A DNA stretch of 64,000 nucleotides from Solibacillus sp. FSL H8-0523 (GTDB lineage Bacteria; Bacillota; Bacilli; Bacillales_A; Planococcaceae). Under the pieces are notes generated by a model. That model had not been told where the DNA came from, ran no database searches, and worked only from the letters and a program-made list of their open reading frames with translations. Both the position numbers and the translations under genes were made by a program. Numbering within the stretch: position 1 is the first letter of the stretch; each line of letters starts with the position of its first letter. The stretch is from positions 1,488,001 to 1,552,000 of the forward strand of contig NZ_CP150291.1 in the NCBI RefSeq assembly GCF_038051985.1, read 5' to 3'. This document shows positions 1 through 64,000 of this stretch, in pieces.

Positions 1-195
1 GAAGCAAGCTTTACGGAACTTTCAAAAGATGAAGCACATGAATTACGCAAAATTCGTAATCAATTGGCGCATGGGGAACGTTCGGCAAAACATGAAGATT
101 TTATAGCGATTAAAGCACAACTAATTGATCAACAGTTCTTCATGGCAATCCAACATATCAAGCAGGAATTACGCGTAGTAACAAATGAAAATTAA
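1..195 (+). CDS. C-terminal end of a HEPN-like protein (5' part lies outside the window)
   Basis: The first base starts an open frame that runs to TAA at 193-195, giving 64 visible residues and no start codon, so the gene begins before this window. The visible part is charged and helical. It contains ELRKIRNQLAHGER, which fits the R-N-x3-H motif of HEPN-domain ribonucleases. It is the last gene before the retron RNA, on the same strand, with about 120 bp between. HEPN proteins are often toxins or phage-defence effectors, but RNxxxH also occurs in harmless helical domains. The motif is seen; the nuclease role is inference and the rest of the protein is needed to name it. Confidence 0.6.
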   Translation, partial: EASFTELSKDEAHELRKIRNQLAHGERSAKHEDFIAIKAQLIDQQFFMAIQHIKQELRVVTNEN

Positions 196-242
196 AAGGA
201 TGGGCATTTAGAATACATATACCCAAGCCAATAATTTTGTAG

Positions 243-248
243 TATAAT
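243..248 (+). promoter_or_regulatory. Possible -10 box for the retron RNA
   Basis: A perfect TATAAT lies 71 bp upstream of the a1 repeat of the retron RNA. No good -35 hexamer sits 16-18 bp upstream, so the promoter is uncertain. Transcription from here would start near 255 and leave a 5' leader before the folded RNA. Confidence 0.3.
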
Positions 249-318
249 ATTCTCAACGTTAAGTTATTCTTTAACAATATAGAGACTACTTAGAAGATTT
301 TCTAGGTATTTCATTTAC

Positions 319-475
319 GTAAAGTAGCCGTTTCCTTAATAGGTAAGTGTTACGCTACCATTTTTCCAGGTTGCAATTAAGCTTTCGCCTTCGTTGCACG
401 AAGAAAAACAGGGGCCATGCCGACATAGTCGGAGCTTTATGGCAGATTTGCATTCGCAAAACAGGGCTACTTTAC
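319..475 (+). ncRNA. Candidate retron msr-msd RNA
   Basis: The ends GTAAAGTAGCC (319-329) and GGCTACTTTAC (465-475) are exact reverse complements and act as the a1/a2 repeats. G327, in the context TAGC, is the expected branching guanosine right after the a1 stem, as in known retrons. Inside are a weak hairpin GGTA/TACC (342-359), CTTCG-TTGCA-CGAAG (389-403), a two-part hairpin GCCAT/ATGGC (414-443) enclosing CCGAC-ATA-GTCGG (420-432), and TTTGC-ATTC-GCAAA (447-460). The downstream gene is a retron-type reverse transcriptase, the normal order. The msr/msd boundary cannot be set by eye. The RNA was inferred from structure and position only. Confidence 0.75.
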
Positions 476-482
476 AAACGAT

Positions 483-514
483 GCTGCGTAAATTCTTACG
501 CAGCTTTTCTTTTT
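483..514 (+). terminator. Intrinsic terminator after the retron RNA
   Basis: A 9-bp stem GCTGCGTAA/TTACGCAGC (483-491 and 496-504) with a four-base loop is followed by TTTTCTTTTT. It sits between the msr-msd and the reverse transcriptase gene. It could end most transcripts as free ncRNA and let only read-through make RT mRNA. Confidence 0.8.
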
Positions 515-542
515 GCAAAAATTGAAGATAGGTGAGCAGACC

Positions 543-1562
543 ATGACAAAATTAAAACCGATTATGCATGAAAAGCAAATTGCCGAGTTATTAGATGTAC
601 CGTTTCGTGAATTTTATGAAACGCTTCAAGACGAAGAACGTTATCATGCATTCGCGATTGGTAAAAAGCGTGCCGGAAAACGAATTATTTATGCACCAAA
701 TGACCAATTGAAGCACATTCAGCAGCAATTCCTACATGTATTAGATCAATACCCTGTACATCGCCAAGCGCATGGCTTCAGTAAGGGCAAGGACTTTATT
801 ACGAACGCGTCGTTGCATGTTGGAAAGAACTTTATTTTTACATTTGATGTTGAAAACTTTTTCCCATCGATTAAGCAAAGAACGGTCAAAAGTTATTTTC
901 GATCAACATTGAATTTAACGAATCATACATCAAATGTGTTAACAGATCTTGTATGCCATCCAGACGGTTTTTTACCACAGGGTGCACCAACATCACCTGT
1001 TATGACGAATCTCATTTTGTATCGTTTTGATCAGCACATGGAGGCGTTAGCGAAAAAGTACAAGTGTACGTATAGTCGCTATGCGGACGATATTACGTTT
1101 TCAACAAATGAAAATGTGTTTCCAAGCGCCATTGCGAAGCAGGATGTGGACGAGAATTGGCAAGTGAATGACAACATTGTCAAGGAATTAAAGGCTTACG
1201 GTTTGAAAATTCATCCACAAAAAGTGCATATGCAAATGCCTTCTAGTAAAAAGTTTGTTACTGGGGTTGTTGTCAATGAAAAATTGAATGTCAATCGCAG
1301 TTATATTAAACAGGTGCGCGCGGCTATTTATAATTTACAAACGAAAAAGCATTATAAGCAGGAAGTGTGTAAGGTGATTGGTCAGCAGGAGCGTCATTGG
1401 CATTTTGTTGAACGAACGCAGGTGCTACAGGCGATTCGCGTGTTACGTGGACAAATTGAGCATATTGGTAATGTGCGCGGAAAGCAGGATACGTATTATA
1501 CACAGCTTTTAAAAGCGCACCGGGCATTAATTGGTATATATCGTTATCGTAGAATTTTATAG
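543..1562 (+). CDS. Retron-type reverse transcriptase
   Basis: This RNA-directed DNA polymerase should copy part of the upstream structured RNA into msDNA, priming from the 2'-OH of a guanosine. The 339 residues contain the retron-specific NAxxH motif as NASLH (88-92), FDVENFFPSI (101-110, RT motif A), QGAPTSP (146-152), the catalytic YADD (180-183) and the retron VTG motif in FVTG (238-241). It has no group II intron maturase domain and no fused effector. The ATG at 543 is chosen because AGGTGAG precedes it; an earlier TTG at 513 lies in the terminator T-run. A cysteine-rich small gene starts 23 bp after the stop codon and is probably cotranscribed. Identity as a retron RT is firm; its retron type and effector are not resolved. 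Confidence 0.93.
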   Translation: MTKLKPIMHEKQIAELLDVPFREFYETLQDEERYHAFAIGKKRAGKRIIYAPNDQLKHIQQQFLHVLDQYPVHRQAHGFSKGKDFITNASLHVGKNFIFTFDVENFFPSIKQRTVKSYFRSTLNLTNHTSNVLTDLVCHPDGFLPQGAPTSPVMTNLILYRFDQHMEALAKKYKCTYSRYADDITFSTNENVFPSAIAKQDVDENWQVNDNIVKELKAYGLKIHPQKVHMQMPSSKKFVTGVVVNEKLNVNRSYIKQVRAAIYNLQTKKHYKQEVCKVIGQQERHWHFVERTQVLQAIRVLRGQIEHIGNVRGKQDTYYTQLLKAHRALIGIYRYRRIL

Positions 1563-1585
1563 GTAGTTGTTTAGGAGGCGTCTAG

Positions 1586-1771
1586 ATGACAGATAAACAA
1601 TGCCCAATTTGCGGCGAGAACAATGCATGTAACGTAGCAGATGCAAAAAACTGCTGGTGCATGACTGTCAAAATCCCACAGGCATTATTAGACGAAGTAC
1701 CAAAAGACCAGCAAAGTTGTATTTGCACAGACTGTGTACAAAACTATATGAAAAAAATGAAGACACTTTAG
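1586..1771 (+). CDS. Small cysteine-rich CWC-family protein
   Basis: This 61-residue protein has eight cysteines: C6 and C9 (CPIC), C15, C23 and C25 (the CWC signature), and C45, C47, C50 (CICTDC). Such spacing suggests binding of one or two zinc ions. It matches the Cysteine_rich_CWC family, whose function is unknown. A strong AGGAGG lies eight bases before the ATG. It follows the retron reverse transcriptase by 23 bp and shares a terminator at its own stop codon, so the two genes look like one transcript. It may be a retron partner, or a housekeeping protein that happens to sit here; the sequence does not decide. Confidence 0.8.
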   Translation: MTDKQCPICGENNACNVADAKNCWCMTVKIPQALLDEVPKDQQSCICTDCVQNYMKKMKTL

Positions 1772-1787
1772 GCGTCTTCATTTTTTT
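1751..1787. terminator. Bidirectional terminator between the retron unit and the DUF3169 gene
   Basis: The stem TGAAGAC/GTCTTCA (1758-1764 and 1774-1780) is flanked by seven A on the left and seven T on the right. It can therefore end both the plus-strand CWC gene and the minus-strand membrane protein gene, whose stop codons both fall in it. Confidence 0.8.
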
Positions 1788-2460
1788 GTAGTTTTTGCGG
1801 CATAAGGCTGCTCGTGAAAATCAGTAAGCTAATTAGAAGGATAACACCGATTCCAATAATACTTACCGTTTGGTTGTTGCCTGTAAAAACAGAATAATAC
1901 ATCAGTCCAAAAATGAGAAAAACCATCAAGGTAAGGATTAAAAAGTATAGTTTATATAAAGCTTTTAGTAATAAGTACTTTTGTCCATCGTCATAGTATT
2001 CTAACGTATCCGCAATCGGCGTTTTAGATTGGGGATCAGGTGCTTTAAAGTTCGGGAATGTAAGAGAATCTACTTTACTATTTGATATAAAGAAAAATAA
2101 TGAAAACATAGTAATAATGAATGAGAACAACACAATTTCAGGTTGATCATTTCTAAAATACATAAAGCCCGTAGCGACTGAAATAAAGCCAATGATTAAT
2201 GCAGTTAATACGAAGTACGAGGCATGATACATTTTACGCTCTAATGTGTTTAAAACATAATCCTCATCATCCATTTCCTTGTTCTTTTTTAGTCCGCGCG
2301 TGATGTAGACATAGTAAATCCCCGCAATGACAAGAAAAACACTACTGACTAGATTACCGCAAAGAAACACAATTTCTTGTGATGAAGCAAAATCATATGA
2401 AGTCCACAGTTGTCGCGTGCAAAAAAACGCGAGTATGATAGCAATCGTTAATAAAATCAT
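1768..2460 (-). CDS. DUF3169-type membrane protein
   Basis: The 230-residue protein is hydrophobic with about six predicted membrane helices: near 1-20, 30-53, 78-100, 107-125, 165-190 and 196-216. A charged stretch after the second helix (KKNKEMDDEDY) and a loop with SKVDSLTFPNFKAPDPQSK resemble the DUF3169 family found in Bacillales. It overlaps the 3' end of the XRE regulator gene by four bases, so the two are translated together. XRE plus DUF3169 is a common pair, but what the membrane protein does is not known. The C-terminal coding end lies in the shared terminator. Confidence 0.75.
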   Translation of the reverse strand: MILLTIAIILAFFCTRQLWTSYDFASSQEIVFLCGNLVSSVFLVIAGIYYVYITRGLKKNKEMDDEDYVLNTLERKMYHASYFVLTALIIGFISVATGFMYFRNDQPEIVLFSFIITMFSLFFFISNSKVDSLTFPNFKAPDPQSKTPIADTLEYYDDGQKYLLLKALYKLYFLILTLMVFLIFGLMYYSVFTGNNQTVSIIGIGVILLISLLIFTSSLMPQKLQKNEDA

Positions 2461-2663
2461 TCTAATTCCTCCTGATCAAATATAAAAATTTGTTCAATCG
2501 TCTCGTTAAAGACATACGCAATTTTCGTTGCAATTAATAGTGACGGCATATATTCGTTGCGCTCGATCAAGCTAATTGTCTGGCGCGAAATTTTGGCTTT
2601 CTTCGCCAATTCGGTTTGGTTCATTCCCTCTCTGGCACGTAGCTCCTTTAATCGGTTTTTCAT
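2457..2663 (-). CDS. XRE-family transcriptional regulator
   Basis: This 68-residue protein is a single Cro/C1-type helix-turn-helix: LKELRAREGMNQTELAKKA then SRQTISLIERNEYMPSLL. It has the short C-terminal tail IFIFDQEELE that is typical of small regulators paired with membrane proteins. The ATG at 2663 is chosen over a GTG 15 bases upstream because GGAGGTGAG lies at the right distance before it. It is the first gene of a two-gene operon with the DUF3169 protein and probably represses that operon. A dyad-like stretch with repeated TTGTCA/TGACAA lies upstream (2695-2745) and may be its operator. Confidence 0.88.
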   Translation of the reverse strand: MKNRLKELRAREGMNQTELAKKAKISRQTISLIERNEYMPSLLIATKIAYVFNETIEQIFIFDQEELE

Positions 2664-2695
2664 ATTTCTCACCTCCACCTTATTGTAAATGATTT

Positions 2696-2746
2696 ATGTC
2701 AAAATGACAAAGATAATAGTCAAAAAAACTAACATTGTTGTCATTT
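2696..2746. promoter_or_regulatory. Repeated TGTCAAA/TTTTGTC motifs upstream of the XRE regulator
   Basis: The stretch holds TGTCAAAATGACAA, whose TGTCA and TGACA form an inverted repeat, and then TTGTTGTCATTTTG further on. These sites sit where an autoregulating XRE repressor would bind. No protein-DNA evidence exists, so the role is inferred from position. Confidence 0.4.
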
Positions 2747-2838
2747 TGTAAGTGTATAGATGGGAAATGCATCTTTGTCTAAGTTTTAGGAACAAATTCC
2801 ATGAGGAGGAGTCTTAGTTAACAAAGGGGTGTGTGTGG

Positions 2839-3222
2839 ATGACTGCAAAATTATCGGGAAATAGAAAAAGGTTGTTGAAAATTGTATTGATTGTTGGTTT
2901 TTTTATATTGAGCGCAATTGGCTACGGTTTATACTGGGCATTTTATGATATGAATCGTCTACCAACAGGGGTATATCTCACGGAATCAACGTCACCAGAT
3001 GGAAAGTATACGGTAAAGGCCTATGTATCGAGTCCAAGTTTAAGCGCGGATGCTGTTCGAGGGGAATTGATGTTTAATGAAAGTAAGCGCAAGCCGAAAA
3101 ATATTTACTGGAATTACCGTGAATCAACAGCTGAAATCGTATGGCAAGATGAGCGGACGGTTGTGATCAACGGGCTATCCCTTCAAGTACCAAACGAAAA
3201 GTTTGATTGGCGACATGACTAA
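2839..3222 (+). CDS. DUF5412-like membrane-anchored protein
   Basis: The 127-residue protein has one membrane helix near residues 14-38 (IVLIVGFFILSAIGYGLYWAF). An extracellular part of about 85 residues follows, with SPDGKYTVKAYV and IVWQDERTVVINGLSL. This layout and the SPDGKYTV motif fit the DUF5412 family. The ATG at 2839 is preferred to a GTG six bases earlier since AAAGGGG then sits at a normal distance. It stands alone, divergent from the XRE operon and followed by a GNAT gene with its own binding site. Function unknown. Confidence 0.7.
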   Translation: MTAKLSGNRKRLLKIVLIVGFFILSAIGYGLYWAFYDMNRLPTGVYLTESTSPDGKYTVKAYVSSPSLSADAVRGELMFNESKRKPKNIYWNYRESTAEIVWQDERTVVINGLSLQVPNEKFDWRHD

Positions 3223-3291
3223 GTTTCGTATCTGTATTCCTCATACTTTGATGTTATACTAAGAAAATGAAATCAATGTAAGGGGTATATT

Positions 3292-3834
3292 ATGCAAGTA
3301 AAGTTATTCGAAACGCGCTACGCACAAAAAGTAGCGACATTATTAAACAACTATTTACCGTTTGAAGAGGAAAATGAAATCACCGTGCTACAAGCAGGTG
3401 GCATTCAATATATCTGTGTGGACGGCGAGGAGGTCGTTGGTTATATTGCGGGTTACCTAATCAAAGATGCGCGTAACGAGTTCCCGTATTTTGAACAGGA
3501 GCTTACGGAGTTACGCTCGGTAACTACGAAAAAAGCGACATTTTACACAAGTCATTTAGTCGTCAATCCGAATTACCGCGGGCAGGGTATTGGCCGAGCA
3601 CTTGTGGAGGCGTATGACAAGGCAGTGAAGGAACAAGCAGGTGCGGTAATCTCCGTTGGCTGGGTGAAGTCTGATACGAATTCATGGGATGCGGAGAAGT
3701 TATTCGCCACTATGGGTTTATCCCGTTTTATGTATATCGGTGAATATTTTAAGCCGTACGACGTGTATTGCCCGAGCTGTGATGGGCGCTGCGTTTGCGA
3801 TGCGGATATTTATTATAAGGTGTATGACAAGTAG
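3292..3834 (+). CDS. GNAT-family N-acetyltransferase with cysteine-rich tail
   Basis: The 180-residue protein has the GNAT fold: HLVVNPNYRGQGIGRALVEAY (about 85-106) holds the acetyl-CoA pyrophosphate-binding Q/RxxGxG motif. An unusual feature is the C-terminal CPSCDGRCVCDADIYYKVY, four cysteines in a CxxCxxxCxC pattern that could hold a metal. A good AAGGGG box precedes the ATG and a terminator follows directly. The substrate cannot be told from sequence. No neighbour suggests a pathway. Confidence 0.85.
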   Translation: MQVKLFETRYAQKVATLLNNYLPFEEENEITVLQAGGIQYICVDGEEVVGYIAGYLIKDARNEFPYFEQELTELRSVTTKKATFYTSHLVVNPNYRGQGIGRALVEAYDKAVKEQAGAVISVGWVKSDTNSWDAEKLFATMGLSRFMYIGEYFKPYDVYCPSCDGRCVCDADIYYKVYDK

Positions 3835-3862
3835 AAGCTGTGTAACTGTAGCTTCTTTTTTT
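3834..3862 (+). terminator. Terminator after the GNAT gene
   Basis: GAAGCT (3834-3839) pairs with AGCTTC (3850-3855) and is followed by seven T. The stem overlaps the stop codon of the acetyltransferase gene. Confidence 0.6.
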
Positions 3863-3924
3863 CATGCAACTATTGTTCGGAAAATTTCGTTAGTTATTAA
3901 AATGATAGTAGGGGAGGAAATGAT

Positions 3925-4377
3925 ATGAATCGTATAAGTTCATTGATATTGAAAGGGCTTTTATTCGTATTAGGTGGCATCGTGCTACTACTTTGTGTAT
4001 CTGCGTTACCGTATCTTGCGAAAGAGGCGGCAAGTGAATTTCCTGAAGTCGCGTATTTGCACTATCCGATTTTGCTGGGGCTTTATGCGACGGCGATTCC
4101 GTTCTTTTATGCGATTTATGAGACCGTTGCAATGCTTGGGATTATTGAAAAAGAATCGATTGCATCGAAACAGCTCGTGCCAGGTTTTAAGCGGATTCAA
4201 TATTGTGGCATACTAATTGTGCTGCTGTATTGCGCGGGGATTGTACTATTATCAGTTGCGAAAGCATTAATACCAATGCTCCTATTAATCGGGATAGGGG
4301 TATTGCTCATAACGGCAATTGTCATTTCGACGTCGGCCTTTATGAAGCAGGCAATTGGGAAGAGTAGTTTAGCATAG
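3925..4377 (+). CDS. DUF2975-type membrane protein (copy 1)
   Basis: The 150-residue protein has four predicted membrane helices, near 8-30, 45-68, 95-112 and 115-137. The helix-loop motif GLYATAIPFFYAIYETV is characteristic of DUF2975. A second copy in the window, at 54282-54722, shares GLYATAxPFxYAIYET, SKQLxxGFxRIxYCGI and AIGKS near the C-terminus, so they are paralogues. Genes of this family often precede an XRE regulator; none follows here. A strong GGGGAGG box precedes the ATG and a long terminator follows. Function unknown. Confidence 0.8.
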   Translation: MNRISSLILKGLLFVLGGIVLLLCVSALPYLAKEAASEFPEVAYLHYPILLGLYATAIPFFYAIYETVAMLGIIEKESIASKQLVPGFKRIQYCGILIVLLYCAGIVLLSVAKALIPMLLLIGIGVLLITAIVISTSAFMKQAIGKSSLA

Positions 4378-4378
4378 A

Positions 4379-4420
4379 ACTGAAGCCATGACTGATTAGG
4401 TGTCATGGCTTCAGTTTATT
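4379..4420 (+). terminator. Strong terminator after DUF2975 copy 1
   Basis: A perfect 14-bp stem (4379-4392 with 4402-4415, starting ACTGAAGCC) with a nine-base loop is followed by TTATTTTA. It can also serve the small minus-strand gene that ends at 4421. Confidence 0.85.
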
Positions 4421-4600
4421 TTATAACGGATTTTGTTGTTTACTATTACAAGCCTCACAAATAAATATCCCTTCATTTCTTAAATAGGCTTTAATTTCCG
4501 TCATGCCTTTACGTTTTGGATAGCGCATTTTGACATAGACGACCTCATCGCCCTCGATTTCTTTTTTGCAAATGGAACATGTCGCTTTTTCGAAAAACAT
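4421..4600 (-). CDS. Small zinc-ribbon-like protein with two CxxC motifs
   Basis: This 59-residue gene is preceded by AGGAGG seven bases before its ATG, which is strong support for translation. The protein has CSIC (8-11) and CEAC (49-52), separated by a basic stretch including VKMRYPKRKGMTEIKAY. Two CxxC pairs suggest a zinc ribbon. Similar short proteins occur across Bacillus relatives, sometimes with misleading transport names. It ends at the terminator of the convergent DUF2975 gene. Function unknown, perhaps nucleic-acid or protein binding. Confidence 0.75.
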   Translation of the reverse strand: MFFEKATCSICKKEIEGDEVVYVKMRYPKRKGMTEIKAYLRNEGIFICEACNSKQQNPL

Positions 4601-4625
4601 CGTTGGATCCTCCTAAGAACATTTA

Positions 4626-5114
4626 TTAGTCTATACGTTTCGGGTGTAAATTAAGATTCGGAAATTTAAATATATCCACGATTTTCTCGTCAGGCTCATG
4701 AATGGATTCTACCAATGTCCATCCGCGTTTGGTGTAATAGTCTGAGGCATTTTCAGTCTTTAAATAGATTTCAGAGATGCCCAATACTTTTACATAGGCT
4801 AGTAAATACGTCATCAACTGTGCACCGATTTTTTGCTCGCGATATTCGGGTTTTACATAAAGTGAAGCAAGCCAAGGTGTATAGTGTGGGCGTTCTTTAT
4901 AATCGTTTTGAAAAACAGATACTGTCCCTACGCAAGTTTCATTGACAATTGCGATAAAAGTTATCGGGAAAGAATCGAACTGTGTGTGCTGAAAGAATGT
5001 CTCTACATCAGCGAATGTCATTTTACTCGTTGTCCCAACTACAAATTCCTCGTAAATCATGTGAGCTACGTCTTTACTATAAGACGGCTTTTTTACTAGC
5101 GTTGTAATCTCCAT
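4626..5114 (-). CDS. GNAT-family N-acetyltransferase
   Basis: The 162-residue protein has a standard GNAT core. Strand 4 and the CoA loop are ASLYVKPEYREQKIGAQLMTYLLAY, where REQKIGA fits Q/RxxGxG/A. The end GISEIYLKTENASDYYTKRGWTLVE has the usual Y-x-x-x-G-W/F motif. The ATG at 5114 is chosen because AGGGGTGA lies before it; the frame is open six codons further. It ends 25 bp before the small zinc-ribbon gene and may share its transcript. Substrate unknown. Confidence 0.85.
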   Translation of the reverse strand: MEITTLVKKPSYSKDVAHMIYEEFVVGTTSKMTFADVETFFQHTQFDSFPITFIAIVNETCVGTVSVFQNDYKERPHYTPWLASLYVKPEYREQKIGAQLMTYLLAYVKVLGISEIYLKTENASDYYTKRGWTLVESIHEPDEKIVDIFKFPNLNLHPKRID

Positions 5115-5139
5115 CAAAATCACCCCTAACAATTGTGAA

Positions 5140-5487
5140 TTATACGCGCTGCATATGCGTTTCCGTAAAGCCTTGTTTATATTTTAAGCCGTAGCCTAAG
5201 CAGCGGTCCATAAATATATGCGCCAGCCAAATGCATGAAATCATGAACAATAGATTAAGTGCAAACACAATCGCAGCGCCAAGTAAAATGATTGGAATGA
5301 CAAGACTATGGCCAATATTGTAAATGCTTGCGCCAATGGAGTGATTGATTGCGTAACCAATCATCGTTAAATCAGGGGCGAACAGTAGCACTATAAATAA
5401 CCACCATGAAAAATCAAATTGCCAGTAAATGAGCAGTGTTACTAAAAAAGCGAGGCCATATTCAATATGAAGTATGGTTTTATTCAT
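5140..5487 (-). CDS. DUF4260-family membrane protein
   Basis: The 115-residue protein has three or four membrane helices. The family pattern is clear: FAPDLTMIGYAINHSIGASIYNIGHSL, then CIWLAHIFMDRCLGYGLKY near the C-terminus. These match DUF4260, small membrane proteins common in Bacillus and others, with unknown function. The ATG at 5487 overlaps the 3' end of the MerR-family regulator by eight bases, so the regulator and this protein form one operon. The regulator therefore probably controls this protein's amount. Confidence 0.82.
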   Translation of the reverse strand: MNKTILHIEYGLAFLVTLLIYWQFDFSWWLFIVLLFAPDLTMIGYAINHSIGASIYNIGHSLVIPIILLGAAIVFALNLLFMISCIWLAHIFMDRCLGYGLKYKQGFTETHMQRV

Positions 5488-5911
5488 CACGCGCACCTGC
5501 CTTCAATTGCTCAAATAATTGATTGATCGCGTGTTCGATTTTTGGTTGATTCTTTTCGTATTGTTGATTGTCCATTAATTGTGTAATCATTTGTAGTGTA
5601 TCGACGGCATTTTTGTAAAAAGTTATGTAGTTTGTAAGTTGTTGTGATTTTTCGTTAAACAAGGCAACCGTTGTTTCGTTGCATTCTTCTGTGATTTCTT
5701 GTGCTTGTAATTGTGTTAATTGAGCGATTTCCTTTATAGAAAAACCAAGTTTTTTTAACACAATTACCATCTTTAGCTGAGCCTCGCATGATTCATCATA
5801 ATGACGATAACCATTGTCGAGTCTTATTGGTTGTAATAATCCCTGTTTTTCGTAGAAACGAATGGTATCGATTGAAACCTGTAATTTTTCCGAGAACGCT
5901 TTAATTTGCAT
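5480..5911 (-). CDS. MerR-family transcriptional regulator
   Basis: The 143-residue protein starts with a MerR winged helix: KAFSEKLQVSIDTIRFYEKQGLLQPIRLDNGYRHYDE (3-40). A long coiled-coil helix (about 75-115) follows. The metal-binding cysteines of CueR, ZntR or MerR are absent, so it probably senses an organic molecule or partner. The start codon at 5911 is chosen because GAGGTGAGG precedes it. A typical MerR promoter with an 18-bp spacer lies directly upstream, implying autoregulation. It is cotranscribed with the DUF4260 gene. Confidence 0.9.
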   Translation of the reverse strand: MQIKAFSEKLQVSIDTIRFYEKQGLLQPIRLDNGYRHYDESCEAQLKMVIVLKKLGFSIKEIAQLTQLQAQEITEECNETTVALFNEKSQQLTNYITFYKNAVDTLQMITQLMDNQQYEKNQPKIEHAINQLFEQLKAGARDE

Positions 5912-5930
5912 ATTCCTCACCTCAACTAAA

Positions 5931-5960
5931 CGATAACATTGGAGTATACTCTATGGTCAA
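5931..5960 (-). promoter_or_regulatory. MerR-type promoter with operator in a long spacer
   Basis: Read on the minus strand, TTGACC (5955-5960) and TTATCG (5931-5936) are separated by 18 bp, one more than optimal. The spacer contains the perfect palindrome GAGTATACTC (5942-5951). Over-long spacers with a central dyad are the hallmark of MerR-controlled promoters. The MerR gene starts 20 bp downstream. Confidence 0.85.
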
Positions 5961-6014
5961 GGAGAATTCCTTATTTAAAATTATAGCTTGGTACATTCAA
6001 AAAAGAGCAAACAA

Positions 6015-6048
6015 AAATAATCTCACAAATTTACGCTTGTGAGATTTT
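6015..6048 (-). terminator. Terminator of the small acidic protein gene
   Basis: AATCTCACAA (6019-6028) pairs with TTGTGAGATT (6037-6046), a perfect 10-bp stem with an eight-base loop. On the minus strand it is followed by TTATTTTTGT. Confidence 0.7.
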
Positions 6049-6072
6049 GAAAAGGGGGTTATGGAAATGGAA

Positions 6073-6252
6073 TTAGCCAACTAAGTTATGCTTTACAACT
6101 TCATAAGCTTGGCAAATATTTACATAAGACTCTTTGTCCTCAGTAATCATGTCTAAAGCAATTTCGTATAAGTCAGATGCGTCTGTTGTTACTAAATCGT
6201 TTAGTACAGCAGCTTCCATTTTTTCTACAAATGATAAAATTTCTACGTTCAT
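6073..6252 (-). CDS. Small acidic hypothetical protein
   Basis: The 59-residue protein is acidic and probably all-helical, with no membrane segment or known motif. Its middle reads VLNDLVTTDASDLYEIALDMI. GGGAGATG sits at the right distance from the ATG at 6252, whereas the ATG nine bases earlier overlaps that site. A terminator follows. It is probably a real gene because of the binding site, terminator and even amino-acid composition. Function unknown. Confidence 0.6.
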   Translation of the reverse strand: MNVEILSFVEKMEAAVLNDLVTTDASDLYEIALDMITEDKESYVNICQAYEVVKHNLVG

Positions 6253-6339
6253 ATTTGTCATCTCCCAATGAGTTAATTGTTAATGCTACTATACACCGAG
6301 TAGACGTCTGACTTCAATGAATATGAAGCCAAAAAAGCA

Positions 6340-6353
6340 TGAAAACGTTCACA
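6340..6353 (+). promoter_or_regulatory. Candidate cre (CcpA) site upstream of the ccsB-like gene
   Basis: TGAAAACGTTCACA fits the catabolite-responsive-element consensus TGNAANCGNWNNCW at every position. A second, one-mismatch copy (TGAAAGCGTTTTTC) follows at 6392-6405. Both lie between the small acidic gene (minus strand) and the CcsB/ResC-like gene (plus strand), so either could be carbon-catabolite controlled. The rest of the 6253-6634 gap shows no gene. Confidence 0.55.
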
Positions 6354-6634
6354 ATATGACAACAAAATGAACTCGACTTGTTTTCGCTTACTGAAAGCGT
6401 TTTTCTAATAATTGTCATAATCTTTGGAATGAACAGACCTCTTGTGAATCATAGATCGTGTGCGCAAACAACGCTCACATTTACATATATTCTAGGGGAG
6501 ATGGCTCGGTTTGGGTGATAAATGTGTATGAATTATGAAAATTCCAAACTATAGGAACTAAATAGAATGGAGAACGTTACTAAAATATGTGAAAGGGAAA
6601 AATTGGTTAAATTAAATTACGTGAGGTGATCGTG

Positions 6635-7789
6635 TTGGATGCGCAGCAATTATTAGATGTTAGTAGTAATTTGTTAATGACTGGCTTTATCTTAATGCTA
6701 ATTGCGATTGTGCCGCTTGGGTTATCGGTTAAATCAAACAAAAAGCTATTCGGTAAGCTCGGTATTGTTTTAACGTATGTATCGTTTATTTTACAGCTTG
6801 GTTATTTTATTACGAGGTGGATGGCAGTAAAGCATGCACCAGTAAGTAATATGTTTGAGTTTATGACGTTTTTCGGAATCATGCTCGTAGGCGGATTTTT
6901 ATTAATTTATCACATGTATAAGCAGGTGAGCGTGGGGTTATTTGTTATTCCCGTTTCACTCATTGTCATTGGTTATGGTAGCGTATTTACTAGTGATGCA
7001 TCCCCGTTAGTACCGTCATTAAAAAGTAACTGGTTGGCGATTCACGTCATTACAGTTGCGATGTCGAGTGCGATTTTATCGATTTCGTTTGCGACTGGGA
7101 TGATGTATTTGCTAAAGGTGTTGGATGTGACGAAAAAAACAATCAGTTCCCGTTCTTTAGAATTCGTGCTGTATTGTTTAATTGTCGTTGTGGGATTTAT
7201 CGGTGCATCAACGGTATTCGGCTTTACAACGGAGCAGGTAACACTTAACTATGTTGATATACAAGGAAATGAAAGTACAGTGATTTATGAAATGTACCCG
7301 CTAATTGTCAATGAAAATAAGCAACAAGTTGGGATTTTGACAATATCAAATAAAATTGATGCAGCCAAACTAAATTCGATTACCTGGGCGTTTCTTGTTG
7401 GGACATTGCTATACATAGTGATTCGTATCATCACAAGAAAAAGTATTAGCCAATTATTAAAGCCATTAACAAAACGCGTTAATGCAAATTTAATGGATGA
7501 AATTTCATATCGTGCAGTGGTTATTGGCTTCCCATTATTTGCACTAGGTGGTTTACTATTTGCGATGATTTGGGCGCAAATTGCATGGGGCCGCTTCTGG
7601 GGCTGGGATCCTAAAGAAGTATGGGCACTGATTACATTCCTATTCTACGCGGCGATGCTTCACCTACGATTATCGAAGTCGTGGGAAGGCGAGAAGACGG
7701 CGTGGATGGCGATTATCGGATTTGGCATTATTATCTTCAATCAGATTTTTGTAAACCTTGTTATAGCAGGGTTGCATTCGTATGCATGA
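6635..7789 (+). CDS. ccsB: CcsB/ResC-type cytochrome c biogenesis protein
   Basis: The protein (about 384 residues) belongs to the haem-handling CcsA/CcsB/ResC superfamily of system II cytochrome c maturation. It has about eight membrane helices and the tryptophan-rich haem-binding signature WGRFWGWDPKEVWALI near residue 325. The conserved histidine next to it is in MLHLR. A large external loop (about 200-245) sits between helices. TTG at 6635 is preferred since GAGGTGA lies six bases upstream. ResB, its usual partner, is not adjacent, so this copy is an orphan in this window. Haem export to an extracytoplasmic cytochrome is the family's role. Confidence 0.88.
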   Translation: MDAQQLLDVSSNLLMTGFILMLIAIVPLGLSVKSNKKLFGKLGIVLTYVSFILQLGYFITRWMAVKHAPVSNMFEFMTFFGIMLVGGFLLIYHMYKQVSVGLFVIPVSLIVIGYGSVFTSDASPLVPSLKSNWLAIHVITVAMSSAILSISFATGMMYLLKVLDVTKKTISSRSLEFVLYCLIVVVGFIGASTVFGFTTEQVTLNYVDIQGNESTVIYEMYPLIVNENKQQVGILTISNKIDAAKLNSITWAFLVGTLLYIVIRIITRKSISQLLKPLTKRVNANLMDEISYRAVVIGFPLFALGGLLFAMIWAQIAWGRFWGWDPKEVWALITFLFYAAMLHLRLSKSWEGEKTAWMAIIGFGIIIFNQIFVNLVIAGLHSYA

Positions 7790-7832
7790 CGTTTCTTTTT
7801 GAAATCGCTTATAACAATAACTAGTTATAAAG

Positions 7833-7874
7833 GAAACACCATTTTGACATCTTTTCAAAATGGTGTTTCTTTCA
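7833..7874 (+). terminator. Terminator between ccsB and the MerR gene
   Basis: A perfect 15-bp stem (7833-7847 with 7855-7869, starting GAAACACC) is followed by TTTCATTT on the plus strand. It lies between convergent genes. Confidence 0.85.
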
Positions 7875-7907
7875 TTTGTGATTAATTAATGATAAAAAAA
7901 CTTATAA

Positions 7908-8642
7908 TCAATCTTTATTTTTACTGAAAAAATCCATACTCCGTTCCACGAATTCTAATACTTCATTTGAAATAGGGAATAATCCAGTTTCTTCAGACGG
8001 TAGCTTTCGAATTTCCCAAAATTTATTTTCTAATTGGGCATCGCCTTGGAATGTTTCTTTTGAAAGAGCTGTGAGATTCATAGCAATTTGGTAACCTTCA
8101 ACGGATTCAGGTGGAATCGTTAATGTAATACAGGACTCAATCTTTTTTATGAGGTTAATGTATTGTGCGGTTAGATAATCATTCTCGCTTAAATTCGGTA
8201 AATTATTTTCTAAATGGACTTTTTCATCGTCATTAAAAAAGTCCATCCATTTCTTTTCGGATTGTTTAGATTGGTCGATTAATTCAACTAGCTTTTCCCA
8301 CGATAATGTTTCTTCTAATGATACGAGATTAATTAAAGTACTCGTATTTGAAATACTGGTTTCTAGCTCAGTTAGCTGACGTTGTAAATGATTATAATGA
8401 CTAATTAAAATTTGCTTGTACGACAGTTGATCTAATAAATGCTGAATGTCTTCCAGTGGCATGGAAAGTGATTTTAGTATAAGGATTTTTTCGAGTTTAA
8501 ATAAATCCTCCTCAGAATAATAGCGTTTCCCATAGTCATCTTTATAACTCGGCGTTAGAAGTTTAATTTGATCATAATAGCGTAGGGTACGATTAGATAT
8601 ATTACGTTGTTTACTGACTTCTCCAGTACTCCAATACTTCAT
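7908..8642 (-). CDS. MerR-family regulator with effector-binding C-terminal domain
   Basis: The 244-residue protein has an N-terminal MerR winged helix (STGEVSKQRNISNRTLRYYDQIKLLTPSYK, 5-34) and a coiled coil (about 80-110). A helical C-terminal domain of about 130 residues looks like the TipAS-type ligand-binding domain. Such proteins respond to drugs or peptides. It is divergent from a CPBP-family membrane protease whose gene starts 88 bp away, so that gene is a likely target. RBS AGGAGG precedes the ATG. The ligand is unknown. Confidence 0.85.
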   Translation of the reverse strand: MKYWSTGEVSKQRNISNRTLRYYDQIKLLTPSYKDDYGKRYYSEEDLFKLEKILILKSLSMPLEDIQHLLDQLSYKQILISHYNHLQRQLTELETSISNTSTLINLVSLEETLSWEKLVELIDQSKQSEKKWMDFFNDDEKVHLENNLPNLSENDYLTAQYINLIKKIESCITLTIPPESVEGYQIAMNLTALSKETFQGDAQLENKFWEIRKLPSEETGLFPISNEVLEFVERSMDFFSKNKD

Positions 8643-8729
8643 TTTTTTCCTCCTAAAGGACTTGCGGGTTACGCTACGTCATCTGTTAAAGTTAAATTAT
8701 ACCATATAGAGAAGGGGACTTTATTAGAG

Positions 8730-9428
8730 ATGGAACAACAAGAATGGAATAAAATCGATCAATGGGACTGGAAAGAATTTACTTTACTACTATTTGTTGA
8801 GTTTGTTATTGTAATTGGCGTAATCAAGTTTGTATTGAAACCTCTTTTTAATAATTGGTTTAGCAATGAGCTTTATTCAGGGACTTTGTTGGGACTAATG
8901 ATGGCTATTGTGTTACTAGTAGCCGTTTATCTAATCGCACTGCGTCCTCAAAAGCTTTCTTGGGCAGAAGTTGGAGTGACCCGATTTTCAATAAAGGATT
9001 GGAAATTGATCTTTGCTTATTCGTTTATTTTATTAGTTGGTGCAGTGATAATTATGTTTATAACGACTTTGATAGGTAATACATGGGACAATAGTAAAAC
9101 GGAATCATTGCAGCAAAATGTTACTTTGTTGAGCGTGTTAGTAGCATTTATATCAGCGGCAGTCATTTCACCGATTTATGAGGAAATCTTTTATCGGGGA
9201 TTTCTGTATCGCTGGTTACGCATACGGCTTGGATTAACAGGAGGGCTTATTATTAGTGCATTTATATTTACGATTGTTCATGTACCTACATATAATGTAA
9301 TGCCTGTAAACTTTTTTAGTGGTCTTATTTTTGCACTAGCATATGAACGAACAAACTCTATTTGGCCAGCTGTTTTTATTCACGGCATCACTAATGGCAT
9401 CATGGTTTTATTGACAAGCTTTTTATAA
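8730..9428 (+). CDS. CPBP-family intramembrane metalloprotease
   Basis: The 232-residue protein has about seven membrane helices and the CPBP (Abi) motifs: EEIFYRGFLYRWLR (motif 1, EExxxR, about 152-165) and FIFTIVHVPTYN (FxxxH, about 180-190). These glutamates and histidines form the metal site of CAAX proteases and bacteriocin-immunity homologues. ATG at 8730 is preceded by AAGGGG at a rather long 12-base distance. The frame is open upstream but overlaps the divergent MerR gene. The MerR protein is the likely regulator. A role in immunity or membrane-protein processing is inference. Confidence 0.85.
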   Translation: MEQQEWNKIDQWDWKEFTLLLFVEFVIVIGVIKFVLKPLFNNWFSNELYSGTLLGLMMAIVLLVAVYLIALRPQKLSWAEVGVTRFSIKDWKLIFAYSFILLVGAVIIMFITTLIGNTWDNSKTESLQQNVTLLSVLVAFISAAVISPIYEEIFYRGFLYRWLRIRLGLTGGLIISAFIFTIVHVPTYNVMPVNFFSGLIFALAYERTNSIWPAVFIHGITNGIMVLLTSFL

Positions 9429-9461
9429 AAAATGGAAAGCGTATTTAGATAAATAGTATAA

Positions 9462-9503
9462 GAGAAATCAATAGCGACGAGCGTTGATTTCTCTTGTTTT
9501 TTT
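9462..9503 (+). terminator. Terminator after the CPBP gene
   Basis: GAGAAATCAA (9462-9471) pairs with TTGATTTCTC (9484-9493) and is followed by a T-rich run. Ten base pairs, 12-base loop. Confidence 0.8.
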
Positions 9504-9547
9504 GAGCGATTTTGATTGGTTGGAGTCGATTCCAACAAGGAAATACT

Positions 9548-10561
9548 TTACTGTTTCCAATAAAAATAATTCCCATGTCCATCTGTATGCTGCAAGGTTT
9601 TCTTCTCTGTTGTTACGCCATGCTCGATCAAATCAACATGTAAATCCGGGTCATACAGATTGTTATAAATATGATAGATACCATGCTCGTTACTTAAACG
9701 CTCAAGCAGTTCGAGTAAATCTGTTTTGAGTTGTGCTGGAAACTGATTTGCTACATGCGTATGGAAAATGATGATTTGCGTTTCTTTATATGCTTCATTT
9801 GCGAAAAGCGTTGGGAGTAGAGCAGTAAAATCACCTGTTAGTAATTGTTTTTCACATTTTGCGTGAATATAACGGGCCTGGTTTAAATTCATTTTACGTT
9901 CTTTAAGCTCTGGCCAAATTAAGCTTTGTATCCACTCATATTGCTCCTCATTATTTACGTCAATTATGTTTAAATCAATGCCAATTCGATTGAGGATGAC
10001 TGGCTTTTCTAAAAAAGGAATTGGGTCACCAAAATTTTCAGCTACTAATGTTAATGGGCTTGTTTCATCGCCGAACGAAATCAACTCCTGTTGTTTAATT
10101 TGGTAGTGATAATGATCTACATTTAATAACAAACCTGCACTCGTCCCAATTTCGATTAAGGTTAACGGCTTTTTAGTCTCAACTGCGATTTCAGAAAATA
10201 GGGGATATAAATAGCTTGCTCGCTGGACTTCATTTGTTTGGACGAGCTTCGTTTGAAATAGTTGAATGAGTTCGTGTTGAAACTCCGTACAAAATGCAAT
10301 TAGTAATGGAAAGCTTTGTTCTAAATTCGCCTCTTGTGGATGTTCAAATACCTGTTTTAGTGGTGTTTCCTTTTGTAGAGCTAGGTATTGAACTGACGCA
10401 AAAAACAAATTCGGTTTTGGCTGTGTTTGTGGGATATGCGTGATCAAGTTTAATAACGGCTCATGATTGATAATACGCTGACACCAATACTCATATAACG
10501 GACTTCTACCATGCGCCTCCATTTCAGCAAAGCGTTGAAATGTTGCGATTAATTTCTCCAT
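9548..10561 (-). CDS. DUF2332-family protein
   Basis: The 337-residue soluble protein has the DUF2332 layout. An N-terminal helical region contains RSPLYEYWCQRI, and TLIEIGTSAGLLLNVDHYHY (about 133-152) resembles the glycine-rich motif I of Rossmann methyltransferases. Near the C-terminus ETQIIIFHTHVANQF is also typical. The family's reaction has not been established; an SAM-dependent activity is a reasonable guess only. It is divergent from the LysR regulator that starts 110 bp away, so LysR may control it. Confidence 0.8.
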   Translation of the reverse strand: MEKLIATFQRFAEMEAHGRSPLYEYWCQRIINHEPLLNLITHIPQTQPKPNLFFASVQYLALQKETPLKQVFEHPQEANLEQSFPLLIAFCTEFQHELIQLFQTKLVQTNEVQRASYLYPLFSEIAVETKKPLTLIEIGTSAGLLLNVDHYHYQIKQQELISFGDETSPLTLVAENFGDPIPFLEKPVILNRIGIDLNIIDVNNEEQYEWIQSLIWPELKERKMNLNQARYIHAKCEKQLLTGDFTALLPTLFANEAYKETQIIIFHTHVANQFPAQLKTDLLELLERLSNEHGIYHIYNNLYDPDLHVDLIEHGVTTEKKTLQHTDGHGNYFYWKQ

Positions 10562-10671
10562 AAGTACACCTCATTTCGTTGATGATGTTATTGTATAATG
10601 ATTGTTATATTAAGGGAATTAATGAAAATTAATGAGTGTGATTAATAATTTTAATCAAAGGGGTGGAAGTT

Positions 10672-11550
10672 TTGGATCTAAAATGGTTAAAAACGTTTAT
10701 TACGGTTTATGAAGAAGGGAGCTTTCGTGCTGCGGCAGAAAAGTTATTTATATCGCAGCCAAGTATTACCGTACATATAAAAGCATTGGAAGAGGAGTTG
10801 CAGGTAGCGTTATTTCAACGTGAGCACACGAAAGTAAGTGTTACTACTGTTGGCGAACAGTATTATAAGATGGCTAAAAAATTATTAGCGCATGTTGAGG
10901 AAAGTAAAAACGAAATACGTAATGTGTCTGGTAATCAGAAAACACGTCTTGTGATTGCACTTTCTTCGGCATTAATTTCAACAGATATCCTTAAAGTCAT
11001 TCATGATTTCGTTGAACTAAATCCAAATTATGAGGTAGAAATTGTCATGGAGGACGGGAAATATGTGGACGCGACACTAAGAAATCAACAAGCCGATGTT
11101 GTGATTAGCTTACAAAAAACCAAATCGAAGGACTTACATTCAGAGCGTTTGATTCGTTCAAAGGTCAAGTTGATTTATTCATCAAATTTGCGAATAGAGG
11201 GAATTTATCATGATCAAAAGATAAAGGAGTTGCTTATCAATTACCCCCTTTATACGGGTTATTTACATGAGCATGCACCGATTGTAGAGGATTTAGAGCG
11301 AGAGTATAGCATAAGGCGTTATCACAACGTACAGGATAGTATTTTTGCAATCAAGCTAATAAGTGAAGGGCTAGGAATTGGACTGTTGCCGGAAGTTCAA
11401 ATAAAAACAGAGCTAGCGGAAGGGAAATTAAAAGTGCTTGATATTGGTGCGCTGGGGTCTGTTTACGCCGTTGATATTTATATGAGTCACCTACGAAATC
11501 AAGCGAAGTTAAATCCATTTTTAAGCTATGTAAGAAGTCGATTTGAATAA
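10672..11550 (+). CDS. LysR-family transcriptional regulator
   Basis: The 292-residue protein has the LysR winged helix in residues 1-60 (FITVYEEGSFRAAAEKLFISQPSITVHIKALEEEL) and a periplasmic-binding-protein-like effector domain after about residue 90. Length is normal for LysR. TTG at 10672 is chosen because GGGGTGG lies just upstream; a GTG nine bases earlier would overlap it. Divergent orientation to the DUF2332 gene suggests that gene as target. The region between (10580-10660) is AT-rich and contains TTAATTN-type repeats, as LysR sites often are. Confidence 0.88.
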   Translation: MDLKWLKTFITVYEEGSFRAAAEKLFISQPSITVHIKALEEELQVALFQREHTKVSVTTVGEQYYKMAKKLLAHVEESKNEIRNVSGNQKTRLVIALSSALISTDILKVIHDFVELNPNYEVEIVMEDGKYVDATLRNQQADVVISLQKTKSKDLHSERLIRSKVKLIYSSNLRIEGIYHDQKIKELLINYPLYTGYLHEHAPIVEDLEREYSIRRYHNVQDSIFAIKLISEGLGIGLLPEVQIKTELAEGKLKVLDIGALGSVYAVDIYMSHLRNQAKLNPFLSYVRSRFE

Positions 11551-11594
11551 TCATGCTCGTCGTCTTATGTATACGAACACGATCATTCAAATGT

Positions 11595-11678
11595 TTATTT
11601 TAAAAAGCGCTCCGTATGTTCAATAATATGGTGTTTAAATGAACGCAACTCTGCCGGTGAAAAGTTAATGGCTGCTTC
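11595..11678 (-). pseudogene. Remnant of a gene 3' end downstream of the MFS gene
   Basis: Downstream of the MFS stop codon, another minus-strand frame reads EAAINFSPAELRSFKHHII and on to HTERFLK with a stop at 11595-11597. It has no start codon, because the frame is closed inside the MFS gene. It looks like the tail of a helical protein whose front was lost by deletion. Only 28 residues remain, so the family cannot be named and chance is not excluded. Confidence 0.3.
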
Positions 11679-11680
11679 AT

Positions 11681-12877
11681 TTATTTTTTATCTAAAGCTG
11701 GAAGAATAGTGACGCAGACAATTCCAACGATGAATAAGTAGCTTGATATAATGAAGCCCAAAGTTAATACACCAATCGTATCGATCAAATAGCCAAATAA
11801 TAAATAGCCTGGGATGCCGCCACCGATACAAATCATATTATAAACGCTAAATACTCGGGCAAGATGTGTACTTTCCACATGTGTTTGAAGATAGCTGACT
11901 ACAAAGATATTCAGGATTCCTTGTGATATACCTCCAATTACTAATAGACATTGTAATAATAAAAGGGGCCACTCTAATGCAAAGCACAATATTGCTAAAC
12001 TAAAAGCAAATAGGGACAATAATAAACCATATTTTTTATTCATATTTTTGTAAAGGTAGGGGCTTATTAATGAACCGATAATGATGCCAATAAACGTCGG
12101 TGTGGTGAATAAATATAGGTTTTCGGCACCTTTATTTAGTACTAATTTTAAGTAATTAATTAAGTAAAGGTCAATAGAGGCACCAGCCATCCAGCCTAGA
12201 CCAAAGACAATAAATAGCCTAAAAATTACTTTATCGTTTTTAATATAGGATAGCCCTTCTTTGATTGAATACATGAATGGCGGATTTTCAGTAGATAGTT
12301 GTCTGTTTCGAAAAGATGGGCGAATAAATGAAATTGCAACAAAAGAAATAACATAAAATACTGTAACGATAATCAACCCTTCATTTGAACCTACATTTAA
12401 ATAAAATAGTAAAGCTGCAAACGAATAGGAAAGTAGCTTTGCAATCATTGTGATGATTCTAAATAGGCTGTTTGCTTTAGGGATATTCGAATGCTCGACG
12501 ATATGAGGCATTAAAGTGCTACTAGCCGTCGTAAAGAAGATATTGATAAACGTAACAAAAAATATAAGCAAATAAATTGTGAATATCGTTTGAGTGAATA
12601 ATAAATTGTACAAGTAGAAGATCAGTAAAAATAAAATTCTTGTTATGTCAGAGTAAATCATTACTTTTTGTAACGATTTATTTTCTACAAATGCACCTAT
12701 ATGTAAACCAAATAACAATACAGGAACAGCGGAAAAGATAAAGTAAAAGGACGTACTTACGCCACTTCCACCAAGTGATTGCAACATGCTAAGTAGAATG
12801 ACGAATAGTGTTGCATCGCCAAAGGAACTAAAGAAAGTAGCTGAAAACAATAACAGAAATTTTTTATTTTTTAACAT
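11681..12877 (-). CDS. MFS transporter
   Basis: The 398-residue protein has about 12 membrane helices with the pattern of drug or macrolide exporters of the major facilitator superfamily. The first helix is FLLLFSATFFSSFGDATLFVI. A central cytoplasmic loop near 185-210 (SFIRPSFRNRQLSTENPPF) separates the two halves. Substrates cannot be read from sequence. It sits 78 bp downstream of a TetR regulator on the same strand. The short gap holds a sequence similar to one in front of that regulator, so TetR probably represses both. Confidence 0.85.
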   Translation of the reverse strand: MLKNKKFLLLFSATFFSSFGDATLFVILLSMLQSLGGSGVSTSFYFIFSAVPVLLFGLHIGAFVENKSLQKVMIYSDITRILFLLIFYLYNLLFTQTIFTIYLLIFFVTFINIFFTTASSTLMPHIVEHSNIPKANSLFRIITMIAKLLSYSFAALLFYLNVGSNEGLIIVTVFYVISFVAISFIRPSFRNRQLSTENPPFMYSIKEGLSYIKNDKVIFRLFIVFGLGWMAGASIDLYLINYLKLVLNKGAENLYLFTTPTFIGIIIGSLISPYLYKNMNKKYGLLLSLFAFSLAILCFALEWPLLLLQCLLVIGGISQGILNIFVVSYLQTHVESTHLARVFSVYNMICIGGGIPGYLLFGYLIDTIGVLTLGFIISSYLFIVGIVCVTILPALDKK

Positions 12878-12921
12878 AATTCACCTCATCACATAGTTTA
12901 GAAAAAATCACTTTAACATTA

Positions 12922-12937
12922 TTAACCACTGGTCAAT
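12922..12937. promoter_or_regulatory. Candidate TetR operator, site 1 (before the MFS gene)
   Basis: Read on the minus strand it is ATTGACCAGTGGTTAA with dyad ACC-N3-GGT. A near-identical site (ATTGACCATTGGTTGA) lies upstream of the TetR gene. Two matching dyads placed before the regulator and before the transporter point to one operator used twice. Confidence 0.65.
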
Positions 12938-12955
12938 TCCGATTAAATAAAAACT

Positions 12956-13519
12956 CTAGATAACTAGAGCTTTTAAGAGAAAGTCTACATGGGCATTCGC
13001 TGCTAAGTTAGCATCATCATAGCTCTCAACTCTTCCTTTGTAGTAAAGTACAAAGCCATGTAAAGCAATGAACGCAGAGTGAATGGTCTCTTCGTCCAAT
13101 TTATTTTGATGTAGCGTTTGTATCGTATGAATAAATTTTTTGAGACTTTCTTTAGGTGCAGGTTGCTGAAGTGGATCCGATAGTCCAAGTTGCTGTACAA
13201 ACATAAAATCATACTGACTTTGATTATTTAAACCAAATTGAATATAACTGATAAATATTTGCTTTGTACCTTCGATCGGGTCAAGATTTAAACTGTTATC
13301 AAGCATTTGATTGAGTAGCGCAAAATATTTTTCAATTACGGCATTAAATAATTGTTCTTTGTTGTCAAAGTGATAGTAGATTGAGCCATGGCTACATCCT
13401 AAAGCATTGGCGATAGAACGCATGGATACCTTGCTGAAATTTAATTCTAAAAACTGGCGATCAGCTTCTTCTACAATCATTTCTTTTGATAATGCATGTT
13501 CACTTTTCTTTCTGCCCAT
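12956..13519 (-). CDS. TetR/AcrR-family transcriptional regulator
   Basis: The 187-residue protein has the TetR N-terminal helix-turn-helix: VSMRSIANALGCSHGSIYYHFDNKEQLFNAVIEKY (about 31-65). A variable helical ligand domain follows. A strong AGGAGG precedes the ATG. It is upstream of an MFS transporter on the same strand, and matching dyads occur in front of both genes. It is likely the drug-sensing repressor of that exporter. Ligand unknown. Confidence 0.9.
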   Translation of the reverse strand: MGRKKSEHALSKEMIVEEADRQFLELNFSKVSMRSIANALGCSHGSIYYHFDNKEQLFNAVIEKYFALLNQMLDNSLNLDPIEGTKQIFISYIQFGLNNQSQYDFMFVQQLGLSDPLQQPAPKESLKKFIHTIQTLHQNKLDEETIHSAFIALHGFVLYYKGRVESYDDANLAANAHVDFLLKALVI

Positions 13520-13535
13520 AAAATCCTCCTAATAA

Positions 13536-13552
13536 ATTGACCATTGGTTGAT
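13536..13552. promoter_or_regulatory. Candidate TetR operator, site 2 (before the TetR gene)
   Basis: ATTGACCATTGGTTGAT lies 16 bp before the TetR start codon and matches site 1 at 12922-12937 in 13 of 16 bases. This is the expected place for autoregulation. Confidence 0.65.
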
Positions 13553-13637
13553 TAAATGGTAAATGATTGTTTAGATAAATGCAAGATATTATTGGGAATG
13601 TTTTGAATATCTGTACGAATGAGTTCATCAAGGTTTT

Positions 13638-14177
13638 TTATCGCCATATCCTTTGAAAATGCCCACCACTTGAATCGATTTCTACAACATAAACATCGGG
13701 ATTCGTTAATTGCTGCCACTCGTCAAAGCCAAAGTCTGGTGAAATCGAATGCAGGAGCATCGTGCTCAAATAGCCATGCGAAACAAGGACAATCGTTTCG
13801 GAATCATTAGTTTTTAGTTCTTCAATTAACGCTAAGATGCGATGCGTTGCTTCATTACTCGATTCGCCGCCTGTATATTTTATCGTCTTATCGATAAAGC
13901 TTTGCTGCAATTTTTCAAACCAATCTGGCATGTTTTCAGAGCTTAAAACACGCTCTTGTAAACGTTCATCAATTTCAATTTCGATGTTATGTCGCAGAGC
14001 ATATGGCGTAATGGTTTGAATCGCTCTCGTAAAAGGACTCGAGATAATGCGATTTAGTGAGTAGTTTTCTAAAAAATCGGCTAGCTGCTGTGCTTGTTCG
14101 AATCCAGCTTCTGTTAGGGTTGCTTCAGGCGCTTGTCCTTGTGCCGCGCAATGTCTAATGAGTATGAATTTCGTCAA
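13638..14177 (-). CDS. Histidine phosphatase family protein
   Basis: The 179-residue protein starts MTKFILIRHCAAQGQ, where RHC replaces the usual RHG around the catalytic histidine (H9). SSPFTRAIQT and VSHGYLSTML (second catalytic histidine) complete the phosphoglycerate-mutase-like site. These enzymes remove phosphate from small metabolites or proteins; the substrate is unknown. TTG at 14177 is chosen since GGAGGT lies seven bases upstream, while the ATG further up has no site. It ends the run of the SAM methyltransferase gene 29 bp upstream and may share its transcript. Confidence 0.88.
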   Translation of the reverse strand: MTKFILIRHCAAQGQAPEATLTEAGFEQAQQLADFLENYSLNRIISSPFTRAIQTITPYALRHNIEIEIDERLQERVLSSENMPDWFEKLQQSFIDKTIKYTGGESSNEATHRILALIEELKTNDSETIVLVSHGYLSTMLLHSISPDFGFDEWQQLTNPDVYVVEIDSSGGHFQRIWR

Positions 14178-14206
14178 ATTATGTACCTCCAACAAGATCA
14201 TAGTTT

Positions 14207-14986
14207 TTAAACGATAGCTCTAACGATATAACGTGAAAACGTAACAGCTAAACCATCTTTCGTTGCATGATTTTCAAAAATCTCCGTTATCATTTGCAAA
14301 TCTTTTTCCATTAATTGTTCAAAAATAGAAGGGTGTTGCCCAAAGGATCTTAGCTTGATGATATCGATCGGTTCTGTAAGTAACTCTGTGCTGTTGATTG
14401 TTTCAATGGTGTACGAAGTGAATTGGCTCTTTTCTAATTGCGCCTGAATTTTTTGTGAAATCGGTGCGCCAGCTGTCGGTTGAAACAAATTTGGAAAGAG
14501 CGTAGGCAATTCTTTATGCATGTCATCACCTGGATGTAGCCCCAAAATAGTTGCGCCGTTTTTCGTTACTTGCGTTAAGTGTGGGTAGGCTGATGTAGGG
14601 CCCTTTCTTATATAAACAAAGTCAAATTCATTGCGGCCGAATGGAAAACCTTCCTTCGTGTTTCCTAAAACGAACGATACATTGTCTGGTTTGTTAACGT
14701 AACCGGTTTGAAGAAAGGTATCTGTACTATCGAATCCTACGATTTCTTTGGCAACGAAGCCACACTTTTTCGTAAACTCACCATGCCCGCAGCCAACGTC
14801 TAGCACCTTTTTGTCCGCAATCATTTGTAGTACTTCTTCATCAAAAATCGTTTCGCCGTTCGGTCCAGTTAATGTAGAATTCCAGTCGTAGTGGTATGTA
14901 TGTTGCAATTCACTTAGCTGTTTGTACCAGGCCAGGGAATGCGGTTGAAGCCAGTGTGGAAGCGTTGTTGGATTGGTTAAGGTCAT
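14207..14986 (-). CDS. Class I SAM-dependent methyltransferase
   Basis: The 259-residue protein has motif I as KKVLDVGCGHGEFTKKCG (about 64-81), followed by VGFDSTD (acidic residue binding the SAM ribose) and FDFVYIRKGP. This is the Rossmann fold of class I methyltransferases, with no clear substrate domain. ATG at 14986 is chosen after GAGGTGA; a GTG nine bases upstream overlaps that site. It lies between a GNAT gene and a histidine phosphatase on the same strand. Substrate unknown. Confidence 0.85.
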   Translation of the reverse strand: MTLTNPTTLPHWLQPHSLAWYKQLSELQHTYHYDWNSTLTGPNGETIFDEEVLQMIADKKVLDVGCGHGEFTKKCGFVAKEIVGFDSTDTFLQTGYVNKPDNVSFVLGNTKEGFPFGRNEFDFVYIRKGPTSAYPHLTQVTKNGATILGLHPGDDMHKELPTLFPNLFQPTAGAPISQKIQAQLEKSQFTSYTIETINSTELLTEPIDIIKLRSFGQHPSIFEQLMEKDLQMITEIFENHATKDGLAVTFSRYIVRAIV

Positions 14987-15021
14987 AATTTTCACCTCGC
15001 AAATTTTATTAGTGGATTAAC

Positions 15022-15471
15022 TTACTTTAAAAAACACTCCATATAAATATCATTTTCAGTAAAGCCGTTTTTTTTGTACAATGGCTTGCCCATTTCAGAG
15101 GCGATTAAAAATAGATGCTGCACATTTCTTGTTTCGGCTTCTGCTACTAATCGTTCTAACAACTTTTTAGCAATCCCCTTATTTCGAAAATCTACGTGCG
15201 TAAACATATTCGCAATATATCCTCGAATCCCCGTTGGATTAAAGTAACTAGGGGGGAACGCGATAAATTGAATGGCGCCTGTTGCAATGACTTGATTGTC
15301 CTGTTCAACTAACCATTGTACATATTGATTCGATTTCAATTGATTTTCAAAAAACGCTTTTAATTGGTCGTCGATCGTAGAAGAAACGACTTGTCCTTCA
15401 TCAATTAATAACTGCTTACGTAACTGAATTAACAACGCTAAATCCTCTAATGTAGCTAATCGGAATTCCAT
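15022..15471 (-). CDS. GNAT-family N-acetyltransferase
   Basis: The 149-residue protein is a compact GNAT domain: IANMFTHVDFRNKGIAKKLLERLVAEA (about 88-114) carries RNKGIA, the acetyl-CoA loop. KPLYKKNGFTEND near the C-terminus is the usual Y-x-x-x-G-F end. No strong ribosome binding site precedes the ATG, but the frame is closed a little upstream. It is followed after 35 bp by the methyltransferase gene. Substrate unknown. Confidence 0.85.
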   Translation of the reverse strand: MEFRLATLEDLALLIQLRKQLLIDEGQVVSSTIDDQLKAFFENQLKSNQYVQWLVEQDNQVIATGAIQFIAFPPSYFNPTGIRGYIANMFTHVDFRNKGIAKKLLERLVAEAETRNVQHLFLIASEMGKPLYKKNGFTENDIYMECFLK

Positions 15472-15517
15472 CTCTAAAACCTACTTTCTGTCATTTTTTG
15501 CTGTAAATAAGGTATCG

Positions 15518-15892
15518 TTAATACTTCCTCGCATAATACACCATATTTAAAAACACCGTAGAAATATAGAACGTCATAAATAGCGTCAGCACGTGGAAAG
15601 CTGCGAGTGTGATTCCGAATGACGGATTCACGACAATCATTAAAAGAATCGCAAAGCTCAATCCCCAAAAATAGCTTATGTAAACAGCGCGCTCACGGAT
15701 TTTTTGTGCGCGTTCGTCCTTTGCTGCAAAATGTGGTACTAAATACGCTAAACAAAAGCCCAAAATAGACATCGCAAACAACATTAAACCTTCAGGGAAT
15801 TTTCCCTGAGAAAGATAAGCGCCATTTACTAGTAAGGCGCAGATGAACATAAAAGTTCCAAAAATAAGATAAAACGCTTTGTTACTACCCAT
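15518..15892 (-). CDS. DUF2178-like four-helix membrane protein
   Basis: The 124-residue protein has four predicted helices: about 7-27, 33-52, 68-88 and 93-115. The loop HFAAKDERAQKIRERAVYISY between helices 2 and 3 is charged and matches small membrane proteins of the DUF2178 kind paired with XRE regulators. Its ATG touches the last base of the upstream XRE gene's stop codon, so the two are translationally coupled. Function unknown. Confidence 0.75.
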   Translation of the reverse strand: MGSNKAFYLIFGTFMFICALLVNGAYLSQGKFPEGLMLFAMSILGFCLAYLVPHFAAKDERAQKIRERAVYISYFWGLSFAILLMIVVNPSFGITLAAFHVLTLFMTFYISTVFLNMVYYARKY

Positions 15893-16092
15893 TAAACTTC
15901 CTCCTCGTAAATAAAAATATCTTCAATTTGACACTTAAATAATCGGGCTAATTTAAAGGCAAGTGTAATGGAAGGATTATAGCGGCCCTTTTCTAAAGAG
16001 ATAATCGTTTGCCTAGAGACCTCTAACTTCTCGGCTAATTGATCCTGTGAAAAATCAGCTTGTAAACGGAATTCTTTAATCGTATTTTTCAC
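15892..16092 (-). CDS. XRE-family transcriptional regulator
   Basis: The 66-residue protein is one helix-turn-helix: IKEFRLQADFSQDQLAEKL then SRQTIISLEKGRYNPSITLAFKLARLF, ending IEDIFIYEEEV. It is the same type as the regulator at 2457-2663, also coupled to a membrane-protein gene. The membrane protein may sequester or signal to the regulator, though that is inference. An AGGTGG-like site precedes the ATG. TTTACGTAAA and GTTAACTTTAC repeats lie upstream and may be its operator. Confidence 0.88.
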   Translation of the reverse strand: MKNTIKEFRLQADFSQDQLAEKLEVSRQTIISLEKGRYNPSITLAFKLARLFKCQIEDIFIYEEEV

Positions 16093-16107
16093 CTGTTCAC
16101 CACCTAT

Positions 16108-16144
16108 ATGTAAAGTTTGATTTACGTAAAGTTAACTTTACATT
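16108..16144. promoter_or_regulatory. Possible XRE operator with GTAAA/TTTAC repeats
   Basis: The region contains ATGTAAAGTTTGATTTACG and GTAAAGTTAACTTTAC. The latter is a perfect 16-bp palindrome. It lies directly upstream of the XRE regulator start and is a natural autoregulatory site. Confidence 0.5.
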
Positions 16145-16186
16145 ACGCGGAATAAAACGTCAATTTAAATTATTCAGAAGAATCAG

Positions 16187-16240
16187 TTGAATTTATATCA
16201 CTTTATGATATATTAGTTTTAGATATATCATAAAGTGATA
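16187..16240 (+). promoter_or_regulatory. PadR promoter with a perfect 18-bp inverted repeat
   Basis: Arms at 16196-16213 and 16223-16240 are exact reverse complements, with a nine-base spacer. Each arm alone contains TATCA-N5-TGATA, itself a dyad, so there are two operator units. A promoter TTGAAT (16187-16192), 16 bp, TATATT (16209-16214) is overlapped by the first unit. Binding of the PadR protein would block it. The PadR gene starts 16 bp downstream. Confidence 0.88.
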
Positions 16241-16255
16241 CAAAGAGGTGGAAAA

Positions 16256-16570
16256 TTGAAATCTTTAGAGCAACTGACCGATTCGGTATTTTACATAATG
16301 GCGGCATTCACGCAACCAAAGCATGGCTATGCGGTGATGAGTGACATTGAGGCATTAACAGACGGTGAGGTTACAATCGGCCCGGCATCCCTGTATACCA
16401 TTATTAAAAAGCTCATGACACAGGAATACATTACGCTATTTGATGATAGTGATTCGCGCAGAAAGGTATACACATTAACCGAAAAAGGGCGCGACGTACT
16501 GCAGCACGATATGATAAGACGAGAAAAAATGATTCGCTTTGCACAAATCGGACTAAAAGGGGATGTTTGA
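16256..16570 (+). CDS. PadR-family transcriptional regulator
   Basis: The 104-residue protein has the PadR winged helix: VFYIMAAFTQPKHGYAVMSDIEALT and GPASLYTIIKKLMTQEYITLFDDSDSRRKVYTLTEKGRDVL (about 45-85). TTG at 16256 follows AGAGGTGG. It is the first gene of a three-gene operon with DUF2812 and an M50-like membrane protease, with gaps of 1 and 14 bp. The strong dyad upstream implies autorepression. PadR proteins of this class often control a linked DUF2812 gene. Confidence 0.93.
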   Translation: MKSLEQLTDSVFYIMAAFTQPKHGYAVMSDIEALTDGEVTIGPASLYTIIKKLMTQEYITLFDDSDSRRKVYTLTEKGRDVLQHDMIRREKMIRFAQIGLKGDV

Positions 16571-16571
16571 G

Positions 16572-17102
16572 ATGACGAAAACAAAATATGTTGTTTCAGG
16601 TGGTATTGCATTTTCAGAAAAGAAGGATTTAGAAGTATTAAAAAAGTTTGCCGCAAAGGGCTGGATTGTCAAACGTTATAAACGAATGGGCTATGAGCTT
16701 GAAAAGCGTGAGCCAGAGCTTGTGGATTATAGTATAGATATTCGCAATTTAGCAGACGACGATGAGGACAAGGACGAATATTTTGCGATGTTTGAGTTCG
16801 CGGGCTGGGAGCATGTGTGCTCAAGGTATGATACCCATTTATTTAAAGCACCGGTTGGCACAACACCGATTTATTCAGACAATACGTCAAAGGCCGATAA
16901 GCTACTGCGTATGCGAAAATCCATCGTGCCAGCCGTTTACATAGCAGCATTGTTAACACTTGTTAGCTATTTCGTTATGGTTTTTGCGGAGGGGACATTT
17001 GTGGAAATTGCGAAGTGGTCATTTAACGTATTTATCGTGTTGCTGTTTCCATGTGTGTTGATGTATATTGCGCTGACGTATCGTAGTATGCGTTTGCAGT
17101 AG
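16572..17102 (+). CDS. DUF2812 membrane protein
   Basis: The 176-residue protein has a soluble N-terminal domain: SEKKDLEVLKKFAAKGWIVKRYKRMGYELEKREPE, then MFEFAGWEHVCSRYDTHLFKAPVGTTPIYSD. Two membrane helices follow near 121-142 and 147-168. This is the DUF2812 pattern. The family typically stands next to a PadR regulator, as here; the start codon is one base after the PadR stop. Its job is unknown. Because it shares an operon with a membrane protease, it may be the substrate, sensor or partner of that protease. Confidence 0.88.
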   Translation: MTKTKYVVSGGIAFSEKKDLEVLKKFAAKGWIVKRYKRMGYELEKREPELVDYSIDIRNLADDDEDKDEYFAMFEFAGWEHVCSRYDTHLFKAPVGTTPIYSDNTSKADKLLRMRKSIVPAVYIAALLTLVSYFVMVFAEGTFVEIAKWSFNVFIVLLFPCVLMYIALTYRSMRLQ

Positions 17103-17116
17103 GGGAGGTGTTAAGT

Positions 17117-18148
17117 ATGCGATTTTGGAAAAGTCCAATAGGTGTCACGCTTTTATTTACTGCGGTTGTATTTCTAGGTCAATTTACAAATTTTGCGGAA
17201 TCACTGCGTGTAATCGGGGTATTTGCGCTAATCGCAATCGCGACATTTTTTATTCATGAGCTAGGGCATGTTGTATTTGGTGTAGTCGCGGGGTATCAAT
17301 TTCACTTTTTAACGGCGGGTCTGATTATGATTGAACGGAAACGAATTACCGTAAATCCAAGCTGGGCTTATTTTGGAGGTGTCGCGAGCTGCTCTCCAAA
17401 AACAGATGATTTACAAAAGATTGGTCGCCAGCATTTCTGGTTTGCAGCGGGTGGACCCATGGTGTCACTTCTCTTTGGGATTGTTTCACTCATAGCTGGC
17501 GCACTATTGGAAATTCAGGCATTTACGTTATTTGCGTTTATGAACTTTGCAATTTTTGTAGTGACAATGATTCCATTTAAAGGCGGCTTTAAATCAGATG
17601 GTCTTATCATGATAGAGCTCATGAGAAATGACAGAGAAAAAGAGCAGTTTGTCAGTTCATTATTATTAATGAAAGAAATGATGTCACCCGCAGTACCAAC
17701 GGAATGGTCACGTCAAATGATCGAACATGCGAGAACTGTTCCAGCAAACGAGAACAACATGAGCAATAGTTATCTACTGTTTTATTATGATTTATGTGAT
17801 TCAGGTTTTGAGGTAGCGTCAAATGGAGTTGCTTCGTACAAAGCACTGCCAGTAACGAAGAAAAACAAAATGACGATGCAATTTGCGACGCATCTGAAGC
17901 AGCTCGATGCGGTCATGAATGGTCATGCAACGCCAAAGCAATTACGTGAGCTACATAGTATGATGATGTCAGTTGAGCCAATTAGCTATAAGCGCAGTGA
18001 GTGGATGATTGCCAAGCTCGAAGGCAATGAAACACTCGCTAAAAAAAAGCTAAAAGAGCACCGCGGCGACATCAAGCAAGGTAAGAAACAGTTTGGTTTT
18101 TACGTGGCAGAGGAGAAGTTAACCGATTTAATTGAACAAAATCTATAA
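17117..18148 (+). CDS. M50-like membrane metalloprotease
   Basis: The 343-residue protein has FFIHELGHVVFGV (about 45-57), the HExxH zinc motif inside a membrane helix, and MIPFKGGFKSDGLIM (about 150-164), where KSDG stands for the usual NPDG third-ligand motif of site-2 proteases. A further helix pair frames it; the last 150 residues are cytoplasmic-looking and helical. GGGGAGG precedes the ATG. As third gene of the PadR operon it may cleave within the membrane, perhaps the DUF2812 product. That link is inference. Confidence 0.85.
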   Translation: MRFWKSPIGVTLLFTAVVFLGQFTNFAESLRVIGVFALIAIATFFIHELGHVVFGVVAGYQFHFLTAGLIMIERKRITVNPSWAYFGGVASCSPKTDDLQKIGRQHFWFAAGGPMVSLLFGIVSLIAGALLEIQAFTLFAFMNFAIFVVTMIPFKGGFKSDGLIMIELMRNDREKEQFVSSLLLMKEMMSPAVPTEWSRQMIEHARTVPANENNMSNSYLLFYYDLCDSGFEVASNGVASYKALPVTKKNKMTMQFATHLKQLDAVMNGHATPKQLRELHSMMMSVEPISYKRSEWMIAKLEGNETLAKKKLKEHRGDIKQGKKQFGFYVAEEKLTDLIEQNL

Positions 18149-18156
18149 ATTTTGTT

Positions 18157-18196
18157 AAGGTAGGGCGGTGAATAAATACTGTGCTACCTTATTTTT
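18157..18196 (+). terminator. Terminator of the PadR operon
   Basis: AAGGTAG (18157-18163) pairs with CTACCTT (18184-18190), followed by ATTTTTAT. The loop is 20 bases, longer than usual. Confidence 0.6.
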
Positions 18197-18210
18197 ATCA
18201 GAGGTGTTTT

Positions 18211-18452
18211 ATGAGCCATTCAGCCAATTCATGCGGATCTATATCGATGGCTTATGCGTATGTGCAAAATGAAGCGGATGCAGTCGATATCCTTCAGCAA
18301 GCGGAACAGTGCTGCTTTTAAGATTTTATCAAGACTATATCATACCAGAAGTGGCGAATATTTTAGAAATGCCTTTAGGTATGGTGAAAACAAATATTAG
18401 GCGCAAATTGATAAGGAAGCTGGACAAGTTGCGTTTTATTTTGCAACGATAG
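18211..18452 (+). pseudogene. Decayed ECF sigma-factor gene
   Basis: A frame from 18247 reads MAYAYVQNEADAVDILQQAE, a sigma-70 region 2 pattern, then a stop. A second frame reads DYIIPEVANILEMPLGMVKT, with NIRRKL following, a region 4 helix-turn-helix, ending at TAG (18450-18452). The first 36 bases need another frame (ADLYR) to join up. At least two shifts and a large internal deletion separate the pieces of a gene normally about 500 bp long. It is a relic of an ECF sigma factor of the SigW/SigV kind. Confidence 0.8.
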
Positions 18453-18737
18453 CTTAGTCAGACTGCCACTCCTAATAAAAATGCTAAATAAAGTTTACAT
18501 TAGAGAAACGCACGATTATAGGTTGGAGAATATGCACGATTTCATTCATCAAGATCAGAGTTGAAACACCTCACAAACAGGCTCAAATTGTTGGCACTGG
18601 CTTTTAGTGAAAATGTATAAACAATGTACCAAGAGAAAAGGCACAAACGCTGTTAAATTAACGTTCGTGCCTATCTGGTTTATTCCAAAACTTTGATTTG
18701 GGAACGTTATTTTGTATGGAATTGTATAAATTTTGTA
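18453..18737. other. 285-bp gap without a gene
   Basis: No frame with a plausible start is seen. It holds one hairpin with outer stem AGGCAC/GTGCCT (18639-18644 and 18667-18672) and inner ACG/CGT pairs. It has no T-run, so it is not a clear terminator. The stretch may be further debris of the sigma-factor locus. Confidence 0.5.
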
Positions 18738-19172
18738 TTATCCCATCTTCTCAATTATCTTATAATCTTTTGTTTTCTCGAATTGAATTTCATTTTCTTC
18801 GCAAAATACGATTAAATCTTTATAGACATCATTTAGTTTAAAATAACCAACACGAATCGAAAGCCCTTTTCGAACCTTAATGACAGCTGATTTTGCGTTC
18901 CAACCCATTCGTTTGAAAGTGATTTTTATAACATCCGAATGAATTATTTTCTTGTTATAAATCTTTAATCCAAAGAGTTTAATGGTATAACGAATTGTAT
19001 GTTTGTTTATTACTAGTTGATACGTTACAAAAGCATTGCAAACACAGAAGACAAATACCGTTAACGATACCCATTTTACAGATTGAATATGCCAACTCGA
19101 TATACTTACAGCAAGACCTAGAAACGCTAATGATAGAATAAGTTGACGTGACGTAGTTCTATCATATTTCAT
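18738..19172 (-). CDS. Two-helix membrane protein with PH-like domain
   Basis: The 144-residue protein has two helices (about 10-28 and 33-52), followed by a beta-rich part: VINKHTIRYTIKLFGLKIYNKKI and KITFKRMGWNAKSAVIKVRKGLSIRV. This is the layout of small bacterial PH-domain membrane proteins. No partner gene is adjacent. The ATG has only a weak upstream site (GGGAG). Function unknown. Confidence 0.65.
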   Translation of the reverse strand: MKYDRTTSRQLILSLAFLGLAVSISSWHIQSVKWVSLTVFVFCVCNAFVTYQLVINKHTIRYTIKLFGLKIYNKKIIHSDVIKITFKRMGWNAKSAVIKVRKGLSIRVGYFKLNDVYKDLIVFCEENEIQFEKTKDYKIIEKMG

Positions 19173-19283
19173 TTAATCACTCCCAAAATTTATGTAACAT
19201 ACAAATAATCTATATATTTATTCTCTACCTAGCATTGATAAACCTTTTTACAGTTTCCAAAGCGTTCACAAGCAGTCAAAACG

Positions 19284-19307
19284 CCCCCTATTCAATTGAA
19301 TAGGGGG
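19284..19307. repeat. Perfect 24-bp palindrome
   Basis: CCCCCTATTCAA is followed directly by its exact reverse complement, giving no loop. A similar core, CCCATTCAATTG, occurs in the terminator at 20503-20540. It probably forms a terminator for the isochorismatase-like gene on the minus strand or a cruciform, but a flanking T-run is missing. Confidence 0.6.
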
Positions 19308-19398
19308 TATTGGTTCCCTAAGTGTCATTGAAGTGACCCCTAAAAGTTAGACACGGTTATTTAGCTTATAGGTGTATAAGATATTCAAGTGATTTTTC

Positions 19399-19941
19399 TT
19401 AGATTATGTTTTTGGGTTTATATTCTTCAACATATTCTTCGTAATCTAAAACTTCAAGAGCATTTGACCAATGTAAAACAGTCCCAACGAAATCTTTGAT
19501 ATCTAAACCTGGCATTTCATAAGTTTCTTCTGTATTAACAGTTCCAGTGGCATTTTCGATAAATGTTACTGTATATCCTCTATCAAAGGCTGCAATTGCA
19601 GTAAATAAGCAACAAAATTCCGTATTAAAACCTGTAATAAAAACGTGGTCTACACCTAATTTTCCTAAGGTACCCTGAAGTTCTGTATTATAAAATGAAC
19701 TTGGCGTTTGTTTTTCTATTACATATTCAGCATAGTCTTTTAACGAATTATGTAATTCAGAACCAATAGAATTTTTATACAGTCCACTTTCTTCTTCGTC
19801 ATCTAAATGTCTAATAAAGATTACGGGCATCTTCGCTTCTTTGAAGTCTTTAATTATATTTTCCATAAGCGTAAGTTCTTCTTGAAAATCCCCTAAATTT
19901 ACAATGCCATTTTGTACATCAATAACTAAAAGTGCTTTCAT
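19399..19941 (-). CDS. Isochorismatase-family cysteine hydrolase
   Basis: The 180-residue protein starts MKALLVIDVQNG, where D8 is the catalytic aspartate. A lysine near residue 78 and the nucleophile cysteine in HVFITGFNTEFCCLFTA (about 101-117) complete the triad. The cis-peptide-type T/N-E-F-C context is normal for the family, which includes nicotinamidase and N-carbamoylsarcosine amidase. The substrate cannot be told. It stands alone between AT-rich non-coding stretches, with TAGGAG before the ATG. Confidence 0.85.
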   Translation of the reverse strand: MKALLVIDVQNGIVNLGDFQEELTLMENIIKDFKEAKMPVIFIRHLDDEEESGLYKNSIGSELHNSLKDYAEYVIEKQTPSSFYNTELQGTLGKLGVDHVFITGFNTEFCCLFTAIAAFDRGYTVTFIENATGTVNTEETYEMPGLDIKDFVGTVLHWSNALEVLDYEEYVEEYKPKNII

Positions 19942-20084
19942 TATTTCAACTCCTAATGATTTTTATAAGAAAATAATTCTATATATAGGATATTATATCC
20001 TTTTATTGGATAAAAATTAAATTCCTGGTTGAAAATCATATTTCCCCTAAAAATATACATACCTTTCTTCAAGGAGGAATTAAC

Positions 20085-20459
20085 ATCAAAAGAAAAATCC
20101 ACTTTTCCATTACATTTCTTTTGCTAATGACTACAATCGGTATATTTGTGTATTATAATACTTTGCCTGTAACAGAAATCTACCCTTATACAACCGTCAC
20201 AACTTCAAATGAAATCAAAGAAGTAAATGAAATAAGCAAAAAAATTGATGAAACTGAATTAACTAAAAAAATAATAGACGGCCTCATAAAAAATGGATAT
20301 TCCCCAAACAAGAGAATTCTCTATACAATCTATTCGCCTGAAAATAAAGTTCTAACAATTTCACTATCCAATTTTGACAAGGATGATAAAACAATAAATA
20401 AAATAAACAATATTATTAATACAATTTCAAAAGAAAACGATCTCAACTCATTTACGTAG
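20085..20459 (+). CDS. Small exported protein with apparent ATC start
   Basis: A perfect AAGGAGG (20071-20077) stands seven bases before an in-frame ATC at 20085, not an ATG. From there the frame reads IKRKIHFSITFLLLMTTIGI, a basic start then a hydrophobic signal or anchor. The first ATG (20121) lies inside this helix and would remove the basic residues. The remaining 90 residues are lysine-rich, with ISKKIDETELTKKIIDGLIK and YTIYSPENKVLTISLSN. Either the start is a rare ATC or the ATG was lost. Family not recognised with confidence. Confidence 0.6.
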   Translation: MKRKIHFSITFLLLMTTIGIFVYYNTLPVTEIYPYTTVTTSNEIKEVNEISKKIDETELTKKIIDGLIKNGYSPNKRILYTIYSPENKVLTISLSNFDKDDKTINKINNIINTISKENDLNSFT

Positions 20460-20502
20460 AGCTATCAGAAACAAAAAAATAAACTTATTGGGGGAAAGCA
20501 GC

Positions 20503-20540
20503 CAAAGCCCCCATTCAATTGGAGAGGGGCTTTGATTTCC
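20503..20540 (+). terminator. Terminator after the small exported protein
   Basis: CAAAGCCCC (20503-20511) pairs with GGGGCTTTG (20526-20534). Its T-run is weak (ATTTCC). Confidence 0.55.
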
Positions 20541-20590
20541 TAACTCTAAATTCCTGATGGCTTAGCGTTAAATCTGGTGAAAAAATGTTT

Positions 20591-20725
20591 TTACTTTTTC
20601 TCAGCTATATTTTTGAGTAATGAAATAATTTCTTTATCTCGTTTACTGCTTTCTCTTAATTTTGCATCAATAGATAAACAAGAGATGGCTATAACAACAA
20701 CCCCAATAGTAATAATAAATTCCAA
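20591..20725 (-). CDS. Small single-helix membrane protein (44 aa)
   Basis: A TTG start at 20725 follows GCAGGTG by about nine bases. The 44-residue product has one membrane helix, EFIITIGVVVIAISCLSI (2-19), then a charged tail AKLRESSKRDKEIISLLK. It lies 23 bp downstream of the cold-shock-domain gene on the same strand. It looks like a small phage-holin-like or regulatory membrane protein; the family is unknown. Confidence 0.5.
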   Translation of the reverse strand: MEFIITIGVVVIAISCLSIDAKLRESSKRDKEIISLLKNIAEKK

Positions 20726-20748
20726 TATTAATAACACCTGCCTACCTG

Positions 20749-20982
20749 TTAGTTGAACTTTACGAGTTTCTTAACATTTACAGCTCGACGTGATTGTTCT
20801 TTTAAATGTGGATTTTCTTCAAGGTCAAACGATACTTCGTCACCTTTAGTAAGTGATTTAAATCCATCGATTTGAATACTACTGAAGTGTACCCAGACGT
20901 CATCTTCACCTTCAACAGAAATCCATCCCCAACCGTCTTCTTCGTGGTAAATTTTACAGACCCCTTTAATGTTATTTCTCAT
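20749..20982 (-). CDS. Cold-shock-domain protein
   Basis: The 77-residue protein has the beta-barrel motif of CSD proteins: GVCKIYHEEDGWGWISVEG then DVWVHFSSI (RNP-like motifs), and GDEVSFDLEEN. It differs from CspA/CspB in lacking the usual KWFNxEKGFGFI, so it belongs to a divergent branch. GGAGGC precedes the ATG at 20982; the frame runs 42 codons further without a site. It should bind single-stranded nucleic acid. Confidence 0.85.
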   Translation of the reverse strand: MRNNIKGVCKIYHEEDGWGWISVEGEDDVWVHFSSIQIDGFKSLTKGDEVSFDLEENPHLKEQSRRAVNVKKLVKFN

Positions 20983-21089
20983 TATAAAGCCTCCAATTTC
21001 ATAAGTTGAAGTCATCATATAACTAACTTGTACCGTTAGTTGAAGTACAAATCTTTCCCAAATTAGTATTTTTGCACATGTCGAACTGC

Positions 21090-21599
21090 TTATTGTATTG
21101 AAAACCAACTGAGAGCTCTTTGCTCCATTTCACTAACAAATTTCTTTTTTGCTGGACTGTACTGGTTTGTAGTATCGTAGCGTTGGGCTAACTCTTCTTT
21201 AAAGCGACTATAATTGGTTACTTCTTGGGGATGAGATCTCAGATAATCTCGAAAGATCAAATGCCGTTGAATTTCAGGATTATGAAGTTGATAAAAATGG
21301 ATATGGTGGGTTCTGTTCTCTCCACCTTTTCTAAATAGCCTTCTACCTGTAATACCCCATTCCCCAACAACATCATAACCAAGAGAATCCATGTGGTTAT
21401 TGAATAAATCAACATTCTCAATGTTCTTAACGATACACATCATATCGATTACAGGCTTTGCTTTCATTCCATAAACGGACGTACTTCCAAAATGTTCGCA
21501 TTGGATTATCTCGTCGCCAAATATTGTTTTAAGAAACTCTGCTTCATTTTGAAACATTTGAGACCAATCTACACTATAGTCTGTAAGACGAACTTTCAT
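21090..21599 (-). CDS. GrpB-family (UPF0157) protein
   Basis: The 169-residue protein matches the GrpB family, a nucleotidyltransferase-like fold: IIQCEHFGSTSVYGMKAKPVIDMM (about 33-56) and ENRTHHIHFYQLHNPEIQRHLIFRDYLRSHP (about 95-125). Some relatives are part of dephospho-CoA kinase fusions; the independent form has no fixed function. AGGAGGGT precedes the ATG at 21599. It is 50 bp downstream of the broken S41 protease gene. Confidence 0.88.
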   Translation of the reverse strand: MKVRLTDYSVDWSQMFQNEAEFLKTIFGDEIIQCEHFGSTSVYGMKAKPVIDMMCIVKNIENVDLFNNHMDSLGYDVVGEWGITGRRLFRKGGENRTHHIHFYQLHNPEIQRHLIFRDYLRSHPQEVTNYSRFKEELAQRYDTTNQYSPAKKKFVSEMEQRALSWFSIQ

Positions 21600-21648
21600 A
21601 GTCGTAACCCTCCTTATTAATCTTCCACACCCAACAAGGAGCATTCCT

Positions 21649-22931
21649 TTATAGATTCACCTTTTGTTGAATTAATTCCAAAGCTTTTTCGAAATCTTTA
21701 TCTTTAAAAATAAATTCAGGTGTCCATTTGATATAAACATCAGGTTTTATACCTGTACCAAAGTCGGGATGATAATCTGTTTTACTTTTTAATTTAGAAA
21801 TCGGATAGGATAGTGCATATTTATTTTCCCACTGCATTATTACTAAATCACTGTAATCATTTATGCCCATTGTAGAACGGCCAATCGTAGTAACTTTCGA
21901 TGACTCAGCGCATACTTCTATACATGATTCCGCAGCACTTGCCGTATATTCATCCATTAATAGCATGACTTTCTCTGGGGTAGAAGTTCCGTGAAAATCC
22001 CTTTGCATTGTTTCAAGAATTTGAGAAAAGTCCACCTCTATAAAACCTTTACCGCGATTGTTTTTAAAAATGTTTTCTGCAAAATCAAGCATTTTTTTCG
22101 TATTAGGATCGATTTCTAAATGGCGGAATTGATTACAAAGTTCGATAAATAGATCAACATTTCGCTCCGTACAATTGAAAAGTCGAGGTGGTATTTCTGT
22201 ATTTGGTTTTTCATCTGACGAAAACAAAAATGGCTCAAGAGGGGACAATAAAGTAGCATCTCCACCACCATTCCCACGTAGGTCAACGATTAAATATTGA
22301 GTTTTTTTAATATCTTCAATTGATTTTTCCAATAATTTAGCTACTTTTTGTGGCTCAATTAAATTTGGAATTTTGATATAGTATGCATTTTCACTAACCT
22401 TTTGACTTTCAAAAAGCACTTCAACTTTTTCAATATCATATTTCTCTAATGTGATTTTTACAATTTCATTTTGAACATTAACATATTCTATTGATTTCGC
22501 ATGGTTTAAGAAAGTGGCCCATTGCTGGCGTTCTTTAATGGACTCTCGAAAATTTTTTGTTCTAATTCACTAATTTCCTTTACAGTTTTACCATCAATGG
22601 AAATAATTTTATCCCCAATGTTTAATCGTTGTTCTTCTTTAGTAGCAATTATATATAATGCATCGTCGAACCATTTCACGCGAAAACCACACGTTTTATT
22701 GTTGAATGTATACGCTTGATTGACAGTAAAATAAATATGCTTATCATCGAAATCTAATAAATATTCATTTACTAACCGACTAAATAGCGCATCATCTAGT
22801 GTATTTTTATTTTCTAAATGATCTATTTTTCTAGAAAATTCATTAGGGCGATCCCAGCCTTCTTTATCCTCAAATCCTGCATAATCATTATGAGTGATTG
22901 TAACGATTGCATTAAATATTTCTTTATACAT
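21649..22931 (-). pseudogene. S41-family peptidase gene with one-base frameshift
   Basis: The first part (22931 to about 22536) encodes an N-terminal domain with a PDZ-like GDKIISIDGKTVKEISELEQ and then runs into a stop. In the next frame the protein goes on as ERQQWATFLNHAKSIEYVN and through to 21649. One extra A in the run near 22534-22537 would join SPLK to ERQQW. The second part holds the peptidase core: VDLRGNGGGDATLLSPLEP, catalytic serine in DEYTASAAESCIEV, and GTGIKPDVYI. The break is a true mutation or a base-calling error. Serine-lysine C-terminal-processing-type proteases act outside the membrane or, lacking a signal peptide as here, in the cytoplasm. Confidence 0.88.
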
Positions 22932-23039
22932 TGCTCAGCCTCCTAAAAATTTATCGAGATTATTATGGTATTTACATACTAGATAAAGCTCCCAAAGCGA
23001 GATTGAAGTGACCTTGTATAGCATAAATTTTGATACATA

Positions 23040-23074
23040 AAAGGACTTAGTTTATTAAGTAAACTGAGTCCTTT
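23040..23074 (-). terminator. Terminator downstream of the signal peptidase gene
   Basis: AAAGGACTTAGTTTA pairs with TAAACTGAGTCCTTT (one G-T pair) over a five-base loop. Both sides carry A or T runs. Confidence 0.75.
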
Positions 23075-23442
23075 CTTTAATGATGTTTGGGTGCATTTTA
23101 GGCAATACGAAACGAAAATGTAAATTAGATTTAGAATTCATAGCAGATTCCTCTTTAAATAAAACACACCAACTGCTATAGATCCTCTGATGAATCGATT
23201 ACTTAACAATTCCAAAACTATTAAATGGATAGAATCTAATAGTGGCTTTTCCCAGTACCTTGTCCATTGGCACTAATCCCACACTAGCAAATCTACTATA
23301 AATACTTTTTCTACGATTATCACCTAAAACAAATAAATAGCCTTCTGGAATCGTTGAGTTACCTGTTAGAGATGGTAAAGTGAAATCTTCTGTTAGTGTA
23401 CCAGTGTCTAGTAGTTGTTCTTTATCATTCTTCCGCCAGAAA

Positions 23443-23494
23443 ACACCCACTTCAAGGAATGAGGAGGGTATCACCCCAATGAGTAAGTGGGTGA
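23443..23494 (+). repeat. Left-end imperfect hairpin of the IS
   Basis: CACCCACTT (23444-23452) pairs with AAGTGGGTG near 23477-23486. The enclosed loop contains GAGGAGGGTATCACCCC. Such subterminal hairpins are the TnpA recognition sites of IS200/IS605 elements. Confidence 0.7.
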
Positions 23495-23523
23495 TGAATG
23501 GCGGTTGGCATTAGCCAAAACGT

Positions 23524-23553
23524 TTGTCTAAACGCGAACATATGTGCTATAAT
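23524..23553 (+). promoter_or_regulatory. Promoter for tnpB
   Basis: TTGTCT (23524-23529) and TATAAT (23548-23553) are 18 bp apart, 45 bp before the tnpB start. The ribosome binding site is AAGGAGG. Confidence 0.7.
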
Positions 23554-23598
23554 GAGGTATATGAATTATCTTAATATTCTGTCCGAAGGAGGTGTCTC

Positions 23599-24783
23599 AT
23601 GAAGCATAAAGCCTTTAAATTTCGTATTTTTCCAACGAAAGCGCAGGAAACGCTCATTAATAAAACATTTGGCTGCGCACGATTTGTATTTAATCAGCTG
23701 TTGGCCGAACAAAAACAACAGGACCACTACTGGCACGTCACCGAAGAACTTTTCCAAGCCGGCCAATTGCCCAAAAATACGTGGCAAGGAACATTCTTTA
23801 AAAAGTACGACAATATCAAAAAAATACCCGGTTTAAAGCAAGTCTATCCGTTCCTAAAAGAAGTCGACAGTATCGCCCTGCAAGCCGCTGTGGAGCACTT
23901 GAGTGATGGCTATACACGTTACTATAAAAAACAAAACAACGTACCGCGTTTTAAATCAAAACGCCATCCCGTACAATCCTATACAACGAAATATGTGAAT
24001 GATAATATTGTGATCCAAGGTCGTCACATTAAATTACCTAAGCTCGGGCTGGTCAAATTCGCGAAAAGTCGTGAGGTAACCGGACGCATTCTCCATGTCA
24101 CAATTAGACGAAATCCAAGTGGAAAGTATTTCATCGCCATTTTAGCGGAAGTACAGCTGCACACGTTGCCTAAAACAGGTTCAACAGTTGGGATTGATTT
24201 AGGCATCAAACAGTTTGCGGTGCTGTCCGATGGCACGGTTTACGACAATCCCCGTTTTTTCCGAACACTGGAAGCGAAGCTAGCGAAAGAACAAAAAATA
24301 TTAGCGTTTCGCCGGCGTCTAGCTGTCGAACGCAATTGCCCTTTACACGAGGCGAAAAATTATCAAAAGCAAAAACGCAAAGTGGCCCGGATACACGAAA
24401 AAATCACGAATGCGCGCATGGATTACTTGCACAACATCACCACCAATCTCATCAAAAACCACGATGTCATTGGGGTGGAGGATTTGCGAGTAGCCAATCT
24501 GTTGAAAAATCACCACCTAGCCAAAGCGATTGCCGAAGTCAGTTGGTCAACATTTCGAACACTGCTCGAATACAAAGCGGATTGGTACGGCAAACAAGTC
24601 ATTGTCGTGGGCAAAACGTTTGCGAGTAGTCAGCTATGTTCTAACTGTGGCCATCAGCACAAAGAAGTGAAACAACTGGCATTACGTGCTTGGACATGTC
24701 CGCACTGTCACGCGCAGCACGACCGCGACTTGAACGCAAGTATGAATATTCAAAAGGAAGCAGCACGTCTAAGTGCTTCCTAA
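23599..24783 (+). CDS. tnpB: TnpB RNA-guided nuclease
   Basis: The 394-residue protein appears intact. It begins [20 protein letters not shown], the typical TnpB N-terminus. The RuvC-like site has its first aspartate in [16 protein letters not shown] (about 197-212), glutamate in [13 protein letters not shown] (about 294-306) and last aspartate in [11 protein letters not shown] (about 374-384). Between the last two is a zinc finger, CSNCGH and CPHCH. Known TnpB proteins cut DNA next to a short motif using an RNA read from the element's right end. AAGGAGG precedes the ATG. It interrupts a signal peptidase gene. Confidence 0.95.
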
Positions 24784-24881
24784 ACCGTTGGGACAACGGG
24801 GTTAGCCTACTAATAGAACTGGCGGATACGCTGGTGGTCGTAGGAATCACCCACTTCTAAGCGCATGCGTAGGTGGGGGTA
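24700..24881 (+). ncRNA. Predicted TnpB guide (omega/reRNA) scaffold
   Basis: TnpB guide RNAs run from the end of the tnpB gene into the right end of the IS. Here the 3' region holds stems CCGTTG/CAACGG (24785-24799), CTAC/GTAG around 24806-24843, and the CACCCACTT right-end hairpin to 24878. The bases just after the element, from GTTCAAAC at 24882 onward, would be the guide. The 5' end is not visible. Confidence 0.6.
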
Positions 24882-25149
24882 GTTCAAACAAGTCTAAATA
24901 GGGTTCTTCTAAAGCTACGTCATTTATATAAAGCGTGTCATTTTCATAAGCAACATGATCTCCTGGTAATCCTATGACCCGTTTAATATAATTTTCACCA
25001 ATAGGAGCTTCGAATACGATAATGTTAAATCTTTCGAAACCAGAAATGTGCTTACTAATTTTATTGACGATAACTTTGTCTCCGTCTTCATATGTTGGCA
25101 TCATTGAAGCACCATCTACTAAAATTGGTGAAAAAATAAACGTTCTCAT

Positions 25150-25427
25150 AGCAATGACTTAATCCAATCTAATAATTCCTTTATCTTTGATTTATCCAAA
25201 ATAACATCATCCTTTCAATTTACTTATCAGTAATTATATACCATTGATTTCACTTATGCGATTCTACTTGTTAGTTGAATTATAAAAAGTTTTCAGCATA
25301 ATATATGTCATTAAAATCCGCATCCGCATAAATCTGATAAACTTAGAACACGCCATGTATTTTATTCACTGCAAAGGGAAACGCAGCAGTAAAAGCGAAT
25401 GCTATCAATAAGGAAGGTGACGAGACG
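25150..25427. other. Gap before the DUF6366 gene
   Basis: Its first 50 bp are the N-terminus of the broken signal peptidase gene. The remainder has AT-rich promoter-like sequence for both sides, including TATATACC near 25237 and no further gene I can support. Confidence 0.4.
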
Positions 25428-25637
25428 ATGACAAAAAAGAGCAGCCAAGAACAGCGCGAGCAACTACAGAAAAAAGAGCTGAAAAACAATCCGATGGGCA
25501 TTTTTTCCGACCAATTAAATCAAGCACAAAGCGGCATGCCGAATACAACGGGTATGAGCTTGAAGGAAGTTGGGGCTTTAATTGTATTAGGTATTGTTGG
25601 TTTGATTGGATATGGTGTGTATAAAATGTTTTTTTAA
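25428..25637 (+). CDS. DUF6366-like small membrane protein
   Basis: The 69-residue protein has a charged N-terminus, KKSSQEQREQLQKKELKNNPMGIFSDQLNQAQ. One C-terminal membrane helix, VGALIVLGIVGLIGYGVYKM (about 48-67), follows. The KNNPMG box and the end helix match the DUF6366 family of Firmicutes. AAGGAAGGTG precedes the ATG. Function unknown. Confidence 0.7.
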   Translation: MTKKSSQEQREQLQKKELKNNPMGIFSDQLNQAQSGMPNTTGMSLKEVGALIVLGIVGLIGYGVYKMFF

Positions 25638-25699
25638 TAATTCGAATGGTTCCATAGAAGGTTCTACTCGTAGTTACGCTTTTTTCGTGACTACTTCAG

Positions 25700-26320
25700 T
25701 TAATCTATAATGGTTTCCTTATGTGGGTTTTTCAAAAACTCAAACATCTTGTATATTTGTGAAGCCGTATTACGGTGTGTAGATAATGGTGGTAACTCTC
25801 CCTCAGCGAAAAATTGCACACAATTTGTTTCGATACCAATTTCTGATTTTCCGCCGATAATTTCACATAAAATAAATAGCTTATAATAGTGATACGCATC
25901 AGGTGGGTGTTGATGCTTATTTTTATCAAATAGTGCTAGTAAACGGGAAGTTTTCACTTGAAAGCCAGATTCCTCAAAAATTTCCTTGGTTACATTTTCA
26001 GTAGGAGATAGACCAATATCACAAAAACCACCAGGTAAAGCCCATTTACCATCTTCATTTTCTCTTACTAATAAAATTTGGTTATTCTGAAATACAACAC
26101 CTCTGACATCCACTTTAGGTGTTTGATAGCCTGTATCGTTTGTGAATAAATCTTGTATTTTCGAAGAATCTAGCTCTGTATAATGTGCTAGTATTTCAAC
26201 ACTTAATGCACGTAGTTTTTCATACCGTTCACGGTCGTATACATCCTTTGAAAAAGCTAAGCCTGCTTGAGAAATTGCTTGTATTTTCTTCGCCCAATCG
26301 AGCCATTGAATGGTTGTCAT
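25700..26320 (-). CDS. Nudix hydrolase with Nudix_hydro_N domain
   Basis: The 206-residue protein has a helical N-terminal domain of about 60 residues (WLDWAKKIQAISQAGLAFSKDVYDRERYEKLR). The Nudix box follows at about 95-118: GGFCDIGLSPTENVTKEIFEESGF. The first glutamate of the consensus box is leucine here, as is usual when this N-terminal domain is present; the catalytic EIFEES part is kept. It probably cleaves a nucleotide diphosphate derivative. AGGAGAGG precedes the ATG. Substrate unknown. Confidence 0.85.
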   Translation of the reverse strand: MTTIQWLDWAKKIQAISQAGLAFSKDVYDRERYEKLRALSVEILAHYTELDSSKIQDLFTNDTGYQTPKVDVRGVVFQNNQILLVRENEDGKWALPGGFCDIGLSPTENVTKEIFEESGFQVKTSRLLALFDKNKHQHPPDAYHYYKLFILCEIIGGKSEIGIETNCVQFFAEGELPPLSTHRNTASQIYKMFEFLKNPHKETIID

Positions 26321-26646
26321 AGAACCTCTCCTTATAATAGATCTGACTATTAAATCAAAAAGTACTCACTTTGAACTTTATAGAATAGACGAGAATATTG
26401 AAGTTAAAGTTCCATTAATTGTAATTTATCGTATTTCGGCTACAGGGTTATACGATTAGCAGACGCAAGCTTTCTGAGGAAATGGTGGAGCTTTGATTTG
26501 AAATGATGGCATAATATTTATAGAGAACAGATAGACGTGCATTTCATTGCATGCTATCTGTTTTTTTAAATTAATAGTTAATATTGAGACACATGTCCTG
26601 TAATATAAAATCTAACTTGATTAAGCTAGAAGCGAGGATGAATAGA
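26321..26646. other. 326-bp gap before the Crp/Fnr gene
   Basis: Between the Nudix gene and the Crp/Fnr start is AT-rich DNA with one hairpin-like pair, GAACAGATAG..CTATCTGTTTTTTT (26524-26566). That is a stem ending in seven T and probably a terminator or attenuator. The promoter of the Crp/Fnr operon should lie upstream of it. Confidence 0.5.
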
Positions 26647-27336
26647 ATGCAAATGATGAATAGCCCTGAATTAAAAAATCAATATGTTCGTTTGTTAGAC
26701 AGCAGATTTTCAGCGGATTTTGTGTGTGATTTAATGGAATGTGAGCCAGGGGAAGTCGTATTAAGACAGGACGATGATTTAACTTTTTTGTATTTTTTAA
26801 TGCGCGGGAAAGTGAAAATTTTTAGTACGTCAATGGAAGGGAAAGGATTAATCGTAGCCTTTAATCGGCCCATTCAGCTTTTTGGGGATATTGAACTTTT
26901 GCAGCAATCCGCCATTATACATACGGTTGAGGCATTAGGAACGGTTCATTTATTACGCTTTACCATTGCAGAAGCGAAACGTTTACAAGTAGAGACATCG
27001 TTTAACGAATACTTATTAGATGTGATTAGCCGAAAGTTTTATACAAAATCGCAAGTACTTTCCTTTCATTTATTGAACGAGGCGAGCACACGCTTTGCGA
27101 GTTATTTACTGTCGATTTCACACAATGAAAATGGCCAATTTGTCGAGCCATTTGTGAAAAGAAAAGATCTCGCTGCAATTGCAGAGTTTATTGGCATTAC
27201 AACGAGACATCAAAATCGTATTATTTTGAAGTTCGCACAAGAGCATATTTTAGAGCGAACCGATGCGGGCATTGTTATTCTAAATCCTCTGCATTTACAA
27301 CAAAAAGCAGCACATAATGTATACGAATTACAGTAG
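26647..27336 (+). CDS. Crp/Fnr-family regulator (YeiL-like)
   Basis: The 229-residue protein has a cyclic-nucleotide-binding-like beta barrel (about 25-120: YFLMRGKVKIFSTSMEGKGLIVAFNRPIQLFGDIELL). A C-terminal winged helix contains RKDLAAIAEFIGITTRHQNRIILKFAQEH. The cAMP-binding residues are not conserved, and there are no iron-sulphur cysteines clustered at the start. It resembles YeiL-type activators. GCGAGG lies nine bases before the ATG at 26647. The next gene, an HAD phosphatase, starts 13 bp after the stop codon. Confidence 0.85.
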   Translation: MQMMNSPELKNQYVRLLDSRFSADFVCDLMECEPGEVVLRQDDDLTFLYFLMRGKVKIFSTSMEGKGLIVAFNRPIQLFGDIELLQQSAIIHTVEALGTVHLLRFTIAEAKRLQVETSFNEYLLDVISRKFYTKSQVLSFHLLNEASTRFASYLLSISHNENGQFVEPFVKRKDLAAIAEFIGITTRHQNRIILKFAQEHILERTDAGIVILNPLHLQQKAAHNVYELQ

Positions 27337-27349
27337 GGAGCGAATCGAT

Positions 27350-27997
27350 TTGACGATTATTTTTGATTTTGACGGCACATTAGCAGATTCTAAAGAGTGT
27401 AGTATTTTAGCAACACAGGCAGCATTCAAAGCTTGTCATTTACCCGTTCCGGAAGACGCGGTCATTGCGCATTATATGGGGATTCCGATTGAACAATCTT
27501 TTAAAGAAATGGCGCAGAGCGATTTGACGGAGCAAGCTTTCAATGAGTTATTAACGACGTTTCGAAGCTACTATAAGCAATTTGAAAACGACACATTGCA
27601 GCTATTTCCAGGAATGATGGAAGTGCTCGAGCAGCTACAAAAGCGCCACGTCAAATGCTTAGTTGTTTCAAGTAAAAAAACGGATGTGCTAAAGCGAAAC
27701 TTAGCGACGCTTCAAATTGAATCATTTTTCCAAGATTGTATTGGCTCTGACCAAGTGCAGCATTATAAGCCCCATCCACAGGGCATTGAAATTTTGCTAG
27801 AACGTTTTCGTCTGGAAGCAAAGGACTGTCTCATGGTTGGGGATGCGATTTTTGATATTGAAATGGGAAAGCGAGCGGGATGCCAAACGTGCGCGGTAAC
27901 GTGGGGGAGTCATTCAAAAGAAATGCTTCAAAGTGCGCAGCCTGATTTTGTAGTGGAGCAGGTGGAGGATCTTTTAAGCGTAGAATTGGTTGAATGA
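27350..27997 (+). CDS. HAD-superfamily hydrolase
   Basis: The 215-residue protein has all four HAD motifs: IIFDFDGTLADSKE (motif I, about 3-16), VVSSKKTD (II, about 104), a lysine near 142 in HYKPHPQGIEIL (III), and LMVGDAIFDIEMGKRAG (IV, about 163-179). The cap is the helical C1 type, like phosphoglycolate phosphatase or PpaX. TTG at 27350 is chosen for the AGGGAG at eight bases. It is cotranscribed with the upstream Crp/Fnr gene. Substrate unknown. Confidence 0.88.
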   Translation: MTIIFDFDGTLADSKECSILATQAAFKACHLPVPEDAVIAHYMGIPIEQSFKEMAQSDLTEQAFNELLTTFRSYYKQFENDTLQLFPGMMEVLEQLQKRHVKCLVVSSKKTDVLKRNLATLQIESFFQDCIGSDQVQHYKPHPQGIEILLERFRLEAKDCLMVGDAIFDIEMGKRAGCQTCAVTWGSHSKEMLQSAQPDFVVEQVEDLLSVELVE

Positions 27998-28017
27998 ATT
28001 TAGCGCAATAGATTGAG

Positions 28018-28050
28018 TCGTTCCCAATTTATTAGTCAATGGGAACGATT
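28018..28050 (+). terminator. Terminator after the HAD gene
   Basis: CGTTCCCA pairs with TGGGAACG around a loop of about 14 bases, followed by ATTTC. It stands between the HAD gene and the convergent VOC gene. Confidence 0.55.
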
Positions 28051-28068
28051 TCAATGTATTAAACTATT

Positions 28069-28473
28069 CTATATACCTCTATTATTACGCAATTCAATAA
28101 TCGTTCCTTCAGGTGCAACTAATTTACACAGCGCTCCATTTTCCACTTCGTAAATAATTTCTCCATCTTTACGTTTGAAATGAACATGTAATTTTTGCAA
28201 ACGTTCGACTTCGAAAGCTAAATCCTCAACCCAAATACAGAAATGGACAATCCCTTCACTGTTCGAATCGATAGGTGCTAACATTTCCTGTTGCTTGCCT
28301 GTTTGAAGTTCGATATAAAAATCCCCAAGCTTTAACCAAGTGTTAAATGCACGTCCATGAAAATTAGGTGATTGTTGGACCATTTCAAAACCTAAAGCCT
28401 GCGTGTAAAATTCAAGCGTTTCTAAATATGAATTTGTCTGTATACATAGATGGTGTACATAAGCGTTTTTCAT
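28069..28473 (-). CDS. VOC-family (glyoxalase-like) protein
   Basis: The 134-residue protein is a single vicinal-oxygen-chelate unit: VHHLCIQTNSYLETLEFYTQALGFEMV (4-31), with metal-ligand histidine in VHHL. GIVHFCIWVEDLAFEVERLQ (about 69-88) and the C-terminal APEGTIIELR bring a second histidine and the final glutamate. That set fits metal-dependent glyoxalases and dioxygenases. The reaction is unknown. A GAGCTAC-type site lies before the ATG. It stands alone. Confidence 0.85.
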   Translation of the reverse strand: MKNAYVHHLCIQTNSYLETLEFYTQALGFEMVQQSPNFHGRAFNTWLKLGDFYIELQTGKQQEMLAPIDSNSEGIVHFCIWVEDLAFEVERLQKLHVHFKRKDGEIIYEVENGALCKLVAPEGTIIELRNNRGI

Positions 28474-28681
28474 AAATTTTGTAGCTCCTTGCTCTATTTA
28501 TTGAAATGTTCTATATACCTATTATTACATAATTACCGCTAAAAACGAGAAAACTCAATTGTAAAAATCGATGCTGTTTCCTTGAATATTTCCCCCCCAC
28601 TTAGTACGTTGCCCCATTGACTTTTTGAGCCTAACATTTTATCTCTAAAAAATAAATTTTGAAAATTTTATTCAATTTGTA

Positions 28682-28734
28682 TTGACAATTCCCTGATTTA
28701 TTTGTATATATTGTATATAAAGTATATATACAAT
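28682..28734 (+). promoter_or_regulatory. Promoter and GntR/YtrA-type operator of the ABC operon
   Basis: TTGACA (28682-28687), 17 bp, TATATA (28705-28710) form a near-perfect sigma-A promoter. Directly after, ATTGTATATA (28710-28719) and TATATACAAT (28725-28734) form an exact 10-bp inverted repeat with a five-base spacer. This is the right place for the YtrA-type GntR repressor encoded next. Confidence 0.88.
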
Positions 28735-28753
28735 ATGAATTGAGGAAGCATGC

Positions 28754-29131
28754 ATGCAAATTTTAATTTCACATAATTCAAAGGAGCCTATTTACGAGCA
28801 AATCGTACAGCAAATTAAGAAAGCTATTTTAGCAAACGATATTCCTGCTGGCTACGCTTTACCTTCTATGCGTAACATGGCGAAGGAATTGGATGTGAGT
28901 GTCATTACAACAAAACGCGCCTATGAAGAGCTTGAAAAGATAGGGCTCATTTATTCGGTTGTTGGGAAAGGCTCTTTTGTATCAGAGCAAAATAAAGAAA
29001 TGATATTAGAAAGAAAACAAAAGGTGATTGAGGAGCAACTAAGTCAGGCGATTGTAAATGGCAAAGAGATCGGCTTAGATTTAAATGACATACAAGCGCT
29101 CGTCGCACTTTTATATGAGGAGAGGGATTAA
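28754..29131 (+). CDS. GntR-family regulator (YtrA type)
   Basis: The 125-residue protein has a GntR winged helix: IYEQIVQQIKKAILANDIPAGYALPSMRNMAKELDVSVITTKRAYEELEKIGLI (about 12-65). Only a short helical tail follows, as in the YtrA subfamily. These repressors control linked ABC transporters and often respond to cell-wall antibiotics. Its stop overlaps the first base of the ATPase gene's ATG. An exact dyad next to the -10 box lies 20 bp upstream of the start. Confidence 0.92.
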   Translation: MQILISHNSKEPIYEQIVQQIKKAILANDIPAGYALPSMRNMAKELDVSVITTKRAYEELEKIGLIYSVVGKGSFVSEQNKEMILERKQKVIEEQLSQAIVNGKEIGLDLNDIQALVALLYEERD

Positions 29132-30009
29132 TGGAAGCAGTTATTACATTAAAAAATGTCAGTAAACGTTTTTCAGGTTTTGAAGTGAAGGATTTATCAT
29201 TTGAAGTGAAAAAAGGCTTTGTTACAGGCTTTGTCGGTGCCAATGGTATGGGGAAATCAACAACGATTAAGCTTATTATGAATCTCCTAAAGCCAGACAG
29301 TGGGGAAGTATCTGTATTTGGTTTAAATTATGAAAAGCATGAGCGTGAGATTAAACAACGTATTGGCTTTGTCTATGATGAACATGTCTTTTACGAAAAT
29401 TTAACGTTGCAAGAAATGAAAAAAATTATCGAGCCAGCCTACGATAATTGGGATGAAGGACTGTTTCAGCATTATGTAGCCGAATTTCAATTGCCGCTCA
29501 AGAAAAAGCTAAAGACGTTTTCAAAGGGAATGCAAATGAAAGCATCCCTAGCGATTGCGTTATCGCATCACGCGGACTTAATTATTATGGATGAACCAAC
29601 ATCAGGACTTGATCCAGTATTTCGACGTGAATTACTGAGCCTACTACGTAATATTGTGCAGGATAGTGAAAAAACGATTTTCTTCTCGACGCATATCACA
29701 TCTGATTTAGACCGCATTGCAGATTATATTATGTTGATTCATGAAGGGCAGCTTATCTTTACGCAGGAATTTTACAAGGTGGAGCAGCAATATGTGCTTG
29801 TAAAGGGTGGTTTGGATTTACTCGATGCCGATACGAAAAGATCATTTATTGCAATTCAACAATCAACACATGGGTTTGAAGGATTATCGGCAGACAAAAC
29901 TGCAGTAATGGAGCTGTTTGGTGATTTGGCGATTTATGAGCCTGCAACGTTAGAAGATATTTTATACTACACGAAAAAGGGGACGAGGAAAATTGCTGCA
30001 ACTCATTAA
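29131..30009 (+). CDS. ABC transporter ATP-binding protein
   Basis: The 292-residue protein has Walker A GANGMGKST (about 38-46), signature FSKGMQMKASLA (about 130-141), Walker B ADLIIMDEPTSGLDP (about 149-163) and switch histidine in FFSTHITSDLD. It is of the YtrB/BcrA-type drug or peptide exporter family, with an extra C-terminal domain of about 85 residues. It follows the GntR regulator with a one-base overlap. The membrane subunit gene begins 17 bp inside its 3' end. The substrate is probably an antibiotic or lipid, which is inference. Confidence 0.92.
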   Translation: MEAVITLKNVSKRFSGFEVKDLSFEVKKGFVTGFVGANGMGKSTTIKLIMNLLKPDSGEVSVFGLNYEKHEREIKQRIGFVYDEHVFYENLTLQEMKKIIEPAYDNWDEGLFQHYVAEFQLPLKKKLKTFSKGMQMKASLAIALSHHADLIIMDEPTSGLDPVFRRELLSLLRNIVQDSEKTIFFSTHITSDLDRIADYIMLIHEGQLIFTQEFYKVEQQYVLVKGGLDLLDADTKRSFIAIQQSTHGFEGLSADKTAVMELFGDLAIYEPATLEDILYYTKKGTRKIAATH

Positions 30010-30604
30010 AAAGGACTTTTATATTCATAAAGTAGTGTGGCCATTGATGATTTTAGCAATTGCCATTTATATTTTTGTACAAGCATCATCACTATTTGTA
30101 GGCATTATTTTTGGTATTGTAATGACGGTTAATCTTTTTGCCATTGATGAAAAGAAGTCAGCTCAATTATTACTGAACTCCTTGCCGTATACGCGTAAAG
30201 AAATTGTTAGCTCTAAATATATTGCGGCCTTTTTATATATTGTGTGCATTATTGCCACGATTAGCTTGGTGCATCTAGTCGTAAACCAAGCCATTCCGAA
30301 TATTTATCACCTATTAATGATTGTCATTGTGAGCCTGTTAGTCGTTGCAATTTTCTATCCCTTTGCTTACCGATTCAGCAGTAAATATTTTACGTTTTTA
30401 TCGGTCGGACTTTTGGCGGCCTACTTATTGTGTATTCGATTATTTATACCGAATATTAATGACCTAATTCGTGAGTTTGTTGGTTATTTATCAAGTGTCA
30501 GCCAGCCGATGATTTATGCGTATATTTTAGTGGCAACTGTTATTTTCTACAGTTTATCTTGGCTGTTATCGGTTCGTATTTATTCGAAAAAAGTATTTGA
30601 ATAG
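29993..30604 (+). CDS. ABC-2 transporter permease
   Basis: The 203-residue protein has about six membrane helices (LIKKDFYIHKVVWPLMILAIAIYIFVQ at the start). It also has SAQLLLNSLPYTRKEIVSSKYIAAFLY (about 51-77), a motif of ABC-2 permeases next to BcrA-type ATPases. TTG at 29993, preceded by GAGGAAA, lies inside the ATPase gene, so translation is coupled. Together they form the exporter. Substrate unknown. Confidence 0.88.
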   Translation: MLQLIKKDFYIHKVVWPLMILAIAIYIFVQASSLFVGIIFGIVMTVNLFAIDEKKSAQLLLNSLPYTRKEIVSSKYIAAFLYIVCIIATISLVHLVVNQAIPNIYHLLMIVIVSLLVVAIFYPFAYRFSSKYFTFLSVGLLAAYLLCIRLFIPNINDLIREFVGYLSSVSQPMIYAYILVATVIFYSLSWLLSVRIYSKKVFE

Positions 30605-30615
30605 GGGAAATGAAC

Positions 30616-30912
30616 GTGCATACAAAACAAAAAAAGCCTTTTTATAATCAAGCTTGGTTTGTATCTATTGGGGTATTTTGCATTGTACAATTATTATTTA
30701 TATTCATGGAAAGAACAGGCTGGATACCGAATTATAGAGATTTTGATGGGAAGCTATTCGGGAAAATAACGGAACTTCAGCTTTTTAAAGAATGGTTCCA
30801 GTTTTATGAGACACAGTGGTTTAATTTATTTACATTATTTTCTGCGTTATATGTTGTCATTCAGCTTGTTAGTAGTGCTATGAAAGGCATTTCACTGAAG
30901 TTGAAAGGGTAA
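30616..30912 (+). CDS. YfzA-like two-helix membrane protein
   Basis: The protein (about 98 residues) has two helices, WFVSIGVFCIVQLLFIFM (about 12-29) and FNLFTLFSALYVVIQLVSSAM (about 70-90), around an external GWIPNYRDFDGKLFGKITELQLFKEWF. This resembles YfzA-like proteins of Bacillus, whose function is unknown. GTG at 30616 has AGGGG eight bases before; an ATG six bases earlier is too close. As fourth gene of the GntR-ABC operon it may be an accessory of the exporter. Confidence 0.65.
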   Translation: MHTKQKKPFYNQAWFVSIGVFCIVQLLFIFMERTGWIPNYRDFDGKLFGKITELQLFKEWFQFYETQWFNLFTLFSALYVVIQLVSSAMKGISLKLKG

Positions 30913-30914
30913 AA

Positions 30915-30960
30915 TTTGAAAGAGGGTCTAGTGACAGAAGCTAGGCTCTTTTATTTTGAA
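30915..30960 (+). terminator. Terminator of the GntR-ABC operon
   Basis: AAAGAG with TCTAG pairs, with internal mismatches, to CTAG with CTCTTT, followed by TATTTTG. An imperfect but plausible intrinsic terminator. Confidence 0.6.
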
Positions 30961-31036
30961 TAATGAGATAAATTGATTCCGAATGAAGCTTTGGGAGTGT
31001 TATAGTTGAAATATAATATCGATATGGAGGTTACTA

Positions 31037-31819
31037 ATGTTAAAAGATGATTGGTTTACCGTTCGGAAAATTGATGATACTACGTATGCAATTAGTGAAT
31101 TAGGTCATTGGGAAAAAGTACATTCTTTTTTATTGTTAGGAGAATCAAAAGCGGCTCTTATTGATACAGGCTTAGGTATTGATAGTATGAAGCGAATTAC
31201 AGACCAGTTAACAACCTTACCGATTGACGTGATTACAACACATGTTCATTCAGACCATATTGGAAGTCATGGTGAATATACACGTATTTTTGTACATGAG
31301 GATGAAGAATCGTGGTTAATGAATGGCATTGTAGGATTATCTGTCGAGCAGATTCGAGCAAATACAGCAAGAGATATTACGATTCCCATACCGAAAAGCT
31401 TTAACCCTGATACATATACGCCATTTACCGGAAAGCCAACCGGATTATTAAAAGATGGCGATGTCCATGAATTAGGAAATCGAAAATTAATTATTTATCA
31501 CACACCTGGGCATTCACCAGGACATATTTCAATAGTTGATGAAACGAAAGGCTATTTATTCACTGGTGATTTACTATACGATGAAACGCCAGTCTATGCC
31601 TTTTATCCAACAACGAATCCTGTAGATTTAGTCAACTCCTTAGAGAAAATCACAAAAATTCCTAATATAAATATGATATACGGTTCACACAATTCATTAG
31701 GCATTACACCAGATATCTTAAGCGAAGTGAAATTGGCAATAGCACACTTAAGAGATAAAGATTTAGTGAAATTCGGTACAGGTATACACCGATTTACTGG
31801 TTTTAGTGTGCAATTTTAG
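31037..31819 (+). CDS. Metallo-beta-lactamase-fold hydrolase
   Basis: The 260-residue protein has the zinc motif HVHSDHIGSHG (about 73-83; HxHxDH) plus later metal ligands H157 or so in YHTPGHSPGHIS, D in FTGDLLY, and H in YGSHNS. It acts on esters, thioesters, lactones or similar; the substrate is unknown. ATATGGAGG precedes the ATG. A terminator follows, and the next gene is a distant relative in the opposite direction. Confidence 0.88.
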   Translation: MLKDDWFTVRKIDDTTYAISELGHWEKVHSFLLLGESKAALIDTGLGIDSMKRITDQLTTLPIDVITTHVHSDHIGSHGEYTRIFVHEDEESWLMNGIVGLSVEQIRANTARDITIPIPKSFNPDTYTPFTGKPTGLLKDGDVHELGNRKLIIYHTPGHSPGHISIVDETKGYLFTGDLLYDETPVYAFYPTTNPVDLVNSLEKITKIPNINMIYGSHNSLGITPDILSEVKLAIAHLRDKDLVKFGTGIHRFTGFSVQF

Positions 31820-31836
31820 CGTATTGACCAATGAAA

Positions 31837-31875
31837 AGCCATCTCATTCAATCATAAATGAGATGGCTAATTTTT
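31837..31875. terminator. Terminator between two MBL-fold genes
   Basis: A perfect 12-bp stem AGCCATCTCATT/AATGAGATGGCT with an eight-base loop, followed by AATTTTTAT. Confidence 0.8.
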
Positions 31876-31901
31876 ATATTTAAATAGTGTATTCTATAAA
31901 A

Positions 31902-32750
31902 TTATTGCGATTGAATAATATGGTCATTAACAAAGGCTTTTATGAAAAATAACTCATTATCATTAGGGTCCCTATTATTTTCTAACTTAAAGCACTCTAC
32001 GGCGTTTTCTAATGAGATTGATTTTACAGCCTGACTTGCTACTGTTAACTCTTCCCAAAATATATTCATTTCATTTGAATCACATATCGATTCATGACCA
32101 AGTAGGAACATTTCTGCATCAAACTTTTGGATGTCTTCAATCATAGGCAATAGCAAGGATTGCTTATAATGAAATAAAGAATTTGTGGTTGTACCATAAG
32201 GACAATCACCTAAGAAAATAACCTTTTCATCCGGAATATAAATGATTGTAGAATCATCAGAATGGGTCGCTTTGATTCTCTCAATTATGCAAATTTTATT
32301 TCCTAAATCAATCGTTAATGCATCTTCAAAAATTACATCTGGAGCACGTAACTGAAAGCGATCCCTGTTAGGTATTTCAGATTGGATAATTTCCATGCAC
32401 AACGAACTGATTTCATTATTACTTACATACGCACGTAATGAATCATCATCAAATGAATAGTTTCTCCACTTTTTCAACAGTTCATTTGTTTGACTATTTA
32501 CAATAATCGTTGCATCAATTTCATTCATTCCTAGAAAGTGATCCCAATGCGCATGCGTAATCACCATATATTTAACTGGGGGTACATTTAGCTTCTCGAT
32601 TTCTCGTAAAAAATCATGAGCATGCTGTGTTGAATTCCCAGAATCAATTATTAAACTATATTGGTCCCCACAGACCAAGCCTAATGTTGGTCGGTCTTTG
32701 TCATCTTGATTAGGTAAATAATAGATAGTATCACTTAGTTTGTTTAACAT
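31902..32750 (-). CDS. Metallo-beta-lactamase-fold protein
   Basis: The 282-residue protein has THAHWDHFLGM (about 63-73) with HxHxDH. DSGNSTQHAHDFLREIEKL precedes it. Further ligands are in THSDDSTIIYI, FLGDCPYG and LGHES. It is a different branch from the gene at 31037 and most like stand-alone hydrolases of unknown substrate. AGGAGACATAAC precedes the ATG. The two MBL genes are convergent. Confidence 0.88.
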   Translation of the reverse strand: MLNKLSDTIYYLPNQDDKDRPTLGLVCGDQYSLIIDSGNSTQHAHDFLREIEKLNVPPVKYMVITHAHWDHFLGMNEIDATIIVNSQTNELLKKWRNYSFDDDSLRAYVSNNEISSLCMEIIQSEIPNRDRFQLRAPDVIFEDALTIDLGNKICIIERIKATHSDDSTIIYIPDEKVIFLGDCPYGTTTNSLFHYKQSLLLPMIEDIQKFDAEMFLLGHESICDSNEMNIFWEELTVASQAVKSISLENAVECFKLENNRDPNDNELFFIKAFVNDHIIQSQ

Positions 32751-32971
32751 GTTATGTCTCCTCTATTCTAGATCTGAATTATATGAAAGAGAAAATCTCC
32801 ATGTTTAATCTTTAATAAAATAGCTAAAGATTTTCTCAGATTATTTTTTTACCATTGGACTTACACCTCCTTCACAATAAGGTAAATTATAGCATATTAT
32901 AAATATTTTGGTCAAAAACATAACGTGGGGTTGCTTTTTCTAATAAAATTTCACTTAATTTTTTTGTGAGC

Positions 32972-33009
32972 AATCCAGACTCAAATGCCTTTTAATTTGA
33001 GTCTGGATT
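32972..33009. terminator. Strong perfect hairpin (probable terminator)
   Basis: AATCCAGACTCAAAT and its exact 15-base reverse complement are separated by eight bases. TTT follows. No gene ends close by on the plus strand; it may belong to a lost gene. Confidence 0.6.
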
Positions 33010-33320
33010 TGCGACGAAAGCGCAACGACAGGAGCATACTACAATGCCGTTTGCGATGCCCACCAATCCATCATTTTACCCTCGTTATATAGTAAAGAGC
33101 ACAAAATCAAGCCGCTTACGCTATCGCGAGGCGGCAGATAGTGAAATATTTACTCTTTCTTAAATGAATATGCTTAAATGAATATTCTGCTGATAGAACA
33201 TTCATTTATTAAAGGGTTCTTTTTTATTACCTTTGATTATAAGTAGCACTGTTTTAAAAGGAGAATTGCTTTCCTTCAGCATTTTTTACAGAAGTTCACT
33301 TTTTGCCAAAGTAGAGAGAT

Positions 33321-33445
33321 GCGGAGCGAAGGGGGTGACTCCAGCGGGAACAGCGCGAGCGGAAAATCCATTTTTTGTGCCACCGTCAGAGGCACAAAAA
33401 ATTAGTTGGAGCCGTGCCCGCGGAAAGCTTCCCCCGTAGCGTAGC
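33321..33445. repeat. Large imperfect palindrome of the Bacillaceae intergenic-repeat kind
   Basis: The centre is a perfect 11-bp hairpin, TTTTTTGTGCC (33371-33381) with GGCACAAAAAA (33391-33401). Outer arms GGGGGTGACTCCAGCGGG and GCCCGCGGAAAGC..CCCCC are imperfectly complementary. It is far richer in G+C than its surroundings. The wording GCGGGAACAGCGCGAG and CCGCGGAAAGC is familiar from short repeated elements scattered through Bacillaceae intergenic regions. No copy is visible elsewhere in this window. Confidence 0.6.
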
Positions 33446-33626
33446 AGAACGGATAAGATTAAAGATTCCGTATCTTATTTATTAAAACTTTGTCATCCTC
33501 AACTTATGGTGATGAGCCGATCTTTTGTTATTAAAATTCCAAATATAGCGTTAGAGGAAGTTATAGTCAGAAAATTCCACTTGGTGTATTATAGAATGTA
33601 TGTTCTTAAAATAAGGGGGAGAATAA

Positions 33627-35423
33627 TTGGAGAGAAATAAATATCGTCGAGTCTGGAGTTTAGATAGCGTTTTTCAAAGCAACTCAAATCAATTTATAAA
33701 TCATATACAGGAACTAGAAAGAAGCCTAGATAAAATGGATGGGCATCTAGCAGCTACAAGCATTTCAAGTAAAGAAGATGCCGATTATCTCTTAAACTTA
33801 CTTAAAGAAATTGACAGTTTGAAGCTTAAGCTATCACAAGCCTCTTCATTTATAACTTGCTTATTAGCTCAAAGCCCAGCTGATCAGGTCGCGAGCGTTT
33901 TACAAGGAAGGGTTGCTAAATTAAAAAGTAAATATGGCATTACATTAACAAAATTTCAGGCGATAGTCGCAAATATTTCATTGGACATTTGGTTAGATGC
34001 TGTTGAATTGGATGAGTTAAAAGACTTTCAATTTATATTGGCCGAATGGCGTGAGGAAGGTGCAACAGCACTAACTTCTAATGAAAAAGCAATTTTGTCG
34101 AATTTATCTGTAGATGGATATCATGCGTGGGGACAGCTCTATCAAACATTAATGGGGAAGCTCGAAATAGAAATTCAATTGGAAGGGAAACCACAGAAAT
34201 ATTCAATAGGGCAAGCTTTGAACTTACGAGCGCATTCGAATGAGGAGATACGTAAAGTCGCACACGAAAAATTGGAGCACAAGTGGTCGGAGCAAAAAGA
34301 AAGCTTTGCTAAAGTGTTAAACCACATAGCTGGTTTTCGACTTCAACTATATAATTTTGAAGGAACCGATGATGTTTTGGAAGAGCCCTTACGTAAAAAT
34401 CGCATGAAAAAAGAAACACTTGAGGCAATGTGGTCTGTAGTCAGTAAGAATAAAAATGCTTTTGCTCAATATTTAAATCGAAAAGCGAGCATGATGGGTG
34501 ATGAGAAGCTACAATTCTATAACTTTTGGGCACCTGTTGAAACGAAGGTCAAAGAAATTCAATATGAGGATGCAATTGACTTAGTAAAAGACGCGTTTCG
34601 TATATTCGGAAATCAGCTAGAAGCATTTGTAACAACAGCCATTGAAGAACAGTGGATTGAAGCGGAAAATCGATCCAAAAAGTCAGCCGCTGCATTTTGC
34701 GCGGGCTTTCCAATGTCTGAGGAATCAAGGATTTTTATGACATATGATGGAACGATGAAGGGGATTTTAACACTTGCACATGAACTAGGTCATGCGTTTC
34801 ATAATACAGCAATGAATGGTGTTGCAGGTTTGAACCGACAATACCCACTATGTATTGCTGAAACGGCTTCGTTCTTTGCTGAAATGATTGTATTGGATGC
34901 AGCAATTGAAGCGGCTGTGACAAAATCAGAAAAAATAACACTACTCGACGAAAAATTAAAAAGAAGTGTCATGAATTTTATGAACATCCACAGTCGATTT
35001 CTTTTTGAACAAAATTTTTATGAGGAGAGAAAAAAAGGCCTCGTTTCTGCACAGCGGTTAAATGAGTTAATGCAAGAAGCAATTTCAGATGGGTATAGAG
35101 ATTCGCTTGATAATGTATCCGTACATACATGGCTGTGGACACCGCATTTTTATATAACAGATGCGCCATTTTATAATTTCCCATACACATTTGGCTATTT
35201 ATTAACCTATCGTTTATATGAAAAAGCAAAAGAAATCGGTGCTGACTTTGAAAATACGTATATCCAATTGTTGCGAGATTCAGGAAAAATGTCTATGGAA
35301 GACTTGATGCTGAAACATTTAAATGAGGATATAACAACGGAAGCCTTTTGGGAAAAAGCTATGAAACTTTGTGTACAAGATGCCGAGTTATTTCTTGAAT
35401 TAACAGCTTTAGAAATAGTTTAA
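33627..35423 (+). CDS. pepF: M3-family oligoendopeptidase (PepF type)
   Basis: The 598-residue protein has the zinc motif LAHELGHAFH (about 385-394; HExxH) and the third-ligand helix AETASFFAEMI (about 412-422). The N-terminal two thirds is helical. Downstream, YNFPYTFGYLLTYRLYEKAKE is typical of PepF/M3B enzymes. It cleaves short peptides, in the cytoplasm since there is no signal peptide. TTG at 33627 follows AAGGGGGAG; it is the only good start. A terminator follows at 35474. Confidence 0.92.
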   Translation: MERNKYRRVWSLDSVFQSNSNQFINHIQELERSLDKMDGHLAATSISSKEDADYLLNLLKEIDSLKLKLSQASSFITCLLAQSPADQVASVLQGRVAKLKSKYGITLTKFQAIVANISLDIWLDAVELDELKDFQFILAEWREEGATALTSNEKAILSNLSVDGYHAWGQLYQTLMGKLEIEIQLEGKPQKYSIGQALNLRAHSNEEIRKVAHEKLEHKWSEQKESFAKVLNHIAGFRLQLYNFEGTDDVLEEPLRKNRMKKETLEAMWSVVSKNKNAFAQYLNRKASMMGDEKLQFYNFWAPVETKVKEIQYEDAIDLVKDAFRIFGNQLEAFVTTAIEEQWIEAENRSKKSAAAFCAGFPMSEESRIFMTYDGTMKGILTLAHELGHAFHNTAMNGVAGLNRQYPLCIAETASFFAEMIVLDAAIEAAVTKSEKITLLDEKLKRSVMNFMNIHSRFLFEQNFYEERKKGLVSAQRLNELMQEAISDGYRDSLDNVSVHTWLWTPHFYITDAPFYNFPYTFGYLLTYRLYEKAKEIGADFENTYIQLLRDSGKMSMEDLMLKHLNEDITTEAFWEKAMKLCVQDAELFLELTALEIV

Positions 35424-35473
35424 CGGTAGGAATTTTACAAAATAATAAACCAATCCTTAGGCGTATACTTATA

Positions 35474-35501
35474 AAGCCTGCTCACCATTTAGAGCAGGCT
35501 T
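35474..35501 (+). terminator. Terminator after pepF
   Basis: AAGCCTGCTC pairs exactly with GAGCAGGCTT over an eight-base loop, followed by AAAATT. T-poor, so moderate. Confidence 0.65.
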
Positions 35502-35565
35502 AAAATTATTAATTTTGTAAGTATATAGAAGAACCTCAAACTGTTTTTGATATTATTGCACTTTT

Positions 35566-36321
35566 TTATTCAATCACGACTGAACCATATTTTGATTCAG
35601 CTGAGAGTACATTAGCTCGATCCCCAATAATAGATGATTTTTTATAGTGAATAACAATATCGCCTGATACGCTTTTTACATGTATGTTCGGTTGTTCAAT
35701 CACTTCTGTCATGCTGATTTGTCCGTCAGTCGTTTCTATTGTATGAACTAATCCTGTAGTTTCTTGAATTGCAACATCACCTGCACTTGTTTTAACTGAT
35801 AAATTGTCGATTGCGCTTTTAGTGATTGTCAAAGGAGCATCTTTCGTACGAAGTTCAGCATTTGAGGTGGATAGGTTGTTTAGATTTACTAACCCAGCAG
35901 CAGTCTCTACCTGTACTGCATCTAGCGTCACATTTTGAATGATAGAATCGCCATCTACTGTGTTTAGTGTAAGTGTTTTACTTTGAGATTGAGGCAATTG
36001 TAGGATAATGGTTGGCGCTGAACGAAGCTGAATGTTTTCGTGCCATTTTTTCTTACTTGGTTGCTCTGTAATTAAGAATCTATCGTTTTCTTCTGTTAGT
36101 TTCATCATGCCTTTCTTTAATTTATACCCCTGCATTTGAACATGTATTTTATCATCTGGAGAGCTGGTAATAGCGATTTTTAATGCGTCAAGTGACACAT
36201 TAATATGTGGTTTTGCTTCAAACTCACCAATTGTGATGGTATTTGTAGTTTGTTTCAGAAAAAGAATAGTAGTTACAATGATTGCTCCTAGTATCAGTAC
36301 AACTAACATTTTTCGAATCAT
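35566..36321 (-). CDS. DUF4097-type membrane-anchored beta-helix protein
   Basis: The 251-residue protein has one N-terminal membrane helix (MLVVLILGAIIVTTILFL). Repeating short beta strands follow, such as IIQNVTLDAVQVETAAGLVNLNN, LSVKTSAGDVAIQET and IHVKSVSGDIVIHYK, the DUF4097 pattern. The ATG overlaps the stop of the ABC permease gene (TAATG), so the three genes form one operon. DUF4097 proteins are common in stress or antibiotic-response operons of Bacillus, where their role is unclear. Confidence 0.85.
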   Translation of the reverse strand: MIRKMLVVLILGAIIVTTILFLKQTTNTITIGEFEAKPHINVSLDALKIAITSSPDDKIHVQMQGYKLKKGMMKLTEENDRFLITEQPSKKKWHENIQLRSAPTIILQLPQSQSKTLTLNTVDGDSIIQNVTLDAVQVETAAGLVNLNNLSTSNAELRTKDAPLTITKSAIDNLSVKTSAGDVAIQETTGLVHTIETTDGQISMTEVIEQPNIHVKSVSGDIVIHYKKSSIIGDRANVLSAESKYGSVVIE

Positions 36322-37025
36322 TAGGCCACATCCTTTTCGTCAATATTGCGGATTGATACATAAGCTATACCAATACCAAGAAGTGCTAGTATGACTGGAA
36401 TTACTATACTATTGGCTAAGCTAAATGTGTCACCGCTATTTGAAACAGTTCCATTAATTAAAAAGCTGATAATGGTAGCTGAGGTAATCGTTGTTGCTGT
36501 TGATTTTTTTCGCATTCCAAAAAATAACGGAATTAAAGCGATTGCCCCCATCGTGAATGCGTTAGTTAATGTTTTGGGTAATGTCGCAACTAAATCTTGT
36601 AAGGTTACTGTCCCTTCAAATAACCCTAGCGAAGGCTGTAAGAAGTACGTGATAATTTGCATGAGCCAAATACTTGTAAATAAACTGCCTGCAGTGAATA
36701 AATAAGTGAGTGCTAACTTAGCAATGAGAAGTTTTTTACGCTTGATCGGATAGGTAAACATGACTTGCATCGTTTTTGTACGAAACTCCGAAATGATAAG
36801 GCGAGATAAAATAGTACTTCCAAAAATAATAAAGGTAATATTCGATAAAATGTATACTAGAAACATAAATTCTTGAAATGAACTCATCGCCCCGTCTATA
36901 TCATTTTTTGCATCTAGTGAAAGTAAGACGACAAAGCCATAAATACTAATAACACAGAAGAAAAAGCTTTTAAAATAACGCCCTATATGGTGTTTATTCC
37001 ATTCTAATTTTATTAAATTAAGCAT
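36321..37025 (-). CDS. ABC-2 transporter permease
   Basis: The 234-residue protein has six predicted helices. It starts MLNLIKLEWNKHHIGRYFKS, the common entry of lantibiotic-immunity or bacitracin-type permeases, and has ISEFRTKTMQVMFTYPIKRKKLLIAK (about 83-108). The ATG at 37025 follows GGAGGAAAC and lies inside the end of the ATPase gene, so the two are coupled. It should pair with the ATPase to export or remove a membrane-active compound. Confidence 0.85.
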   Translation of the reverse strand: MLNLIKLEWNKHHIGRYFKSFFFCVISIYGFVVLLSLDAKNDIDGAMSSFQEFMFLVYILSNITFIIFGSTILSRLIISEFRTKTMQVMFTYPIKRKKLLIAKLALTYLFTAGSLFTSIWLMQIITYFLQPSLGLFEGTVTLQDLVATLPKTLTNAFTMGAIALIPLFFGMRKKSTATTITSATIISFLINGTVSNSGDTFSLANSIVIPVILALLGIGIAYVSIRNIDEKDVA

Positions 37026-37938
37026 GCGGGTTTCCTCCATTTACACGATTTATAAAGTATTCTTCTAAAGATTGATGCATCATTTCAACCTTCTCAACAT
37101 CAATACCATTTAAGATTAAATGCTTTGTTAATGTGGATGGCTTTTCCTGTACATTTTGAATAGACAAGTTTGTTGTATTTATGATTTGCACCTTAGCATT
37201 GAATTTTTCTACTAATAATTGTTTCGCATTTTTCGCATCACTAACGACCATTTCAATTGTGGATTGATGTTTTTTACGTAGGGAATCCATTGGTATTTCC
37301 TCAATTAATTTACCGTGATGTAATATGCCAATCGTATCTGCAATTGATTCGATTTCAGTGACGATATGGCTAGAAATTAAAATCGTCATCCCATATTGTT
37401 GTTTGAGCATAACAAGCAGCTCCCGTATTTCTTTAATACCGATTGGGTCTAGCCCATTAATTGGCTCATCTAATATTAAAATTTTGGGTTTAGTTACAAT
37501 GGCGCGGGCAATTGCAAGACGTTGACGCATACCTAAGGAAAATTCCTTTACCTTTTTCTTTTCAACTTGATGTAAACCTACAATCTCTAATACGCTCTTT
37601 ATACGATTTTGATCTTTAAACCCCATATAAGCACAGTGTATTTTCAAGTTTTTAGAAGCAGTTAGTTCCTCGTAAAAAATCGGATATTCGATGAGACTAC
37701 CAATGTTTTTTAAGTATTCAATTGAGGTAGCTTGAATTGATTGATTTTGAATTTTAATTTCACCAGAAGTTGGTTTCATTAAATTTAATAGCATTTTCAT
37801 AATCGTCGTTTTACCCGCTCCGTTTGGACCAAGAAAGCCATAAATTTCTCCTTCTTTAATTGTCATACTTACTTGGTTAATGACAGGTTGTTTTGCAAAA
37901 CGTTTTGATAATTGATGTGTTTGAATAATAGTATCCAT
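37018..37938 (-). CDS. ABC transporter ATP-binding protein (BcrA type)
   Basis: The 306-residue protein has Walker A GPNGAGKTT (about 39-47), signature FSLGMRQRLAIARAI (about 133-147), Walker B ILILDEPINGLDP (about 153-165) and switch region ILISSHIVTEIESIAD. The extra C-terminal 80 residues are typical of BcrA-type ATPases. ATG at 37938 follows GGGAGGC; the frame is open for 52 more codons but without a site. It is divergent from a response regulator that starts 156 bp away, which probably activates it. Confidence 0.9.
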   Translation of the reverse strand: MDTIIQTHQLSKRFAKQPVINQVSMTIKEGEIYGFLGPNGAGKTTIMKMLLNLMKPTSGEIKIQNQSIQATSIEYLKNIGSLIEYPIFYEELTASKNLKIHCAYMGFKDQNRIKSVLEIVGLHQVEKKKVKEFSLGMRQRLAIARAIVTKPKILILDEPINGLDPIGIKEIRELLVMLKQQYGMTILISSHIVTEIESIADTIGILHHGKLIEEIPMDSLRKKHQSTIEMVVSDAKNAKQLLVEKFNAKVQIINTTNLSIQNVQEKPSTLTKHLILNGIDVEKVEMMHQSLEEYFINRVNGGNPHA

Positions 37939-38094
37939 CCGTATGCCTCCCGTTTGTATTACATAATCACAGTGTAAAAGATGAAAGTAAAAATAAAGTA
38001 AACAGGCAGGAAAATGTATGTAATTTTTACTTGAAAGGTAACTATGGGAGGAGAAAATTGTTAAAATTGAAATAGAAAAGAGGGAGGGAATCAC

Positions 38095-38817
38095 ATGACA
38101 GATGATGCAAAAATTTTAGTAGTGGATGATGAAGTAGGCATTTTAAAAATGATTGAAATTACATTGCAAAAAGAGCATTTTATACATATTACAACAGTGA
38201 CAACGAAAGCGGCAGCACTGCAAGCTATAGCAGAAAAAAATTTCGATATTATTTTACTGGATGTCATGCTACCAGATGGGGATGGCTTTACATTATGTTC
38301 AGCTATTCGTCAGCAAACGACAGCACCCATTTTATTTATTAGTGCACGCTCTAGTGATTTTGATAAATTAACAGGGCTAAGTGTAGGTGGCGATGATTAT
38401 ATTACAAAGCCTTTTAATCCACTTGAAGTTGTCGCAAGAATACGAGCGATTTTGCGCCGTCAGCGTGAGTACGAAAAAAAGACAGTACCATTTGAAACGG
38501 AAAACTATGTATTTAACACGTTTACTTATTCACCAAATCAGGCTTTATTAACTGTACATGGGAAAGTAGTTCAAGCTACTGCAAAAGAGTTAGAGTTACT
38601 ACAATTTTTTTGCGATAATCCACTGCGCGTGTTTACAGCCTCACAACTATACGAGCGGGTATGGGGAGAAGATGTATTTGGGGAAGAAAAAACCGTCACA
38701 ATTCACATTGCGAAACTTCGTAAAAAGTTAGGTGATGATACAAGAAATCCAAGTATTATCGTGAATTTGAGAGGTATTGGCTATAAATTTATTCCTCCAA
38801 CAGGCGATGAGTTATGA
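38095..38817 (+). CDS. OmpR/PhoB-type response regulator
   Basis: The 240-residue protein has a receiver domain with D10/D11 (VVDDEVG), the phosphorylated aspartate in IILLDVMLPDGDG (about 57-69) and lysine in YITKPFNPLE (about 105). A C-terminal winged helix (about 150-235, VWGEDVFGEEKTVTIHIAKLRKKLGDD) follows. GAGGGAGGG precedes the ATG. The kinase gene overlaps its end by four bases. It probably controls the divergent ABC/DUF4097 operon. Confidence 0.94.
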   Translation: MTDDAKILVVDDEVGILKMIEITLQKEHFIHITTVTTKAAALQAIAEKNFDIILLDVMLPDGDGFTLCSAIRQQTTAPILFISARSSDFDKLTGLSVGGDDYITKPFNPLEVVARIRAILRRQREYEKKTVPFETENYVFNTFTYSPNQALLTVHGKVVQATAKELELLQFFCDNPLRVFTASQLYERVWGEDVFGEEKTVTIHIAKLRKKLGDDTRNPSIIVNLRGIGYKFIPPTGDEL

Positions 38818-39908
38818 AAATCCAGCAACGCTTTATTTTACATTTACTACTAGGTCTTGTAGCATGGCTAACGCTTGTAGCATTGACAGTGCCTGTCGTA
38901 ATGGAAGGAATTTTACCTAAACTAGGATTTGGTGATGAAAAATACGAATGGATGATTCTGGTTGTCGTTGGACTTGATACAGTCCTATGCTTCATCTGGT
39001 TTGGCTGGTATGTTGGTAGCCCTATATTACTTATTATGAAATGGATTAACCAACTAGCAAATGAGGACTTTTCTCCACTTATTGATTATGGAAAAATATA
39101 TAAGCGCAATGGAAAATTAAAAATGCGCTTTCGCTTATATCAAGAAGTAATCACGCAACTTGATGATATGCGAGCACAATTGGAGAAAGCAGGGGTAGAG
39201 CGCATTCAACTAGAGAAAGCAAAACGAGATTGGATTGCTGGGATCTCTCATGATTTGAAAACGCCATTAACATATATCAAAGGATATTCTACATTGTTAC
39301 TAAATCCTAATTATCATTGGTCACAAGAAGAGCAACGTAGCTTTATCCAAGAAATTGATGACAAAGGAACACATATGGAGCACCTTGTACAAGACATAAA
39401 TTTAGCAATACGCTTTGATGGTTCACATTCTGTACCGATTCATAAAACAAGGCAAAACATTATCCTATTTGTGCAACAAATTCTTGCAGATGTAAGCAAT
39501 GATTTACGTGCACAAAAGCACCAGTTTGAATTGCAAACGGAAACCAAGGATTTTATGATGGAGTATGATCCGAATCTATTAAAACGAGCTTTTCAAAACA
39601 TTTATATGAACGCAGCAATCCATAATGAAGCAGCAGTTCTCGTTACAACTACAGTGGAGAAACAACAAGATGTGTTAATTATTCATATCCAAGATAATGG
39701 GATAGGTATGACAGAGGAAACACAAAAAAATCTATTTCACCGCTATTACCGCGGTACGACGACTGAACAAAAATCTGAAGGAACTGGCTTAGGTATGGCG
39801 ATTGTGAAAAGTTTAATTGAAGCACATGGAGGTAGTATCACAGTAGAGAGTGAATTACAGCGAGGGACTAAATTCACAATATTATTACCTTTTGAAAAAC
39901 AGGATTGA
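38814..39908 (+). CDS. Sensor histidine kinase
   Basis: The 364-residue protein has two membrane helices (about 7-30 and 48-70) with a very short external loop, so it likely senses within the membrane. Next come a HAMP-like linker, H-box GISHDLKTPLTYIKGYS (about 142-158), N-box NIYMNAAIHNE (about 262-272), DNGIGM and GTGLGMAIVKSLIEAHGG. It is the partner of the preceding response regulator. A short loop and linkage to a BcrA-type exporter are the mark of systems sensing cell-wall antibiotics. Confidence 0.93.
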   Translation: MKIQQRFILHLLLGLVAWLTLVALTVPVVMEGILPKLGFGDEKYEWMILVVVGLDTVLCFIWFGWYVGSPILLIMKWINQLANEDFSPLIDYGKIYKRNGKLKMRFRLYQEVITQLDDMRAQLEKAGVERIQLEKAKRDWIAGISHDLKTPLTYIKGYSTLLLNPNYHWSQEEQRSFIQEIDDKGTHMEHLVQDINLAIRFDGSHSVPIHKTRQNIILFVQQILADVSNDLRAQKHQFELQTETKDFMMEYDPNLLKRAFQNIYMNAAIHNEAAVLVTTTVEKQQDVLIIHIQDNGIGMTEETQKNLFHRYYRGTTTEQKSEGTGLGMAIVKSLIEAHGGSITVESELQRGTKFTILLPFEKQD

Positions 39909-40002
39909 GTGTAAGTCTAGCATTTAATAATTCAAAGTCGTTAATATACCAGTTGTGTAGCCGTTGCATCCTTCACCAAATAAGAAAAATTTCCAATAAT
40001 TG

Positions 40003-40032
40003 TTGACTCATCTGCCATTCCATGTATATAAT
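40003..40032 (+). promoter_or_regulatory. Promoter of the argS T-box leader
   Basis: TTGACT (40003-40008) and TATAAT (40027-40032) are 18 bp apart and lie about 30 bp before the start of the T-box fold. Confidence 0.75.
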
Positions 40033-40059
40033 CAATTTCAAATTTACAAAAAATCAGTG

Positions 40060-40290
40060 AAGAAGACAGTAGCTTATCGGAATTTGGCAAAGCGAGTTAG
40101 GGATGGTGGGAGCCTAATGCAAAACAGATAAGTGAAACGCACTTTGGAGATGCAACCTGAATCGAGTAGGGAAGGCCGGGGAGACACCTCGTTAACAATG
40201 GAAAGCGGTCACAGTATTGTGGCAACTAGAGTGGTACCACGGGAATCGATAGCTCTCGTCTCTTTTATTAGAGACGGGGGCTTTTTTCTA
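40060..40290 (+). promoter_or_regulatory. T-box leader controlling argS
   Basis: The antiterminator T-box GAGTGGTACCACGGG (40229-40243) is unmistakable. Upstream, Stem I runs from CTTATC near 40074 to GATAAG near 40127. It has the conserved distal-loop sequence GGATGGTGGGAGCC (40101-40114). A CGC arginine codon at 40138-40140, in TGAAACGCACTTTGG, sits where the specifier is expected. Uncharged tRNA-Arg would keep the terminator open so that arginyl-tRNA synthetase is made when arginine is short. Confidence 0.92.
40251..40288 (+). terminator. T-box terminator hairpin
   Basis: AGCTCTCGTCTCT (40251-40263) pairs with AGAGACGGGGGCT (40270-40282), with one G-T pair, followed by TTTTTC. It competes with the antiterminator containing the TGGTACCACGG box. 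Confidence 0.9.
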
Positions 40291-40310
40291 TTATTGGGAG
40301 GGAAACAAAC

Positions 40311-41984
40311 ATGATTGAAACAGTCGCAAATATTATTGGAAGTACACTTGAAGGGGAATTAACAACGTCAGAAATAGCGAGTTTGCTTGAAAAACCGAAG
40401 CATCAGCATTTAGGGGATCTCGCATTCCCATGCTTTACACTCGCAAAAAAATTTAGACAAGCACCACAGCAAATTGCACAATCCATTGCGGAGAAAATCA
40501 ATCATCCATTCATCGAGGATGTTCAAGTAGTAGGTGCCTATATTAATTTCTTTGTCAATCAGGTCGTTGTCACGCAGCAGGTTTTGACGGACATTGTAGG
40601 TAAAGGCGACAACTATGCGCAACTAGAAAAAAACGGTCAGCGTGTTGTCATTGATTTTTCATCACCAAATATTGCGAAGCCGTTTTCGATGGGGCATTTG
40701 CGTTCAACGGTGATCGGTAATGCGCTCGCGAATATTGCACAAAAGAACGGTTATACGACAATTCGTGTCAATCATTTAGGCGATTGGGGAACACAGTTTG
40801 GTAAGCTGATTGTCGCTTACCACATGTGGGGTTCAAAAGAAGCGATTGACAAAGCACCGATTCAAGAGCTGTTAAAATTATATGTAAAGTTTCATGACGA
40901 AGCAGAACAAAATGAAACACTGAATGCAGATGCACGTGCGGCCTTTAAAGCATTGGAGGATGAAGACGCTGAAGCATTAGCGCTATGGGAATGGTTCAAA
41001 AATGCATCGCTTGAAGAGTTCAAAGGAATTTATGAACAGCTTGGTATTACGTTTGATTCGTTTGAAGGTGAGGCTTTCTATAATGACAAAATGCAAGCGG
41101 TGGTGGATGAGCTAATTACGAAACAGTTATTGACTGTGTCAGACGGGGCGAATGTGGTGGAGCTAGAACATATGCCACCATGTCTAATCACGAAGCAGGA
41201 CGGGGCAACACTATATGCGACACGTGATTTAGCGGCTGCCTTTTATCGCCAGCATCACTATACGCCTGAAAAAATCTTCTATGTTGTTGGCAATGAGCAA
41301 AGCCTGCATTTCAAGCAAGTGTTTAACGTGATCGACAAGATGGGCTATCCTTGGGCAAAAGACTTACAGCACATCCCGTTTGGCATGATACTAAAGGATG
41401 GTAAGAAAATGTCTACGCGTAAAGGTAGAGTAATTTTATTAAAAGATGTGCTCGACGAGGCAATTCAAACGGCGAAACAAAATATTCTAGACAAAAATCC
41501 AGCGTTGCCAAATCTTGAAGAAGTCGCACAGCAAGTCGGTGTTGGCGCGGTTATTTTTAATGATTTGAAAAATTTCCGTTTGAATGATATTGAATTTTCG
41601 TTAGAACAAATGATGAATTTTGAAGGTGAAACAGGTCCCTATGTGCAATATACAGTTGCACGTATTTCGTCACTGTTGGAAAAAGCTGCATTCACGCCAA
41701 CTAATGTGGTATTAAAGGAACTAGAGGAGCAGGCTTGGTCAACGATTGTTTGCTTGCAGGACTACCCAAAGGCCCTACAGGAGGCTTATGAACAAGCAGA
41801 TCCATCGATTGTTGCAAAGTATGTACTGCAGCTTGCGAGAGCGTTTAATAAATATTACGGGAACACAAAAATTTTAGTAGAGGATGCGGCAAGGGAGAGT
41901 CGTTTGGTATTGTGCTATAGTGTTACGACTGTGTTGAAGGACGGGCTAAAGTTGTTAGGATTGCAGGCGCCTAGGAATATGTAG
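40311..41984 (+). CDS. argS: Arginyl-tRNA synthetase
   Basis: The 557-residue class I synthetase charges tRNA-Arg with arginine. It has the Add-1 domain (HLGDLAFPCFTLAKKFRQAPQQIA) and the HIGH-like motif SPNIAKPFSMGHLRSTVIGN (about 118-137). KMSKS corresponds to DGKKMSTRKGR (about 363-373). The C-terminal anticodon-binding DALR domain runs from about 440 on (MNFEGETGPYVQYTVARISSL). GGGAGGG precedes the ATG. A T-box leader controls it. The last codons are duplicated 1.8 kb downstream. Confidence 0.97.
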   Translation: MIETVANIIGSTLEGELTTSEIASLLEKPKHQHLGDLAFPCFTLAKKFRQAPQQIAQSIAEKINHPFIEDVQVVGAYINFFVNQVVVTQQVLTDIVGKGDNYAQLEKNGQRVVIDFSSPNIAKPFSMGHLRSTVIGNALANIAQKNGYTTIRVNHLGDWGTQFGKLIVAYHMWGSKEAIDKAPIQELLKLYVKFHDEAEQNETLNADARAAFKALEDEDAEALALWEWFKNASLEEFKGIYEQLGITFDSFEGEAFYNDKMQAVVDELITKQLLTVSDGANVVELEHMPPCLITKQDGATLYATRDLAAAFYRQHHYTPEKIFYVVGNEQSLHFKQVFNVIDKMGYPWAKDLQHIPFGMILKDGKKMSTRKGRVILLKDVLDEAIQTAKQNILDKNPALPNLEEVAQQVGVGAVIFNDLKNFRLNDIEFSLEQMMNFEGETGPYVQYTVARISSLLEKAAFTPTNVVLKELEEQAWSTIVCLQDYPKALQEAYEQADPSIVAKYVLQLARAFNKYYGNTKILVEDAARESRLVLCYSVTTVLKDGLKLLGLQAPRNM

Positions 41985-41990
41985 TTGTAT
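41965..41990 (+). repeat. Direct repeat copy 1 (argS 3' end)
   Basis: These 26 bp (start AGGCGCCTAGGAAT) include the last six argS codons and the stop. They match 43748-43773 in 25 of 26 bases. The pair brackets about 1.76 kb with the DinB, HAD and small membrane-protein genes. Confidence 0.8.
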
Positions 41991-42002
41991 TAGTTTAAAG
42001 GG

Positions 42003-42034
42003 AGCACTTCTCAAGAAGGAGAAGTGCTATTTGT
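42003..42034 (+). terminator. Terminator of argS
   Basis: AGCACTTCTC pairs exactly with GAGAAGTGCT over six bases, followed by ATTTGTT. A shorter version of the same hairpin follows the second repeat copy at 43788. Confidence 0.75.
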
Positions 42035-42059
42035 TAATTCCCTTCAATCTCGGTTAGGT

Positions 42060-42530
42060 TTAATCATAATCTCGAATAATCAAATCAGAGGAAATCGGCT
42101 TAAGCCCAAGCTCTCTAGCCCAAATGGATAATTGTCCAATATGATGAATTTCATGCGTTATCATATGGGCTAGGATCTTTTTTTGAGTAAAGTGTAAAAT
42201 CGTACCATCACGTCGTTTGACTTCAATTATATTATTTTCATATTGTGAAGGTAATTGTTCAATAAAGGATTCAGTATGAAATTTTACAAAATCAGAGTAT
42301 GTGCATATCTCACTTAAGGCGTTAATAGCCGTTCGATTTTCAAAAATGATCGGTTTTTCAACGAGTGAATTTAACCAAAGCAATTCACAGTCAACGATAT
42401 GTATCAAAGTTTCTCGTATGCTTTTCATTCCGCCAATACGCTCTTTATGAAATTCTTCTTCAGATATCGTTTGACACCAATTTAGCCAATCTTCACGCAC
42501 CTGCCAATTATAAAGAAATAAAGATAACAT
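42060..42530 (-). CDS. DinB-family protein
   Basis: The 156-residue protein is a four-helix bundle of the DinB/YfiT kind. Its three metal-ligand histidines fit ETLIHIVDCELLWLNSLV (about 43-60) and AHMITHEIHHIGQLSIWARELGL (about 120-142). Bacillus DinB relatives are metal-dependent transferases acting with bacillithiol or similar thiols. ATG at 42530 follows GAGGTGC; the frame is open further without a site. It is divergent from the HAD gene. Confidence 0.85.
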   Translation of the reverse strand: MLSLFLYNWQVREDWLNWCQTISEEEFHKERIGGMKSIRETLIHIVDCELLWLNSLVEKPIIFENRTAINALSEICTYSDFVKFHTESFIEQLPSQYENNIIEVKRRDGTILHFTQKKILAHMITHEIHHIGQLSIWARELGLKPISSDLIIRDYD

Positions 42531-42596
42531 GTTGCACCTCGTTTTATTAAAATAAAATAGAATAGTAAGAAAATTATAGCTAATTGGAGGGTTCAT

Positions 42597-43370
42597 GTGA
42601 AGCACAAGATAATATTCTTTGACGTAGATGGAACGATTACAAATTATAAGGACGGGACCATTCCCAAAAGTACAAAAACGGCGATTAAACAGCTATTAAA
42701 CAATGGTTTTCAAGTGGTAGCAGCGACTGGAAGGCCACTATCAATGTGTGAAGAAATCGCCAAACTGGGTGTTGAAACATTTATTACAGCTAATGGTGCC
42801 TACGTTACACACCGGGGGACATGCATTCATAAAATTGTATTACCTCGTGAAACGGTTCAATCGTTTAGCACTTTTGCATTACAACAACAAAATGCCCTTA
42901 CTTTTTATTCGGAAAGCTTACATATGAATGAGGTACAAAAGCCTAAGGTATTGCAGGCATTATATGAAACATTGCGTTTAGAGGAATTTCCGCCAATCAA
43001 CAAGGAACTAGATCGTAACGAGACCTATTTGCTCTGTTTGTTTGCTGATGATGTGGAAATTGAAAAATACAATGCCGAATTTCCTACAATCCAGTTTAAA
43101 CGCTGGCATCCGTATATTGTGAATGTACTCGAAGAAGAGGTTTCAAAGTCCGTGGCAATAAAAAAAGTGCTCGATTATTTTGGATTGACTAAGGAAGAGG
43201 CAATCGCTTTTGGTGATGGAGAAAATGATATTGATATGCTGGAACTTGTCGATATCGGAATTGCGATGGGCAATGCAAGTGAAGCATTAAAATCAATCGC
43301 TCATTATGTGACGAAAGATTCAAGTGAGGATGGTATTGCATTGGCGTTAAAGAAGTATGAATTTATTTGA
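42597..43370 (+). CDS. Cof-type HAD phosphatase
   Basis: The 257-residue protein belongs to the Cof subfamily (HAD-IIB): IIFFDVDGTITNYKDGTIPKSTK (motif I, about 4-26), VVAATGRPLSMCEE (II) and AIAFGDGENDIDMLELVDIGIAMGNA (IV, about 200-225), with a lysine near 182. GTG at 42597 follows GGAGGG. Such enzymes dephosphorylate sugar phosphates or flavin precursors. The exact substrate is unknown. Confidence 0.9.
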   Translation: MKHKIIFFDVDGTITNYKDGTIPKSTKTAIKQLLNNGFQVVAATGRPLSMCEEIAKLGVETFITANGAYVTHRGTCIHKIVLPRETVQSFSTFALQQQNALTFYSESLHMNEVQKPKVLQALYETLRLEEFPPINKELDRNETYLLCLFADDVEIEKYNAEFPTIQFKRWHPYIVNVLEEEVSKSVAIKKVLDYFGLTKEEAIAFGDGENDIDMLELVDIGIAMGNASEALKSIAHYVTKDSSEDGIALALKKYEFI

Positions 43371-43508
43371 GTTTTAAATCGATTTGTATAAGGTTCGAGG
43401 CACGTTGCAGGCAGCTTTTGTATTAGGAATGATTATTGGGCTTTTTTGTCGAACCAGATTCTAATGAGCTAATAGATATTGTATACATTATGTAAGGAGA
43501 TGATTTTT

Positions 43509-43718
43509 TTGGTTAGCTTGTTGGAAAACACCTTTCAAATATCAGCGATAATCCTTTTCTTGTGTGCAATCTATTATTATAGACACTTTAAAATAACTAA
43601 GAAAAAACGAACACTAACCGCATTTGAATTTTCAATCTACATTCTAACTAAAATTGCGTTATATCTTTTTGCAGCTAGTTATATGCTTTTATTATTAAAC
43701 GGTAATTTTAGTAGATAA
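43509..43718 (+). CDS. Small two-helix membrane protein
   Basis: The 69-residue product has helices near 10-27 (FQISAIILFLCAIYYYRHF) and 44-64 (ILTKIALYLFAASYMLLLL), with a KITKKKR loop between. TTG at 43509 has AAGGAGATG nine bases ahead; the earlier ATG codons have no usable site. No family is recognised. It lies inside the block bracketed by the argS repeats. Confidence 0.55.
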   Translation: MVSLLENTFQISAIILFLCAIYYYRHFKITKKKRTLTAFEFSIYILTKIALYLFAASYMLLLLNGNFSR

Positions 43719-43747
43719 TATGTAACGGTTGTTTGAATGGCGTGCCT

Positions 43748-43773
43748 AGGCGCCTAGGAATATGGAGTTGTAT
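43748..43773 (+). repeat. Direct repeat copy 2 (argS 3' end duplicate)
   Basis: AGGCGCCTAGGAATATGGAG and the next six bases equal the end of argS except for one base. A hairpin similar to the argS terminator follows, so about 60 bp of the argS tail are duplicated here. Confidence 0.8.
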
Positions 43774-43787
43774 ACATGAATGGAGAT

Positions 43788-43815
43788 AGCACTTCGAAAT
43801 AGGATGAAGTGCTAT
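43788..43815 (+). terminator. Terminator resembling the argS terminator
   Basis: AGCACTTC pairs with GAAGTGCT, followed by ATTTAATTTTG. It is a diverged copy of the hairpin at 42003-42034. Confidence 0.6.
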
Positions 43816-43856
43816 TTAATTTTGTTTAACTAACACGTGCATCGTTTGAGCCGCAT

Positions 43857-44072
43857 TTATTTTTCCAGCTCATCAATCCGCTTCTGTAATTGCGCCACTT
43901 GTTTTTCGAGCGCAGTAATTTGCAGCTGCTCGTTGCTATGTTTCTTGGCATTTTTCTTATAGGTCATATAAAAGATGATAGCTAACGCAACTGGAATAAC
44001 GACAAATAAGCCCGCTATAATCAGTGTGGCGAAAAGATCGCCTAAATTAACCTGTGTAGCACCTGAAGACAT
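43857..44072 (-). CDS. Small membrane protein with coiled coil
   Basis: The 71-residue protein has one membrane helix (LFATLIIAGLFVVIPVALAIIFY, about 13-35). A C-terminal coiled coil follows: HSNEQLQITALEKQVAQLQK, ending RIDELEK. GGAGG precedes the ATG. No family is recognised. The layout fits small structural membrane proteins of Bacillales. Confidence 0.65.
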   Translation of the reverse strand: MSSGATQVNLGDLFATLIIAGLFVVIPVALAIIFYMTYKKNAKKHSNEQLQITALEKQVAQLQKRIDELEK

Positions 44073-44202
44073 CGTTTGTTCCTCCGTTTCAATGAGCGTG
44101 CGAACTTGCTCTAATCTATTTTTTCTGAATATACTAATAGTATGGGGGATTCACACTCATTTTTCTAGCGTCTTTTCACGTAAATTTAGAAAGGTAGATG
44201 AC

Positions 44203-44283
44203 ATGAACAGTACAACATATTTAGCAAGTAATTTTCCAGTGGATTATGATCTGGATGCGATTACTCGGGTTTTTGAGCAATGA
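44203..44283 (+). CDS. Possible 26-residue peptide
   Basis: An ATG at 44203 with GAAAGGTAG upstream opens a short frame, MNSTTYLASNFPVDYD then LDAITRVFEQ. It may be a small peptide or the trace of a longer gene. No match is recognised and it could be chance. Confidence 0.3.
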   Translation: MNSTTYLASNFPVDYDLDAITRVFEQ

Positions 44284-44364
44284 ATCCACCTGTAAATCAA
44301 AATACTTCCTAAATTTTTGTAACGAATTGTTTACATAAGAGTCTAATGAGTAGGAGGTGTTTGG

Positions 44365-45081
44365 ATGAAAGCTATGAAAAGTCTCGTCTTGATGATCATG
44401 TGCTCGATGCTGTTAGCTTCGTGCAATAGGATCAATCCCCTTAACGATTGTCCGCCGAATACAATTATTGAATGGGTGGATCTACTCATGATTGGTGATA
44501 TAAAGTACGAACATCATTTTCCAGAACCAGCGCACGAAAATATGCCGATAACGATTGAAAAGGGCAAAGAGCTTGGGAAAGTGACCTACAGAATGGCCGA
44601 CAGTGCATGCTCTAACCACAAGATGCAAAATGGTCATGCAGCATTTTTAACTGAAGGCACAAGCATTTATGAAATCAAAGGCTATCCGAGCGCGTTGATG
44701 GTAGTGGCAGATGATGTTGTCTATGTAGCGAGCGAAAATAAACAGGCAAAAACGGCTGGAGACCTGTACCCGATCGATCAGTTGGTAAAGAATATTCATA
44801 TTGAAAGTACCGAAGATGGAACGCGTATGCATACATTTTCACAGGCCTCAGTGGATCAATTTATCGCCGCATTTACTAAACTGAAATTACAGGATGTACA
44901 GTCATTAAATAAAGCAGGTAAGCTCGACGGTACGCGTATATTTTTAGACATTGAACTAAATAACGGTGTGTCGTTTAGACAACTGTATTGGATGGATTCG
45001 AATGTATTCCATGACGGCGCTATAGGAAACGATGAAATCAAGGCCATTATTAACGATGAGTTATTCCAAATGAAAAAATGA
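44365..45081 (+). CDS. Hypothetical lipoprotein
   Basis: The 238-residue protein has a lipoprotein signal, KSLVLMIMCSMLLASC, with the lipobox LLASC placing the lipidated cysteine at residue 20. The mature part is hydrophilic, with HFPEPAHENMPITIEKGKELGKVTYRMADSACSNHKMQNGHAAFL and a later YWMDSNVFHDGAIGNDEI. AGGAGGTG precedes the ATG. Domain not recognised. It would sit on the outer face of the membrane. Confidence 0.8.
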   Translation: MKAMKSLVLMIMCSMLLASCNRINPLNDCPPNTIIEWVDLLMIGDIKYEHHFPEPAHENMPITIEKGKELGKVTYRMADSACSNHKMQNGHAAFLTEGTSIYEIKGYPSALMVVADDVVYVASENKQAKTAGDLYPIDQLVKNIHIESTEDGTRMHTFSQASVDQFIAAFTKLKLQDVQSLNKAGKLDGTRIFLDIELNNGVSFRQLYWMDSNVFHDGAIGNDEIKAIINDELFQMKK

Positions 45082-45247
45082 TGAACCCACGATTCATAAC
45101 ACATTTTGGTTAACATTTTCTTTCATGTTAATTGTGTGGAGCATTGTGGTTTCGTCGTTGTTGGATGGGGAATATGAATTTTTGGACCAGGTTGAATCTA
45201 TAAGATGAATAGCACCATAAATCTAATAGTTGAAGGGACTTATTTAT

Positions 45248-45865
45248 TTGGACAAATATAATCACTTGATTCATCAAATTCAAAGGGGTTACCAAAAACA
45301 TATTAAAACAAGACCCTATATCGTTGCGCTAGATGGGCTATCGGGAGCTGGAAAAACGACACTTGTAAAACATCTGAATGACAATCTTAATAATATCGTA
45401 ATCATTCATATTGATGATCATATTGTTGAAAGATCCAAACGGTATAATACAGGACACGAAGAATGGTTTGAATACTATCAATTGCAGTGGGATGTCCAAT
45501 TTTTAAAAGAACAGTTATATCAAAAATTACAACAAAATGCATCACTTTTAAATTTGCCCTTTTATCAAAAAGAACAGGATACACATATCAATAAAACAGT
45601 ACACGTATCAACAAACAACATCGTAATTATCGAAGGTATCTTTCTTTTACGGGACGAATGGCGAAATTTTTATGATTACATTATTTTCTTAGATTGTCCA
45701 AAAGAACTAAGATATGAACGTGTACTTCAACGTGATACATATATTGGGGATGTAGAAGCAAGGTTTGAGAAATATAACAATAGATATTGGGTGGCAGAAG
45801 AATACTATTTGAAAATGCAACAACCCTATGAACTTGCTCATACGATTCAATATTCTAAAAAATAA
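45248..45865 (+). CDS. P-loop kinase (uridine-kinase-like)
   Basis: The 205-residue protein has the P-loop GLSGAGKTTLVKHL (about 30-43). IIHIDDHIVERSKRYNTGHEEWFEYYQLQWD follows, as in uridine kinase or phosphoribulokinase-like proteins, and later VIIEGIFLLRDEW (Walker B-like). DCPKELRYERVLQRDTYIG is the lid. TTG at 45248 is chosen, with GAAGGG at ten bases. Substrate likely a nucleoside or small sugar alcohol; not certain. Confidence 0.85.
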   Translation: MDKYNHLIHQIQRGYQKHIKTRPYIVALDGLSGAGKTTLVKHLNDNLNNIVIIHIDDHIVERSKRYNTGHEEWFEYYQLQWDVQFLKEQLYQKLQQNASLLNLPFYQKEQDTHINKTVHVSTNNIVIIEGIFLLRDEWRNFYDYIIFLDCPKELRYERVLQRDTYIGDVEARFEKYNNRYWVAEEYYLKMQQPYELAHTIQYSKK

Positions 45866-46042
45866 TAAAATGGAAGTAAGTTTTGACTGAGTGCGCCCTG
45901 GATAAAAATATCGATTTCATAGTTCATAAAAACCTCCTAAAAGGTGAAAATATAAATTTTTTAATTCACTTTTTTTTCCTCTTTTATTATTTTAAGCTAA
46001 TAATACCGAACTTGAAAATCAAGCATAGAAGGGTGTCATCTA

Positions 46043-46834
46043 ATGGAAAATATAATTGAAAAAGCGTCAATTATAGCTAAAGAGGCTGTCATTGAAGCGG
46101 GTAATTTAGCAAAAAGTAAATTTGGACAAACGTACGAAGTTGATTATAAAGGTGTTAACGAAGATTTGGTTACAGAAATAGATATAATGGCTGAGGCAAT
46201 AATCGTGAGTGCTATTAATAAACATTTTCCTACACATAAAATTCAAAGCGAAGAAATGGGGGCCAATGGTAAAGATAGTGATTGGCTTTGGCAAATAGAT
46301 CCACTAGATGGAACAAATAATTTTGCAATAGGGCTCCCTGTTTTTTCTTCTTCAATAGTATTGCTACATAAAAATATTCCGGTATTGGCGGTTATTTATG
46401 AGCCAATGATTAATAGACTCTTTTTCTCTACTCTAAATGGAGGCACCTATTGTAATGACAAATCTATAAAGATGAAAGACAATGAGAAATCTAAAAAATT
46501 GAGCGTTGGATGGATTCAAGGTCATGAAGTTCAAAACGATAAAAAAGCATTAAATTTGAGACAATATATAGACTTAAATTGCAAGCGGATGATACGACTT
46601 TGGGCACCAACAATACAATGGTGTATGTTAGCTAACGGAGATTTAGATGGGATTATTTTATACAATTCACCTGGAGAGGATTTATTACCAGGAATCCTTA
46701 TGGTAAAGGAAGCTGGAGGAATAGTAATTGATTACGAGGGAAATGATGCTACTGGTTTAGAGGAATTCCCATATTTAATTGCTTGTCATCCAAATAAGAA
46801 AGAAATTTTGATGGATTTAGTTAATGAAGGATAA
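46043..46834 (+). CDS. Inositol-monophosphatase-family protein
   Basis: The 263-residue protein has the two Mg-binding motifs of the family: EEMGANG (about 71) and WQIDPLDGTNNFAIGLPVFS (about 83-102). The C-terminal motif is PGEDLLPGILMVKEAGG (about 213-229), where WD is replaced by ED. Most relatives dephosphorylate inositol phosphates or 3'-phosphoadenosine. The usual WD-x-AAG is altered here, which may change specificity. GAAGGGTG precedes the ATG. Confidence 0.88.
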   Translation: MENIIEKASIIAKEAVIEAGNLAKSKFGQTYEVDYKGVNEDLVTEIDIMAEAIIVSAINKHFPTHKIQSEEMGANGKDSDWLWQIDPLDGTNNFAIGLPVFSSSIVLLHKNIPVLAVIYEPMINRLFFSTLNGGTYCNDKSIKMKDNEKSKKLSVGWIQGHEVQNDKKALNLRQYIDLNCKRMIRLWAPTIQWCMLANGDLDGIILYNSPGEDLLPGILMVKEAGGIVIDYEGNDATGLEEFPYLIACHPNKKEILMDLVNEG

Positions 46835-46930
46835 AAAAAAGAATCGATCGGCGGGTGGAATTAGTCTGAATGCTAATTTAATGATGATGAGTACGAATGC
46901 AATAACCGCAGCGTCCTTTACATTTTTCAT
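46817..46930 (-). CDS. Very small membrane protein (37 aa)
   Basis: ATG at 46930 follows GAGAGG. The product is KNVKDAAVIAFVLIIIKLAF and a basic-aromatic tail, RLIPPADRFFFLSFIN; one membrane helix covers residues 8-22. Its end overlaps the end of the inositol-monophosphatase gene on the other strand. Small proteins of this kind are often missed. Function unknown. Confidence 0.45.
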   Translation of the reverse strand: MKNVKDAAVIAFVLIIIKLAFRLIPPADRFFFLSFIN

Positions 46931-47017
46931 TGACGTGCCTCTCTTCGTATGAAATTTCCTCACTAAAGAATCGGAATATCCATTTTCCAAATAGTAATCT
47001 ACTATATTAAAGTATAG

Positions 47018-47055
47018 AGCCCACCAGCAATGTGACAAAGCTAGTGGGTTTATTG
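47018..47055. terminator. Terminator upstream of a GNAT 3' end
   Basis: AGCCCACCAGC pairs with GCTAGTGGGTT with one mismatch, followed by TATTG. It lies just after the minus-strand GNAT gene (ends 47064). Confidence 0.55.
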
Positions 47056-47063
47056 TATAACGA

Positions 47064-47615
47064 TTATTTCACGTATTCTTCTCGTAAAATGGAACAATGA
47101 ACGGTATCTGTTAACACACCATTCACCATTCTATTTTTTCGGAGCACACCGTCGCGTTGCATACCCGCACGTGTTAATAATTTCCCTGATGCCTCGTTGC
47201 GAACATCGAATTCTGCATAAGCTCTAGCTAGCTGAACCTTGTTAAAAATAATGTCTAAAACTAAATCGATAGCCTCTGACATATAGCCATTTCCCCAATA
47301 TTCTCGCGTTAACGTGTAACCTAACTCTGCGTTTTGATCGTATTCCTTTATACGGAACTCGAAAGTACCAATCATTTTCTTCGTATCATTTAATTCCACT
47401 GCATATTTGCAATATGGTTCTTGTAAATAATAATTCGTCAGTAATCTTTCTGTTTGGTCAATATCTTTATGTGCGGCATAAAGATAACGTGTCGCTTCCT
47501 CATCTGCTGTGAATTCAAATAAATCTTTTAAATCCTCCATTCTAAATGGGCGTAATGTAATTCTTTTGCCATGTAGCGTTCTATATTGTTCGGGAATATT
47601 TGCTGTATCATCCAT
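47064..47615 (-). CDS. RimJ/RimL-type GNAT acetyltransferase
   Basis: The 183-residue protein has the opening ITLRPFRMEDLKDLFEFTADEEATRYL and the CoA motif ELGYTLTREYWGNGYMSEAI (about 95-114), followed by VRNEASGKLLTRAGMQRDGVLRKN. That is the pattern of protein- or antibiotic-acetylating RimJ/RimL relatives. Upstream, GGAGAATG sits 12 bases before the ATG, rather far. Substrate unknown. Confidence 0.87.
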   Translation of the reverse strand: MDDTANIPEQYRTLHGKRITLRPFRMEDLKDLFEFTADEEATRYLYAAHKDIDQTERLLTNYYLQEPYCKYAVELNDTKKMIGTFEFRIKEYDQNAELGYTLTREYWGNGYMSEAIDLVLDIIFNKVQLARAYAEFDVRNEASGKLLTRAGMQRDGVLRKNRMVNGVLTDTVHCSILREEYVK

Positions 47616-47864
47616 TGTCTAAGTCATTCTCCATTTCTAGATTGTTTTAATTGTGGAATAATATTAATATTCCTAATTTTAGCATAATGTTTTTTCGCCG
47701 TCCGAAAAATTTTATATATTTTAGAAATGAAGAGGGTTCATAAATGGTATTAAAATTAATGTATCATCTATATCACTATTTCAAAATAAAGGAAAACAAA
47801 GCGTGCAAGACGAATAAGAAATAACATGAGTACCAATGTTTATTCGATTCGGAGGAGAAGAAAC

Positions 47865-48314
47865 ATGAGCTATATTGAAAATCTACGAAAAGTTGTTGGT
47901 AACGAACCATTAATTTTAGTCGGCGTTGCGGTTGCAGTCATAAACGACAACGGCCAAATTCTATTACAAAAACGTCAGGACGGGATTTGGGGTGTTCCGG
48001 GTGGCTTTATGGAACTAGGGGAATCGACAGAAGAAGCCGGTAGAAGAGAAGTGTTAGAAGAAACCGGACTTGAAATTGGAAAGCTTGATTTAGTCGGTGT
48101 GTTTTCAGGCAAGCAGCATTTTGTGAGGCTACCAAACGGTGATGAATTTTATCCTGTGACTGTTGCTTATATGGCAAAAGATATTATAGGTGGTGTCCTT
48201 CAAGCAGACGGCCAAGAAACGACGGAAGCCAAGTTTTTTAACTTGAATGAATTACCGGAACAACTAAATCCTTTGATTAAAAACATAGTTCAACAATATG
48301 CGCCGACGATTTAA
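47865..48314 (+). CDS. Nudix hydrolase
   Basis: The 149-residue protein has a full Nudix box, GGFMELGESTEEAGRREVLEETGLEIG (about 45-70). All catalytic glutamates are present. It hydrolyses a nucleoside diphosphate linked to a second group. ATG at 47865 follows GGAGGAG; the frame is open 13 codons further. A hydrolase gene follows after 23 bp and is probably cotranscribed. Substrate unknown. Confidence 0.9.
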   Translation: MSYIENLRKVVGNEPLILVGVAVAVINDNGQILLQKRQDGIWGVPGGFMELGESTEEAGRREVLEETGLEIGKLDLVGVFSGKQHFVRLPNGDEFYPVTVAYMAKDIIGGVLQADGQETTEAKFFNLNELPEQLNPLIKNIVQQYAPTI

Positions 48315-48337
48315 ATGTAACGGATTGGAGGTATGTG

Positions 48338-49072
48338 ATGATTCATTTTGACGAATACGGGGACCGTAATAACCCGACGATTTTGTTACTGCACGGAGCA
48401 ACGGCTGTCGATACGTTTACGCAGCAATATCAAGCCTTACATAACTATCATCTTATTGTGCCACATTTGTATGGCGCGGGTGAATCTGTCACAATTTCAT
48501 ACGAGCCGAACAAGTTGACCAAAGAAATTGTTGCACTCATTCAGTTATTGAATAAGCCACAAATTATCATAATGGGCCATTCGATTGGGGCGCAGCTTGC
48601 AGTCATGCTGGTTGCTAAACATCCTGATTTGTTTTCGCGTGCCATATTTTTAAGTGCATGGGTTCTTCCAAATGAAAAGTCAATCCGAATGTACTGTAAA
48701 ACCGCGCCTTTAACCGTGAAATTATTACGCTATAATTGGATTGTGAATATGCAAGCGAAGTATTGGCATTACACAAAGCAGCAGGCACAGTACATGGCGG
48801 ATTACGCTCAAAAATTAACTGTGGAAAACTATCAAGCCTTTTTCAAACAAACAGTGAATATAAAGGACTTTCCAGAATATGAGGATGTAAATATTCCGAT
48901 GCTCGCGATTTGTGGTCAGCGTGAAAGTAAGGATATTAAAAATTCACTTGCATTACTAGCTCAAAATCCTTCATGCCAGACCATGATTTTATCAAGAGCG
49001 GGGCATGATTTTCCGATGCGCTGTGCAGGTGAATTGAATGCGATTTTAAAAACTTTTTTAATCAACGCTTAA
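48338..49072 (+). CDS. Alpha/beta-hydrolase
   Basis: The 244-residue protein has the oxyanion motif LLHGATAVDTF (about 17-27) and the nucleophile elbow GHSIGAQLA (about 87-95). The acid is in the loop near LAICGQRESKDIKN and the histidine in SRAGHDFPMR. This is the standard alpha/beta-hydrolase triad. GGAGGTATG precedes the ATG at 48338. It is the second gene after the Nudix hydrolase. Substrate unknown. Confidence 0.88.
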   Translation: MIHFDEYGDRNNPTILLLHGATAVDTFTQQYQALHNYHLIVPHLYGAGESVTISYEPNKLTKEIVALIQLLNKPQIIIMGHSIGAQLAVMLVAKHPDLFSRAIFLSAWVLPNEKSIRMYCKTAPLTVKLLRYNWIVNMQAKYWHYTKQQAQYMADYAQKLTVENYQAFFKQTVNIKDFPEYEDVNIPMLAICGQRESKDIKNSLALLAQNPSCQTMILSRAGHDFPMRCAGELNAILKTFLINA

Positions 49073-49133
49073 ACTAACACACCTAAAGAGTTTACAAAAT
49101 AGAGGGAAATCAAATAAGGAGGGGAATACTTCT

Positions 49134-50135
49134 ATGAAAATCATTCAACAATTTGAATTCGGGTCAGCCGATGTTTTAAAGGTCATGCAATGTGAGCCAC
49201 CACAATTTGCAGACGGTGAAGTATTAATAAAAGGTGCTTATACAAGCATTAATTTCGCTGATATTAAAAATCGAACGGGAGCAAAGGCAAAAGGGGCATT
49301 TCCAATTACTCTTGGTCTAGATATGGTAGGTACAATAACCGAAAGTCGCTCTACCCAATTTCAAGCAGGAGACCGAGTAATTGCCTTTCCAAAGAACGGC
49401 TCATACGCTGAATTAGCGGTAGCTCATGAAAGCTTAACGTATAAAATACCAGATACCCTTTCATTTGAACAGGCTGCAGCAATGCCAACCGTTAGTTTTT
49501 TAGCAGCTATATTAGTCGGAAAAGTGGGTGCAGTTACTGAAGAGGATACGGTAATTATTCACAGTGCAGCAGGAGGTGTCGGGTCAATGCTTGTTCAACT
49601 GTGCAAAGAAAAACAATGCCGTAAAATCATCGCAACGGTAGGCTCTCTTGAAAAATTAGATTATGTAAAAGAACTAGGGGCCGATGTGGTTTGTACGTAT
49701 GAAGATTTTGTTGATACCACGCTAGAAGCTACAAATCAAAAAGGGGCAACTATTATTTTTGATTCTGTTGCTGGAAATATAACAGCGGATATTTTACGTT
49801 GTCTTGCACCATTTGGTACACTTGTTCAATTTGGAAATAGCAGCGGTAAAAAAGGAACATTTTCAACAAGTGATGTTCATAGTAGTTGTCGCTCTGTGAA
49901 GGGTTTTAGCTTGGGGACAACACGTAAATTAAAACCTGAAATTATTCGTCCATTTGCTGAAAAAATGATTGATCAATTTGCTAGCCAATCACTTCACCTA
50001 AATATTGATCGAATCTTTCCTTTAGAAAATGTTACTCAGGCACATCAATATTTTGAACAACGTCAACATAATGGCAAAATATTATTGAAATTAAATCCAG
50101 AACAATATTTACATATAAAAAACACTATTTTGTAA
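49134..50135 (+). CDS. Quinone-oxidoreductase-type dehydrogenase (MDR)
   Basis: The 333-residue protein belongs to the zinc-free medium-chain reductases. It has an N-terminal GroES-like domain (AYTSINFADIKNRTG) and a nucleotide motif HSAAGGVGSMLVQLCKEK (about 142-159), as in NADPH:quinone reductase. Zinc-binding cysteines are absent. A strong AGGAGGGG precedes the ATG. The next GNAT gene begins 13 bp after the stop. Natural substrate unknown. Confidence 0.9.
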   Translation: MKIIQQFEFGSADVLKVMQCEPPQFADGEVLIKGAYTSINFADIKNRTGAKAKGAFPITLGLDMVGTITESRSTQFQAGDRVIAFPKNGSYAELAVAHESLTYKIPDTLSFEQAAAMPTVSFLAAILVGKVGAVTEEDTVIIHSAAGGVGSMLVQLCKEKQCRKIIATVGSLEKLDYVKELGADVVCTYEDFVDTTLEATNQKGATIIFDSVAGNITADILRCLAPFGTLVQFGNSSGKKGTFSTSDVHSSCRSVKGFSLGTTRKLKPEIIRPFAEKMIDQFASQSLHLNIDRIFPLENVTQAHQYFEQRQHNGKILLKLNPEQYLHIKNTIL

Positions 50136-50148
50136 ATGGAGTGATGAC

Positions 50149-50676
50149 ATGTTTCCAATATTAGAAACAGAGCGTTTAGTATTACGAGAAGTTGTACCTG
50201 AAGATGCAGAAAATATTTATGCGTATTTTTCAAATGAAGACGTGACAAAGCATTACGGAATGAATGCATTTACCGACCTGCAAGAGGCGGAGGCGTTAGT
50301 GCAAAACTTTGCGACGAGCTTTCATAACAAACGAGCGATCCGCTGGGCGATTGAACGAAAAGAAAAAGCAGGGTTAATCGGAACCATTGGCTTTAATTTG
50401 TGGCAGCCGCTACATAAGCGCGCGGAAATTGGCTACGAGCTGCATCCTGATTTTTGGCGATTAGGTTATGTTTCAGAGGCAATCGATCGTGTAGTAGAAT
50501 ATGGCTTTAACGAACTCGGCTTAACAAGAATTGGAGCTATCGTCTATCTTGAAAATGTGGCATCCAACCAATTGCTACTAAAAAATGGCTTTGAATTAGA
50601 GGGCAAGTTAAGAAATTTTATGTACCAAAATGATATCGCATATGATGTGAATATGTTTTCAAAAGTAGTGCGTTAA
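50149..50676 (+). CDS. RimJ/RimL-type GNAT acetyltransferase
   Basis: The 175-residue protein starts PILETERLVLREVVPEDAENIYAYFSNE. Its CoA motif is EIGYELHPDFWRLGYVSEAIDRVVEY (about 103-128), followed by VYLENVASNQLLLKNGFELEGKLRNF. This is the RimJ/RimL pattern. GGAGTGATG precedes the ATG. It is probably cotranscribed with the upstream reductase. Substrate unknown. Confidence 0.88.
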   Translation: MFPILETERLVLREVVPEDAENIYAYFSNEDVTKHYGMNAFTDLQEAEALVQNFATSFHNKRAIRWAIERKEKAGLIGTIGFNLWQPLHKRAEIGYELHPDFWRLGYVSEAIDRVVEYGFNELGLTRIGAIVYLENVASNQLLLKNGFELEGKLRNFMYQNDIAYDVNMFSKVVR

Positions 50677-50678
50677 TC

Positions 50679-50724
50679 GAAAAAGGTGCGGTTTCGTTGT
50701 CATAAACGAAACCGCACCTTTTTC
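50679..50724. terminator. Strong bidirectional terminator
   Basis: A 19-bp perfect stem (begins AAAAAGGTGCGG) with a six-base loop, flanked by A and T runs. It ends the plus-strand GNAT and the minus-strand GGDEF genes. Confidence 0.92.
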
Positions 50725-50748
50725 AATACTACAGGATTATTTTATAAG

Positions 50749-52191
50749 TTAATCGTTTCCATAAAGGCTTAATAAATTGCGCCCTGTGTTTTTCGACTGG
50801 TAGAGTGCCTGGTCTGCAAGGTCTAATAATGTAAGCAGTTCTTTTACTTCGCAATCATTTAGTGATGCAACACCCATACTAATCGTAAGCCTCACACACA
50901 TTTCGGCGGTTTGAAATTCAAAATTAGTAATATGCGAAAACAGTTGTTGGAAATAATGTTCGGCATTTGGTTGCTGCGGTACAAGAATAACAAATTCATC
51001 CCCTGCGTAGCGTGCGAATAAACAGTCTTCTGGTAACACATCTGAAACAACGTTCGCTAGCTGTTGAATCGCCAAATCCCCAACAATATGGCCAAATCGG
51101 TCGTTTATTGATTTGAAATGGTCGATATCGATAATGGTACAATACATATTTTGATTCGTTTGACACGCTTCTTCGACTAATTTTGCCCCGAATTTTTCTA
51201 AATAACGTCGATTAGGTACTGAAGTAAGCCCATCTACGTATACAAGCTGCTTCATGCTGTCTAAATCGATTTCCTTAATAACTTTAATCGTTTCATTCGT
51301 TACACGTTTCTTTTGCGTGTCCAGCAATTTTTTGTTGAACGCTTTTGCGTAATGCAGTGCTGCTTGATAGTTACCTGTATTTTCATGGGCTGTTATTAAG
51401 TTTTCTAAAATCATCGTTAAGAACGGCTCTTCCTCCGTTTTTATGATAAAGGTAAACGCCGCTTCTAATTCGGTGATGGCCTCACTGTAATGACCTAACT
51501 CGTTGAAGTATCGGCCCTTCATGCATTGGTAGTACATTTGTTCACGTTTATGTTTATCGATTGCTGGAATCGATTCAAATGCTTCGAATAAGGGTTCAAT
51601 TGTATTGATTTGCTTCCATTCTAATTGAATCGCCATTAAATTTAAGTAATAGGCCGCTTCAGACATCGTGGTTTTAATTTCCGGATCTTTTTCAAATGCC
51701 TGTTTCACCTCAATGGACACCTCGTAAGCATGTTCAAAGTCCTTAATTAAAATATATACCGCCTGTAAATTTAGCAGGCAAATTAGATAACGTTTCGTAT
51801 CGTTCAACTTCTTTGCCATCGTAATGGCATCTTGGTAATAACTAATCGCGGATGGTTCATCGCCAATTGAGGAGCTGATAAAGGCAAGGTAAACATTGAG
51901 CTTTAGTTGATTGAGCTCATTACCGTGCTCATTGCACATCGATTTATATTCAGGCATGTAGTTATATAATTCCTTCACGCGTCCTAAATTCGCAAGGTTT
52001 TGACAAATCCAACCTAAGCAATCTAAGACACGGTCGAATTTTTGGATCGTCTCATACTCTGTTTTTAATATTCGGAAATAGCTTAAACCCTCTTCAAATT
52101 TTGCTAATGCATGCATGCTTTTTGCATATTCGAACTTTTCTTCTAAAGTTGCTAAGGTGTCAAATTCTAGTTGTTGTATTTGTGTAAGCAT
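50749..52191 (-). CDS. TPR-GGDEF diguanylate cyclase
   Basis: The 480-residue protein has helical tetratricopeptide-like repeats over about 1-300 (e.g. IALQLEWKQINTIEPLFEAF, GHYSEAITELEAAFTFI). A GGDEF domain follows from about 320: VYVDGLTSVPNRRYLEKFGAKL, DIDHFKSINDRFGHIVGDLAIQQLA, and the active loop ARYAGDEFVIL with AGDEF for GGDEF. That variant is compatible with cyclic di-GMP synthesis. No inhibitory RxxD site is evident. TPRs probably sense a partner. AAGGAG precedes the ATG. Confidence 0.9.
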   Translation of the reverse strand: MLTQIQQLEFDTLATLEEKFEYAKSMHALAKFEEGLSYFRILKTEYETIQKFDRVLDCLGWICQNLANLGRVKELYNYMPEYKSMCNEHGNELNQLKLNVYLAFISSSIGDEPSAISYYQDAITMAKKLNDTKRYLICLLNLQAVYILIKDFEHAYEVSIEVKQAFEKDPEIKTTMSEAAYYLNLMAIQLEWKQINTIEPLFEAFESIPAIDKHKREQMYYQCMKGRYFNELGHYSEAITELEAAFTFIIKTEEEPFLTMILENLITAHENTGNYQAALHYAKAFNKKLLDTQKKRVTNETIKVIKEIDLDSMKQLVYVDGLTSVPNRRYLEKFGAKLVEEACQTNQNMYCTIIDIDHFKSINDRFGHIVGDLAIQQLANVVSDVLPEDCLFARYAGDEFVILVPQQPNAEHYFQQLFSHITNFEFQTAEMCVRLTISMGVASLNDCEVKELLTLLDLADQALYQSKNTGRNLLSLYGND

Positions 52192-52407
52192 GCGTGTCTA
52201 ACTCCTTCTTAAATCAGTATTCAATAGTTATAAATATAAGAAAATTTAATTATATCATAGAGTGATTAGTTCGAAAGTTGTTATATTTGTAAAATTTGTG
52301 AAATAAAATGATTCCTATTGAGATTAGAGACATGCACTTTACGAACGGTCCACAAACCGCTAGATTTAACTGTATACAATTGATTAGGCGAGCAAAAGGA
52401 GAACGAC

Positions 52408-52737
52408 ATGGACTTCATATTAGAGTATAAATGGCTTTTTTTAATCATGGGCGAAGTAGTGTTTACACTGTGCGCCGCTGCGTTTTTATTATTGCGTTAT
52501 TGGTATCAGCTAGAGAAATTGAGTATCATCGTGTTTATTATTTTCCTCGTCAATGATCTATGGATTGCGTTTTTAGCGGTGATGGATTATCAGCGGACGG
52601 GTGAATTTTCTTGGTATCAAATTATTGCGGTGGTGTTTATTCTTTACGCCTTGACGCTTGGAAAGTCGGATATGAAAAAGCTGGATGAAGTGATTAAGCG
52701 TAAAGTGGCGGAAAAGCGTGGGGTTACGGTGGAGTGA
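52408..52737 (+). CDS. Three-helix membrane protein
   Basis: The 109-residue protein has helices near 9-28, 36-58 and 68-86, followed by a basic, helical cytoplasmic tail (KSDMKKLDEVIKRKVAEKRG). A binding site AAAGGAG precedes the ATG. No family is recognised. It stands alone between the GGDEF gene and the Rpn gene, with a hairpin terminator after it. Confidence 0.7.
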   Translation: MDFILEYKWLFLIMGEVVFTLCAAAFLLLRYWYQLEKLSIIVFIIFLVNDLWIAFLAVMDYQRTGEFSWYQIIAVVFILYALTLGKSDMKKLDEVIKRKVAEKRGVTVE

Positions 52738-52760
52738 GGGAGTAGAGAATAGACGAATGG

Positions 52761-52808
52761 CATCACATACATAAACGACGCGATATAGTTTATGTATGAG
52801 GTGCTTTT
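52761..52808 (+). terminator. Terminator after the three-helix protein gene
   Basis: CATCACATACATAAAC pairs, with one mismatch, to GTTTATGTATGAGGTG, followed by CTTTTTG. Confidence 0.75.
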
Positions 52809-52813
52809 TGATT

Positions 52814-53032
52814 TTAAATAATCTTTTTCAACGATAAAATAAGGGGAATTAGAATATATCCTTGTATCAACATATTCAAATGTCCATTTTTAAAGGTTAT
52901 AAATAGTAAGCGTATTTGCAACTTTATTTGAATTGCTATATTCTCTAGTGAATCCAGGCTTTCTATAACAAAAGTTATTGTCTGTACCCGCATCCACTTC
53001 GTTTCATGAACATCCTTAAAAAAACTACTCAT
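52814..53032 (-). CDS. Doubtful small membrane protein
   Basis: A 72-residue minus-strand frame with a hydrophobic end (LNMLIQGYILIPLILSLKKII) and a basic start. The site before the ATG is weak (GAAGAAG, spaced 8). No match is recognised. It sits in a gap with nothing else and may be a remnant or chance. Confidence 0.3.
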   Translation of the reverse strand: MSSFFKDVHETKWMRVQTITFVIESLDSLENIAIQIKLQIRLLFITFKNGHLNMLIQGYILIPLILSLKKII

Positions 53033-53114
53033 TAATAAACTTCTTCACAAATTCCAAGTACTTATTTTTCCGAAAACGATGCTATAATAAATTAACCATA
53101 TAGGGGTGTAATCG

Positions 53115-54083
53115 ATGAATCAAAAAGCATTACGTAGAATCCCGTTGCATAAATTAATGGACTTAAAAGTTGATTATGCATTTAAGCAGCTGTTTGGAAG
53201 TGAGCGTAATCAGCATATTACCGTCGTATTTTTAAATGCAATCTTGCAGAAAACTGGCCGTGACCGGGTGAGCGAAGTAACGTTTGTGAATACGGAATTT
53301 GGCGGTGAACATGCTGAGGATAAACAATCGCGTTTAGACATTGTCGTCAAAACACAAGCAGAAGAATTCATTAATGTGGAAATTCAATTATCGAATCAGC
53401 ATGATATGGTGAAGCGTACATTGTATTATTGGTCACGTTTATATAGCTCGCAATTGAAAAAAAGTATGGGCTATCATAAGCTGAACCCGACAATTACCAT
53501 TAATATTTGTAATTTCACATTATTTAAGCAAAATGAACGCTATCATAATGTATATCATTTATTTGAAACAGAAACAAAACAGCCACTCGCTGTTGATGAT
53601 AATGTATTAGAAATTCACTTCATTGAAATGAATAAATTTTTAGCACTATGGCATGCCGAAAAGTTAAATCCACTTGCGGATATTTTAGCAAGGTGGCTGC
53701 TGTTATTAGGTATGGTCGATGCGCGAAAGAATAAAGTCTACGATGAAATCTACAAGGAATTGGAGGAGCTGGCGATGAAGGATGAGCATTTACTTGAAGC
53801 GTTTGATGTTTGGCAAGAGCTGAGCCAATCACCGGAAGAACGCATGGCCTATATTTCACGCTTGAAGTATATTTTGGATGAAGAGGCGAAGTATGATCAT
53901 GCGCGAGATGAGGGTGAGAAGGCAGGGATTGAGAAGGGCATGGAAAAAGGTGCTCACCAAAAAGTTCTTGAAATTATTTCAAATGGTATTGAAAACAATA
54001 TCCCGGTAGAAATCATTGCAGTAATGACAAAGCTTTCAATAGATGAAGTCCAAAAAATTATTAAAAACAATCAATTAGACTAG
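53115..54083 (+). CDS. Rpn-family recombination-promoting nuclease/transposase
   Basis: The 322-residue protein has the PD-(D/E)xK nuclease core of the Rpn family: MDLKVDYAFKQLFGSERNQHITVVFLNAILQK (about 15-46), then SRLDIVVKTQAEEFINVEIQLSNQHDMVKRTLYYWSRLYSSQL (about 75-117). The core carries the catalytic D and ExQ. A helical C-terminal part has KAGIEKGMEKGAHQKVLEIIS. Rpn proteins are DNA nucleases that raise recombination in E. coli. GGGGTG precedes the ATG. It looks intact and stands alone. Confidence 0.9.
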   Translation: MNQKALRRIPLHKLMDLKVDYAFKQLFGSERNQHITVVFLNAILQKTGRDRVSEVTFVNTEFGGEHAEDKQSRLDIVVKTQAEEFINVEIQLSNQHDMVKRTLYYWSRLYSSQLKKSMGYHKLNPTITINICNFTLFKQNERYHNVYHLFETETKQPLAVDDNVLEIHFIEMNKFLALWHAEKLNPLADILARWLLLLGMVDARKNKVYDEIYKELEELAMKDEHLLEAFDVWQELSQSPEERMAYISRLKYILDEEAKYDHARDEGEKAGIEKGMEKGAHQKVLEIISNGIENNIPVEIIAVMTKLSIDEVQKIIKNNQLD

Positions 54084-54102
54084 AAAGAGTAACATAATGA
54101 GC

Positions 54103-54154
54103 TGCACCGTGTACAGAGACAATCTAGAATTGTTTATATACACGGTGCATTTTT
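54103..54154 (+). terminator. Terminator after the rpn gene
   Basis: TGCACCGTGTA (54103-54113) pairs with TACACGGTGCA (54139-54149), followed by TTTTTAAA. The stem resembles that at 57917-57956, so the two may share an origin. Confidence 0.75.
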
Positions 54155-54281
54155 AAATATCTTTACTAAAGTAACCCGAATTTATAGGGAATATATCTAG
54201 AAATAAACACCTCTAAAATCGTTATCTGAAACCTATAATGAATAGAAACGTTTAATATAAAAACGATGAGGAGGATACTTA

Positions 54282-54722
54282 TTGAAACGATTTAGCGCAA
54301 TGCTTTTGAGTACATTTCTTGTGGGATTAGGGATTATCGTTATACTGCTCTGCGTGTTCATCTTACCGAGATTAGCACTGGAAACAGTTACGCATTCTCC
54401 TGAAGTTGCCTATTTTTTATTCGGCCTTTATGCGACTGCGGTGCCGTTTTTATATGCCATATACGAGACGTTGCACATGATTCAAATTATTGAAAAACAA
54501 TCAATCACATCGAAACAGTTATTACAAGGGTTCACACGTATTAAATATTGTGGAATCGTTATTGCTGCACTATATATAGCAGGGATCATCATTTTAGATA
54601 CTGCTAACGCGTTACCACCGGCTATGGCTTTATTAGGCGTTATTATCTTGTTCATTACGGGTATGGTGATTACGGTTTCGATTTTTATGAGGCATGCGAT
54701 TGGGAAGAGCTGTGTAGCTTAA
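54282..54722 (+). CDS. DUF2975-type membrane protein (copy 2)
   Basis: The 146-residue protein has four helices and shares with 3925-4377 the boxes GLYATAxPFxYAIYET, SKQLLQGFTRIKYCGIVIAAL and MRHAIGKSCVA. Identity is clear but not close to complete, so the duplication is old or came by two routes. TTG at 54282 follows GAGGAGG. As in copy 1, no XRE regulator follows. Function unknown. Confidence 0.8.
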   Translation: MKRFSAMLLSTFLVGLGIIVILLCVFILPRLALETVTHSPEVAYFLFGLYATAVPFLYAIYETLHMIQIIEKQSITSKQLLQGFTRIKYCGIVIAALYIAGIIILDTANALPPAMALLGVIILFITGMVITVSIFMRHAIGKSCVA

Positions 54723-54809
54723 CTATATGAAAAGCTGTGGACGTTTAAGTTCCGCGGCTTTTTTTATTGATGTATTTATGAAGGTGGAAAAATTTAAATT
54801 AAAAAGTGC

Positions 54810-55067
54810 GTGATTGAAGTAGTGAAAAATGAAAATTATACATTTGATAATTTTTTGAGAGAACGCGCGATGTTAAATGATTTAACCAATCTGTTTCTCC
54901 AACAGGTATTAAAAGATTTGAGTGAGTCGCACTATCCGAGTTTACTAGAGGTACTTCAACCGTTCTACCCGAAAAAAACTTCAGATAGATGTCCATTAGA
55001 CGTGCGTACAGAAAAGGTTCGCTTTTTTATACCTAAGAATAATTTCCCATCCAATTGGCAAGGATAG
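54810..55067 (+). CDS. Hypothetical protein upstream of katA
   Basis: The 85-residue frame begins with GTG at 54810 with no good binding site. It has ERAMLNDLTNLFLQQVLKDL, then LLEVLQPFYPKKTS, then KVRFFIPKNNF. A separate ATG frame upstream (54779, KVEKFKLKSA) may be its real start after one frame change. It could be a broken gene. Family not recognised. It ends 24 bp before the catalase gene. Confidence 0.4.
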   Translation: MIEVVKNENYTFDNFLRERAMLNDLTNLFLQQVLKDLSESHYPSLLEVLQPFYPKKTSDRCPLDVRTEKVRFFIPKNNFPSNWQG

Positions 55068-55091
55068 CAAGTATTCTAAGGAGGGGTTCAA

Positions 55092-56696
55092 ATGACGAAA
55101 GAGCAAACCGGCAATGAAAAAGAATTAAAGCGAGAAACATTAACCAATCGACAGGGCCATCCGATTACAGACAATCAAAATTTGCGAACAATCGGAAATC
55201 GTGGACCTGCAACATTGGAGAACTATCACTTTATAGAGAAAATTTCCCATTTTGACCGCGAAGAAGTACCAGAACGTGTTGTTCATGCACGCGGTGCAGG
55301 GGCTTTCGGTTATTTTGAAACGTATGGCAAAGTAGGAAATGAACCCGTTGAAAAATATACGCGAGCGAAAGTATTTTCTGGTGCGGGTAAGCAAACGCCT
55401 GTCCTAGCTCGCTTTTCAACAGTAGCCGGTTCAAAGGATTCACCGGAAACAGCACGTGACCCACGCGGCTTCGCGATAAAAATGTATACCGAAGAAGGCA
55501 ACTGGGATTTAGTCGGCAATAATTTAAAGATATTTTTTATCCGTGATGCGATGAAATTCCCAGATATGATTCACGCCTTTAAGGCCGATCCAGTGTCGAA
55601 TGTTCCAAACCCTGAAAGAATGTTTGATTTTGTATCGCGAACTCCAGAAGCAACGCATATGATAACGTTTTTATTTTCGCCATGGGGTATTCCAGCAACT
55701 TACCGTAATATGCAAGGCTCCGGTGTAAACACTTATAAATGGGTGAATGACAAAGGTGAGGCAGTGCTCATTAAATATCACTGGGAACCGGTACAAGGTA
55801 TTCGTAATTTAACGCAAGATGAAGCGGATGCTATTCAAGGGAAAAACGTTGGCCATGCAACCCAAGATTTATACGAAGCAATCGAGGAAGGTAATTATCC
55901 GGAATGGGAACTTTTCGTACAAATGATGAGTGATGATTACCATCCTGAACTTGATTTTGATCCACTGGATGATACAAAATTATGGCCAACTGATCAGTTT
56001 CCGTTTTTGCCAGTCGGTAAAATGGTTTTGAATCGTAATCCGACCGATTACCATGCAGAAATTGAACTTGCTGCCTTTGGTACAGGGGTACTTGTCGACG
56101 GGCTTGATTTCTCAGACGACAAAATGTTGCAGGGGCGTACGTTTTCTTACTCAGATACACAACGTTACCGAGTTGGCTCGAACTATTTAAAACTGCCAGT
56201 GAATTCGCCAAAAGTGGAGGTCCGTTCAAATCAACACCGTGGTCAAATGGATGTGCATCGTCCAGGTGAATCAGGTGGTAATCCACATATTAATTATGAA
56301 CCATCAATGATTGGTGGGTTGCAGGAAGCTGATAAAACAGAACGTCCGAAGCATGAGCCAATGTATAGTGATAAATTAAAGAGTGAACCAATTGATCGCC
56401 CAAATAATTACGGACAAGCCGGAGAAACGTATCGTAATTTTGAAGATTGGGAACGCGATGAACTCATTAACAATCTATCCAATGCATTAGCCCTTTGTGA
56501 TGAACGGATTCAGCATGCTATGATTGACCATTTTACACAAGCGGACGAGGAATACGGGCGTCGTGTAAAAGAAGGCATCGCTGCAAAAATGAAAGAGCTT
56601 CAAGCACATAAAATGAAAAAAGGTGCTGGTTCAGAAAGAGCAAATGAAGCGGTAGATGAAGTTCACGATATGGGGACGGATGCAGATCCTTATTAA
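55092..56696 (+). CDS. katA: Monofunctional haem catalase
   Basis: The 534-residue enzyme breaks down hydrogen peroxide. It has [17 protein letters not shown]-like signature residues [20 protein letters not shown] (about 60-79) with the catalytic histidine. The distal asparagine is in [18 protein letters not shown]. The proximal haem tyrosine is in the [14 protein letters not shown] motif (about 345-358). The NADPH-binding region and C-terminal extension [13 protein letters not shown] are present. Length is normal for the small-subunit type. AAGGAGG precedes the ATG. Confidence 0.96.
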
Positions 56697-56728
56697 TATG
56701 CTATAACGAAATAAATAGCGATAAGGTA

Positions 56729-56776
56729 TGAGGGCTGTCCCAAAAGTAAAAAAATTACTTTTGGGACAGCCTTTTG
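56729..56776 (+). terminator. Strong terminator of katA
   Basis: AGGCTGTCCCAAAAGTAA-type perfect stem of about 18 bp (from AGGGCTGTCC to GGACAGCC) with a short A-rich loop and a T-run. Confidence 0.9.
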
Positions 56777-57211
56777 TCTAATGTGAGGCCGTTAACATTG
56801 CTAATTATTAAATGTTATACGGAAACAAAAGGGTATTGGAGACCTCTTCTTGGCTGTGAGGCGAGTTTAAACCAGATCACAGTCAACTAGGATTTCAAAT
56901 TGGATGAAAGCTCAAAGCAGAAAGTTCAAAAATAAAAGCTCACTACTCAAATTTTAACACTCAAGGCTTAAAGCTAGGCAGTGATGGTTGTGCAAAATGT
57001 GATTTTAAAGGATAACTAGGACAGGTTATTCGTTTTTACATATGAAGGGGAAGGACATGCGCTATGTGTTCTTCCCTTTATTTTATGTTCTGTTCAATTG
57101 TATTTTTTTGCTATTTGCTATTCTGTTCGCAGGGGGGCTGTTGTATACTAGGCGTAGCTGCGCATAAAAATACGTAAACGTCGAAGCGATTAGGAATGGG
57201 AGGGTGGTGCG
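56777..57211. other. 435-bp gap between katA and a hypothetical gene
   Basis: No gene is supported. The only structure is an imperfect hairpin AAGGGGAAGGACAT..ATGTGTTCTTCCCTT at 57047-57081. The last 100 bp are T-rich, with TTGTATACTAGG near 57143 as a possible promoter for the next gene. Confidence 0.4.
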
Positions 57212-57910
57212 ATGAAAAAAATAGTCATTTCTTTCGTAGCAGTTGCACTTGGAATGCTGCTGTCTTCCTTGCTAACGAACGAAAAGGATTCAACAGAAAA
57301 CGGCTACGACGAATTAGTTACGGTTTCAACGAGTGAGGATACCTCGTCAGAAATACTCGTAATCAATGAAATTGGCAAGCATTTTACGATACCCATCGCA
57401 TCGATTCCGCAGCTTGCGACCTATTTAGAAACAGCGCCAGATGCAAAGGCGGAACTCGCAAGAATTCACTATGAGTTTTTAAGCGGCGACTCGGATCATT
57501 TTGTATTAAAATACGGCTGTGGCAACAAACGCTGTCACTTACTATTAGTCGAAGTGATCGATTCAGGTGCAGTGACAACAGTTGAGTTAGGCGAAGGAAT
57601 ATACGCTAGCGCAGAAGTATTCCAGCGGCAAGCGATGTTTCTCCTTGCAGAAAATGAAGGAAATGAAGTTGTGCGACATAAAATCATGTTGGTTGATTTA
57701 CATACGTTAAAAAATATCTATCCAAAAGACCAGCTGCTTACGGAACTCTATTTTGTCGATGCGCGCTATCCAATTACGAAATTGGAGTGGCTTTCAGAGA
57801 CGTCGATTCGTTTAGAAGTGGCGGATATTGATGAGGCGAGCTATGAGGCAGTAGCAAGCTGGTACAAAGAAGAGGATGCAGCTGTGATGGTTGTGGAAAT
57901 TGCGTTATAG
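57212..57910 (+). CDS. Exported hypothetical protein
   Basis: The 232-residue protein starts MKKIVISFVAVALGMLLSSLL, a signal or anchor. An extracellular, beta-rich part follows with FVLKYGCGNKRCHLLLVEV (a CGNKRC pair), HKIMLVDLHTLKNIYPKD and SETSIRLEVADIDE. The two cysteines could be bonded. GGAGGGTGG precedes the ATG. Family not recognised. A terminator follows. Confidence 0.7.
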   Translation: MKKIVISFVAVALGMLLSSLLTNEKDSTENGYDELVTVSTSEDTSSEILVINEIGKHFTIPIASIPQLATYLETAPDAKAELARIHYEFLSGDSDHFVLKYGCGNKRCHLLLVEVIDSGAVTTVELGEGIYASAEVFQRQAMFLLAENEGNEVVRHKIMLVDLHTLKNIYPKDQLLTELYFVDARYPITKLEWLSETSIRLEVADIDEASYEAVASWYKEEDAAVMVVEIAL

Positions 57911-57916
57911 AGGGTA

Positions 57917-57956
57917 CCGTGTACAGGGGATGTAAGTTGTACACGGTGCTTTTTTG
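57917..57956 (+). terminator. Terminator after the exported protein
   Basis: ACCGTGTACA pairs with TGTACACGGT over an 18-base interval, followed by GCTTTTTTG. It also lies just past the end of the minus-strand dehydrogenase. Confidence 0.75.
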
Positions 57957-57957
57957 A

Positions 57958-58992
57958 TTAAGGCTTTACTAAAATTTTTGCTTGCTTAATATCACTAATC
58001 AGTGTTTCAAAGCCCTTATCAACAATATCAGCCAGCTCGATTTGTGATGTAATAACTGATGATACCTTTAATCGACCTTCCGCAATCAGTTCAATGACAG
58101 TCGGGAACACGTTGCGGTAAGCTAGTGTTGAAGTAAGGTGTAGTGCTTTGAACATCACAATATTCGAATCAATTTCGATTGGCTTTTTGAATGTTGCCAG
58201 TAACACAATTTGTGCGCCCATTTTTGTTGTGTAGAGCGCATTGTTGACAGTGGATTGTACGCCTGCGCAATCAAACACTATATCTGCTCCTCCATTTGTG
58301 AACGCTAAAATTTGTGGTACTAAATCTTCAGCATCACCTTTTACGACAAGAGATGCACCAAGCTCCTGTGCTTTTTTGCAGCGTTCTTCTGAAATATCAA
58401 CAACGACAATTTTTGAAGCCCCAGCAGCTTTCACACATAAAAGGGTAAGTAACCCAATTGGGCCTGCACCGTATATAATGACGCTATCGCCAACCTTCAA
58501 ATTACTTTCCCTCACACCATAAAATGACACGGCTGTTGGCTCGACAAGTGCACCTTCTTCAAATGATACGTTGTCAGGTAGCTTGTGTAGCATGTGGTCA
58601 TCAATCGCCACATATTGCGCAAAACCTCCGTGACGGTTAATCCCAACAAATCCGACCGAATGACATTGATTATAAAAGCCTTGCGTACAAGCAGGACAAG
58701 TCCCACAGTAAATAAGCGGCTCGACACAAACACGGTCGCCTGCTTGGAAGTTTGATACAACTGCACCAACTTCAACAATTGTTCCTGAAAATTCATGCCC
58801 CATAATAGTATTACCTGAATGCTTTGTAATTGGGTGTGGCTCCGTGCCTAAACCATAATTGTAAATGCCAATATCACTGCCACAAATTCCAGCCAAAGCG
58901 ACCTCAATAAGTACCTGATTTGGCTGAATTGTTGGTTTTTCTAGTTCTTCTATGCGAATATCTTTTACGTTATGAAATACGGCTGCTTTCAT
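57958..58992 (-). CDS. Zinc-dependent alcohol dehydrogenase (butanediol-dehydrogenase-like)
   Basis: The 344-residue protein has the catalytic-zinc set AGICGSDIGIYNYG (about 35) and GHEFSG, plus the structural-zinc cluster CGTCPACTQGFYNQC. The nucleotide motif is IIYGAGPIGLLTLLCVKAAG. It best fits (R,R)-2,3-butanediol dehydrogenase or galactitol/sorbitol dehydrogenases. ATG at 58992 follows AGAGGAG. The SDR gene just upstream on the same strand, 15 bp apart, probably makes or uses the same ketone, as in acetoin/diacetyl conversion. Confidence 0.88.
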   Translation of the reverse strand: MKAAVFHNVKDIRIEELEKPTIQPNQVLIEVALAGICGSDIGIYNYGLGTEPHPITKHSGNTIMGHEFSGTIVEVGAVVSNFQAGDRVCVEPLIYCGTCPACTQGFYNQCHSVGFVGINRHGGFAQYVAIDDHMLHKLPDNVSFEEGALVEPTAVSFYGVRESNLKVGDSVIIYGAGPIGLLTLLCVKAAGASKIVVVDISEERCKKAQELGASLVVKGDAEDLVPQILAFTNGGADIVFDCAGVQSTVNNALYTTKMGAQIVLLATFKKPIEIDSNIVMFKALHLTSTLAYRNVFPTVIELIAEGRLKVSSVITSQIELADIVDKGFETLISDIKQAKILVKP

Positions 58993-59007
58993 GTTCAATC
59001 GCTCCTC

Positions 59008-59781
59008 TTAGAAAAATTTACTTAAATCAGGGTAACCTGTCGTTTGCCACGCACCATCAACGATTAAGCTTGCACCATTTACATAAGAAGCATCGTCGCT
59101 TACTAAGAAGAGCGCTGGGCCAGCCATTTCTTTTGGATCGGCAGCGCGCTTCATTGGGATACGTTCCATGTATGCTTCATGAATCACTTCCACATTTGTC
59201 AGCTGTGACGTTAGTGGGGTTAACACTAGCCCTGGTAAAATCGCGTTGACGCGGATATTGTGACGTGCCAGTTCAAGTGCGGCGTTTTTCGTCAACATCT
59301 CAACGCCCGCTTTTGCCGAAGCGTATGCTGTGCCGGCATACATTGGCACCTGAGCGTTTAAAGAAGATACGTTAACAATCGCACCGCCACCGTGATCTTT
59401 CATATAGCGTGCCTGATGTTTAACACAAAGGAACACACCCTTTAAGCATAAATCCACTGTAAAGTCCCAATCACTTTCAGTTAAATCCGTTATGACCGCT
59501 GCTTTTGATGCACCGGCAACGTTAAACGCAAAATCTAATTGACCAAAAGCTTCGATTGTTTTGTTTACTAACTGTTCGATATCTTGTTCAAGTGTTACAT
59601 TTGTTTTCACCGCAATAACATTTCCTGGATGCGTTGCTTCGATTTCTTGCATTGTTTGTTCATTCAAATCGGCAATGACCACTTTCGCTCCTGCTTCCAA
59701 CAAGCTTTCCACAATTGCATAGCCAATCCCAGACGCGCCACCTGTGACAATGGCTACTTTGTTTTCAAATCGTTTATCCAT
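59008..59781 (-). CDS. SDR-family oxidoreductase
   Basis: The 257-residue protein has the cofactor loop VTGGASGIGYAI (about 11-22), NVAGASKAAV and the catalytic YASAKAGVEML (about 153-163) with serine in VNVSSLNAQ. It is a classical short-chain dehydrogenase, like diacetyl/acetoin or glucose 1-dehydrogenases. ATG at 59781 follows GGGAG. It is the first gene of a two-gene operon with the butanediol-type dehydrogenase. The real substrate is not certain. Confidence 0.9.
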   Translation of the reverse strand: MDKRFENKVAIVTGGASGIGYAIVESLLEAGAKVVIADLNEQTMQEIEATHPGNVIAVKTNVTLEQDIEQLVNKTIEAFGQLDFAFNVAGASKAAVITDLTESDWDFTVDLCLKGVFLCVKHQARYMKDHGGGAIVNVSSLNAQVPMYAGTAYASAKAGVEMLTKNAALELARHNIRVNAILPGLVLTPLTSQLTNVEVIHEAYMERIPMKRAADPKEMAGPALFLVSDDASYVNGASLIVDGAWQTTGYPDLSKFF

Positions 59782-60049
59782 TTCTCCCAACCCCTTAAGA
59801 AAAAAATGATGTTGCGAGATAATTCTACCATTTTTAAAGAGATTTAGATATTTTGTGTTATATTTTAAAATGAGAAGGGAAGTATGAATAAACCTAAAAT
59901 CGATAATGAGAGTGGATATTTAATATGGTAAAATTGCAATAATTATCTATATAATTATTTGAGTGCTGTACAGCGTTAATGAAACTATGAATAAACTAAT
60001 TGGAGTAAATTTGTAAAAAAAGTAAGGAATCCGAAAAGGGGGAAGGTCC

Positions 60050-60325
60050 ATGTATGCATTATCAAAATCTGTCTTGCGTGTGGGTGGGGAGTATCGAGTG
60101 GAGCTGTATAGTATTGAATTTTTGAGCGAAGAAGCGATTGTTGAGGTGGAACTGAAAATTATCGGGGAAGATACAACTGAATCGTATGTTGGTGAGTATG
60201 TCATCGAGCGAGATGATGAAGAAATCGCAAGAGGCGCGGTTATCAATCAACCAACGAAGGAAGCAACAATAGAAGCTATTGAACAACGCGCGATTGAAGT
60301 TCTGGGATACAACGAGACAGCTTAA
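60050..60325 (+). CDS. Small acidic hypothetical protein
   Basis: The 91-residue protein is soluble and acidic, with beta strands SKSVLRVGGEYRVELYSIEF and EVELKIIGEDTTES. A helical end, ATIEAIEQRAIEVLGYNE, follows. GGGGGAAGG precedes the ATG. No family is recognised. A hairpin terminator with AGACCACTTT follows at 60404. Confidence 0.65.
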   Translation: MYALSKSVLRVGGEYRVELYSIEFLSEEAIVEVELKIIGEDTTESYVGEYVIERDDEEIARGAVINQPTKEATIEAIEQRAIEVLGYNETA

Positions 60326-60403
60326 TTTTAACGGTGTAATGCGAAATGATGAAAGGAATTACTATGAATTAAACGAACCACTTTCTATTAATGTGGTATA
60401 AAG

Positions 60404-60446
60404 CAGACCACTTTGTATAGCTCGCGGACGAAAGTGGTCTGTTTTG
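60404..60446 (+). terminator. Terminator after the acidic protein gene
   Basis: CAGACCACTTT (60404-60414) pairs exactly with AAAGTGGTCTG (60431-60441), followed by TTTTGA. Confidence 0.85.
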
Positions 60447-60490
60447 AACTAATTACTGGCTCACTTCACTAGAACGACTAGATAAATAAA

Positions 60491-60538
60491 AGCACTCGGT
60501 ACAACACATCCAAAATGGGTCTGTACCGGTGCTTTTTT
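60491..60538. terminator. Terminator of the cadCA operon
   Basis: AGCACTCGGTACA pairs with TGTACCGGTGCT (one mismatch) and is followed by eight T on the plus strand. On the minus strand the A-rich side gives TTTTATTT, so it can end cadA. Confidence 0.85.
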
Positions 60539-62650
60539 TTATTCTTTAACTTTTAACAATCGTAAACTATTCAATGTCACAAGTAGTGTCGCCCCCATAT
60601 CCGCAAAAATTGCGATCCACAGTGTTAACCAACCGGGTACAACGAGTAGCAATGCGACTAATTTAATCGCTAAGGAGAAGGTAATATTTTGCTTAATAAT
60701 GGCTAATGCTTTTTTGCTTAATTGAATCGTATAGGGTAATTGATTTAAGTCATCAGACATGAGCGCGATATCAGCAGTTTCTAATGCTGTATCTGTTCCA
60801 GCGCTCCCCATTGCTACACCGACTGATGCTGCTGCAAGTGCTGGGGCATCATTGACACCGTCACCAACCATGGCCACGCTTTGGTAGTTGCCGCGTAGTT
60901 TTTTTATGAAATTCAACTTATCCTCTGGCAGTAAATCCGCTTTTATCGTAGAAACACCGACTTGTTTTCCGATGGCTGCCGCGGTTCTTTCGTTATCACC
61001 GGTTAGCATCACCGTTTCGATGCCCATCTGGTTTAGTTTACGTATGACTTCTTTTGAGGAGTCTCTCACTTCATCTGCAACGGCAATCAATGAAAGAATT
61101 TCTTTTTCTGTACCTAAAAGCATCACCGTTTTACCTTGTAATTGCAGCTCTGTAAGCGTTTCTTTAATGGATGCTTCGATTCCATTTTGAAGTGTTTCTT
61201 CAAATAGATTTGGGCTTCCTACATAGTACAGGATCTGATTTACGTTCGCTTTCACACCTTTTCCTGTAATCGATTGGAATTCATCCACCACGACCTCTTT
61301 AAAGTTTAACCCGTGTGCTTCCGCTTTTTTCAGAATCGCTGAAGCTAACGGATGTTGAGACCCATTTTCGATGGCGGCTGTAATGGCCAATACTTCATTT
61401 TCGCTACGGCCATATGTTACGACATCCGTTACAGCAGGAATGCCTTTTGTCAGCGTGCCGGTTTTATCAAAAGCAATGGCTTTTAACTGTCCGGTTTCCT
61501 CTAAATAAACGCCACCTTTAATTAAAACACCATTTTTTGCAGCATTCCCAATAGCCGTCACAACAGCTACTGGCGTTGACACAACTAAGGCACACGGGCA
61601 ACCAACGACTAGAATAGCTAAGCCTTGATAAATCCAATGGCTCCAATCGCCACCAAACAGTGGGGGAGCAACCATAATGACAGCGGCCAAACCGACAATG
61701 GCCGGGGTATAGTATTTTGCAAATTTATCGACAAATGCTTGAGAAGGCGCTCGTTCTGCTTGCGCTTCTTCTACGAGGTGAATAATTTTTGCAAGCGTCG
61801 TATCGTCCACGCGTTTTGTAACGCTTACTTCAAGCAGGCCTTCTTCGTTTAAGGTTCCTGCAAACACTTCATCATCTTTTGTTTTCATTACCGGAACACT
61901 TTCTCCCGTAATGGCCGCTTGATTTAATGCGGAAGTCCCCTTGATTACGATGCCGTCCATCGCTAATTTTTGACCGGGTTTAACGATCATGATGTCGCCA
62001 ACCTGAATCTCGTCAACGTGTACGATCATTTCTTCCGTTCCCCGGCGAATAAGCGCTTCTTTTGGCGCAATATCCATTAAGGATTCGATGGATTGACGAG
62101 CTTTGTCCATTGAATAGCGCTCTAATGCTTCACTGATTGCAAATAGAATGACAACCATTGCTCCTTCGCCCCATTCACCAATCAAAGCAGCGCCGATAAT
62201 CGCAATCGTCATGAGCGTATTCATGTCGAACGTGAATCGGCTTAGGTTTTTAAGTCCCTTCATGAAGAGGGAAACGCCGCCAATGACAATCGCTAATGCA
62301 AAACCAATTGTCGGGAGAATATGTCCTTCACCGTATTGCAGACTTAGTAACCAACTAATGACAAGCAAGAGGGCGGAAAGATAAACTTTTCGATTTTGTC
62401 TTTGTTTCCAAAATGGTTCACGTTCAATCTTTTGTGCTTTTTCATCGCGGATTATTAAGTTTTCAAAGGCGCCAGCTTTTTCGAGTGCTTCAATTGTCGT
62501 CGTTCCTTGAACCATTACTTTTGAAGCGCCGAAATTTACTTTCGCATCATGCACGCCTGGTAATTGTTTGACGTTTTCTTCAAAGATGGCCGCGCAGTTA
62601 ATGCAGGTGAATCCTTGAACGCGGTAGACTTTCATTTCTTCTTCAGACAT
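60539..62650 (-). CDS. cadA: Heavy-metal-exporting P1B-type ATPase
   Basis: The 703-residue pump should expel cadmium, zinc or lead. It has an N-terminal metal domain with [21 protein letters not shown] (CxxC, about 12-32). Then come eight helices with CPC in [13 protein letters not shown], the phosphorylated aspartate in [13 protein letters not shown] in [10 protein letters not shown], and [13 protein letters not shown]. All P-type ATPase motifs are present and the protein appears intact. The CadC-like repressor gene overlaps its start by eight bases. AGGAGTGG precedes the ATG. Confidence 0.95.
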
Positions 62651-62999
62651 TTGCTTCCACTCCTAATGCCATAACAATCAACGGCTTAATGTGAGGGGCA
62701 TCTAGCGAATAAAATGCTAATTTGCCTTCTTTTCGATACTTGACAATCCCTTGCTTATGCAGCGTTCGTAAGTGGTGCGATGCTGTTGCTACAGTGGAAC
62801 CAATGATATTGGCAATATCACATACGCACAGCTCATCATCCTGGCACAGGGCAAAGGCAATTTTTGCTCTATTTTCATCTGCAAGTACTTTAAATAATTG
62901 GGCAACACGGGAGAGATTTTCTTTTTGTAATGCGCCTTGTATCCGATTGACTTTTTCTTCGTCGTAACAATAAATTTCGCAAGTACTGTTATCGTTCAT
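62643..62999 (-). CDS. cadC: ArsR-family metal repressor (CadC type)
   Basis: The 118-residue protein has the winged helix [21 protein letters not shown] and [44 protein letters not shown]. It has the CadC metal site: CEIYCY near the start plus CVCD (about 58-61). On metal binding it leaves the DNA. GAAGGAG-like AAGGAG precedes the ATG at 62999; an earlier GTG is too close to the site. Two dyads overlap its promoter. Confidence 0.94.
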
Positions 63000-63016
63000 T
63001 GCATTCACATCTCCTT

Positions 63017-63081
63017 ATTCAAATGTTTGTTTGAATATATTATAAAGTGTATTCTTATTTTATTCAAGTGTGTGTTTGAAT
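63017..63081 (-). promoter_or_regulatory. cadCA promoter with two CadC-type operators
   Basis: On the minus strand TTGAAT (63062-63067) and TATAAT (63039-63044) are 17 bp apart. Operators ATTCAAATGTTTGTTTGAAT (63017-63036) and ATTCAAGTGTGTGTTTGAAT (63062-63081) have the CadC/SmtB-type dyad ATTCAA-N8-TTGAAT. One covers the -35 box and the other lies just past the -10. Two-site repression is likely. Confidence 0.9.
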
Positions 63082-63109
63082 GATATTAGGGAAATAAAAT
63101 TCAAAAAGT

Positions 63110-63147
63110 AAAAGCTGCCCTCTGAATTTTTCAGAAGGCAGCCTTTT
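63110..63147. terminator. Terminator of the last gene
   Basis: An AAGCTGCCC/CTCTGAA stem pairs with TTCAGAAGGCAGCCTT (one mismatch), with TTTTATT after it. It overlaps the stop of the minus-strand gene. Confidence 0.8.
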
Positions 63148-64000
63148 ATTTCGTTCTTACAAAAATCGCCAGTGGCAAGTTACTGCCTCCGGAATGCATG
63201 ATTTCAATGGTAATGTTTTCTTGAAGTTGTGTTACGGTATAGGGCAACTCAATATATTCCTGTCCTGATTTTAATGTAGGAATTAAGTGCACTTGGCCGT
63301 TTACTTTGAGTGCACCACTATAAAGACCACCGCGACCTGCAAACTTTAAGGTAAGTTCTTTTTCCTGACCTGTTGGGTTTGTAACTGGAATCTGGACCGT
63401 GTACTGAATACCAAAATGCCCGGGATTGCCGACGCTGCCGTTTACCTGTTCGAGCGAATTGTCCTTCGTTAACAGGTGGTCTGTTTTGCCGTTTGAAATA
63501 CTAAAGCCAATTTCCGCACTATCAACCATATAGGTAGGAAACTGGGCTACGATTTCGGAGCTTGGCCAAACACCACGTGGATGCGCGGCTGCTTTATTAG
63601 TGACAACTGGACTCGTATGAATCAATGTCACGTCTTCGTTATTTTTTGCTAGTACAGTCCGAATTGTATAGCTACTGTCTGTGCCATTTTGCACGGCAAT
63701 ATCAAAATCATGCAGCAAGCCAATAATGTAGTGGTTTAGCAATTCATATGACTGAATGATCTTCGTTTCGCCAGGGGCAATGGTTATTCCTTCACTTTCT
63801 GTTTTTTGTAGTTTGTTGTTTAAAACCTGGTCCACAATCGGAAGACCGACATCGTAGTTAATCCAGCTGTGGCTACTCTTTTTTGCTGTGCCTTTTGAAT
63901 TGTTTACGACAAGTGTTGTTGAAGCAGATGTATTTTCTATGGTGATGGCAAGGGTGCTATTTGTTCCCAAAGTATTATAGTGCCATGCAAATACGCGGTG
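63146..64000 (-). CDS. Exported-type beta-rich protein (5' part beyond the window)
   Basis: The frame is open to the end of the window; the visible end adds HRVFAWHYNTLGTNSTLAI upstream of a TTG that is not the real start. The protein is beta-rich with VNKAAAHPRGVWPSSEIVAQF, TYMVDSAEIGFSISNGKT and FAGRGGLYSGALKVNGQVHLI. It looks like a secreted or surface protein with immunoglobulin-like folds. No cysteines appear in the visible 285 residues. Family not recognised; the N-terminus, including a signal peptide, lies outside. Confidence 0.6.
   Translation of the reverse strand, partial: HRVFAWHYNTLGTNSTLAITIENTSASTTLVVNNSKGTAKKSSHSWINYDVGLPIVDQVLNNKLQKTESEGITIAPGETKIIQSYELLNHYIIGLLHDFDIAVQNGTDSSYTIRTVLAKNNEDVTLIHTSPVVTNKAAAHPRGVWPSSEIVAQFPTYMVDSAEIGFSISNGKTDHLLTKDNSLEQVNGSVGNPGHFGIQYTVQIPVTNPTGQEKELTLKFAGRGGLYSGALKVNGQVHLIPTLKSGQEYIELPYTVTQLQENITIEIMHSGGSNLPLAIFVRTK

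Follow-up and report, generated by a model that had tools for sequence, protein, structure and literature searches.

A divergent retron of the I-C/XI/XII branch in Solibacillus, with an upstream SEC-C/HEPN gene as its possible separate effector

A retron consists of an RNA template and a reverse transcriptase (RT) that probably makes a small DNA-RNA hybrid (msDNA) to sense phages, and retrons normally have an effector. The locus studied here lies at the start of a 64,000-nt stretch of the Solibacillus sp. FSL H8-0523 genome (the window, whose positions are used below) and raises the question of which protein serves as effector when the RT carries none, and whether the RT and the SEC-C/HEPN gene just upstream of it form one system or two. 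The sequence-only reading had called the locus a complete-looking retron. The RNA and the RT are indeed present, but there is no fused effector and the sole candidate effector is cut by the window edge. The reading we prefer, with the chances about evenly balanced, is that this separate upstream protein is the effector, in the order SEC-C/HEPN, msr-msd RNA, RT, in a retron of the I-C/XI/XII branch. That the locus represents a new retron type, in which an RT of a mostly fused branch works with a putative SEC-C/HEPN ribonuclease in trans, is held more tentatively, at somewhat short of an even chance.

The RT gene (543-1562, plus strand) encodes 339 aa without a fused effector. It starts with an ATG at 543 behind AGGTGA at 530-535, and the motifs that had been read in it directly after the RNA were located, with NASLH at residues 88-92, YADD at 180-183 and VTG at 239-241. 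The protein matched 67 PADLOC families, whose names are used here for the retron types; the 25 listed were all RT models, comprising retron types, RT_other, RT_outgroup and RT_Ec107-like. The best model was RT-Protease_XI (E 3.9e-97), with a match reaching position 322 of 510, followed by RT-TIR_XII (2e-86, to position 328 of 478 only) and RT-Toprim_I-C, and all three were matched in their RT part only. RT_IX followed far below these models at 6.5e-46, so the RT is not of type IX. NCBIfam retron_Ec67_fus was matched at 3.1e-85, under its cut-off and again in the RT part only. An AF2 model built from 36 aligned rows reached a pLDDT of 91.5 with helices up to residue 330, and Foldseek placed retron Eco2 first (E 9.1e-25), the best 18 chains all being retron RTs, with those of group II introns and DRTs ranked behind them. 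In the alignment the window RT stops after the thumb, where fused relatives continue into effectors (protease, Toprim or TIR). No trypsin-like protease domain was found in the RT or the next three ORFs, no C-terminal Toprim (the type I-C mark) in the RT, and no C-terminal TIR (the type XII mark), the protein ending first. By their defining effectors, the window retron is not of type XI, XII, I-C or IX. Pattern scans of genome contigs and viral contigs, which reach close relatives only, showed no close relative of the RT.

The tree was drawn from 117 collected RTs including that of the window, which cover part of the matches found (80 of 397, 7 of 190 records from plasmids and 1 of 55 from phages) plus 9 and 19 further RT loci from two smaller search sets. 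Twenty were dropped to give 97 rows (two without YxDD, the others near-duplicates or partial), and another 31 (11 long-branched, 20 near relatives or partial) to give 66 rows, rooted on 15 RTs of other types that the analyst designated as outgroup. In the 66-row tree the window RT fell among 51 I-C/XI/XII-type rows (100/97), which places it with retron RTs and not outside the retron clades, as the tree check proposed earlier had asked. Within this branch it stood beside the XI-like L056, L057 and L091 at 88/95, not starred; the first two come from the same class as the window and L091 from a Bacillus arachidis plasmid. The type XI rows did not form a single clade, the sampled I-C RTs were a separate clade (100/99), and constraining the window RT to group with all XI-like rows was not rejected (p-AU 0.333). 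Its own branch is long (1.59). In the first quick tree, of 97 rows, the window RT grouped at 98 with five other RTs on long branches, a grouping flagged by a long-branch warning, and the placement beside XI appeared only after those long-branched rows were dropped. A fused tail, defined as more than 60 residues beyond YxDD+165, is present in 45 of the 51 RTs of the branch; the six unfused ones are that of the window, L092, L093, L174, L191 and L141, the last of which stops at a contig end.

Directly before the RT gene lies the presumed msr-msd RNA, all of whose elements are on the plus strand. Its a1 arm GTAAAGTAGCC (319-329) and a2 arm GGCTACTTTAC (465-475) are perfect 11-bp complements, as had been noticed in the first reading, and the 157-nt span folds with the a1/a2 stem closed (MFE -46.6 kcal/mol, z -2.94, equalled by 1 of 200 shuffles), at stem pair probabilities of 0.96-1.00. 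Inside it the fold showed an msr hairpin at 342-359 (GGTA/TACC pairing, inner GTG/CGC), two hairpins at 361-408 and 414-443 that presumably form the msd (361-443, provisional limits), and a small hairpin TTTGC-ATTC-GCAAA at 447-460 preceding a2. In a terminator scan the RNA proved to be separated from the RT gene by a 9-bp terminator-like hairpin followed by a T-run (483-514, the hairpin at 483-504 plus tail), so both the internal hairpins and the terminator previously claimed before the RT were recovered. When the RNA was folded with its flanks and the terminator hairpin, z fell to -3.99 and none of 200 shuffles was equal; the presumed msd folded as DNA was weaker (z -1.87, 10 of 200 shuffles). 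Arms of at least 11 Watson-Crick pairs arose in 8 of 100 dinucleotide shuffles of a 380-nt stretch. Because arm length alone is not rare, the evidence for the RNA is the arm combined with the fold, the position and the RT. The preceding leader (196-318, 123 nt, from the HEPN gene to the RNA) is A+T-rich (27.6% GC) and holds a TATAAT at 243-248, with no clear -35 found beside it; promoter-like sites in the region (8, against a shuffle mean of 11.3) showed no excess over shuffles.

Regarding the branch point, the proposal of G327 did not hold, as this base is itself part of the a1/a2 duplex, where it pairs with C467 at probability 1.0. By analogy, G330, in GTTTCC, is the more likely branch point, because it is the first unpaired base after the a1 stem and relatives have a similarly placed G. 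In the I-C type relatives L007 and L094 a G stands immediately after the arm, followed by ATTTT, and XI-like relatives carry TTGATTT (L056, L058 and L093) or a variant of it (L057, L091 and L092) a few bases past the arm. Among ten relatives with about 30-40% RT identity, seven had an arm pair upstream of the RT that was reached by at most 5 of 100 shuffles, and by the same shuffle measure L056, L059 and L060 had none. Rfam gave three matches up to E 5 at positions 200-560, all far under the gathering score and none above chance. Since 0 of 10 control loci of related RTs matched at the gathering score either, Rfam says nothing for or against a retron RNA here. Taken together, the RT family models, the tree, the predicted fold and the upstream RNA support the earlier reading as a retron. 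A retron-clade RT with NA..H, YxDD and VTG stands behind an msr-msd RNA with complementary a1/a2 ends, and the locus is well supported as a genuine, divergent retron of the I-C/XI/XII branch.

The last 64 aa of the 381-aa SEC-C/HEPN protein are encoded at window 1-195 (plus strand, from the host-genome ORF). The whole gene starts about 950 bases before the window (G000:C1:1487050-1488195, G000 being the window genome; L006:9050-10195 in the locus stretch around the window, where 10195 is window 195), and its stop lies 123 nt upstream of the retron RNA on the same strand, with no terminator-like site found in between. The N-terminal SEC-C motif matched Pfam at 2.1e-8. At the C-terminus the sequence RNQLAHGE contains an HEPN-type Rx4H motif, and R336, N337, A340, H341, G342 and E343, together with the SEC-C cysteines, do not vary among the five aligned members. 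The conserved Rx4-6H motif of HEPN RNases is thus present, and no Pfam HEPN profile matched the window protein at its cut-off: HEPN_RiboL-PSP scored 15.7 bits against a cut-off of 28.4, and 18.8 bits with the isolated C-terminal end. That end gave HEPN_RiboL-PSP at 0.0017, HEPN_Apea at 0.0027 and HEPN_Swt1 at 0.0042, all below cut-off, and the best Pfam HEPN E among the five family members was 5.5e-4. A Dynamin_M match (0.00033) on the same end was taken as chance helix similarity.

Four full-length relatives of the SEC-C/HEPN protein (L204-L207) were found in 398 genomes of the class, with E 3.7e-23, 1.1e-12, 6.0e-12 and 4.7e-9 and 21-27% identity, and seven more matches there lay at E 0.005-0.01. 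L207 carries extra Sel1 repeats. Fifteen other SEC-C proteins of relatives are alike at the SEC-C end only, L042 being weakly alike over residues 4-216, and none of the 15 has an RN..AHGE-like motif near the C-terminus (L049 and L038 have looser matches elsewhere). Because the motif is present in all five full-length members and absent near the C-terminus of these 15 proteins, the upstream gene, as judged from alignment, belongs to a family of SEC-C proteins in which an HEPN-type motif is conserved. Matches to the query occurred in 81 of 100 relatives, none past residue 216 of 381. One weak match (6.5e-4) was found in 260 other genomes of the order and, besides its own genome, three weak ones near E 0.009 in 398 genomes of the phylum; the class (398), order (261) and phylum (398) sets overlap. 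Searches by tblastn found none in plasmids, with the whole protein or without SEC-C, and none in phages. Pattern scans of viral and genome contigs, with a reach of close relatives only, gave no close relative, and when viral contigs were scanned with L204, 80 of 140 loci were retained, and in none of these 80 did the match extend beyond query residue 81 of 389, at the SEC-C end.

In three genomes of the same genus (G002, G013 and G015) the anti-sigma gene stops 5-9 bp before CWC begins, and the gene order around the site is mostly the same. In the window genome 2,770 bp separates the two genes, and the clear genes there are SEC-C/HEPN, RNA and RT; besides SEC-C/HEPN and RT, no same-strand ORF of at least 80 aa lies between anti-sigma and CWC, and no winged-helix gene was seen. 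The SEC-C/HEPN gene and the RT are both missing at the site in these three genomes, the SEC-C/HEPN matches in relatives stop short of the C-terminus, and the RT matches in other genomes of the genus are far weaker (the best is 2.0e-29, at another place in G013). By genome comparison, the two genes are thus accessory and occupy the same site. The junction is not that of a clean single insertion, an idea weakened by a displaced terminator. The terminator stem CACCTAGT...CTAGGTG is present a single time in each of G000, G002 and G013 and is missing from the 13 other genomes of the genus. It lies 3' of CWC in G002 (G002:C1:1532841) and G013 (G013:C1:1534383), but 3' of anti-sigma and upstream of HEPN in the window genome (L006:8872-8894, window -1128 to -1106). 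Since it follows CWC in the relatives and precedes SEC-C/HEPN here, the CWC gene has moved to the far side of the retron. The direct repeat ATAGGTGA, which stands before the RT and after anti-sigma, was weighed as the scar of an insertion and rejected, a coincidence of ribosome-binding sites being the likely cause.

Two neighbouring features were seen at the site. A DUF3169-type membrane protein and an XRE regulator (window 1768-2678, minus strand) form a second small accessory insert adjoining the retron; neither has a counterpart in the 14 kb compared from each of G002, G013 and G015. A Nucleoside 2-deoxyribosyltransferase-family gene lies 1.8 kb upstream of SEC-C/HEPN (L006:6804-7283, window -3196 to -2717). 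Type II retrons use a nucleoside 2-deoxyribosyltransferase fold. As an effector this gene was rejected, being conserved in the three relatives without a retron at the site. The gene label NDT appears in PMC12548924.

Several observations support reading the SEC-C/HEPN gene, the RNA and the RT as one system: the RT lacks an effector that is usually fused in its branch, while the sole candidate lies 123 nt upstream on the same strand; both genes are jointly missing from the site in three relatives; and three other unfused RTs of the branch have RN..SH neighbours. In L092, L093 and L174 the next gene encodes 301, 262 and 241 aa with RNHRSH, RNIASH and RNESSH, respectively, in the last quarter. 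Among 77 fused RTs, of which 66 had any neighbour ORF, none had an RN..SH neighbour, and among 37 unfused ones, 34 of them with a neighbour ORF, three did. The window, L061 and L073 are not rows in this count, the other unfused RTs lie mostly outside the I-C/XI/XII branch, the motif was picked after being seen, and two of the three loci, L092 and L093, are sisters. No RN..SH protein adjoins the likewise unfused L191, whose neighbours are different. The partners of L174 and L093 are related (BLASTP 3e-6 over 55 aa); no similarity was found between those of L092 and L093, nor between the window SEC-C/HEPN protein and the L174 partner, and PADLOC had no match for the three partner proteins. When viral contigs were scanned for the partner pair of L174 and L093, L174's own contig was the only one to come back. 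An AF2 model of the L174 partner alone was set aside (pLDDT 37).

The one-system reading is weakened by the HEPN profile matches below cut-off, by the junction that is not a clean insertion and the differing GC of the two genes, and by the fact that the XI-side placement came after row removal, with a long window branch. Furthermore, no RT was found within the 15-16 kb fetched around each of L204-L207, showing that the SEC-C/HEPN protein can exist without a retron, and a SEC-C motif occurred near other RTs in 0 of 112 loci (in fetched flanks, many of just 1.5 kb). The pairing therefore rests on a single locus.

The locus was compared with known systems. Type XI retrons (RT plus trypsin-like protease) share the best RT model, the tree neighbours L056 and L091 and, in L091 and L058, the presence of a long a1/a2 pairing immediately ahead of the RT; in contrast, the window RT has no protease, a terminator-like hairpin sits between its RNA and RT, and its RNA lacks the GGTAGAAT present before a2 in L056, L058, L091 and L093. 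Type I-C (Ec67/Eco2, RT-Toprim) provides the nearest solved structure and, in L007 and L094, a G directly past the a1 stem as in the window, whereas the window RT has no Toprim and the sampled I-C RTs are a clade apart. In PMC12405507, the Eco2 Toprim is described as an RNase and fused effectors are reported in about a third of 3395 retron-like RTs. For type IX retron-Kva2, PMC13405049 describes an HEPN RNase effector of about 19 kDa, without the canonical motif, that works with a winged-helix protein. Like the window locus, Kva2 has a separate HEPN protein in an operon with the RNA and RT (PMC13405049). Unlike Kva2, the window RT is far from type IX, no winged-helix gene was seen at the locus, and the protein has 381 aa with SEC-C and RNQLAH. 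The stand-alone L204-L207 share its architecture and invariant motif at 21-27% identity, and differ in having no RT nearby and, in L207, in the Sel1 repeats.

The next most likely reading, which we consider less likely than the preferred one, is that a real retron stands beside an independent, stand-alone SEC-C/HEPN gene, the two being unrelated accessory genes at one spot. It agrees with the existence of SEC-C/HEPN relatives without an RT, two of the four upstream of apparent type I R-M genes (hsdM and hsdS by eye, in L205 and L206), with the lack of a SEC-C motif near the 112 other RT loci, and with the GC of the two genes (HEPN 35.7%, RT 38.8%). It also has a precedent in Retron-Sda1, a type III RT beside a HipA/DUF3037 system that is said in PMC12548924 to function alone, the Retron-Sda1 RT and RT-DNA being uninvolved in the defence tested there. 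Sda1 resembles the window in having an RT beside a defence-type gene unexpected for the RT type, discussed in PMC12548924 as effector replacement, and differs in RT type and in partner. An independent neighbour would, however, leave the RT without an effector, which is unusual for a branch in which 45 of 51 are fused, and also has against it the joint absence of both genes from one site in three relatives and their arrangement on the same strand, 123 nt from the HEPN stop to the RNA with no terminator-like site between.

A retron that lost its fused effector, with msDNA still made or the RT and RNA decaying and no killer gene at the site, is improbable. The RT does stop where relatives run into protease, Toprim or TIR, the next three ORFs hold no trypsin-like domain, and the tail of its tree neighbour L057 has no Pfam match at all; yet the RT motifs are intact and the predicted fold confident, a candidate effector adjoins the RT, and an RN..SH protein stands beside three other unfused members. 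Far less probable still is that the retron partner, accessory or effector, is the CWC protein downstream of the RT (1586-1771, plus strand; Pfam PF14375, 1.6e-14). Its gene starts 23 bp past the RT stop, lies together with HEPN and RT between two terminator-like sites, and has been displaced from its place before the ancestral terminator. An A+T-rich, terminator-like palindrome follows at 1751-1787, partly inside the CWC gene end. On the other hand, it encodes 61 aa with a Cys-rich CWC domain only, is found in 7 of 16 genomes of the genus (its own included) and stands beside anti-sigma in three without RT or HEPN at the site, as befits a host gene family and a probable passenger. Finally, it is hardly credible that the locus is not a retron and holds another bacterial RT (DRT or group II-like) with a chance upstream hairpin, since against the 8 of 100 shuffles that reach the arm length and the lack of an orthologue for covariation stand the PADLOC families, the 18 best solved folds, the NA..H and VTG motifs and an RNA that folds better than shuffles.

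With the SEC-C/HEPN protein as separate effector, we infer the following course. The RT would prime on the branch G, likely G330, and copy the msd part into DNA to give msDNA, and the RT-msDNA complex would keep the putative HEPN protein inactive. Once the msDNA was damaged, bound or displaced by a phage activity, the HEPN protein would be set free and might then dimerise around Rx4H and cut cellular RNA, perhaps tRNA, and this cutting would stop growth before phage release (abortive infection). If this is true, the locus extends a retron branch known for its fusions by a further class of effector, allows fused and separate effectors to be compared in nature on related RT cores, and suggests that HEPN RNases recur as retron effectors. 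Taken with the RN..SH proteins beside L092, L093 and L174, it would mean that the branch recruited HEPN-type RNases more than once where a fused effector is absent. Effector swapping then becomes testable, by asking which partner is restrained by the RT-msDNA core. Should the HEPN gene prove independent, what is left is a divergent but ordinary retron RT that has no effector. In the open-licence PMC literature no paper was found that joins retrons with SEC-C, or SEC-C with HEPN and defense, and searches on 'type XI' retrons narrowed by further terms likewise gave none.

Several loci met during the survey are recorded in their own right. Two cyanobacterial plasmids (L092:4917-8991 and L093:3839-7915) carry an unfused XI-like RT, an RN..SH protein and a protein of about 685 aa, in an apparent three-gene retron layout; that of L092 has a WYL match (E 5.5e-21). 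On an IMG/VR contig (L174:3833-5880) an unfused RT is followed directly by the 241-aa RN..SH protein related to that of L093. The XI-like RT at L057:1408-3102 ends in its fused tail without a Pfam match, by eye a possible degenerate protease. SEC-C/HEPN genes placed directly upstream of apparent hsdM/hsdS genes lie at L205:6824-10956 and L206:4622-8795, in two genomes of one genus. Elsewhere in the window, a T-box leader (Rfam RF00230, 116.5 bits) is present at 40048-40266 on the plus strand.
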